Assembly: GCA_002708415.1 (NCBI GenBank)
Contig: PANS01000034.1
Span: forward strand, 1-34,357
DNA: 34,357 nucleotides
Source: Micavibrio sp.
GTDB lineage: Bacteria > Pseudomonadota > Alphaproteobacteria > Micavibrionales > Micavibrionaceae
Reading direction: 5' to 3'
Shown: positions 1 to 34,357 of the stretch, one piece after another
Layout of the letters: each line of letters begins with the position of its first letter
Numbering within the stretch: the stretch's first letter is position 1
The notes under the pieces: generated by a model
What the model saw: the letters and a program-made list of their open reading frames with translations, nothing else
The model's database searches: none
Told to the model about the DNA's origin: nothing
Position numbers and translations under genes: made by a program

Positions 1-389
1 AAGGCTGCGCGCATAACTTTTTCGCTGTAACGCTCGAATTTACGCGCATCGGAAGGGACACAAGTGACACTGATTTCAACGCTTGTCCGTAAATCATAGA
101 CCATCGTATAGCTTGTGAGTTGATAGCATTTTCCTTTCGCGTTTTCGGGGCAACGGCGTGATGCATAAGGCGCTTCGGGGAAAGTGATTTCAAAGTCACA
201 AAAATCGGGTGCGTAACGAACGGATGTGTCTTCCACTTCCTCTTCAGTTTCTTCTTGGAACTCTTCCAAGACGGCGTCAATGGCATCTGTTTCTTGTGCA
301 TAAGAAACACAGGAAAGCATTGTCATTGCGAGGAATAAAATGACAAAATAATTTAGAATATAGCTAGAAGATTGCCGCGCTTGTTTCAC
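1..389 (-). CDS. Exported protein of unknown function (C-terminus beyond window)
   Basis: Translating the minus strand gives an open frame from a GTG at 387-389 to the left edge. The first ~32 residues form a good Sec signal peptide: basic start (MKQARQ), a hydrophobic core (NYFVILFLAMTML) and a likely cleavage after VSYA before QETD. Next comes an acidic linker rich in Glu, then a Cys-containing region (CDFEITF, RRCPENAKGKCYQL, SVTCVP) that could form disulfides in the periplasm. ATGs at 326 and 320 are alternative starts but would cut the signal peptide. No strong Shine-Dalgarno is seen. It follows hisS by 32 bp on the same strand. I do not recognise the family; the 3' end is missing. Confidence 0.6.
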   Translation of the reverse strand, partial: MKQARQSSSYILNYFVILFLAMTMLSCVSYAQETDAIDAVLEEFQEETEEEVEDTSVRYAPDFCDFEITFPEAPYASRRCPENAKGKCYQLTSYTMVYDLRTSVEISVTCVPSDARKFERYSEKVMRAA

Positions 390-402
390 AAGCTCGCAAT
401 GA
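318..402. repeat. REP-like repeat with inverted TCATTGCGAG copies
   Basis: The plus strand carries TCATTGCGAG near 323-332, and the reverse complement CTCGCAATGA lies at about 393-402. Between them an internal hairpin GCTTGT-TTC-ACAAGC is followed or preceded by AGATTGCC. The motif set CGTCATTGCGAGC ... GGCAATCT resembles dispersed palindromic elements found in several bacterial genomes. The element lies across the signal-peptide codons and the GTG start of the preceding exported protein. Confidence 0.5.
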
Positions 403-421
403 CGGCTTTGGAGTGACGGCT

Positions 422-1780
422 TCATGATTTATTCCAATCGCTTAAGGCTTGAATGTTTTCCTCGCCACTTTCAACGTTTTTGAATTTGGCATTCACATCG
501 TCTTGCGGGTAACAGATTGTTGGGATCATTTTGTTTTTCGCGTATTTATAGTGCTTATCCCACTTTTTAACGGTGTGATAAACTTCAACATTCAGACCTT
601 GTTGACGCAGCGTTTGAGCCGTTTTTATTGCTAAGGCCGCTTCATTTTTGTTTTCTGTATAAACAAGAATATCTGTCGGAGATTTTGGTCCAATGCCTAG
701 TTTCTCTGGGTGTGTTTGACGGATAACATCAAACAGACGTGAAAAGCCAATGGAGATTCCAACACCCGGCAGGTGTTTGTTAATGTACTGACCCGCCAGA
801 TCATCGTAACGACCGCCCGAACAAACAGAGCCTTCATATTCAGGAATATCGAGAAGCTGTGTCTCGTATACCGTTCCCGTGTAGTAATCAAGACCGCGGA
901 CGATGGAGAGGTCAGCGACAACCGCGCCTTCGGGAAGGTGCGAGAGGTTGTCGAGGACAGATTTAAGTTCGTGAATTCCGTCGATCATGTCTTCATGAGG
1001 TATGTCTTCGAGTGGAAATATTGCCTTACTAATACTTGCCTCTAGGGCATTAGAGTTAGAGACTTTTATTTGAGCTATTTTTAGCAGAGTGCTTTTCTCA
1101 TAACTATCAAGAGGGAACGCGTTAAGCTCTTCTAAAACAGCGTCCTCTCCAATTTTCTCTAGCTTATCTAGAATTCTTAAAATCAGAGTCCCATGTTTCT
1201 TTTTTTCAATACCATCTATAAAGCCAAGAAGGATTCTTCTATTAGAAATTCGCAACTGCACGCGACCGATATTGAGGCCTTCAAGGGTTTCATAGATCAT
1301 GCTTGCGATTTCGGAATCAAATGATAGAGGTAAGTTATCGACATTAATCACATCGATATCACATTGATAGAATTCACGCATGCGGCCCATTTGTGGGCGC
1401 TCTCCTCGCCAGACACGTTGCATTTGATAACGTTTAAAGGGGAAAACAAGATCGTTAAAGTGCTGCGCGGTATAGCGCGCAAAAGGCACTGTTTGGTCAA
1501 AGTGTAGGGCGAGACGGGATTCTTTATCGCTGTCTTCGTCTTTATGAAGGCGCTCTAGCACATAGATTTCTTTGTCCACTTCACCCTTGGCGAGAAGCAC
1601 GTCAATTTCTTCAACAGAAGGTGTTTCAATGGAGCAAAAACCATAGCTTTCAAAGGTCTTGCGAATATGGTCGAACCAGCGCTGTTCAGCAAGGCGCTCT
1701 TCAGGCAGCCATTCAGGAAATCCGCTAATAGGTTTTGGTTTATATATACTTGCTTTTTTGTTTCTAGGTTTTTCGATCAT
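422..1780 (-). CDS. hisS: Histidyl-tRNA synthetase
   Basis: This class II aminoacyl-tRNA synthetase charges tRNA-His with histidine in the cytoplasm. It is 452 aa, slightly longer than the usual ~420. Motif 1 lies near ETPSVEEID (52-60). The substrate-binding segment is HFDQTVPFARY (93-103). Motif 2 is RGERPQMGRMREFYQCD (125-141). The histidine-specific VRGLDYYTGTVYE and the motif 3 GGRYDDL follow, with a C-terminal anticodon-binding domain from about residue 365. The HFDQTVPFARY and REFYQCD segments resemble the eukaryote-type HisRS group rather than the E. coli type (RPEGTAG, RQFHQ). ATG start at 1780. It is downstream of cobT on the same strand, separated by a palindromic repeat. Confidence 0.95.
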   Translation of the reverse strand: MIEKPRNKKASIYKPKPISGFPEWLPEERLAEQRWFDHIRKTFESYGFCSIETPSVEEIDVLLAKGEVDKEIYVLERLHKDEDSDKESRLALHFDQTVPFARYTAQHFNDLVFPFKRYQMQRVWRGERPQMGRMREFYQCDIDVINVDNLPLSFDSEIASMIYETLEGLNIGRVQLRISNRRILLGFIDGIEKKKHGTLILRILDKLEKIGEDAVLEELNAFPLDSYEKSTLLKIAQIKVSNSNALEASISKAIFPLEDIPHEDMIDGIHELKSVLDNLSHLPEGAVVADLSIVRGLDYYTGTVYETQLLDIPEYEGSVCSGGRYDDLAGQYINKHLPGVGISIGFSRLFDVIRQTHPEKLGIGPKSPTDILVYTENKNEAALAIKTAQTLRQQGLNVEVYHTVKKWDKHYKYAKNKMIPTICYPQDDVNAKFKNVESGEENIQALSDWNKS

Positions 1781-1823
1781 GAGCTCTTATACCTACAAAG
1801 GCGTAAAGGCACAAAGATTTTTT

Positions 1824-1905
1824 CCCCTCACCCGATTTTTGCATTGCTCCAATCACCCTCTCCCTTGGGGAGAGGGAGGGGCCCATTTTTATGGGAAGGT
1901 GAGGG
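1824..1905. repeat. Palindromic intergenic repeat (nested hairpins) between cobT and hisS
   Basis: An outer inverted repeat CCCTCACC (1825-1832) / GGTGAGGG (1898-1905) encloses a 9-bp perfect stem CCCTCTCCC (1856-1864) / GGGAGAGGG (1868-1876) and a third hairpin CCCAT-TTTT-ATGGG (1882-1895). This three-hairpin layout and its CCCTCTCCC/GGTGAGGG motifs match a widespread class of REP/MITE-like intergenic elements. It lies just after the cobT stop and could also weaken read-through into hisS or protect the cobT mRNA 3' end. There is no typical U-run terminator. Confidence 0.7.
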
Positions 1906-1909
1906 CAAG

Positions 1910-3763
1910 TTAAACATCAAAAAGACGTTCTAAACGGCTTACAAGCGCATTGGCGAGTTCATCGGCGTCGGAAATGGTCATGGCGCGTGAATAATAGCGC
2001 GTGACATCATGACCAATACCAATGGCGGTGAGTTCCACCTGTTTGACGTTTTCAACCCATGCGATGACGTTACGAAGATCTGTTTCCAGCACATTGGCGG
2101 GATTAACAGAGAGCGTTGAATCATCAACGGGAGCACCATCAGAAATAACCATCAGGATTTTGCGTTGTTCTTGACGACGGGCAAGGCGGTTATGCGCCCA
2201 AACGAGCGCTTCACCATCGATATTTTCTTTTAAAATACCTTCTTTGAGCATGAGCCCTAGATTCTTACGCGAACGGCGGAGCGGCGTATCGGCGCTCTTA
2301 TATATAATGTGACGCAGATCATTCAAGCGACCAGGGAAGGGAGATCGCCCTTGTTCAATCCATAGATCACGAGATTTTCCGCCCTTCCATGTGCGGGTGG
2401 TAAAGCCGAGGATTTCTACCTTCACGCCGCAACGTTCCAATGTGCGGGAAAGGATATCGGCACAAAGGGCGGCAATCGCAATGGGGCGGCCACGCATGGA
2501 GCCCGAATTATCAATGAGGATACTGACAACCGTGTCGCGGAAATCGGTTTCTTTTTCTGATTTGAAAGCGCGCGGCACATTGGCGCCCGTAATAATGCGC
2601 GTGAGTTTTGCAGCATCTAAAACGCCTTCTTCAAGGTCAAATTGCCAGCTGCGTTGTTGTTGCGCCATTAGTTTGCGCTGTAGACGATTGGCCAGTTTAC
2701 TAACGACACCTTGAACGTTCTGTAGTTGTTTATCGAGTAGAGCACGTAAACGTGTTAGCTCTTCGGGATCGGCTAAATCTTCGGCAGCAATTATTTCATC
2801 AAATGCTTTGGTGTAGATATGATAACGTCCCTCTGGATCATGTGCATAGTTTTCAGGGCGGCGTTGTTGCGCTTCGCCACCTTGATCAGCATCACTCTCT
2901 CCATCGAAATCTTCTTGCCCGATATCATCCATTTTTTCGGCGTCACCATCACCGTGCGCCTCGTTATCTTCTGTGGAATCGAGCGCTTCGCCGCGGGCTT
3001 GTGTGTCGTTTTGTTCGCCGCTTTCTGTACTGTCATCAGTCTCTTGATCTTCGCTCTCTCCATCGCCGCTTTCATCTGCATTGGCATTAAGCTGATTATC
3101 GTCAGTGTTATCGCTAGGTGCTAGTAAACCTAGCTCTACTAGCATTTGCCGAGATAAAGTGGCGTACGCCTCTTGATCATGAATGTTGGCTTTTAGGCTT
3201 TCTAATGTCTCGGCACCAATTTTTTCATCAAGCCAAGGTTGCCATTTTTTGATAAGTGTTTTTGCATTTTCTGGTGTTGCTTCACCTGTTAGGTTCAGGC
3301 GTGTTATAGCGTGTAACGCATCGCCGATATTACTATCTTCACGTGATTGTAGGCGTTGATACCCTAAACGCGCGCATTTATCATTTAAAACCTCACCTAA
3401 ATTATGGAGTACACCAGGCATTTCATTCGCGCCAATGGCTTCACAGCGCGCTTGCTCTAATGCGTCAAAGGCCGCTTTTGCGGTGAGGTCTAATGGTGTG
3501 TTGGAGAGGTGAAGATCTTTATGATGGTGTTTTAGGCGAAGCGCTTTTGCATCACTCGCGCCCCGAATGAGGGCTAGATCTTTTTCATCCATATGTTGGC
3601 TGGGGAGAGGAAGGGTAGTCTTAACTTCATCTGCATGTGTTGGGCGTTCTAAACGCTCATTCGCAGAAAAAGATACGTCGGTATGCTTTGCCCGCGCCAT
3701 TGCTTTCAATGTTGCAGCGGTTGCAGTTTTTAAATTTTCAATTTTTTCTTTGTTTTTAGGCAT
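1910..3763 (-). CDS. cobT: Cobaltochelatase subunit CobT (VWA-domain protein)
   Basis: CobT is the von Willebrand A partner of the AAA+ protein CobS. With CobN the pair forms the aerobic ATP-dependent cobaltochelatase that inserts cobalt into hydrogenobyrinic acid diamide. The 617-aa product has an N-terminal helical region, a long Asp/Glu-rich linker at about residues 220-310, and a C-terminal VWA domain with the MIDAS motif DNSGSM (418-423) and the segment VISDGAP (about 540). These are seen directly and match the family. No cobN or other corrin gene is in the window, so a role in cobalamin synthesis is inferred from homology. ATG at 3763, 211 bp after cobS. No clear Shine-Dalgarno. Confidence 0.93.
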
Positions 3764-3776
3764 AAAATATATTTAT

Positions 3777-3971
3777 ATGACAATTATGTTTTCTAAGTTC
3801 GAAACAAGCGATTGGGTTCTTTTGGGGGTTGGTGTGCTCGGCACGGCTTGGGTTCTTAGCACTGTCTGTGATAGGCAGTTTGTTCCTACGGTGATCAAAA
3901 ATGCTATCTCATGCCCAACCGATCATTTATTACCTTTGAGAGCATCCGATCTTGCACCAACTCCTCACTAA
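3777..3971 (+). CDS. Possible small membrane protein (uncertain)
   Basis: A 64-codon frame (ATG 3777, alternative ATG 3786) exactly fills the gap between cobT and cobS on the opposite strand without overlapping either. The product has one likely membrane helix (WVLLGVGVLGTAWVLSTVC, about residues 12-30) followed by a Cys- and Pro-containing tail. There is no recognisable Shine-Dalgarno and no family I know. It may be real or a chance frame. Confidence 0.3.
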   Translation: MTIMFSKFETSDWVLLGVGVLGTAWVLSTVCDRQFVPTVIKNAISCPTDHLLPLRASDLAPTPH

Positions 3972-3974
3972 ACG

Positions 3975-4988
3975 TTAAATTAACTCCACTCCAAAACAGC
4001 GTTGGTAGTATTCCGCAATAATTGGCCATTCAAGTTCGTCACATTTATTCATGAAGGCGTAACGGAATGATTGTTCGCGGTCGCCAAAGATTTGAAAGTT
4101 TTCAACCCAGCTTAAAACTGTACGCGGGCTCATCAGTGTAGAAAGATCGCCGTTGATAAAACCTTGGCGTGTCAGGTCGGCCATTCTTACCATCGCATCC
4201 AAGTTCTCGCGGCCTTCTTTATTATCAAGTTCAGGCACTTTTGCAGTCATGATATTCACTTCGGTGTCGTGCTCTAAATAATTCAGTTGCGCGACAATGT
4301 TCCATCTATCCATTTGCGCTTGGTTTATTTGCTGCGTGCCGTGGTAAAGGCCAGTTGTATCACCAAGGCCAACCGTATTGGACGTTGCAAATAAGCGGAA
4401 GGCAGGGTGAGGGCGGATCACAACGTTTTGATCGAGAAGGGTAAGTTTCCCTTCTGCTTCCAAAACACGTTGAATAACGAACATCACATCGGGGCGCCCA
4501 GCATCATACTCATCAAAGACAAGCGCGACGGGGTTTTGAATAGCCCAAGGCAAAAGACCTTCCTGATAACGTGTGATTTGTTTTCCTTCCTGAAGGACAA
4601 TCATGTCCTTGCCTAGAAGATCAATACGGCTGACGTGGCTATCCATGTTGATACGCACACAGGGCCAGTTTAAGCGTGCGGCGACTTGCTCAATGTGCGT
4701 TGATTTACCTGTTCCGTGATACCCTTGCACCATGACGCGGCGATTGTGTGAAAAGCCAGCAAGAATAGCGATTGTTGTATCTCTATCAAATTTATAAGTA
4801 GAATCTACTTCTGGTACGTTTTCATTGTCCTCTTTAAATCCGGGAACTTTCCAATCAATGTCGATACCAAATGTTTCGCGTACATCATATTTTGTGTCAG
4901 GAATCGTGGTGTATTTTCCCTCTTTGTTGACAACTTTGGTGATATCAAAAGAAGCTGAGGATAGATCTTGTTCTTTTTTCGTAGCCAT
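3975..4988 (-). CDS. cobS: Cobaltochelatase subunit CobS (AAA+ ATPase)
   Basis: CobS is a MoxR-like AAA+ ATPase that assembles with CobT to power cobalt insertion by CobN. The 337-aa product has Walker [10 protein letters not shown] (89-97) and Walker B VALVFDE (154-160). A family-typical N-terminal segment reads [12 protein letters not shown] (15-26). Its length is normal for CobS. ATG at 4988, with the stop of the J-domain gene 25 bp upstream on the same strand, so J-protein, cobS and cobT are probably co-transcribed. Identification is firm; the substrate in this organism is inferred. Confidence 0.95.
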
Positions 4989-5013
4989 TAAAACGTATCT
5001 TTCTTGTGTGAGG

Positions 5014-5646
5014 TTATTCTGTTTCTAAACGGTCAAAGTTCTGGTAGGCGAGCTTAAGAACTGTATAAGCCATATTGACTCTTTTTAGAAGCTCCTCGGC
5101 TTCGTCATCCCCTTGATTGTAGTCAGGGTGATATTTCTTGGCGAGTTCTTTGTACCGTTTCTTTATGCCTTCGAGTGTAATAGGGGGCTCTAATCCAAAG
5201 AGAGCAATAGCCTCAAACTCTGGACCATGGCGGTTAACTTGACGGCCGTGCTCTTCATATTCGTGATAGGCGCGTGAGGCTTCTTCATCAGGGCTTTCGC
5301 CTTTGCCGTGAAATTCCCACGCTTTTTTGCGAAGCTCATCCATTGGATCGCCGCCTTTAACATCATAGCGCCATGTCGGGCGGTCTCCATAAATACTGCT
5401 TAATATATGATCTTCAACTTCTTGGCTGTTCATACCATCAAAGAAATTCCAGGCACGATTGTATTCAGTAATATGCCTTTGACAGAAAAAGTAGTGATCT
5501 GAGAGGGATCTATCCTTTGGCGCGCGAAAATCACCTTCATCGGGGCAACCTGGCATTTCACAATGTTGTGCCTTAAAGCGGCTTTGAAAAACGCTTTTTT
5601 TCTCATCATATTCAGGAGATTTCGGTTTTAGGTTTATTTTTGGCAT
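5014..5646 (-). CDS. J-domain co-chaperone with N-terminal zinc-ribbon-like motif
   Basis: The 210-aa protein carries its J domain at the C-terminus (about 152-205), with the HPD triad at 173-175 inside [10 protein letters not shown] and helices on both sides. This should stimulate an Hsp70 (DnaK). The N-terminal part has a C29-x4-C34 ... C55-x2-H58 pattern (HCEMPGC and FFCQRH), consistent with a small metal site. It lacks the G/F region and the four CxxCxGxG repeats of DnaJ, so it is a specialised J-protein and not DnaJ itself. J-proteins of this kind are known next to cobS/cobT and bolA in alphaproteobacteria. It is the first gene of the minus-strand set, divergent from bolA. Confidence 0.88.
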
Positions 5647-5655
5647 AACTTTACT

Positions 5656-5684
5656 ATTATGCGGGTTTTAGAGCATTCTTTCAA
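5656..5684 (-). promoter_or_regulatory. Possible sigma70 promoter for the J-protein-cobS-cobT set
   Basis: Read on the minus strand: TTGAAA (5679-5684), a 17-bp spacer, then CATAAT (5656-5661). It would initiate only a few bases before the ATG at 5646, giving a nearly leaderless message. The gene has no evident Shine-Dalgarno, which fits, but the match could be chance. Confidence 0.35.
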
Positions 5685-5728
5685 CATGTAGAGTGTCATA
5701 AATCAGTGTTAAGACAGGAATAAATGTA

Positions 5729-5989
5729 ATGAACATGCAAGAGCGCATAAACACAAAGTTGGAAGAGGGGTTTTCACCGATCTCTCTAAACGTAATGAAT
5801 GAGAGCCATCTTCATGCGGGGCATGCTGGTGACGATGGTAGTGGTGAAAGTCATTTTAGAATCGAAATAGAATCAAAATCCTTCAATGGTGTATCGCGTG
5901 TTGTGCGCGAACGTATGATTCATGATGCCTTGTCAGAAGAAATCAAAATTATTCACGCCTTATCTATTTCTGCAAAACCCGTAGAATAA
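5729..5989 (+). CDS. bolA: BolA family protein
   Basis: This 86-aa protein has the BolA fold. Visible features are the N-terminal ERINTKLEE helix, the strand with NESHLHAGHAG (likely ligand loop with His), ESHFRIEIESKSFNG, the helix RVVRERMIHDAL, and the terminal EIKIIHALSISAKP. BolA proteins partner monothiol glutaredoxins in Fe-S/redox regulation and can affect morphology genes. A Shine-Dalgarno AGGA lies 9 bases before the ATG (GACAGGAATAAATGTA). It is divergent from the J-protein/cobST set, an arrangement seen in other alphaproteobacteria. Confidence 0.93.
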   Translation: MNMQERINTKLEEGFSPISLNVMNESHLHAGHAGDDGSGESHFRIEIESKSFNGVSRVVRERMIHDALSEEIKIIHALSISAKPVE

Positions 5990-6075
5990 TTCACTTTTAA
6001 ATAATAGACTACCTACAGTTGTATGTTTTTTATAAAAATACAAGACAGGGTTGTGTTTTGTTCTTGTTTTGTTAC

Positions 6076-6108
6076 TGTGGTTGAGTGGTTTCAAGAAATG
6101 CAACCACA
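6076..6108. promoter_or_regulatory. Inverted repeat upstream of the ribbon-helix-helix gene
   Basis: TGTGGTTG (6076-6083) and CAACCACA (6101-6108) form an 8-bp perfect inverted repeat with a 17-base loop, ending 35 bp before the start at 6144. It could be an operator for the adjacent DNA-binding protein or an mRNA hairpin. No U-run follows, so a terminator is less likely. Confidence 0.35.
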
Positions 6109-6143
6109 AGCTTTATTAACAATAAGAAATAAATGGAGTTCTT

Positions 6144-6593
6144 ATGCCCAAAAGTAGCAAGAAATACAAAAGTACATTGGTTTCACGTGGTGTAACAGTA
6201 TCGGGAAAGCGGACATCGGTTCGATTAGAGCCAGAGATGTGGAAGGCATTAAGAGGGGTGGCAAAGCGTGAAAGATGTACTATTCATGACCTTTGCACCC
6301 TTGTTAATTTAAAAAAACATGCAGATACATCATTTACAGCAGCTATCCGTGTATTTTTAATGCTTTATTTTCGAGCTGCGAGTACAGAAGAAGGGCATAA
6401 AAAAGCAGGGCATGGTCAATTTTCTTTTATGAAAGAACGCGCAGGAGTTGATAAGAGTTGGTCAGCGCTTAAATTAAAGCGTGCTCTTGAGCAGGATCGG
6501 GAGAAATTAGAAATTGTGCAGAGAGATTCCTATGAAAGGATAGATCACGCTGACTATGGAAATCAGGGGCAGCATTATTCAAAAAGAATTTAG
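6144..6593 (+). CDS. Ribbon-helix-helix domain protein (RHH_4-like)
   Basis: The 149-aa protein has an alphaproteobacterial ribbon-helix-helix signature. A basic N-terminus precedes the strand GKRTSVRLEPEMWKAL (about 21-36), followed by helices AKRERCTIHDLCTLVN and SFTAAIRVFLMLYFRAA. Members of this Pfam group (RHH_4) are predicted DNA-binding proteins whose targets are mostly unknown. The C-terminal ~60 residues are charged and without a recognised domain. Good Shine-Dalgarno GGAG 6 bases before the ATG. It lies 154 bp after bolA and has a hairpin upstream that could mediate autoregulation (inference). It converges with accA. Confidence 0.75.
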   Translation: MPKSSKKYKSTLVSRGVTVSGKRTSVRLEPEMWKALRGVAKRERCTIHDLCTLVNLKKHADTSFTAAIRVFLMLYFRAASTEEGHKKAGHGQFSFMKERAGVDKSWSALKLKRALEQDREKLEIVQRDSYERIDHADYGNQGQHYSKRI

Positions 6594-6607
6594 TATTTTT
6601 TGATTGA

Positions 6608-7555
6608 TTAAGCAGCTTGTCCGAAAGCGAGAAACTTTTGACGGCGAGCTGCCTTTAACTTATCTGCATCCCATGGAGTAAGCTGTATAAGCGCTTTTTC
6701 AATTTGAGCAGAAACGTTTTGAATGGTTTGTTCTTTCGCACGATGTGCGCCGCCCATTGGTTCGGAAATGATCCCGTCAATGAGTTTCAAATCTAGAATA
6801 TCTTGCGCTGTAATCTTCAAAGCTGTTGCCGCATCTTCCGCATAATCACGACTACGCCAAAGAATAGAGGCACAACCTTCTGGTGAGATAACAGAATAGA
6901 TAGAGTGTTCAAGCATATAAATGCGATCTGCTGTAGCAATAGCTATCGCGCCGCCAGAACCGCCTTCACCAATAACAACAGAAACGATAGGCACGCTAAC
7001 GTTTAGGCATGTTTCGATTGATTTTGCAATGGCCTCACTTTGGCCGCGCTCTTCCGCGCCCATACCAGGATAGGCACCAGCTGTGTCGACAAGGCTAATT
7101 ACAGGGATTTGGAATTGTTCAGCCATCTTCATGAGGCGTTGAGCTTTACGATAGCCTTCAGGGCGCGCCATACCAAAATTATGTTTTAGGCGGCTTTCAG
7201 TATCATGGCCACGTTCTTGGCCAATAATAACACATGATTGACCATTAAAACGTCCGATACCACCAAGAAGGGCTTCGTCGTTGGCGAAGTTACGATCACC
7301 AGCAAGGGGCGTGAAATCTTCGATCATACCATCAATGTAATCACCAAAATGTGGACGATTTTGGTGACGGGCCACTTGTACTTTTTGAGCAGGGGTAAGT
7401 TTACCGTAAGTTTGAGTTAAGAGTTTTTGAACTTTCTTTTGCATACGCTCAAGTTCATCGGCCATATCCGCAGATGTTTCGCTATCCATGCTTTGAAGCT
7501 CGGCGACTTTGCCTTCTAGCTCTACGATTTGCTTTTCAAACTCTAGGTGACTCAT
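6608..7555 (-). CDS. accA: Acetyl-CoA carboxylase carboxyltransferase subunit alpha
   Basis: AccA and AccD form the carboxyltransferase that transfers CO2 from carboxybiotin to acetyl-CoA, making malonyl-CoA for fatty acid synthesis. The 315-aa length is normal. Visible family features are the N-terminal coiled helix (FEKQIVELEGKVAELQ), HQNRPHFGDYIDGM, GMARPEGYRKAQRLM, DTAGAYPGMGAEERGQSEAI, the oxyanion-loop segment GEGGSGGAIAI and EHSIYSVISPEGCASILW. ATG at 7555 with GGGAA about 10 bases upstream. It appears monocistronic, with a structured 200-bp upstream region. Confidence 0.97.
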   Translation of the reverse strand: MSHLEFEKQIVELEGKVAELQSMDSETSADMADELERMQKKVQKLLTQTYGKLTPAQKVQVARHQNRPHFGDYIDGMIEDFTPLAGDRNFANDEALLGGIGRFNGQSCVIIGQERGHDTESRLKHNFGMARPEGYRKAQRLMKMAEQFQIPVISLVDTAGAYPGMGAEERGQSEAIAKSIETCLNVSVPIVSVVIGEGGSGGAIAIATADRIYMLEHSIYSVISPEGCASILWRSRDYAEDAATALKITAQDILDLKLIDGIISEPMGGAHRAKEQTIQNVSAQIEKALIQLTPWDADKLKAARRQKFLAFGQAA

Positions 7556-7574
7556 TTCGTTATTCCCATTTACC

Positions 7575-7678
7575 TTTTAACATCGTTTCTTATCGCTCAC
7601 GTATTTATATACGCTTCGCTCTGCGTGCCTAGTTAAAAAATAAATCGGCGCAACGAAGATCAGAGCGATATGGTTAAA
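7575..7678. promoter_or_regulatory. Extended inverted repeat in the accA upstream region
   Basis: Paired arms on the plus strand are TTTAAC (7576-7581) / GTTAAA (7673-7678), TATCGCTC (7591-7598) / GAGCGATA (7663-7670), and CTTCG (7614-7618) / CGAAG (7654-7658). Together they can fold a ~100-base stem with bulges just before accA. It may be a decayed palindromic element or a leader RNA. The rest of the 203-bp gap (7556-7758) shows no gene. Confidence 0.4.
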
Positions 7679-7758
7679 TTTCATGACTGTGATAGCAAAT
7701 CAGGCAGCCCAGTACAAGATAACTTGCACAAGAACTGTTGGATTTTAGGAATGCAAAA

Positions 7759-8085
7759 TTAAGCTACTAATGCAGGGTGATCTTCTCTAACAAAACCATC
7801 TAACATGAGCATGAGATCTTGCCCATCTTCAGTTATGCGCCAAGGTTGTTGTCCAAAAGGCTTGTGCCTATCTGGTTCCGTCATTTTCCCACAGGCCAAT
7901 TCGTTTAGTATTCGTGTTAGGCAAACATCTGTTATTGGTGGAATGTCACGGTGTTCTCCATGTATCTCGCCTATGTTGCCTTTTAGTGCGCTGAAATCTA
8001 GATATTTTGTAGAGCCATCATTTGCTCCTGCATGATTAAATGCTTTTAATACAATATATGTGTGTATGGTTTCTAATCTAGCCAT
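7759..8085 (-). CDS. Small protein of unknown function, winged-helix-like
   Basis: A 108-aa cytoplasmic protein without signal peptide. No known family is recognised. The order of elements resembles a winged helix-turn-helix: an N-terminal helix (LETIHTYIVLKAFNHA), a helix pair around PPITDVCLTRILNELACG, and a hairpin leading into WRITEDGQDLMLML, a pattern like the wing and following helix of MarR/PadR-type proteins. This is pattern inference only. Good Shine-Dalgarno (CGGAG, 7 bases before the ATG at 8085). It follows xerD on the same strand just 21 bp after a strong terminator hairpin, so it may depend on read-through or on a promoter inside xerD. Confidence 0.6.
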   Translation of the reverse strand: MARLETIHTYIVLKAFNHAGANDGSTKYLDFSALKGNIGEIHGEHRDIPPITDVCLTRILNELACGKMTEPDRHKPFGQQPWRITEDGQDLMLMLDGFVREDHPALVA

Positions 8086-8106
8086 TTATAACTCCGAAAT
8101 GTCGGT

Positions 8107-8134
8107 AAAAAAAGAGCGCCTCAAGGGCGCTCTT
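8107..8134 (-). terminator. Rho-independent terminator after xerD
   Basis: On the minus strand a 9-bp perfect GC-rich stem AAGAGCGCC / GGCGCTCTT (8126-8134 with 8112-8120, loop of 5) is followed by a run of seven T residues (plus-strand A's at 8107-8113). It begins 13 bp after the xerD stop. Confidence 0.85.
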
Positions 8135-8146
8135 AAAATTTGATGA

Positions 8147-9139
8147 TTATTCGCCTGAAGCTTTCTTACCCATTGGGTGCTTTTCTTCTACTGTATCTTT
8201 TAGCTTGTCGCCAAGGATATGCGTGTAGATTTGTGTTGTTGCGATGTCCGCATGACCAAGCATTTTCTGAACAGAACGTAAGTCTGCGCCACGGCTTAGC
8301 AAGTGCGTTGCAAAAGCGTGACGAAGAATGTGCGGACTAACGCGCGCCTCTTCAACTTCTGCATCACGAGCAAGGTCTTTAAGCAGTTGAGCAAAACGCT
8401 GACGCGTCAGGTGACCACTCTCAGATGTGCGTGATGGGTAAACCCATGTTTCTTGCAAAGCTTGATTTTCATTGCCGATGAACTGTTGACGAACAGCAAG
8501 GTAGTTGTTGATTGCTTTTTGAGCTGGCTCAGATAAAGGAACCATACGCTCTGCACCGCCTTTACCTACAACGGTAAGAAACTCAGCGCCTTCGCTGAGT
8601 GCAGCCATTGGCAAGCCAACAAGCTCAGATACACGAAGACCTGAGGCGTAAAGCATTTCAAGAAGGCAAACGAGACGAATACTGTCCGCACCGCCACCTT
8701 CGCCAGCTGTTTTGATCAATTGTGATACTTCGGCTTCGCTCAATGTTTTTGGTAATGTGCGGCCTTGTTTCGGGCTTTCGATTGTTGTTGTTGGGTCATC
8801 GTTACGGATACCTTCTGAATTGAGGTAGCGGTAATATTGACGTAATGCAGAAAGACGGCGAGCAACTGTGCGCACAGCAATCTGTGATTTGTTTTCACCT
8901 TTTGTGTGTATCTTGTGCGAAAGATAATCAATGTACGCCTTCAACTCATCCGTTGATGCTTTATCAAGATCAGTGCTTTTATCGTTGCGTAAGTAAAGAC
9001 TAACGTCAGCAAGATCACGCCAGTAAGCGTGACGTGTATTCATTGCGGCACCACGTTCTGATGTCAGCATATCCAGAAAAGCATCAACAGTTGGATGCAA
9101 ATCCGGCTTCGGCATTTTTGGACGACCTGGACGAGCCAT
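8147..9139 (-). CDS. xerD: Site-specific tyrosine recombinase XerD
   Basis: XerD acts with XerC at dif to resolve chromosome dimers at division, coordinated by FtsK. The 330-aa protein has the N-terminal SAM-like core-binding domain (about 14-110) and the C-terminal catalytic domain. All catalytic residues are visible: R169 (ASGLRVSEL), K193 (GKGG), H270 and R273 (HILRH), H296 (LGHADI) and Y305 (IYTHI). It is somewhat longer than the usual ~300 aa, with a short tail after YTHI. Strong Shine-Dalgarno AAGGAGA before the ATG at 9139, only 12 bp after the stop of the preceding secreted-protein gene, and a terminator follows. The chromosomal context argues for a housekeeping XerD rather than an integrase. 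Confidence 0.93.
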   Translation of the reverse strand: MARPGRPKMPKPDLHPTVDAFLDMLTSERGAAMNTRHAYWRDLADVSLYLRNDKSTDLDKASTDELKAYIDYLSHKIHTKGENKSQIAVRTVARRLSALRQYYRYLNSEGIRNDDPTTTIESPKQGRTLPKTLSEAEVSQLIKTAGEGGGADSIRLVCLLEMLYASGLRVSELVGLPMAALSEGAEFLTVVGKGGAERMVPLSEPAQKAINNYLAVRQQFIGNENQALQETWVYPSRTSESGHLTRQRFAQLLKDLARDAEVEEARVSPHILRHAFATHLLSRGADLRSVQKMLGHADIATTQIYTHILGDKLKDTVEEKHPMGKKASGE

Positions 9140-9151
9140 AATATATTCTCC

Positions 9152-10582
9152 TTATTTATTTCCCACCATACTTGCTAGATACTCTCTGCTTAGTTGGTGA
9201 GTTTTTTCAATTAACCCCACAGTAGATAGACTACTTAATACTCTTAGCGTTTGATCACGATCTTGATCATTTGGATCATTGTGTAATGCAATAAGAAAAC
9301 TTAATCCAATATAATTTTGGCTTTCTGCATCTTGTTGCCACCCCGACCACAAATTTGGTTCTGTCTTTTCTGGCAAGTCATATTGCCCATTTTCGGAAAG
9401 AACTAATCGTTTTTCATAAACGCTGGCTGGATTATTGGAAAATTTACTCGCTTTGTCAAGGGCAGTTTTGAGATATTTCAAGTTTTTCGCACTTTTTTCT
9501 GTAAAATAAGCGATTCCAGCGTCCCATTTGTCTTTTGGGACCTGATATTCTTTTTCTGTAAGGTCTGAAAGGCTGAAAAATTGAATGTAAATGTAATTTT
9601 GGGGAGAATCGGTTGCAAGCGTATAGAGACGTTTTATCCATTCTTCGGGGATAACCCCCTTACTTAATAGGCGTTTTTTAAGGGCTTTTTCCAAATCTGT
9701 TTGAGATATTTCTTTGATGTTCAGATCATCATTCTGGGCAGACAAACTATCTTCTTTTGTGCTTAAGTTTTGCTTAATAGCATGCTCTTGTAGTGCAGGT
9801 TTTAAATTTTCAGGAAAATTTTCTGCATTAAGGAAGAAGCGCGTTATTTGTGGTGTTAGAGTAGGGATGTGTTCCTTTTTTAGGCCGCCGTAATGTACTT
9901 TTTTCTTTTTAAAGAGTGTGTGAAGTTCTAAAGGAGAAAATGTTGCAAAGCGCTCTGTGTATTGAGCAGGCAAAAAGAATTCTTTGTCATCATATATGCC
10001 TTGAAGGATCACGCTGTCTTTGAACTCTTTTGTTTGATCGCCAATTTCACGATCACAGACGGCGTTAATATTGTGCCAAAATGGTGTTTTTTCAAATTCT
10101 GGGGACAAAACTTTCACGTCTAGACAGGCAGTTGAAAGGCCTTTTTTATCTAATATGAGAAGAATACCGATTTCTGCCAGCTCTGAAGTGTTGGGGGTTT
10201 CAACCATATTCGTGTAAAGCTTGAAAGCATCATTATAAAGTCCTAATTCCATGAGCTTTTTTAAGCGTAGAGCAAAGATATCTTTATAATGCTCTGTTTT
10301 TATATCGTTTTTTATTAGGCGGGTATCCCCACGAGAGATAAGAAATTCGCGCTTTAAGTTCTGTAGGGATCGATTTGTACCGTTTGCAGGCATATTTTCG
10401 AGTAAATACTGCACTTCGGAACGGCGCTGATCTTTCCAGAGCGCTTTAGGGAAAGCACCTTGGATGTCACTACTTAAAAGACCCGATGATTCTAATTCAT
10501 AATTGGGAATGTTTGCCGTTTCTTCTGCTTGAACGTGCGCGTAGCTGAGGCTCATAAATATAGTAAGAAAGAAAAGACGCAT
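9152..10582 (-). CDS. Secreted protein of unknown function in the xerD operon
   Basis: The 476-aa protein starts with a clear Sec signal peptide (RLFFLTIFMSLSYAHVQA, cleavage near residue 19). The remainder is predicted mostly helical, with paired-helix stretches such as LYNDAFKLYTNM that suggest TPR/Sel1-like repeats. Two cysteines (STACLDVK and NAVCDREIG, about 20 residues apart) could form a periplasmic disulfide. I do not recognise a named family. Its ATG overlaps the TAA of the upstream 46-aa membrane protein by one base, and xerD starts 12 bp after its stop, so the three genes look like one operon. A periplasmic envelope role is inferred only. Confidence 0.8.
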   Translation of the reverse strand: MRLFFLTIFMSLSYAHVQAEETANIPNYELESSGLLSSDIQGAFPKALWKDQRRSEVQYLLENMPANGTNRSLQNLKREFLISRGDTRLIKNDIKTEHYKDIFALRLKKLMELGLYNDAFKLYTNMVETPNTSELAEIGILLILDKKGLSTACLDVKVLSPEFEKTPFWHNINAVCDREIGDQTKEFKDSVILQGIYDDKEFFLPAQYTERFATFSPLELHTLFKKKKVHYGGLKKEHIPTLTPQITRFFLNAENFPENLKPALQEHAIKQNLSTKEDSLSAQNDDLNIKEISQTDLEKALKKRLLSKGVIPEEWIKRLYTLATDSPQNYIYIQFFSLSDLTEKEYQVPKDKWDAGIAYFTEKSAKNLKYLKTALDKASKFSNNPASVYEKRLVLSENGQYDLPEKTEPNLWSGWQQDAESQNYIGLSFLIALHNDPNDQDRDQTLRVLSSLSTVGLIEKTHQLSREYLASMVGNK

Positions 10583-10722
10583 TACTTGAGGAGTTCTTCA
10601 TTAGGGATTTCAATGACAACATTTTGTTGTTGTACGGGAATGTCAGTTAGGCCAAGCCATACAAAGCCAGCAATTGCAGCAATAAAAACAAAGAGCCAGA
10701 AAAATCCGATAATCTTAATCAT
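10582..10722 (-). CDS. 46-aa single-pass membrane protein, translationally coupled
   Basis: Minus-strand ATG at 10722 to TAA at 10582-10584. Residues 1-24 form one hydrophobic helix (MIKIIGFFWLFVFIAAIAGF...), followed by a short hydrophilic tail containing DIPVQQQNVVIEIPNEELLK. The stop overlaps the next gene's ATG by one base (TAATG), typical of translational coupling. A GTGGGA lies 8 bases before the start. Composition and coupling argue that it is a real gene. It probably anchors in the inner membrane and may work with the secreted protein downstream. Confidence 0.75.
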   Translation of the reverse strand: MIKIIGFFWLFVFIAAIAGFVWLGLTDIPVQQQNVVIEIPNEELLK

Positions 10723-10758
10723 GTCTATAATCCCACTAGAATCTATAAGAGTTCGCCT

Positions 10759-10787
10759 AAGATAAAGAGACAGTTACAATATTGCAA
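10759..10787 (-). promoter_or_regulatory. Likely promoter of the 46-aa protein-secreted protein-xerD operon
   Basis: On the minus strand TTGCAA (10782-10787), a 17-bp spacer and TATCTT (10759-10764), with the start codon about 37 bases downstream of the -10. It sits in the divergent gap with aroK. Confidence 0.4.
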
Positions 10788-10835
10788 TCAGCGATTATGC
10801 TTGCGAATTTTAGGCGTTTATGTAATTTAACGCGC

Positions 10836-11429
10836 ATGGAAATGGATATTTCAATACAAATTGAGTTTATAAAGGCAACTTTATCTGAAACAGGCCAGTC
10901 GATTACGTTAGTTGGTTTGATGGGAGCTGGAAAGACCAAGCTTGGCAAAGAACTGGCTATGGCTTTGGGGCTTGAGTTTAAAGATTCTGATGATCTTATT
11001 GTTGAGCGTTATGGCGCAATATCTGACATATTTGCTACGCAGGGTGAACCTAAGTTCCGTGAAATGGAGAAAGAGGCTATTGCTGACCTTATATCAGGTC
11101 AGCCAAAAGTTCTTTCGACTGGCGGCGGTGCATTTGTTCAAGAGCAAACGCGTGAGTTGATGAAAGATGGTGCTATATCAATTTGGTTAAATGCTGATTT
11201 GGAAACACTTTATAATCGTGTGAAGGATAAGAAACATCGTCCTTTACTCGAAACTGGAGAAGATAAGCGTATTATTTTACAAAAATTTATTGATAATCGC
11301 TATCCAACATATGCTTTAGCAGATGTAAAAGCCGTGATCACGGATGAAGGCGTGGCAACAAAAGAAGAATCTATTGCACAAAATCGTGATCGGGTCATAA
11401 ACGCTCTATACATGCACCTGAAGCCCTAG
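10836..11429 (+). CDS. aroK: Shikimate kinase
   Basis: AroK phosphorylates shikimate at O3 with ATP, the fifth step of the shikimate pathway. The P-loop GLMGAGKT is at residues 27-34 of this start. The shikimate-binding segments DSDDLIVERYG, FREMEKEAI and STGGGAF and the lid segment KKHRPLL are visible. Length is ~197 aa. Starts at TTG 10782, ATG 10797, ATG 10836 and ATG 10842 are all possible. I prefer 10836 because it leaves room for divergent promoters and gives a typical N-terminus; no Shine-Dalgarno decides it. aroB follows 15 bp later, so the two consecutive-pathway enzymes are co-transcribed. Confidence 0.93.
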   Translation: MEMDISIQIEFIKATLSETGQSITLVGLMGAGKTKLGKELAMALGLEFKDSDDLIVERYGAISDIFATQGEPKFREMEKEAIADLISGQPKVLSTGGGAFVQEQTRELMKDGAISIWLNADLETLYNRVKDKKHRPLLETGEDKRIILQKFIDNRYPTYALADVKAVITDEGVATKEESIAQNRDRVINALYMHLKP

Positions 11430-11444
11430 TAATATCCTTCCGTT

Positions 11445-12566
11445 ATGACACAAAAGCTATCGTTAGATCTAGGCAGTGAACAAGATGGGCGCGCCTATGA
11501 TATTCACATTGGCAAAGGCCTCATTGAGCAAGTTGCTGATCTTATTCCAATGGACTTAAAAGGCCGCAATGTTTTTGTTCTTTATGACCAAAATACGTAT
11601 CCTTATGTGCAGGTGATGGAAGAGGCGCTTGGTAATGCGGGCGCGGAAACAAAAATCCATGCGGAAAAAGGCGGCGAACCAACAAAATCTTATGATGGTT
11701 ATTATTGTGTGATGAATTGGCTATTAGACAATGGCGTGAATCGCCAATCTGTTTTGATTGCTGTAGGTGGGGGTGTGATCGGTGATCTTGGAGGTTTTGC
11801 GGCAGCAACGGTGATGCGCGGTATTCCATTTGTTCAGGTACCAACGACTTTACTCGCACAAGTTGATAGCTCGGTTGGCGGTAAGACGGGAATCAATACG
11901 GCGCAAGGGAAGAACCTTGTTGGTGCATTTTACCAACCCAAAACGGTGATTTGTGATATTGGCACGCTTGGTACGTTACCAGAGCGTGAGCTTAAATCTG
12001 GTTATGCCGAAATTGTAAAATATGGGCTTATTAACGATTTTGAATTTTTTGAATGGCTTGAAGAAAATGGCGAGAAAGTTTTAGCGCTTGATGAAGAAGC
12101 TTTAACGTACGCGGTTCATAAATCTTGTTCAGCTAAAGCGGCAGTTGTGGCAGCGGATGAGCGTGAAGCAGGACAGCGCGCTTTACTAAATCTTGGCCAC
12201 ACTTTTGGTCATGCACTAGAAGCGGCGGCAAATTACGATGGGCGCTTACTTCATGGTGAAGCGGTTTCCATTGGTATGGTTATGGCTTTTGATTTGTCTG
12301 CAAAGATGGGGTTATGTTCACAAGAAGAGCCTGCGCGTGTTGAAGCGCACTTGAAATCATGCGGTCTTAAAACGCGTGTAACAGATATTGCGCCGAATAT
12401 AACGCAATCAGCAGATGATCTTTGGAATAATATGACGCGTGATAAAAAGGCTGCTGGTGGAAAAATAGGGTTTATTTTGGCGCGTGGCATTGGGAAGGCG
12501 TTTCAATCTTATGATGTAGATGAAGAGCTTGTGACGTTTTTATTAAATGAAAGTCTGGCGAGTTAA
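11445..12566 (+). CDS. aroB: 3-dehydroquinate synthase
   Basis: AroB cyclises DAHP to 3-dehydroquinate using NAD and a divalent metal, the second step of the shikimate pathway. The 373-aa length is normal. NAD-binding GGGVIGDLGGF (108-118), PTTLLAQVDSSVGGKTGIN (133-151) and the metal ligands E189 (SGYAEIVKYG), H252 (NLGHTFGHALE) and H270 (LHGEAVSIGM) are visible. It follows aroK, and its TAA overlaps the ATG of the next membrane protein by one base, so all three are probably translated from one mRNA. Confidence 0.97.
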   Translation: MTQKLSLDLGSEQDGRAYDIHIGKGLIEQVADLIPMDLKGRNVFVLYDQNTYPYVQVMEEALGNAGAETKIHAEKGGEPTKSYDGYYCVMNWLLDNGVNRQSVLIAVGGGVIGDLGGFAAATVMRGIPFVQVPTTLLAQVDSSVGGKTGINTAQGKNLVGAFYQPKTVICDIGTLGTLPERELKSGYAEIVKYGLINDFEFFEWLEENGEKVLALDEEALTYAVHKSCSAKAAVVAADEREAGQRALLNLGHTFGHALEAAANYDGRLLHGEAVSIGMVMAFDLSAKMGLCSQEEPARVEAHLKSCGLKTRVTDIAPNITQSADDLWNNMTRDKKAAGGKIGFILARGIGKAFQSYDVDEELVTFLLNESLAS

Positions 12567-13828
12567 TGATAATTTCTATTTTAGTCGTTCTTATCCTTCT
12601 TCTTCTCTCTGGCTTTTTCTCTGGCTCTGAAACGGCGATGACGGCGGCGTCGCGCGCACGTCTTCACGGGTGGGAAAAAGAGGGAAATAAACGTGCTAAG
12701 CTTGTGAATCGTATTCGCGCAAAGAAAGAGCGTCTGATTGGCGCTCTGTTGCTTGGTAATAATCTTGTTAATATTTTAGCTTCTGCCATTGCGACGAGCG
12801 TCTTGATTACACTTTTTGGTGAAGCTGGTGTGGTTTATGCAACATTAGTTATGACGCTTCTTGTTCTTGTTTTTTCTGAAGTCTTACCAAAAACTTACGC
12901 GCTCCATAATGCTGATAAAATGGCGGTGGCGATTGCACCAATTATTGCTGTTGTCGTGTTTATCTTTGCCCCCATTGCCGAAGCGGTAAATTGGATCGTA
13001 CGTAAAACATTGCGTTTATTTGGTACGGATATTTCGCTTGTGTCAAAGGGTGAGCATTTGGAAGTGTTGCGTGGCGTGATTGAACTCCATGAAGGGGACG
13101 AAGGTGAGGAGAGCGAAGCGCAAGAACAACGGGCGATGTTGCGCTCTATCCTTGATCTTAAGGAAGTTGATGTCGAAGAAGTTATGACGCACCGTAAAAA
13201 TGTTGAGATGATTGATGCTCATGACCCGATGGAAAAGATCATTGATGATGTTTTGGGGAGCGCTTATACGCGCCTGCCTGTGTTCAAAGATGACAATGAT
13301 AATATTGTCGGTGTGTTGCATGCCAAAGCGCTTTTACGTGAATTGCGTGCACAAGCTGGTGTTCATCAGCATATTGAGATTGAAGAAATTGCGGCTGATC
13401 CCTGGTTTGTTCCTGAAACAACGACCCTTGTTGATCAGTTGCAGGCCTTTCGTGCGCGTCGCGAGCATTTTGCCGTTGTTGTTGATGAATATGGCGCGTT
13501 TATGGGGATTGTAACGCTCGAAGATATTTTGGAAGAGATTGTTGGCGAAATTGATGACGAGCATGATGAAGCCGTAACAGGTGTTAAAAAGCAAGCCAAT
13601 GGGACGTTTCTTATTGATGGGGATGTGACAATCCGTGATCTGAACCGTGAATTCGAATGGGATATCCCTGATGACGCCGATTATTCAACGCTCGCAGGGC
13701 TCATTATTCACGAAGCCCAAACCATCCCCGAAGCTGGTCAGAGCTTTATTTTCTATGACTTCCAATTTGATATTGTAAAGCGTCAGCGTAATCAACTTGT
13801 TCAGATACGTGTTACAGCGCCAAAATAA
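12566..13828 (+). CDS. CNNM/CBS-domain membrane protein (CorB/YfjD-like, hemolysin-family)
   Basis: The 420-aa protein has an N-terminal CNNM transmembrane domain (about 1-170) with the first helix SILVVLILLLLSGFFSGSETA and the segments LIGALLLGNNLVNI and VFSEVLPKTYAL. A CBS pair (about 205-330, starting VMTHRKNVEMIDAHDPM) and a C-terminal CorC_HlyC domain (about 340-420) follow. Relatives such as CorB are linked to Mg2+/Co2+ export or resistance; the old name hemolysin is not a functional assignment. Its start overlaps the aroB stop. Downstream of aroB is a common location for this gene in alphaproteobacteria, without obvious functional linkage to the shikimate pathway. Confidence 0.9.
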   Translation: MIISILVVLILLLLSGFFSGSETAMTAASRARLHGWEKEGNKRAKLVNRIRAKKERLIGALLLGNNLVNILASAIATSVLITLFGEAGVVYATLVMTLLVLVFSEVLPKTYALHNADKMAVAIAPIIAVVVFIFAPIAEAVNWIVRKTLRLFGTDISLVSKGEHLEVLRGVIELHEGDEGEESEAQEQRAMLRSILDLKEVDVEEVMTHRKNVEMIDAHDPMEKIIDDVLGSAYTRLPVFKDDNDNIVGVLHAKALLRELRAQAGVHQHIEIEEIAADPWFVPETTTLVDQLQAFRARREHFAVVVDEYGAFMGIVTLEDILEEIVGEIDDEHDEAVTGVKKQANGTFLIDGDVTIRDLNREFEWDIPDDADYSTLAGLIIHEAQTIPEAGQSFIFYDFQFDIVKRQRNQLVQIRVTAPK

Positions 13829-13831
13829 TGT

Positions 13832-13863
13832 TTGACATAATTTAAAATGAGATTATGTATAGT
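13832..13863 (+). promoter_or_regulatory. Promoter-like sequence before the orphan gene at 13885
   Basis: A perfect -35 TTGACA is at 13832-13837. The best -10 candidates are TATGTA (13854-13859, 16-bp spacer) and TATAGT (13858-13863, 20-bp spacer, long). It begins immediately after the stop of the CNNM gene, suggesting independent transcription of the next gene. Confidence 0.4.
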
Positions 13864-13884
13864 TTATATTCTTGGGAGATAACT

Positions 13885-14265
13885 ATGACCATCACATTTG
13901 ATGAAAGATTTAGGCAAGACATCCCTGATACAACTAAAGTTTCAGGAATTTACATTGATAGAGCTAATTCTAATTGGAGGAATCCTAGCTCTTACGTTGT
14001 GGCCTTTAATGTAAAAGGGCTTGGCACGATTCCTTACAGAGTTCCTGTTGCAGAAGCTATGTTGGTTGCAAAAAGTAGAATTAAAGACTTTGATAATGTT
14101 TCTGTTACTATTAGTGGAAGAGCGAGTCCTGTCATAGAACGTAATAAAACTATAACAGGGCTACTAGGCTTAAAAGCACAATTTCAACGTAAAAATAGTA
14201 ATGGTGTTCACGAGTATAGAAAATCAAAGACTATCAGCGCAAAGGGCTGTGATATTCATATTTAA
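13885..14265 (+). CDS. Protein of unknown function (126 aa)
   Basis: The start at 13885 is supported by GGGAGA five bases upstream; an in-frame codon at 13855 lies inside the promoter-like region and is less likely. The product is soluble, without signal peptide or membrane helix, and probably beta-rich: SSYVVAFNVKGLGTIPYRVPV and DNVSVTISGRASP alternate hydrophobic residues. The tail is basic. I recognise no family. The stop abuts the secA stop on the other strand (14265/14266), so the genes converge with no spacer. A promoter-like TTGACA upstream and the clean ribosome site suggest it is expressed alone. Confidence 0.65.
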   Translation: MTITFDERFRQDIPDTTKVSGIYIDRANSNWRNPSSYVVAFNVKGLGTIPYRVPVAEAMLVAKSRIKDFDNVSVTISGRASPVIERNKTITGLLGLKAQFQRKNSNGVHEYRKSKTISAKGCDIHI

Positions 14266-16998
14266 TTAAACTTTCCCATGACAATGCTTGTATTTTTTAC
14301 CTGAACCGCAAGGGCAGGGAGCGTTACGCTGCACTTTGCCCCATGTCGTCGGATCATTTTTATCAAACGCTTTTTTCTCATGCAGTTGTTGAACAGTTTG
14401 ATCGGGTGAGCCTGCTTTTTGGTTAAGGCCTGTTCCCATGAGAGCAGGATCGGCGCGGCCTTCGGAAATACGTTGCTCCTCTTCTTGTTGTTCCTGAAGA
14501 GTTCGTAGTACGCGCTCATCAACATTGACTTCAACAAGAGTAATTGTTTGTGTGACTGTTTCTCGAAGGCTAAATAACATTTGTTCAAACAGAGCGAATG
14601 CTTCAGCTTTATACTCATTGAGTGGATCACGCTGACCAAAGGCACGGAGGTTAATCCCTTGGCGTAAGTGATCAAGCGCCAATAAATGTTCTTTCCAGTT
14701 TTGATCTAAAATTTGTAGAACAAATGATTTTTGTAGCTCTTCAAACATGCCCTCACCAGCAAGTTTAAGTTTCTCAGCCATCATTTTATCAGAGGCTTCA
14801 ATGATGCGTTCTTCCATTTCTGGTTCGGCGATGCCTTCTTCTTTTGCCCATTCATCTGCAGGAATATCGAGATTTAATAAACGCTGACAATCTGTTTTGA
14901 TAAGTTCTGTATCCCACTGTTCAGGGTATGATCCCATTGGAATACCAGATTCAACAATATCAATAATAACGTCGTGACGCATTTCTGTGACAAGCTCGCT
15001 CAAGTTGTCACCAGCATCCATAATGTCACGGCGTTGATCGTAAATGACCTTACGTTGATCATTCATGACATTATCGAATTTCAGAAGGTTCTTACGAATT
15101 TCGAAGTTTTGCTGTTCAACGCGCGCTTGAGCTTTTTCAAGAGCTTTTGAAAGCCAAGGGTGGGTGAGGGCTTCACCGTCTCTTAACCCCATGTTGCTTT
15201 TTAGTAAAAGCTCCATTTTTTCGGCGGCAAAGATACGCATCAAGTCATCTTCAACTGATAGGAAGAAAATAGTCTCCCCTGGATCTCCTTGACGACCAGA
15301 ACGACCACGAAGTTGATTATCAATACGGCGGGATTCATGGCGCTCGGTTCCAATAACGCAAAGGCCGCCAGCTTCATGAACGAGTGCTTTGTCTTTTTCA
15401 ACTTCGGCGGTAATTTTTTCAATTTTCTTTTTGTCTTTAACTGGATCAGGTTCTGGGCCGATTTCTTTCAAAAGACGCATATCCAAATTACCACCAAGCT
15501 GAATATCTGTTCCACGACCAGCCATGTTTGTAGCGATGGTAACGGCGGCAGGGCAACCTGCTTGCGCGATGATTTGTGCTTCTTGTTCGTGATGACGCGC
15601 ATTCAAAACATTGTGTTTGATTTTGCGTTTCTTAAGAAATGATGACAGCATTTCAGATTTTTCAATCGACACTGTACCAACAAGAACAGGCTGTTTACGC
15701 GCAGCGCAATCGGCAATGACCTCAACGATAGCTTCGAATTTATCCGCCATAGATTTGTAGATTTTATCATCGTGGTCAATACGTTGAATTGGCACGTTCG
15801 TTGTTAACTCTAAAACGCCGAGGTTATAAATCTCTGCAAACTCTGTTGCTTCTGTTAATGCTGTTCCTGTCATGCCTGCAAGGCTCGGGTACATACGGAA
15901 ATAATTCTGAAAGGTGATAGAGGCCAGAGTTTGATTTTCGTTTTGAATAGCAACTTTTTCTTTGGCCTCTAAAGCTTGGTGTAGTCCGTCAGAAAAACGA
16001 CGACCATCCATCATACGACCTGTGAACTCATCAATAATGATCACTTTATCATCTTTAACGATGTAATCAGTGTCTTTTGCGAAAAGCTTATGTGCACGCA
16101 AGGCTTGGTTTACGTGGTGAACAAGTGAGATGTTTTGCGGGTCATAAAGGTTTCCGCCATCAGTTAAGCCATGATCATTTAACAGCTGTTCAACTTTTAC
16201 ATTTCCGATTTCACTAAGGTTGATTGTTTTATTTTTTTCATCGAGATCATAATCATCTTCATCCAGTGAAGGGATAAGCTTATCAACCTGAATATAAAGA
16301 TCGGTTGAGCCTTCTGAAGGGCCAGAGATAATAAGCGGTGTTCTGGCTTCATCAATAAGAATCGAGTCAACTTCGTCAATGATGGCAAAGTTGAAAGGGC
16401 GTTGAACCATGTCTTCAAGACGAAATTTCATGTTATCGCGTAAATAATCAAACCCGAACTCGTTGTTTGTTCCATATGTGATGTCTGCGGCGTAAGCATC
16501 TTTACGTTCATCATCGCGTGTGTTTCCTGTGATGCAACCAACGGTAAGGCCAAGGAAATTGTAGACAGTGCTCATCCATTGTGAATCACGCTCGGCAAGG
16601 TAGTCATTTACGGTCACAACGTGAACGCCTTTCCCTTCGATGGCGTTAAGATAACCCGGCAGAGTAGAAACAAGCGTTTTACCTTCCCCAGTTTTCATTT
16701 CCGCAATAATACCTTCGTGCAGGGCAAGACCACCAATAAGCTGTACATCAAAATGACGTTGACCGAGTGTTCGCTTGGCAGCTTCACGAACTGTTGCAAA
16801 AGCTTCAGCCATGATGTCGTCTAAATTTTCATCGTTCTTTAAGCGCTCACGAAATTCTGTTGTTTTCGCTTTAATGTCAGCATCGGAGAGCTTTTCCCAT
16901 TCTGCTTCGATTTCATTGATCTTGACGATCTTTGCCTGCAGTCTTTTAAGCTGGCGATCATTACTGGAACCGAATAGTTTTTGCGCTAAAGATAACAC
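14266..16998 (-). CDS. secA: Preprotein translocase ATPase SecA
   Basis: SecA drives post-translational export of preproteins through SecYEG. The 910-aa length is typical. The nucleotide-binding domain shows the Walker A segment [11 protein letters not shown] (101-111) and DEVDSILID (208-216). Next come the preprotein-binding region, NBD2 with [15 protein letters not shown], the helical scaffold with [15 protein letters not shown], and a C-terminal zinc motif with C895, C897, C906 and H907 ([13 protein letters not shown]) that contacts SecB and phospholipid. The start codon is GTG at 16998, with AAGGA 8 bases upstream. A good sigma70 promoter precedes it. Divergent from a membrane-anchored parvulin. 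Confidence 0.98.
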
Positions 16999-17029
16999 TG
17001 TTATTTTCCTTCTATATAAGAGTCATATT

Positions 17030-17058
17030 GATATAAGGACTAAAGTGCATAAGGTCAA
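17030..17058 (-). promoter_or_regulatory. secA promoter
   Basis: On the minus strand TTGACC (17053-17058), a 17-bp spacer and TATATC (17030-17035). Predicted initiation lies about 25 bases before the secA GTG, leaving room for the AAGGA ribosome site. Confidence 0.6.
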
Positions 17059-17112
17059 TGCATCTGCGGTCTGTGCCACAATTAAATCACAAGAATAACA
17101 AGTAATTAACAC

Positions 17113-17140
17113 TTGCGTTCTTGGCTATAAGGGCTACATT
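17113..17140 (+). promoter_or_regulatory. Possible promoter of the parvulin gene
   Basis: TTGCGT (17113-17118), a 16-bp spacer and TACATT (17135-17140), in the divergent gap with secA. The match to consensus is partial. Confidence 0.3.
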
Positions 17141-17195
17141 TTAGGCATATTTTGAAATGAATTTTAAAATTACGACAAAAAAGGACGTATTTAAG

Positions 17196-18242
17196 ATGGC
17201 TGACAAGAAAAATAATAAAGGTTTACTAGGAGTTTTAGCGGTTGCAGTAATTGCTGCTGGCGGCGTTATGGCATATATGTCGCAAAGTGCGGATAAAAAT
17301 AGTACGAATAAAAATCAGGCGCCTGCTCAACAAGAAACGAGCGCAGAAGCATCAGTGTCTGAAAGCGCAAATAATAGTGCCGAGGTTGCTACGGCAGCTG
17401 GTGACGAAAAACAAGCGCCTGTTGAGGCTGGAATTGTTGTTGAACCAGGAAATCCTGTTGTTGCAACGGTTGATGGTAAGGATATTACACGTGTTGATGT
17501 ATATCGCTATATCAAATCAATGCCGCAAAATTTACAGCAATTACCCGCGCAAACAATCTATCCTTTAGCCTTAGAGCAAACAATCAACACACGTATTGTT
17601 CAAAATAAAGCAGAATCTGCGGCGCTTAACGATGATCCTGAAGTGCAGACACAAATTGAAATGGCTAAACAGCAAATCGTTCGTAATATTTACTTACAGC
17701 GCGCAGTTGCAGATAAAGTTTCAGAGGGTGATATTAAGAAAGCTTATGATGATTTTGTTGCTAAACAGTCCGCTGTTAAACAGCGCCGTGCAAGCCATAT
17801 TCTTCTTAATACAGAAGAGGAAGCAAAAGCGGCTATTGATCGTATTACAGGCGGTGAAGATTTTGCAGTTGTCGCAAAAGAGCTATCAACGGGTCCAACT
17901 GGCCCCAAAGGTGGCGATCTTGGTTATTTTGCAAAAACAGACATGGTTCCTGAATTTGCCGAGGCTGCATTTTCAATGAATAAAGGTGGTGTTTCTGCGG
18001 CGCCTGTTAAGACGCAGTTTGGGTACCACGTGATTAAGGTTACTGATATCCGCGATCAACCAAAGCCAAGCTTTGATGAAATGAAACCTTCTATTGAAGC
18101 AGAACTTCGTCGAGGGGCTCTTGAAAAGATGATGGCTGAATGGCGTAAAGACGTTAAGGTTGACCAGTTCGACATTAACGGTAAGCCGCTTGCTGAAGGC
18201 GCAAGCCCATTTGGAACACCAGCTCCAGCAGCTGGCGAATAG
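17196..18242 (+). CDS. Membrane-anchored parvulin-type peptidyl-prolyl isomerase
   Basis: The protein has an uncleaved N-terminal anchor (KGLLGVLAVAVIAAGGVMAYM), a low-complexity linker rich in Gln, Ala and Glu (about 30-85), a SurA/PrsA-like helical chaperone part, and a PpiC domain. The PpiC domain has RRASHILLNTEEEAK, STGPTGPKGGDLGYF and FGYHVIKVTDIRDQPKPSF. It should act in the periplasm as a folding catalyst for secreted proteins. ATG 17196 is preferred because of AAGGA 10 bases upstream; ATG 17157 would add 13 residues (MNFKITTKKDVFK) without a ribosome site. It is divergent from secA, a recurring alphaproteobacterial pairing, and ends with a Pro/Ala-rich tail. Confidence 0.9.
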   Translation: MADKKNNKGLLGVLAVAVIAAGGVMAYMSQSADKNSTNKNQAPAQQETSAEASVSESANNSAEVATAAGDEKQAPVEAGIVVEPGNPVVATVDGKDITRVDVYRYIKSMPQNLQQLPAQTIYPLALEQTINTRIVQNKAESAALNDDPEVQTQIEMAKQQIVRNIYLQRAVADKVSEGDIKKAYDDFVAKQSAVKQRRASHILLNTEEEAKAAIDRITGGEDFAVVAKELSTGPTGPKGGDLGYFAKTDMVPEFAEAAFSMNKGGVSAAPVKTQFGYHVIKVTDIRDQPKPSFDEMKPSIEAELRRGALEKMMAEWRKDVKVDQFDINGKPLAEGASPFGTPAPAAGE

Positions 18243-18258
18243 TAAAGTAATAAAAACA

Positions 18259-18708
18259 ATGGGATGTCTTGAAGCACTTGCTGTGCCGCGTGATACAACG
18301 CCTTCAGGTCTTCCTATTGTTTTAGTCTCTGCGGCCTGCCTTGTTGATAAGGAAGGCCGTATTTTATTGACGCAACGCCCAGAAGGGAAGTCTATGGCGG
18401 GGCTTTGGGAGTTTCCTGGCGGCAAGGTTGATGAGGGGGAAAGCCCAGAATTTGCACTTTGTCGTGAATTGGAAGAAGAGCTTGGCCTTGATGTGCGTGA
18501 GTGCTGTCTTTACCCGATCGCGTTTGCCTCGCATGCTTATAATGATTTTCATCTTTTGATGCCTGTTTTTGTTTGCCGTATGTGGAACGGTGAACCGCAA
18601 TCAAAAGAAGGACAGGCACTTAAGTGGGTGAAACCTAAAGAAATGTATGATTTACCCATGCCTGAGGCAGATATTCCACTTGTTTCGCAAATCCTTGATC
18701 GTCTTTAG
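18259..18708 (+). CDS. mutT: Nudix hydrolase, MutT / 8-oxo-dGTP diphosphatase type
   Basis: This 149-aa protein carries a complete Nudix box starting at G55: E61, then R69-E70, E73-E74 and G76 fit the GX5EX7REUXEEXGU pattern exactly. The preceding LLTQRPEGKSMAGLWEFPGG is characteristic of MutT, which removes mutagenic 8-oxo-dGTP from the nucleotide pool. An upstream in-frame start at 18160 would overlap the parvulin gene, so ATG 18259 is chosen; the ribosome site is weak. It lies 16 bp after the parvulin stop and 21 bp before the methyltransferase, in a plus-strand run. Other Nudix specificities cannot be excluded by sequence. Confidence 0.87.
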   Translation: MGCLEALAVPRDTTPSGLPIVLVSAACLVDKEGRILLTQRPEGKSMAGLWEFPGGKVDEGESPEFALCRELEEELGLDVRECCLYPIAFASHAYNDFHLLMPVFVCRMWNGEPQSKEGQALKWVKPKEMYDLPMPEADIPLVSQILDRL

Positions 18709-18729
18709 ATCAAAGGGTAGAGTTTCTTT

Positions 18730-19497
18730 ATGCGTTATCCAACAGCTTATGATCTTAAAAGTTTTTATAATGGCTTCACTGGCCGTATTATTCGCAGCCT
18801 TATTCGTGCGCGTTTATTAGAGCTTTGGCCAGCGCAAAAAAGCTTGCGTTATGTTGGTCTTGGTTATGCTGCCCCTTATATGTACCCATTTATGGAACTA
18901 GCTGAACGCAGTTTTTGTGTTATGCCCCCTAATCTTGGTGTTCACCAATGGCCAGAAGAAGAAAGCAATTTAGCCTGTTTAGGCGAGGATTTTAATCTAC
19001 CGTTAGAAACGAACTCAGTTGATCGCATTCTTGTTGCACATCATTTAGAATTTCTTGAGCATCCAGAAAGCGCTTTTCGTGAAATGTACCGTGTCTTGAA
19101 AAGCACAGGAAAAATTATCATTGTTGTGCCAAATCGTATGGGGTTATGGGCGAGGGCGGATTGGTCACCTTTAGGAATGGGGCAGCCTTATTCGGCGCGT
19201 CAGGTAGAAGCATTTTTAAAGGATAACAATTTTGTTCATGAACGAACTTGTCAGGCTGTTTTTACGCCAGCCTTTCAGGGCGCATTATGGCTTCGTGCGG
19301 CTTTTATATTTGAGAAGATAGGTAAGTTTTTGTATCCAGCTTTAGGCGGTGTTCATATTATTGAAGCGTCAAAACAGCTCTATGCGACCAAAGGCCGTGG
19401 AACACCTGTGCGTGTGTCTGCGGGGGGGCGGGTTAAGAAAGCGCTTAGTCCTAAACCTGTACCAACACCAAACACTAGCCCTAAAGATAGAAATTAA
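18730..19497 (+). CDS. SAM-dependent methyltransferase-like protein (class I, Methyltransf_11 type)
   Basis: The 255-aa protein has a Rossmann methyltransferase layout. A degenerate motif I, RYVGLGYAAPYMYPF (about 38-52), is followed by NLPLETNSVDRILVAHHLEFLEHPESAFREMYRVLKSTG with the post-motif strands and helix, and then KIIIVVPNRMGLWAR. Motif I reads GLGYAAPY rather than a full GxGxG. The tail after residue 225 is basic, ending in KPVPTPNTSPKDRN. Relatives are common in alphaproteobacteria, with unknown substrate. AAGGG precedes the ATG. It converges with metA, with the stop codons overlapping by 4 bp. Confidence 0.8.
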   Translation: MRYPTAYDLKSFYNGFTGRIIRSLIRARLLELWPAQKSLRYVGLGYAAPYMYPFMELAERSFCVMPPNLGVHQWPEEESNLACLGEDFNLPLETNSVDRILVAHHLEFLEHPESAFREMYRVLKSTGKIIIVVPNRMGLWARADWSPLGMGQPYSARQVEAFLKDNNFVHERTCQAVFTPAFQGALWLRAAFIFEKIGKFLYPALGGVHIIEASKQLYATKGRGTPVRVSAGGRVKKALSPKPVPTPNTSPKDRN

Positions 19498-20546
19498 ATC
19501 CCCAGCGGATTATTTGGATCAATGCCATCCATAAATTGTTTCTTACGATCAACATTGGTGACTTGATAAACGTGACCGATCCAACTGGATAGAGCGGAGC
19601 GCGCACTATCTGCCCATGTATTTTCAAGCATTTCTTCTAATTTTGCCTCGGGAAATTCAATTTTTTCACCGTTTAAAATACAGTTTTTAAAATCATTTAA
19701 GATCACACTCGCCTCTTCGTTGAAATAATTTAGTGGGAAGGCAGGATAATCGTTACGCACACCGTTTAAATAATTTGTAACTTCGCGTTTATATTCTTTG
19801 AACAGGCTTACTGTGTCATATTCAGGGTGCCCTTGAAAACAAATCTGACGAAATCCATCTTGTGATGTGGCCATATGAACACCAGCTTCAGGGCTTTCAA
19901 CAAGAATCTTCATGCCAGCGGCTTCAAATTGTTCCCGCGTAATTTCACTATAACGAGAATGTGGAATATCAAAGCGCGTATTCATACCACGAATAAGAGG
20001 GTGTTTGCGGTTGATTGCTCTGTGTGAATAAACCCCCCATCTTTTATCTTCACGCCATGTTGGCACTTGTCCATGTACATAGGTGAGCATGGCATGTGAA
20101 GCAAAGCATGAGCAGATTGTTGATGCCACATTCTCAAAAGCCCACTCTAGAACATCGCGCAGAGATCCCCATGTTCCTTCTTCGCTCACGTGTGGGTTGG
20201 TTTCCTCGTTTGCTCCTGTGACGATCAGGCCATCAAGGCCAGCTTCTTGGATTTGTTCTAAGCTTTCATAATATTGATCAATATGCGCTTGTGTTGCTTC
20301 ATCACGATCAAAAATAGGTAGAGTAAAGGGGTGTATATATATTTGTGCCACGCGGTTACTTTCGCCAACAAGGCGAAAGAATTGACGTTCTGTGGCCTCT
20401 AAGGCTGCGTCAGGCATAATATTAAGAAACCCAATGTGTAATTCACGAATATCTTGGTGTGTAGCGCGATCTGCAGGTAAGATAGAACGCCCTTCACTAA
20501 GAAGTCGATCATAAGTTGGTAAATTAGATTGTTTAACGATAGGCAT
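19494..20546 (-). CDS. metA: Homoserine O-acyltransferase (MetA/HTS family)
   Basis: MetA acylates homoserine at the entry to methionine synthesis. The family features FLNIMPDAALEATERQFFRLV (in two parts, about 40-60), DGLIVTGA (105-112), C147 in SCFASHA as probable acyl nucleophile, and H240/E242 in FQGHPEYD match the Cys-His-Glu triad. Glu at 114/115 after VTGAN suggests acetyl-CoA rather than succinyl-CoA use, by analogy with the Glu/Gly switch known in the family. At 350 aa it is longer than E. coli MetA (~309), with an extended C-terminus. ATG 20546 (MPIVKQ, matching the usual MPI start, with GGGAA upstream) is preferred over 20567. Divergent from chorismate mutase. Confidence 0.9.
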   Translation of the reverse strand: MPIVKQSNLPTYDRLLSEGRSILPADRATHQDIRELHIGFLNIMPDAALEATERQFFRLVGESNRVAQIYIHPFTLPIFDRDEATQAHIDQYYESLEQIQEAGLDGLIVTGANEETNPHVSEEGTWGSLRDVLEWAFENVASTICSCFASHAMLTYVHGQVPTWREDKRWGVYSHRAINRKHPLIRGMNTRFDIPHSRYSEITREQFEAAGMKILVESPEAGVHMATSQDGFRQICFQGHPEYDTVSLFKEYKREVTNYLNGVRNDYPAFPLNYFNEEASVILNDFKNCILNGEKIEFPEAKLEEMLENTWADSARSALSSWIGHVYQVTNVDRKKQFMDGIDPNNPLGI

Positions 20547-20632
20547 GAAGATTGATTTCCCATTCATTGATTTTATAAGCGAAACACACTACAACATTAT
20601 TTTTTAACAAAGCTAACACATATTGAGCAAAG

Positions 20633-21550
20633 ATGGCCCACAAACCGTACAAATCAAAAGATCTAGATGCAATTCGTCAAAAAATTGATGAATTAGATAC
20701 ACGGATTCACGATACCTTGAAAGAGAGAGCGGAGCTTGTTCTTAAGATTGGTGAAGAAAAACGTAAGAACAATATAGAGATTGTGCAACCTGCGCGTGAA
20801 GCGCAAATGATCCGTCGTTTGTTATCTAAGCATAAGGGTGTTTTACCAGAAATGGCTGTTGTGCGTATCTGGCGTGAGCTTGTGGGGGCTGTGTCTCTTT
20901 TACAAACAGGGCTTAAAGTTGCTGTTGCGGAAATTGATGGACATCCAGAAAATTGGGATTTAGCAAAAGATTATTTTGGCAGCTGTTTGCCGATGCAGCG
21001 TGTGCCAACGGCGTTGTCAGCTATTGGTTTGGTGCGTGAAGCAAAAGTAAATTTTGCGGTATTGCCTTGGCCAGAAGATCAAGAAGATCAGCCGTGGTGG
21101 GATTATTTAGCATCCGATTCAGAAACACCCATACAGATTATTGTACGCTTGCCGCACGGTGATGATCCTAATGAGCTAAATCCAAGTTATCGCGCGCTTG
21201 TTGTTGCAAAGGCTGGATTTGAAGAGTCGGGTGATGATAATTCATTCTTGATGATTGACTGTGAAGAAAGTGTAAGCCGCGCACGCATTGCAGCAAAGGC
21301 TGAAGAGGCTGGGTTGAAGCCTCTTAGTATTTCGACTAAACACGCCAGTGATGCGGATCAGGATCATAAACATCTTTTAGAGGTAGGTGGGTATATGGTT
21401 CAAGGTGATAAAAAGGTAAAAGCGCTACTAAAACTTCTTGGTGAGGAAGAAAATAAAATTACGTGTATTGGTGGATACCCTGTTCCATCGACTTATTCAA
21501 AAACAATTATAGCGCGTGAGGATACTATTCCCAATGCGCCGAAGGCATAA
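20633..21550 (+). CDS. Chorismate mutase (AroQ) fused to a degenerate prephenate-dehydratase-like region
   Basis: Residues 8-92 form an AroQ helical chorismate mutase (LDAIRQKIDELDTRIHDTLKER; KIGEEKR; PAREAQMIRRL; IWRELVGA), which converts chorismate to prephenate. The remaining ~210 residues show the outline of a prephenate dehydratase plus ACT fold. VAVAEIDGHPENWDLAKDYFG matches the PDT start, EAKVNFAVLPWPED matches the GVLPIENS strand, and KITCIGGYPVPS matches the end of an ACT domain. The PDT catalytic Thr-Arg-Phe aligns with N203-S204-F205 (DNSFLMID), so dehydratase activity is unlikely. The pseudo-domain may serve in regulation. First gene of the Phe/Tyr cluster, 5 bp before hisC; divergent from metA. 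Confidence 0.88.
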   Translation: MAHKPYKSKDLDAIRQKIDELDTRIHDTLKERAELVLKIGEEKRKNNIEIVQPAREAQMIRRLLSKHKGVLPEMAVVRIWRELVGAVSLLQTGLKVAVAEIDGHPENWDLAKDYFGSCLPMQRVPTALSAIGLVREAKVNFAVLPWPEDQEDQPWWDYLASDSETPIQIIVRLPHGDDPNELNPSYRALVVAKAGFEESGDDNSFLMIDCEESVSRARIAAKAEEAGLKPLSISTKHASDADQDHKHLLEVGGYMVQGDKKVKALLKLLGEEENKITCIGGYPVPSTYSKTIIAREDTIPNAPKA

Positions 21551-21555
21551 ATAAG

Positions 21556-22641
21556 ATGTTTCAATTTAAAACCAAGAAAACGATTCTAGATATCAGACCG
21601 TATGTTCCAGGTGAGAGTAAGTCAGATAGCACTGAACGGCTTGTAAAGCTGTCTTCAAACGAAGGGGCATTTGGTCCATCCCCTAAAGCCGTAAAAGCTA
21701 TGCAAGAAGCAGCTACTAATATGCACCGTTATCCTGATGGCGATGCAAATATTTTGCGCGATGCAATAGCCAAGAAAAATAATATTGATAAAAAGAATAT
21801 TATTTGCGGCGCGGGGTCTGATGAAATTATCATGTTCTTGTGTCAGGCTTTTGCGGGTGAAGGGGATGAGGTTCTCCATTCTGAGCACGGCTTTTTGATG
21901 TATTCAATTTATGCGAAAGCGGCAGGGGCGACGCCAGTCAGTGCACCAGAAAAAGATTTAATAGCGGATCCGCAGGCGCTTCTTGATAAAGTTACAGATA
22001 AAACGCGCCTTATCTTTTTAGCTAATCCAAATAATCCAACAGGCACATATTGGACACGCCAGACAGTGGTTGATTTTCACACGAGATTACCAAAGAACGT
22101 TATTCTAGTTTTAGATTCTGCGTACGCTGAATTTGTTGATGATCCTGACTATACTGCGGGGCATGATTTGGTTAAGCAACACAATAATATTGTTGTAACG
22201 CGTACTTTTTCAAAGCTTTATGGTCTTGGCGGTGTTCGTTTGGGGTGGGGACACGCATCTGATGAAATTATTGATATTTTGAATCGTATTCGCGGGCCTT
22301 TTAATGCCAATAGGTGTGCGCAAGCTGCTGGTGTTGCTGCGCTCAATGATGATGAGTTTGTTCAACAATCAATTGAGCATAATAAAAAAATGCTTGATTG
22401 GGTTAGCGCTGAGTTGATATCTCTCGGTCTTGATGTCGTGCCATCACAAGGGAATTTCGTAATTGTTGACTTTGGCGACGAAGAGCGTGCGGAAGGATGC
22501 CGTTTATACCTTAAAGAGCAAAATATCTTTGTTCGTCAGATTGGCGGATATGGTTTACCGACCTATTTGCGTATCTCTATCGGGCTTGAGGATGAAATGA
22601 AGCTTGCTTTAGAGGCTATTTGCGCGTATTTAAGTAAATAA
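21556..22641 (+). CDS. hisC: Histidinol-phosphate / aromatic aminotransferase (HisC family)
   Basis: A fold-type I PLP aminotransferase of 361 aa. The PLP lysine is K220 in RTFSKLYGLGG. LSSNEGAFGPSP, CGAGSDEIIMF, LANPNNPTGTYW and the C-terminal LRISIG are family motifs. HisC proteins act in histidine synthesis, but the location between chorismate mutase and prephenate dehydrogenase points to use on prephenate, phenylpyruvate or hydroxyphenylpyruvate in Phe/Tyr synthesis, and many HisC enzymes do both. It follows chorismate mutase by 5 bp. Substrate preference cannot be read from sequence. Confidence 0.92.
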   Translation: MFQFKTKKTILDIRPYVPGESKSDSTERLVKLSSNEGAFGPSPKAVKAMQEAATNMHRYPDGDANILRDAIAKKNNIDKKNIICGAGSDEIIMFLCQAFAGEGDEVLHSEHGFLMYSIYAKAAGATPVSAPEKDLIADPQALLDKVTDKTRLIFLANPNNPTGTYWTRQTVVDFHTRLPKNVILVLDSAYAEFVDDPDYTAGHDLVKQHNNIVVTRTFSKLYGLGGVRLGWGHASDEIIDILNRIRGPFNANRCAQAAGVAALNDDEFVQQSIEHNKKMLDWVSAELISLGLDVVPSQGNFVIVDFGDEERAEGCRLYLKEQNIFVRQIGGYGLPTYLRISIGLEDEMKLALEAICAYLSK

Positions 22642-22654
22642 TGATTGATTCATT

Positions 22655-22725
22655 CACGATAGCTTATCTTTCTTTTGTAGCGCAAAGCTATACTTATCGT
22701 GCGCAGTATTCCGCTTAAGCGGAAT
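22655..22725. promoter_or_regulatory. Structured leader between hisC and the prephenate dehydrogenase gene
   Basis: CACGA+TAGCTT (22655-22665) can pair with AAGCTA (22685-22690) and TCGTG (22697-22701), leaving a 6-base bulge. It is followed by an 18-bp perfect palindrome ATTCCGCTTAAGCGGAAT (22708-22725). No U-run follows, so this is not a standard terminator. It may be an operator, an RNA processing site or an attenuator in the 160-bp gap of the cluster. Confidence 0.4.
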
Positions 22726-22802
22726 TTACATTGTCTTCTCATCCATATTTTTATATTTAATTTAAGACACTCTTTGAAAGAAAAGAGTATAAAGAAAGAC
22801 GT

Positions 22803-23714
22803 ATGATGTTTAAACAAATTACAATTATAGGCTTTGGATTGATAGGCTCGTCCATAGCCAGAGCGGTGAAAAAAAACGATCTCGCTAAAAAAATTATCTG
22901 TGGTGATGTATCGCAAGAGGTTTGCAATACAGTTTCCTCCTTGGGACTAGCAGATGTTGCTATTACTGATTTGGCGGTCAGCGTTAAGGGTAGTGATCTG
23001 GTTATCCTTTGTGTGCCCGTGGGTAAAATGGGTGGCGTTGCAGAAAAAATTGCAAACGATTTAAAAGAGAATGCTATTGTTAGTGACGTAGGCTCTGTTA
23101 AAAAAGAAGTGATTGCGCAACTACAACCTGTTCTACCAAATACAGTTCATCTTGTCCCAGGACACCCCATTGCGGGAACAGAGTTCTCAGGGCCAGAGCA
23201 TGGTTTTGCTGAATTATTTGAAGGGCGTTGGTGTATTTTAACGCCGCAAGAACATACGGAGCTTAAAGCTGTTGAAAAAATGACGCTATTTTGGGAGGCT
23301 TGTGGTTCAAATATTGAAATTATGGAGTCGGGACACCATGATTTGGTTCTTGGTATTACCTCTCACTTGCCGCACTTGATTGCTTACACAATTGTCGGGA
23401 CGGCCAATGATTTGGAAGATGATATCAAATCTGAAGTGATTAAATTTTCGGCTTCTGGTTTTCGTGATTTTACGCGCATTGCGGCGAGCAATCCAACGAT
23501 GTGGCGTGATGTGTTTTTAAATAATAAGGAGGCTGTTTTAGAGGTTTTACAACGTTTCTCTGAAGATCTTTCTGGCCTTCAAAAAGCGATCCGTAAAGGA
23601 GATGGAGATTATCTTTATCAACACTTTAGTGATACGCGCGCGATAAGGCGTGCCATTGTTGATGCAGGACAAGCTGAACCCGAAGAGATAAAAGTTCTGA
23701 ATAAGAAAAGTTAA
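22803..23714 (+). CDS. tyrA: Prephenate/arogenate dehydrogenase (TyrA/TyrC family)
   Basis: This NAD(P)-dependent enzyme oxidatively decarboxylates prephenate or arogenate toward tyrosine. The 303-aa protein has the dinucleotide motif GFGLIGS at 10-16 and the segments DVGSVKKEV, LVPGHPIAGTEFSGPEHGF and RDFTRIAASNPTMWRDVF typical of the PDH fold. There is no chorismate mutase domain and no obvious ACT domain. Third gene of the aromatic cluster after chorismate mutase and the aminotransferase. The start is ATG 22803, with ATG 22806 equally possible. Its stop overlaps the plsC stop on the other strand by 4 bp. Confidence 0.92.
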   Translation: MMFKQITIIGFGLIGSSIARAVKKNDLAKKIICGDVSQEVCNTVSSLGLADVAITDLAVSVKGSDLVILCVPVGKMGGVAEKIANDLKENAIVSDVGSVKKEVIAQLQPVLPNTVHLVPGHPIAGTEFSGPEHGFAELFEGRWCILTPQEHTELKAVEKMTLFWEACGSNIEIMESGHHDLVLGITSHLPHLIAYTIVGTANDLEDDIKSEVIKFSASGFRDFTRIAASNPTMWRDVFLNNKEAVLEVLQRFSEDLSGLQKAIRKGDGDYLYQHFSDTRAIRRAIVDAGQAEPEEIKVLNKKS

Positions 23715-24490
23715 TCTGAAGCAAGTAATTCACGCTTTGGAGGCACTTCTAAATAAGAGTAGTTTTTCTTGGCTTCGTGCATAAGAGCTAAGCTTTTTGT
23801 CTCAAGGCGATCTTCTAATGCCTTCATGACTTGTTTTTCAGGTAAGCCAGGTTCTATTGGCGGCAAAAATTCAAATATAACCTTTCCAGGTTTTTTGAAA
23901 AAGCTGTTACGTGCCCAAAACATTCCGCTATTTAAGGCGAGCGGAACAACGGGCATTTCTGCATTTTGGTACATTTTAACAATGCCGCCTTTATAGGGTT
24001 TTTGTTTTGTTGAAACTTGAACGCCAACACGCGTTCCTTGTGGAAAGATAACAATGGGACGCTTTTGCTCTTTCATGCGCTTTGCGCCTTCTAATAAAGA
24101 TTTTATAGAGGCTTCTTTATTGTCACGATTGATGGCGATAACATCGAGTTTTTTTAAAAATATTCCAAAAAGCGGAATATCAAGTAATGAGCGTTTTAAA
24201 ACAATTGTTGGATCACCAAATAGGTGATGAAGTTTTAATGTTTCATAAGCAGATTGATGCTTTGCGGCGATGATGTATGAATGACCTTTTGGCAAGTGCT
24301 CTGCACCACGAATTTCAAAATCAAGACCTGCTATGTATTTTTCTATTAAATAAATAGCATTTAAATAAAATCGCGTGACTTTTAAGATAATAGATCTTGG
24401 CATAAAAAGAGTAGGGATAAATATAATGCAAATTATAGATGTAAAAGCATAGAAAAAAATATTGAATAAAATGGAACGTATAAAAATCAC
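23711..24490 (-). CDS. plsC: 1-acyl-sn-glycerol-3-phosphate acyltransferase-like protein
   Basis: PlsC acylates lysophosphatidate at the membrane. The 259-aa protein has N-terminal membrane helices (ILFNIFFYAFTSIICIIFI), motif I KHQSAYET (H78, with E83 in place of the usual Asp of HX4D), a NRDNKEAS motif II-like segment and motif III FPQGTR (149-154). The start codon is a GTG at 24490 preceded by AGG at a spacing of 9. It is the last gene of the minus run containing ftsE, ftsX and the DUF218 gene, 21 bp after the latter. The HX4E variant does not exclude activity, but the acceptor is unproven. Confidence 0.88.
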   Translation of the reverse strand: MIFIRSILFNIFFYAFTSIICIIFIPTLFMPRSIILKVTRFYLNAIYLIEKYIAGLDFEIRGAEHLPKGHSYIIAAKHQSAYETLKLHHLFGDPTIVLKRSLLDIPLFGIFLKKLDVIAINRDNKEASIKSLLEGAKRMKEQKRPIVIFPQGTRVGVQVSTKQKPYKGGIVKMYQNAEMPVVPLALNSGMFWARNSFFKKPGKVIFEFLPPIEPGLPEKQVMKALEDRLETKSLALMHEAKKNYSYLEVPPKRELLASD

Positions 24491-24511
24491 GGATAAATAC
24501 CTGTTGTTTTC

Positions 24512-25069
24512 CTAGGCTTGTTTGAGTTGAAGCCAAATCAGAAGTGTTTTGTTATATTCAGAAAAAGTGATAGGCCAGAATTTTTTGTCCCAGATATTAT
24601 AGCCTGCTGGTGTTACAGGGTGAGGTATAATATCAAGGTCAGGCATTATTTTTTGAAACTCTAACATAGCCCGTATCATATGATAATTTGAGGTCACAAG
24701 ACGAATATTTTTTACATTTTTTGTCGAAAGCCATTTTTTGACTTCGGTCGCATTTTCTTCGGTGTTTGTTGCCTTGTAGCCCAAAGTAATGCAGCAGATA
24801 CTATCATCTGAAATAAGATCTTTTTGCTGTACGTCAGGGTTAACGCCAGAAATGAATAAGTCAGCTGTCTTGGTCTTTTTTAAGAGGTCAACCCCTTCAG
24901 CTATTCTTTTGGTGCCACCAGTTAGCACGATGATTGCATCTGTTGTCATGTTAGGTTTTTCTGGTTTTGCAAAATTTATGTTTGTAGCAAACCAAAAAAG
25001 ACCTCCAGCCCATAGAATAAATAGGGTCAGTAGTGTCATGGCAAAAAAAGTGAATATTTTTAAAAGCAT
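24512..25069 (-). CDS. DUF218 / YdcF-like envelope protein
   Basis: A 185-aa protein with an N-terminal membrane anchor (FTFFAMTLLTLFILWAGGLFWFA) followed by a DUF218 (SanA/YdcF/ElyC) domain in the periplasm: DAIIVLTGGTKRIAEGVDLL, LFISGVNPD and NYHMIRAMLEF are characteristic. Members are tied to envelope integrity, with unknown biochemistry. It lies 11 bp after ftsX and before plsC on the same strand, an arrangement conserved in alphaproteobacteria. Confidence 0.88.
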   Translation of the reverse strand: MLLKIFTFFAMTLLTLFILWAGGLFWFATNINFAKPEKPNMTTDAIIVLTGGTKRIAEGVDLLKKTKTADLFISGVNPDVQQKDLISDDSICCITLGYKATNTEENATEVKKWLSTKNVKNIRLVTSNYHMIRAMLEFQKIMPDLDIIPHPVTPAGYNIWDKKFWPITFSEYNKTLLIWLQLKQA

Positions 25070-25080
25070 TGGAGCAGATC

Positions 25081-26043
25081 TTACGGCATTTGTGAAAGTG
25101 TACGCAAGACTGTAAATCGTGCGGTTTGCATAGAAATTAACCCTATGAATACAGGAAGCAATGCAATGATGCTTTTTTGTGTTCTGCTTAATGTAAAATC
25201 GGGCAGAAGTGATAAATCTTGCGTGGAAAGCAATTGGTTAATAATGAGTAATAATGCCCCCCCTATGATAAGGCCTAAAAGACTTCCTTGTAGTGTGAGT
25301 ATAATCGTATGACGCTGTAATTGCTTAGAGATGTAATTATCATCGGCGCCCACCAAGTGAAGAAGCTCCAGCTCTTCTTTATAGGCAGAAAGCCGCGTTC
25401 GCACTGCACCTGCGATAGCAATAATGGTCGTCAGGCTAATAACTAAAATAATAATGTAGGCAGAAAAGCGTAAGGTACGCGTTAATTTTAAAATATCAGA
25501 TAGCCAATTTTTATGCGTATCTAAACGAGCTTGCGGTGCAATTTTTTTGATTGCCATTTCTAATGCTTGATGGTTAATATTCTCTTTGGCTTGCTTATGA
25601 AATGATAGAGATATCATGCTCGGAAGTGTTGTAGTTTGAGGGTCAATTGTATCGCCAAGCCAAGGTCTTACCAATTCTATAATATCGCTATCTTTTAAAA
25701 TACTAGCCTCTTTGATGATTTTATTATCTTCGAGTAATATCTTGATATCTGCGGCTTGCTTTTGAATATCTTCTGGTGTGAGTAAAACACCGTTTAAATC
25801 TTTAGCTGGTATTTCAATGGTTGCCTTACCCTCTAAACCAGATGACCATCTATTTGCTATTTCAGATAAAGCAAAGGCGCCCGATAAGGATAACATGAGG
25901 AGTATTGTCATCAATGCGATAAGCATTTTTATGAACTTATTGCCCGCATTGTTGTCGAGCGGTAAGTCGTAACGACGCTTGTTTTTTGAAACACCAAGAA
26001 AGCGTTCTTTTTTTGGAAATAGGTCACGAATAATATTGATCAA
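25081..26043 (-). CDS. ftsX: Cell division protein FtsX
   Basis: FtsX is the membrane subunit of the FtsEX complex that couples ATP hydrolysis to activation of periplasmic peptidoglycan hydrolases at the septum. The 320-aa product has a cytoplasmic N-terminus, helix 1 (FIKMLIALMTILLMLSLSGAF), a periplasmic loop (about 65-180), then three helices: IILVISLTTIIAIAGAV, ILTLQGSLLGLIIGGALLLI and a C-terminal one. It begins with TTG overlapping the ftsE stop in a TTGA, so it is translationally coupled. EIANRWSSGLEGKATIEI is a typical FtsX motif. Confidence 0.92.
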   Translation of the reverse strand: MINIIRDLFPKKERFLGVSKNKRRYDLPLDNNAGNKFIKMLIALMTILLMLSLSGAFALSEIANRWSSGLEGKATIEIPAKDLNGVLLTPEDIQKQAADIKILLEDNKIIKEASILKDSDIIELVRPWLGDTIDPQTTTLPSMISLSFHKQAKENINHQALEMAIKKIAPQARLDTHKNWLSDILKLTRTLRFSAYIIILVISLTTIIAIAGAVRTRLSAYKEELELLHLVGADDNYISKQLQRHTIILTLQGSLLGLIIGGALLLIINQLLSTQDLSLLPDFTLSRTQKSIIALLPVFIGLISMQTARFTVLRTLSQMP

Positions 26044-26738
26044 AACATACTCTCCAATTTATCTTTTATCCAACTTTTGGGCTGGTGAATACTTAATGTG
26101 CCGTGATCCAAAATAAATCGATCATGGTCAAATCTGTCCAGTAGTGCGTTGTTGTGTGAGGCAATGATCACCGTCGTACCCATTTTATTGAGTTGATCAA
26201 ATAAGCTCATAAGACGATAACCAATATCATCATCAAGATTACCCGTTGGTTCATCGGCAAGAAGAAGGCGCGGGCGCGTAATAATTGCCCGTGCAATGGC
26301 GATGCGTTGTTGTTGCCCCCCTGAAAGTGTACTGGGTAGAGCATATTTATATTCTTCAAGCTCAACCCAATCTAGAAGCTCATCAACATTGTTTTTTATT
26401 TCGCGTTCGGCTAACCCTTGAATGCGAAGTGGTAAAGCAACATTGTCAAAGGCTGACATGTGATTAAGGAGACGAAAGTCTTGAAAGACAACACCAATTT
26501 TTTGACGCATAAGGCTGAGTTCTTTACGGCTCATTTGTCCAATATTTTTGCCAAACATTGTAATGAGTCCTCGTGTTGGACGACGCCCTAAATAGAGTAG
26601 GGACATGAGGGATGTTTTACCTGCGCCGCTAGGACCAGATAGAAATCGAAAAGATCCCGGCTCTAATGTAAAATTAATGTCTGATAAAACTTCTGGGCCG
26701 ATACCATAACGTAAGCCAACATGCTCAAATTTAATCAA
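26040..26738 (-). CDS. ftsE: Cell division ATP-binding protein FtsE
   Basis: FtsE is the ABC ATPase of the FtsEX complex. The 232-aa protein shows Walker A GPSGAGKT (35-42), Q-loop FQDFRLL, signature LSGGQQQR (138-145), Walker [13 protein letters not shown] (158-169) and the H-loop in IIASHNN. It lies 9 bp downstream of the secreted repeat protein and overlaps ftsX by 4 bp, so the genes are in one operon. Confidence 0.96.
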
Positions 26739-26747
26739 AATATACCC

Positions 26748-27524
26748 CTATTTTTTCTTGCTTACTGTTGAGGAGGGCATTTCTTCTTCGGGGTTTCCTT
26801 TGTTTAAAATGGCCTGAAGGGCTTTACTACGTGTGTAGGTATTATCAATGTTTTGCGCGGCTTTATAAGCATGGGCCAGTTGGTTTTGCTTTGTAAATAT
26901 TTTGGCAATGGTTGCATAGGCTTTGTTTTTGAAAGAGGAGCTATCTATTGATTCAATACTTTTGAAGGCAGCAGCAGCATCGCCACGTTCTGCTTGAATT
27001 TCAGCTGTTTCAGCAAAGGCTTTATGACGCAAGGCATCATTGGTCATGGCTTTGGCTGTTGCCATCGCGCCCGCATCATCAAGAGCAAAGGCTTGTGACA
27101 TGGCGACATAGGTGTAAGCAATGGCCTGTGACGGTAAATGCTCTATTTTATCGGCTTCAGTAGTGAGTTTTTTAAAAAGCGCTGTATATTGCTCTGCAGG
27201 CCATTTGCTATCAGCTGCAGCAAAGCCAATGCCCCGTATTGTCATGGCTTTGGTGTCGGGTGTTTGAATTTTACTTATCAGGGCTATCGCCTTATCTGCA
27301 TACCCAGCATAAGTGTAAGATTTGGCGAGTTCTCTATAAGTTTGATCGCGCCATCCCTTATTTTCTATTTTTTGTGCTGTGCTTTCAACTTCCTGCATAA
27401 TGCAGAGCTTGTCAGTAACGATACAGGATGTCTGTGCTTGTGCAGGACTTGGTGAAAAAAAGGCGTTTGCCACAAAAAGCCCAGTTATAAGTGTTTGATA
27501 TAGTCTTTTTTTATACATGGGCAT
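26748..27524 (-). CDS. Exported helical-repeat protein of unknown function, upstream of ftsEX
   Basis: Starts at 27566, 27524 or 27518 are possible. MPMYKKRLYQTLITGLFV from 27524 gives a good signal peptide with cleavage at AQAQ-TSC, so the first two in-frame options differ only in leader length. The mature part has Cys at TSC and KLC near its start and is almost entirely helical. Repeats resembling TPR/HEAT-like pairs include DQTYRELAKSYTYAGYADKA, QAIAYTYVAMSQAFALDD, FAETAEIQAERGDAAAAF and YATIAKIFTKQNQLAHAY. It has a Ser/Lys-rich tail. No family is recognised. It is the first gene of the operon leading into ftsE, which suggests a periplasmic role at division (inference). Confidence 0.75.
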   Translation of the reverse strand: MPMYKKRLYQTLITGLFVANAFFSPSPAQAQTSCIVTDKLCIMQEVESTAQKIENKGWRDQTYRELAKSYTYAGYADKAIALISKIQTPDTKAMTIRGIGFAAADSKWPAEQYTALFKKLTTEADKIEHLPSQAIAYTYVAMSQAFALDDAGAMATAKAMTNDALRHKAFAETAEIQAERGDAAAAFKSIESIDSSSFKNKAYATIAKIFTKQNQLAHAYKAAQNIDNTYTRSKALQAILNKGNPEEEMPSSTVSKKK

Positions 27525-27625
27525 TAAATGCTTTTGTTGAAGTTCTAAAGAGTTGAATTTATACATACTTAAATATAGGTTTTTTACTGGAATATAAAGA
27601 TTTTTAAAAAATCGGTGGGATTTTT

Positions 27626-28477
27626 ATGATTTTAAGCTGCCCAGCTTGTAGCGCTCGATACATGGTTACTTCTGATGCTGTTGGTTCAGAAGGGCGCATG
27701 GTGAAGTGTGCCAAGTGTGAACACCAATGGTTTCAATCAGCGGATGATGATGGTGAGGAAGTTGATCTGAGCGCTTTAACGCAGGCGCTAGAAGATGATT
27801 ATGACTATGAAAATGACATTAGAGTTCCTGATGTTGACGCTCTTGCTGATCATAGTGCAGAGCATGTTCTAGAAAGAATGGATGATAGCGCGTCTACTGC
27901 TGGTGATATAGATAACATTCCAGAGGCTATTAAGCCGCGCGTTGACGTAGAAAATGATGATGGCGATGGCGATGATTTTACCAGAAGTAAACACGTTCCT
28001 GCTTTTCCTGAAGACGTGCGGAAGCAAAAGGGGATTGGTGGTTATGTTGGTTTTGCGGCGGCCTTTATCTTATTTTGTGCTGTTTTGGGTTATGTTCTGG
28101 CCTCTAAGGATGCCATGATTGAGAAATGGCCTGCATCTGCAGGTTTTTACCAGCTTGTAGGTTTTGATATTGCTGTTGCTGGTGAAGGGCTTATTATCGA
28201 AAAGGCAGAAGCGAGGATTGTGAACCAAGAGGGTGTGGACGTCTTATTGGTTAGCGGAACAATACTTAATCTTAAGAGCGATCCTGTATTGTTGCCTAAA
28301 ATTGTGGCTATTTTGAAATCATCCAAAACGGGTGAATCTGAGGTGGTAGCGTTAAATATTACCTCACCGATGAAAAAGAGCTTAGATGCAGGCGCTTCTT
28401 ATAAGTTTACGGCTGAATACAAAAATCCTTCGGAAGACGTAGATTCCGTTAATATTTCTTTTGCCGTACAGCTTTAA
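27626..28477 (+). CDS. MJ0042 zinc-ribbon membrane protein (DUF3426-like)
   Basis: The 283-aa protein begins with a Cys4 zinc ribbon, CPAC at 5-8 and CAKC near residue 28, within the MJ0042 pattern (ILSCPACSARYMV ... MVKCAKCEHQWFQ). An acidic Asp-rich linker (about 40-120), one membrane helix (GYVGFAAAFILFCAVLGYVL, ~138-157) and a C-terminal extracytoplasmic beta-rich domain resembling DUF3426 follow. Function is unknown. This gene commonly sits divergent from ftsEX in alphaproteobacteria. Good ribosome site (GGTGGGA 5 bases before the ATG). Confidence 0.85.
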   Translation: MILSCPACSARYMVTSDAVGSEGRMVKCAKCEHQWFQSADDDGEEVDLSALTQALEDDYDYENDIRVPDVDALADHSAEHVLERMDDSASTAGDIDNIPEAIKPRVDVENDDGDGDDFTRSKHVPAFPEDVRKQKGIGGYVGFAAAFILFCAVLGYVLASKDAMIEKWPASAGFYQLVGFDIAVAGEGLIIEKAEARIVNQEGVDVLLVSGTILNLKSDPVLLPKIVAILKSSKTGESEVVALNITSPMKKSLDAGASYKFTAEYKNPSEDVDSVNISFAVQL

Positions 28478-28498
28478 GAACGCCTCATAAGATGCTGA

Positions 28499-29770
28499 TT
28501 ACTTTATGAAATCAGGAATTTTATCTAGATCAATTATTTCTTCAACAGATTCTCTTGCACGCACTTCGTGAGCCTGCCCATCATATACAAGTATTTCAGC
28601 AGGCATAGCGCGAGTGTTGTAGTTTGAGGCCATGCAAAAGCCATAAGCACCTGCAGATTGAACAACCACAAGGTCGCCTTGATTCATTTTTGGTAAATCA
28701 CGTCCTTGGGTGAATGTATCACCAGATTCGCAAATAGGACCGACAACATCATAATTATGGTGCGGTGCATCTCTATTTTCGACGGGTTCAATGCCATGGT
28801 AGGCCTCATATAGTGTAGGACGAATAAGATCGTTCATGGCCGCATCAATCACGAGGAAGTCTTGGTCGTGCGTCTCTTTCACATACAGAACTTCACTTAA
28901 GAGAACGCCAGCATTTCCAACCAAATAACGACCTGGTTCCATGATGATCTCAGTATCTAGAGGCATGATAATATCGCGCACCCATTCTGCATAACGATCA
29001 AGATCCAAAAGCTTTTCATCTTTGTAGATAATTGGGAAGCCGCCACCAATATCAAGGCGTGTGACGCTGTGACCATTTTCTCTAATCTTTTCAACGATGC
29101 CAGGAAGTTTTTCAAAGGCCGTTTTAAAGGATTCAACAGTAAAGACCTGTGATCCGATGTGTACAGAAAGGCCTACAGGCTCAACATGCTCCATTTCGCT
29201 TGCCAGTTGATAGGCGTCGCAGATAGATTCTTCACTAATTCCGAATTTATCGCGCTTACGACCAGTAGAAATTTTATGGTGCCCTCCGCCGGAAACATTT
29301 GGATTCAGACGAAAAACAACAGTTGCTTTAATGCCTATTTCACCAGCGATTTGATTGATGTGCTTTAATTCGGGAAAACTTTCCACGTTAAATTGGTGAA
29401 TGCCGGCTTCTAGGCAAGAGATGATCTCACTGCGTGTTTTACCAACGCCAGTTGAAACGATTTGATTAGCTTTAAAACCAGCCTTCAGGCCACGCTTTAG
29501 CTCACCTTCAGATACGATTTCAAGGGAGCACCCTAAAGAGCGTAAATAGCTTAGTACGGCAACATTGCTGTTGGCTTTGCAGGCATAGCAAAGAAGCGGC
29601 TGTCGATCTGCAGGTAGGGCACGTTTCATTGCACCAGCTAATGCTTCATACTGCTCTTTCATTACATCGGCAGAGTACACGTAAGTCGGTGTGCCATATT
29701 CTTTAGCAATATCTGTTAAAGGCACATTGTCTGCATTAAGAACGCCATTGATTTCTTTAAATCCTGTCAT
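28499..29770 (-). CDS. lysA: Diaminopimelate decarboxylase
   Basis: LysA decarboxylates meso-diaminopimelate to lysine using PLP. The 423-aa protein is of normal length. K65 in CYACKANSN is the PLP lysine. Further motifs are HIGSQVF, GGGFPI, EPGRYLVGNAG, PICESGDTF with the active-site Cys, and AGAYGFCMASNYN near the C-terminus. ATG at 29770, 50 bp after the lptM stop, so the pair is likely co-transcribed. Between them is AT-rich sequence without a clear terminator. A conserved arrangement in Proteobacteria places lptM next to the DAP/lysine genes. Confidence 0.96.
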   Translation of the reverse strand: MTGFKEINGVLNADNVPLTDIAKEYGTPTYVYSADVMKEQYEALAGAMKRALPADRQPLLCYACKANSNVAVLSYLRSLGCSLEIVSEGELKRGLKAGFKANQIVSTGVGKTRSEIISCLEAGIHQFNVESFPELKHINQIAGEIGIKATVVFRLNPNVSGGGHHKISTGRKRDKFGISEESICDAYQLASEMEHVEPVGLSVHIGSQVFTVESFKTAFEKLPGIVEKIRENGHSVTRLDIGGGFPIIYKDEKLLDLDRYAEWVRDIIMPLDTEIIMEPGRYLVGNAGVLLSEVLYVKETHDQDFLVIDAAMNDLIRPTLYEAYHGIEPVENRDAPHHNYDVVGPICESGDTFTQGRDLPKMNQGDLVVVQSAGAYGFCMASNYNTRAMPAEILVYDGQAHEVRARESVEEIIDLDKIPDFIK

Positions 29771-29820
29771 TTTCTTCTCATTTTATATTTAGTAATTGTG
29801 AATTGATCGGGCGCGATTAT

Positions 29821-29976
29821 TTATTGTTGCGCATTTTTAGGGTAGTTGGATGGGAACACCTTGTTTTCTTGACCGCTAGGGGGATCGACGCGTTTAGGTT
29901 TTATTCCACAGGCGCTTAACATGAGTGTTAGGCTCATAGCTATCATCGTTAGTAGTAAAATATGTTTCATATCCAT
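29821..29976 (-). CDS. lptM: Small lipoprotein, LptM/YifL-like
   Basis: A 51-aa lipoprotein with signal peptide (MKHILLLTMIAMSLTLML), lipobox LSAC (C23) and the following GIKPKRVDPPSG, matching the C-G-x-K/P pattern of the LptM family. LptM assists maturation of the LPS translocon LptDE in E. coli. Start at ATG 29976 or 29970 (M3); neither has a clear Shine-Dalgarno. Upstream of lysA, where this family is often found. The longer in-frame ORF upstream would lack a signal peptide at its start, so it was not used. Confidence 0.8.
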   Translation of the reverse strand: MDMKHILLLTMIAMSLTLMLSACGIKPKRVDPPSGQENKVFPSNYPKNAQQ

Positions 29977-30042
29977 AGCATAAAAATCATTTATAGCGCT
30001 TTTAAGCAAGGTTTTTTGCGTAAAATCATGTAAATTGCCGTG

Positions 30043-30675
30043 ATGAATTATAAAGTTAGTTATAAAACGGTCTCTCTTCTTATATCTGCAACGTTCTTGT
30101 TGTTTTTTGTGGCCTTGAGTTTTGGCTACTATGAGGCTCGAAATCAAGAAAATCGCGTTATGGTGCAAAGTCAGTCTCAAATTTCGGCGCATAATGATGT
30201 GGTAGAAGATTTTGAAGATTTTTTTTCCAAAACTACTCATTTTGATAATCCTAAAGAATTACCAGTAGTAACTTTTTTGAACCCAGAGGGTAAAATAGTC
30301 TCGTGGGATGACTTTAAGAGGGGCTACACATTGGTGAATATCTGGGCTACTTGGTGCACACCGTGCGTTGTAGAGCTTCCGAGCTTAGAAAAACTTCAGA
30401 GTATATTTAAGGATAATGGTTTGAGCGTTATTGCAGTTTCTGTGGATATGAGCGGGGGGCAAGAGCGTATAAAAGCTTTCCTAAATAAACGTAATATTAG
30501 TGATTTTGCGTTATATTTTGATAAAGAGGGTCTTATTCAAAAAAACATTCCATTGCGTGGCATTCCAACCACATTTTTACTTAACCCAGAAGGTCAGCTT
30601 TTGTATATATTTGAAGGGGAGGCGGATTGGATCGCGCCGCCAGCGGTTGATTTTTTCAGTAAGCTCTTAAATTAA
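30043..30675 (+). CDS. TlpA-like thioredoxin-fold protein, membrane-anchored
   Basis: The protein has an N-terminal membrane anchor (TVSLLISATFLLFFVALSFGYY, about 9-30) and a periplasmic thioredoxin domain. The active-site CxxC is C105-x2-C108 in WATWCTPC, and the cis-Pro loop is GIPTTFLLNPEG. It should be a thiol-disulfide oxidoreductase of the TlpA/ResA family, probably reducing a specific periplasmic partner; TlpA is linked to cytochrome oxidase copper-site assembly. ATG 30043 is preferred over the GTG at 30040. It is divergent from lptM by 66 bp. Partner unknown. Confidence 0.87.
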   Translation: MNYKVSYKTVSLLISATFLLFFVALSFGYYEARNQENRVMVQSQSQISAHNDVVEDFEDFFSKTTHFDNPKELPVVTFLNPEGKIVSWDDFKRGYTLVNIWATWCTPCVVELPSLEKLQSIFKDNGLSVIAVSVDMSGGQERIKAFLNKRNISDFALYFDKEGLIQKNIPLRGIPTTFLLNPEGQLLYIFEGEADWIAPPAVDFFSKLLN

Positions 30676-30689
30676 AAATATTAAGGTTT

Positions 30690-30718
30690 TTGAGTGTTTT
30701 AGACATTTATTTTTAATA
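30690..30718 (+). promoter_or_regulatory. Possible promoter of the pentapeptide-repeat gene
   Basis: TTGAGT (30690-30695), a 17-bp spacer and TTAATA (30713-30718) in the AT-rich 65-bp gap after the tlpA-like gene. The -10 match is moderate. Confidence 0.3.
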
Positions 30719-30740
30719 CTTTGAAGGGCATAATAGATAA

Positions 30741-32138
30741 ATGACAGGTGAGATTCCAAAAATTGGTGAGGAAGTTGGCACAAGTCCAGAAGATGTGAAG
30801 GCTTCTATTCTTGGTGCGACAAAGACGGAGCGTACGCTTCACCCGCGCGCACAGCAGGAAAAAATGACGCAAGATCAGCTTGATGCGATGGTTGATTTAC
30901 ATGGGCGTTTTTTATCAGGCCGCCTTGGTGGCCGCCGTGCAATTTTGCAAAATATGGATATCTCAGACTTGTCTTTTGCCGGTAAAGATATGCGTCAGGC
31001 GGATTTTAGTGGCTGTAGTATGCTACGTATGGATCTATCTGGAACCAATTTTCAAGAAGCGCGCGTTTATGCTTGTGATCTTTCGGGCGCTAATTTGGGG
31101 CGTTGTAATTTTATTCGTGCTGATTTGCGCGGAAGCCGTATTGAATTTGCTAATCTTGAAAAAGCGAATTTGGATAAAGCTGATCTTCGAGTTGGCGGCG
31201 TTGCACGTGATGGTGGGTCGTATAATGCGGCGCAGAGCGTGAACTTTAAAGGTGCAAATTTATCTGGCGCTAAGTTGACGGGTGTATTGGCGGGGAATGC
31301 AGATTTTTCTGATGCAATCATGTCGAACGTCAATATGATGGGCGCAGATCTTCGTGATGCAAAGATGGAAGGCGCGGATCTTTCTGGTGCTAAAATTGGT
31401 GGAGCCAATCTCCATGGCGCGCAGTTAAAAGCAGCAATTTTGACAGGCGTCGATTTAAGTAACCTGAAAGAACGTGATGCAGATTTATCGGAAGCCATTA
31501 CGGATGCCAATATTGGTGCATCGTTAAATGATCTGGATGAACCTTTGGCGCAAAAGATTGAAACGCACCGCACGTGGGTTGATAGTGCTGGGAAAGAAGG
31601 AAAACAGCTTGATTTAGGTGGTTATGATTTACGTTCGCTTGAAAAGTTAAAGCAAGAGCGATTGACGGCAATTAAGGCTGTTGGTGCCCGTTTCTTTGGT
31701 ATGAATCTTTATAAGATTGAAATGCAAAGCGCTATTTTAGATCAAACTGATTTTCGTCGTTGTGATTTGGAAGAGGCCGATTTGCGAGGCTCTAGTTTCC
31801 GTGGCGCGCGCTTTAATCACGCTAATTTAAAAGGTGCCGATTTTAATCCACTTCTTTTTGGTGGTGGTGAAGGAACAAAACGTTTTAGCCCTTCGGATTT
31901 TGAGGGAGCATCTTTAAGCTATGCAGATTTTTCTGAGACATCTCTACGTTCTGCAAATTTTAAGGGTGCAGATTTATCATATGCTAATTTCCTTGGCGCA
32001 GATTTGCGTGGTGCAGATTTTTCTGATGCAAAATTAGATAACACTAATTTTGATGGTGCGGATCTTGAGGAAGCCGTTATGGAAGTCCCTAAAGGATCTG
32101 TCTTTAAGTTAGAGTCCTTGGAAGAAGATGCGGAATAA
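30741..32138 (+). CDS. Pentapeptide-repeat protein
   Basis: The 465-aa protein has many A(D/N)LXX pentapeptides in at least three blocks: about 70-150, 165-255 (ANLSGAKLTG, ADLRDAKMEGADLSGAKIGGA) and 330-450 (ADFSDAKLDNTNFDGADLEEA). They should fold as right-handed quadrilateral beta-helices. A linker at about 270-325 (THRTWVDSAGKEGKQLDLGGY) interrupts the blocks. The N-terminal ~60 residues are charged, with no signal peptide. Function is unknown; the repeat class ranges from DNA-gyrase protection to scaffold roles. It has its own upstream gap, converges with etfA with 2 bp between stops, and is not obviously co-transcribed with it. Confidence 0.88.
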   Translation: MTGEIPKIGEEVGTSPEDVKASILGATKTERTLHPRAQQEKMTQDQLDAMVDLHGRFLSGRLGGRRAILQNMDISDLSFAGKDMRQADFSGCSMLRMDLSGTNFQEARVYACDLSGANLGRCNFIRADLRGSRIEFANLEKANLDKADLRVGGVARDGGSYNAAQSVNFKGANLSGAKLTGVLAGNADFSDAIMSNVNMMGADLRDAKMEGADLSGAKIGGANLHGAQLKAAILTGVDLSNLKERDADLSEAITDANIGASLNDLDEPLAQKIETHRTWVDSAGKEGKQLDLGGYDLRSLEKLKQERLTAIKAVGARFFGMNLYKIEMQSAILDQTDFRRCDLEEADLRGSSFRGARFNHANLKGADFNPLLFGGGEGTKRFSPSDFEGASLSYADFSETSLRSANFKGADLSYANFLGADLRGADFSDAKLDNTNFDGADLEEAVMEVPKGSVFKLESLEEDAE

Positions 32139-32140
32139 TC

Positions 32141-33070
32141 TTAAAGCTTGCCTTCAAGTTCTGGCACGGCATCAAAAAGATCGGCAACAAGACCATAATC
32201 GGCAACACCAAAGATTGGTGCTTCTTCGTCCTTATTGATAGCAACGATTGTTTTTGATCCCTTCATGCCAGCCAGATGTTGAATGGCGCCTGAAATGCCA
32301 ATGGCGATATAGAGTTCTGGCGCAACGACTTTACCAGTTTGACCAACTTGATAATCATTAGGGACGTATCCGGCATCAACGGCAGCGCGTGATGCACCAA
32401 CAGCAGCGCCAAGTTTATCGGCGAGTTTTTCGATAATGGCAAAGTTCTCTTTTGATCCAACGCCGCGTCCACCAGACACAACAATTTTTGCAGCCGTTAG
32501 TTCTGGACGATCAGACTTGGATAGTTCTTGTTTTGCAAAAGATGATAAGCCTGCGTTTCCTTTTGAAGAGGTCTCTTCGATAGGAGAGCTTCCGCCTTCA
32601 GCCGCAACAGCGTCAAATGCTGTTCCGCGAACGGTAATTAGTTTTTTTTCATCCGACGATTTTACTGTCGCTATTGCATTACCGGCGTAAATAGGACGAT
32701 CAAAAGTTTCTGCATCGTGAACAGCAGTGATATCAGAAATTTGCTGCGTATCGAGAAGGGCGGCCGCACGCGGCATTACATTTTTACCAAACGTTGATGC
32801 TGGCGCGAGCACATGAGAGTATCCGGCAGCCAGATCAACAATGATAGGCGCCATATTTTCGGCTAAACGGTGCGATAATTCAGGGGCATCACATTTGAAC
32901 ACTTTTGTAATACCGTGAATTTTACTAGCGGCCTCTGCGGCGCCCGCACAATCTGTTCCCGCAACAAGTACATGGACATCGGCGTCAATTTTACGCGCCG
33001 CTGTTACAACATTAAGTGTAACGGGTTTGATGCTGGTGTGATCGTGTTCTGCAATTACGAGTACTGACAT
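32141..33070 (-). CDS. etfA: Electron transfer flavoprotein subunit alpha
   Basis: EtfA binds FAD and, with EtfB, carries electrons from acyl-CoA and other dehydrogenases to ETF-ubiquinone oxidoreductase. The 309-aa protein has the N-terminal ETF fold (SVLVIAEHDHTSIKP) and the C-terminal FAD domain: SGGRGVGSKENF, AAVDAGYVPNDYQVGQTGK, APELYIAIGISGAIQHLAGM and VAINKDEEAPIFGVADYG. It begins 1 base after the etfB stop. Confidence 0.97.
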   Translation of the reverse strand: MSVLVIAEHDHTSIKPVTLNVVTAARKIDADVHVLVAGTDCAGAAEAASKIHGITKVFKCDAPELSHRLAENMAPIIVDLAAGYSHVLAPASTFGKNVMPRAAALLDTQQISDITAVHDAETFDRPIYAGNAIATVKSSDEKKLITVRGTAFDAVAAEGGSSPIEETSSKGNAGLSSFAKQELSKSDRPELTAAKIVVSGGRGVGSKENFAIIEKLADKLGAAVGASRAAVDAGYVPNDYQVGQTGKVVAPELYIAIGISGAIQHLAGMKGSKTIVAINKDEEAPIFGVADYGLVADLFDAVPELEGKL

Positions 33071-33071
33071 G

Positions 33072-33836
33072 TTATATTACTTTCGCTTCGTTCTTTAATT
33101 TATCAATTAGTTCATCAATATTGGTCACTTTACCGCCGCCAACACGTTCCGCTGGTTCGGCTATTTTGACGACAGAAAGGCGCGGCGTGAAATCAACACC
33201 GAGATCTTCAGGTGTCATTGTATCAAGCTGTTTTTTCTTGGCCTTCATAATATCCGGTAATTTAACGTAGCGTGGCTCATTCAAACGTAAATCTGTTGTG
33301 ATGATTGCAGGAAGCTTAAGTTCTAATGTTTCCAAGCCGCCATCAATTTCACGCGTTACTGTTGCTGTGCCATCGCCGAGTTCAAGTTCAGAGGCGAATG
33401 TTCCTTGTCCCCAGTTAAGAAGGGCGGCAAGCATTTGACCTGTTTGATTGCTATCATCATCAATGGATTGCTTACCCATGATAATAAAATCTGGGTTTTC
33501 TTTCTCAGTGATAGCTTTAAGTGCTTTAGCAACGGCGAGAGGTTCAACGCCGCCAATATCTGTTGGTGCATCTGTTTTGACAAGAATACCACGATCGGCG
33601 CCAATGGCCATTGCGGTACGAATTGTATCTTGTGCCTTATCTGGGCCGATAGTGACCGCAACGATTTCTGTTACTTTGCCAGCTTCTTTAAGCTTTGTGG
33701 CTTCTTCAATAGCAATTTCATCAAACGGATTCATCGACATTTTGACGTTTGCTTGATCAACGCCGCTTCCATCAGATTTTACGCTAATTTTTACATTGTA
33801 ATCAATCGCGCGTTTAACGGGGACTAAAACTTTCAT
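33072..33836 (-). CDS. etfB: Electron transfer flavoprotein subunit beta
   Basis: EtfB is the small ETF subunit with a bound AMP. At 254 aa it has [69 protein letters not shown] and the C-terminal ADxG-like region. Strong ribosome site (AGGAGA 9 bases before the ATG). etfA follows with one base between stop and start, and a HIG1-type gene precedes it. Confidence 0.97.
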
Positions 33837-33873
33837 GTGGGGATTTCTCCTAAAGACTTAAAATAAGATGTGG

Positions 33874-34074
33874 TTATTCTTGATTGCCCGACCAGACGGC
33901 AAGGACGAAAAGCCCTAAAGCAACGCCTTGCAGCGTGACACGCAAACGCATCAGCTTATTGCCGTATTTTTTGTTAAACTCTCCGCCTTTGATCATGGAT
34001 ATTAAGCCCACTACAAGAGAGACAAGGACTAAGATCATGGCGATGGCTAATAAAATGAAAAAGACTCGTGACAT
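33874..34074 (-). CDS. HIG1-domain twin-helix small membrane protein
   Basis: The product from ATG 34074 is 66 aa: helix 1 (ILLAIAMILVLVSLVVGL), the loop KGGEFNKKYGNKLMRLR with the HIG1-type Gly/Asn and arginine pattern, and helix 2 (VALGLFVLAVWSG). HIG1 proteins in alphaproteobacteria and mitochondria are tied to respiratory complexes (Rcf1-type). An upstream start at 34122 would add 16 residues, less typical. It precedes etfB on the same strand by 37 bp, a common neighbourhood. Confidence 0.82.
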   Translation of the reverse strand: MSRVFFILLAIAMILVLVSLVVGLISMIKGGEFNKKYGNKLMRLRVTLQGVALGLFVLAVWSGNQE

Positions 34075-34180
34075 GAACAAGAATATAGCGTTTTCAAGAA
34101 GTTGTGGGAAGAGGGAATACAAATTCCTTGCAAAGATTTAAACAATAGTGTTTATTATCCATAATTAACGGAGATTTGTT

Positions 34181-34267
34181 ATGTATGGATTAGATTTTCG
34201 AACAACATTTACTGGAGCTTTTGAGGTTGATGTGACTGTTCCTAGAGAAGATAAAGTAAGGGGCTGA
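34181..34267 (+). pseudogene. Start of a short gene apparently cut by an IS end
   Basis: ATG 34181 has a good Shine-Dalgarno (ACGGAG, 7 bases away). It opens MYGLDFRTTFTGAFEVDVTV then PREDK, and ends after 28 codons in bases that belong to the IS terminus (GGGGCTGACACC from 34260). The frame may be the 5' end of a longer disrupted gene; its family is unknown. Confidence 0.35.
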
Positions 34268-34357
34268 CACCTAAGATTGATTTTTGAGGATGATTTTGAG
34301 GTCATCCAAGAGCCTCTTTGGTGAGCCAATATTAAACCGCCACTCACACTCTTTCAA
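34260..34357 (-). mobile_element. End of an insertion sequence (IS1595-type suggested)
   Basis: From GGGGCTGACACC at 34260 the sequence changes from host to a transposase tail that runs off the right edge. GGGGCTGACACC would be the outer inverted repeat; the partner end and any target duplication lie beyond the window. Confidence 0.5.
34271..34357 (-). CDS. Transposase C-terminus (partial, IS1595/ISXO2-like)
   Basis: The minus-strand frame reads from the right edge to TAG at 34271-34273. The residues LKECEWRFNIGSPKRLLDD then LKIILKNQS are the last 28 or so of a protein; E-x-x-W/F-RFN is typical of the C-terminal end of DDE transposases of the IS1595 group. Family assignment comes from this short motif only, and the gene is truncated by the window edge. 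Confidence 0.5.
   Translation of the reverse strand: MKECEWRFNIGSPKRLLDDLKIILKNQS

Follow-up and report, generated by a model that had tools for sequence, protein, structure and literature searches.

An AroQ-type chorismate mutase of Micavibrio sp. carrying a PDT/ACT remnant without the dehydratase motifs

The described system closest to the gene reported here is the bifunctional AroQ-PheA P-protein, which joins a chorismate mutase (CM) to a prephenate dehydratase (PDT) and an ACT domain. The PDT catalytic unit is made of two subdomains, and the VPxEN and Thr-Arg-Phe motifs of PDT have catalytic roles; the GAL and ESRP motifs we take to be its phenylalanine (Phe) site. Prephenate also decomposes spontaneously (PMC11535334). 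Feedback control of the pathway has been well studied in other bacteria. For the proteobacterial ancestor, PMC1173090 proposes an aroQ-pheA gene placed before hisC and tyrA, and for the alphaproteobacterial ancestor it infers that the aroQ-pheA fusion was lost.

Here we describe a CM gene of Micavibrio sp. (GenBank assembly GCA_002708415.1) located in a stretch of 34,357 nucleotides (contig PANS01000034.1, positions 1 to 34,357 of the forward strand) that was analyzed as a whole and is called the window below. Residue counts were made across 38 family members (the window protein and 37 relatives) and compared with 15 P-proteins, which came from 30 fetched loci, the remainder of which was unused. 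Start codons of the relatives were picked mechanically; L015 was left out as the same gene as L005, and L029 (start missing, 247 aa) was left out of the residue counts, the alignments and the CM tree.

The family resembles P-proteins in its domain order, its collinear profile alignment, its CM clade and its position before hisC and tyrA, but differs from them in lacking about 79 PDT residues together with the VPxEN, Thr-Arg-Phe, GAL and ESRP motifs. Stand-alone alphaproteobacterial PDTs (PRK11899) have the PDT and ACT folds in common with it; unlike the family, however, the two stand-alone PDTs of the source genome (L001 and L002) are of full PDT length and retain Thr-Arg-Phe, and no CM was found at any of 30 stand-alone PDT loci. 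Stand-alone AroQ CMs of the class would catalyze the same reaction, but they fall in another part of the CM tree, occupy frames of 96-160 aa as extracted and have no PDT match. The four PRK06034 models (NF004695-NF004698, named "hypothetical protein") span 267-287 positions, a length similar to that of the family, and all four are matched by 38 of the 38 members with E-values up to 0.001; the cut-offs, however, are 311-413 bits, and the 69-81 bits of the window protein mark it as a distant relative. The models carry no function. Among open-licence PMC papers we found none on this family, which is a weak negative.

Gene, neighborhood and host genome

The forward strand carries an intact ORF with the exact bounds 20633-21550; in its product of 305 aa, an AroQ-type CM is followed by a PDT/ACT remnant without dehydratase motifs. 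The CM (AroQ, CM_2) domain is encoded at 20654..20905 (+; residues 8-91) and is matched by Pfam CM_2 (PF01817) at residues 14-91 (E-value 9.3e-19; 67.9 bits against a cut-off of 27). Using an active-site residue list (Arg/Lys/Glu/Gln) that we assume from E. coli CM, we found R15, R32, K43 and R55 in all 38 members and E56 in 37; position 91 is Gln in 33 members and Glu in 5, and the positions equivalent to E. coli D48 and S84 vary among members. With these residues in place, the domain is predicted to convert chorismate to prephenate. The best CM-only NCBIfam model for the window protein was CM_P2 (TIGR01807; 63.9 bits against a cut-off of 69.55), which we take to describe the CM domain of one P-protein clade and which was matched by 38/38 members.

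Downstream, a HisC-type aminotransferase gene (21556..22641, +) has its start codon 5 bases past the end of the CM gene and is followed by a gene for TyrA, a prephenate/arogenate dehydrogenase (22803..23714, +). Of 38 related loci, 32 have hisC after the CM gene in the same orientation and 30 have tyrA downstream, counts that include L029 and for which most flanks extend only 1.5 kb; at L006, L007 and L008, tyrA follows the CM gene and a hisC match is absent from the fetched flanks. Upstream, a MetA-type homoserine acyltransferase gene (19494-20567, -) is divergent from the CM gene at a distance of 65 bases, and 7 of 10 close relatives have such a gene, oppositely oriented, in the upstream position. 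About 8 kb upstream of the CM gene, aroK and aroB (shikimate kinase and 3-dehydroquinate synthase) are adjacent at 10782-12566. The 161 bases between hisC and tyrA (22642-22802) hold inverted-repeat-like sequence with no Rfam match and no terminator call. Rfam gave no match in the window at gathering thresholds, and near the CM gene promoter-like sites (12 versus 7.9 in shuffles, sd 2.5) and terminator-like sites (2 versus 2.8) were at about the shuffle level.

The source genome (1.37 Mb, estimated 77% complete) contains the window gene as its only CM_2 match; G136, a genome of the same genus that is 99% complete, has a second CM. The preliminary description had reasoned that Phe synthesis would need another dehydratase, and a genome search for a separate pheA turned up two stand-alone PDT genes, L001, which passes the PRK11899 cut-off, and L002, which falls short of it; both are of full PDT length and have an intact Thr-Arg-Phe. 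In G136 the sole PDT match is of the L001 kind (L125). Both L001 (1489-2325) and L125 adjoin a cytochrome c-like ORF (by eye) and read I-A-x-D-N at the V-P-x-E-N position of the P-proteins. L002 (1186-2163) is a second, divergent PDT with V-P-V-E-N and S-H-P-Q-A-L-A-Q-C motifs.

Fold and missing dehydratase parts of the C-terminal region

A full-length AlphaFold2 model was built from 11 sequences (mean pLDDT 71.6); its CM part was poor (ten-residue means of 44-66), and residues 91-280 had means of 69-96. Foldseek against the PDB returned at ranks 1-16 prephenate dehydratases, GqqA, or a PDT-like "putative chorismate mutase". By VIA-align, residues 91-289 gave Z-scores of 13.7-15.6 for eight PDT-type PDB entries against 5.5 for the next entry, and the C-terminal region modeled alone (pLDDT 79.1) gave 13.9-16.2 to PDT-type entries and 5.3 to the next. 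For both models the top three Foldseek rows were 4lub and 7alz chains of only 188-194 residues, a ranking that would make sense if those chains, too, lack the part that is missing here or have it disordered. In sequence searches, Pfam matched the window protein with CM_2 only, leaving PDT (PF00800) unmatched, and found PDT in one of the 38 members (E-value 0.21); the family profile matched 22 PDB sequences, with no PDT chain among them, so the link to PDT rests on folds and on profile-profile comparison. On the strength of the models, the C-terminal region is predicted to have a PDT/ACT-type fold. The preliminary description, which saw a CM followed by a region of PDT/ACT outline and proposed structure prediction against PDT, is borne out in this respect by the CM_2 match, the Z-scores of 13.7-15.6 and a profile E-value of 3.4e-12 to P-proteins.

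Part 1 of the PDT remnant (20906..21079, +; residues 92-149) aligns with P-proteins up to VPxEN and is followed by a deletion-bearing stretch (21080..21187, +; residues 150-185) with about 79 residues fewer than in P-proteins. The span from VPxEN to the Thr-Arg-Phe position is 41 residues in the window protein and 37-45 in 38/38 members, versus 118-125 in P-proteins, which leaves about 79 residues gone between the two positions; the gap point lies within residues 150-185, where aligners split the gap differently. The Ser-His-Pro-Gln and Ala-Gln-Cys segments of the P-proteins fall in the gap, and nothing in the displayed family rows corresponds to them. The deleted part would correspond to the second PDT subdomain. 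At the VPxEN position the window protein reads L-P-W-P-E; the Glu of this motif is found in 0/38 members and its Asn in 2/38, each against 15/15 P-proteins. Of the triplet, Thr is kept in 1, Arg in 8 and Phe in 0 of the 38 members, compared with 15, 15 and 14 of the 15 P-proteins.

The site of the PDT Thr-Arg-Phe strand (21188..21208, +; residues 186-192, YRALVVA) was located from the P-protein alignments, in which Y186-R187-A188 takes the place of the triplet; the alignment with alphaproteobacterial PDTs places it likewise, although this segment is weak alone (E-value 0.015), and under global settings hhalign aligned no more than 3 or 9 columns. The earlier assignment of the triplet to Asn-Ser-Phe was wrong: both alignments rule out N203-S204-F205 (21239..21247, +) as the catalytic triplet, since its partner in the alignments is the K-T-S at the head of the ACT domain, and it marks the start of ACT strand 1.

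The ACT-like domain (21230..21490, +; residues 200-286) is modeled as strand-helix-strand-strand-helix-strand, and its GAL and ESRP motifs are gone. In this part, where the alignment is less certain, the Gly and Leu of GAL occur in 0/38 and 1/38 members and the Glu, Arg and Pro of ESRP in 0/38, 2/38 and 2/38; no member of the 38 has either motif in full. With both motifs lost, Phe sensing of the usual kind becomes unlikely, and so, as read from the sequences, does the usual Phe feedback through GAL and ESRP in the remnant, which may have another ligand or a binding partner. The regulation by Phe or Tyr that the preliminary description envisaged is therefore a conjecture. The C-terminal tail (21491..21547, +; residues 287-305) follows with mostly low model confidence.

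From the missing parts we infer a C-terminal region without dehydratase activity. The idea of a decayed PDT domain holds for the loss of the catalytic parts and fails as a local, recent event, because the 37 other aligned members share the deletion and the motif losses; the crippled arrangement looks like an ancient, kept part rather than recent decay. The deletion of about 79 residues, the loss of VPxEN and the wide occurrence of the family in the class go beyond the preliminary description.

Descent, constraint and distribution of the family

The family profile aligned collinearly with the 15 P-proteins over 283 columns (E-value 2.2e-35). The C-terminal region alone reached E-values of 3.4e-12 to P-protein PDT-ACT and 6.9e-5 to alphaproteobacterial stand-alone PDT, with reversed-column controls for the C-terminal profile at 0.36 and 0.25, respectively. 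The family CM profile scored 60-95 bits on 13 P-proteins, 23-30 on two E. coli-type P-proteins and 24-44 on 20 stand-alone CMs. For the CM half and the PDT/ACT half alike, P-protein profiles are the nearer match and stand-alone CM or PDT the more remote one, with the two E. coli-type P-proteins as an exception. The CM tree comprised 74 rows and 86 columns. In it, the 38 members formed one clade (99/96) within a clade holding 13 of the 15 P-proteins (99/94) and adjoined L103 (98/89). Outside the P-protein/family clade fell the two E. coli-type P-proteins, together with the 20 stand-alone CMs from the class; the exact sister is uncertain because the CM alignment is short and many forks are open. 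The row L090_mono of this tree, a frame of 386 residues next to an enteric-type P-protein, is probably an AroQ-TyrA protein. Judged by these comparisons, the family descends from a bifunctional AroQ-PheA P-protein, and since the present gene occupies the aroQ-pheA position it would be the same fusion, kept without its dehydratase.

Four residues at well-aligned positions are common in the family and found in 0/15 P-proteins: P147 (35/38 members), A188 (34/38), R216 (33/38) and P285 (38/38). The family invariants W155, W156, L173 and P174 lie in the stretch with the gap, over which the alignment to P-proteins is ambiguous; for this reason W156 and P174 were dropped as family-new residues and kept only as family invariants. 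Across the 38 members, nine C-terminal columns do not vary. In the PDT remnant, comparison with two relatives gave omega values of 0.18 and 0.15. Of the 12 region comparisons, 8 had an infinite dS, which makes their printed omega of 0 meaningless, most other comparisons were saturated, and the values of 0.02 for CM and 0.08 for ACT rest on dS > 2. Mean pairwise identity within the family across the wider class was 0.49 for CM, 0.41 for the first PDT part and 0.32 for ACT, compared with 0.48, 0.56 and 0.52 among 13 P-proteins. By these measures the remnant is constrained, less strictly than in intact P-proteins.

A survey of the class, taken to be Alphaproteobacteria, found matches to the window protein in 117 of 190 genomes, extending beyond residue 160 in 104 and shorter in 13. 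Among the 104 genomes with the gene, 98 also carry a PDT and 76 have a single CM_2 match (the search covered CMs of the CM_2 type). Loci were fetched for ten of the 13 genomes with shorter matches, and four of them show CM only. L129, L130, L132 and L133 have shortened remnants (C-terminal profile E-values of 2.3e-7 to 0.026), L131 probably has one too (full-family profile only), and in L134 (G161) a frame from 686 holds CM and then, by eye, a HisC-like aminotransferase in frame, the remnant being absent. At L129 (G063, 21-2940) there lie in a row a 457 aa ORF, which to us looks like a type II DAHP synthase, a 183 aa PDT ORF with no room for an ACT domain, and the 249 aa shortened CM-remnant gene.

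Over 200 genomes of the phylum, the C-terminal profile matched 47, of which 23 are in the class and 24 outside it. Eight of the in-class matches were nearly full length (E-values up to 4.1e-43) and 15 were weaker and mostly partial. The out-of-class matches (E-values of 6.6e-8 to 9.3e-4) were confined to frames of 358-444 aa and to profile positions 7-60 or 80-194, which are the two sides of the deletion. Within the taxonomic family of the window, 41 of 61 genomes have the gene (E-value < 1e-30); the other 20, the same-genus G430 among them, have a short CM match only (11 genomes) or none (9 genomes), so that the CM-remnant gene appears dispensable. PDT was found in 39 of the 41 genomes with the gene and in 19 of the 20 without it, and a TyrA-family match in 60 of the 61, over cut-off in 57.

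Role of the remnant and competing explanations

Taking together the predicted fold, the deletion, the motif losses, the descent, the gene order and the constraint, all obtained by computation, we consider it probable that the protein is a CM from a P-protein that lost one part of its PDT and whose remaining, non-catalytic module was kept and may shape oligomerization and allosteric CM control. An ancestor of the family would have had one dehydratase part, by its position subdomain 2, deleted from an AroQ-PheA P-protein and would have lost the dehydratase residues and the canonical Phe-site motifs. The CM domain would still make prephenate, which the neighboring HisC/TyrA pair would turn into tyrosine and the separate PheA proteins into phenylalanine. 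With prephenate dehydration gone, the half-PDT and ACT would be kept as a folded non-catalytic module, shaping CM oligomerization and allosteric control via a remodeled ACT surface.

A non-catalytic structural or regulatory role is our best guess for the remnant. Ligand-responsive regulation has, in our estimate, a little under an even chance; a purely structural or partner-binding role is a rather unlikely possibility, and some other role an improbable one. The case for an important module is weakened by the faster evolution of the remnant, the absence of the gene from 20/61 genomes, the shortened remnants and L134. More tentatively still than ligand-responsive regulation, we suggest that the alphaproteobacterial P-protein was never lost and was instead converted, through excision of a portion of the dehydratase, into a CM now widespread in the class, whose dead dehydratase/ACT half is a new allosteric sensor.

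In the alternative that survives best, the module serves as a docking surface between CM and HisC, TyrA or a separate PheA and channels prephenate. It would fit the order CM-hisC-tyrA, the 5 bases from CM to hisC, the downstream hisC in 32/38 loci and the single frame of CM and HisC-like sequence in L134 (by eye), and a Mycobacterium CM is reported to work in a complex with another aromatic enzyme (PMC4281200); gene order by itself, however, accounts for co-expression, and we hold docking to be unlikely. That the remnant is a near-neutral leftover, with only CM mattering and the C-terminal body persisting for CM stability, we find quite doubtful: the match reaches the remnant in 104/190 class genomes, nine C-terminal columns are invariant, R216 and P285 are family-kept, unlike in P-proteins, and omega is about 0.15-0.18, although the remnant evolves faster than in P-proteins, shortened versions exist, the L134 CM frame runs into HisC-like sequence without a remnant, and 20/61 genomes of the window's family do without the gene. 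A C-terminal region that still dehydrates prephenate via a new active site is very improbable, because the catalytic unit is short of about 79 residues, the motif residues counted survive only here and there and stand-alone PDTs occur in 98/104 genomes with the gene, and in its favor we found nothing beyond the remaining fold. A mere resemblance of the C-terminal region to an unrelated PDT, as the CM_2-only Pfam result, the single PDT match at an E-value of 0.21 and the 22 PDB sequences without a PDT might suggest, is hardly credible in view of the fold matches, the profile matches with reversed controls and the 24 out-of-class genomes matched only in frames of 358-444 aa on both sides of the deletion.

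The full-length NCBIfam models nearest to this widespread family are called "hypothetical protein"; these results identify the family by structure and by descent, as a probable CM with a kept, non-catalytic PDT/ACT module. The module would be a natural example of a pseudoenzyme domain that arose when part of a catalytic unit was excised. The results would also correct the inference of PMC1173090 that the fusion was lost in the alphaproteobacterial ancestor, as 104 of 190 sampled class genomes have a protein matching beyond CM and hisC follows in 32 of the 38 loci examined for gene order. If the sensor reading is true, the remnant would be an allosteric sensor, of tyrosine or another pathway metabolite, at the Phe/Tyr branch point.
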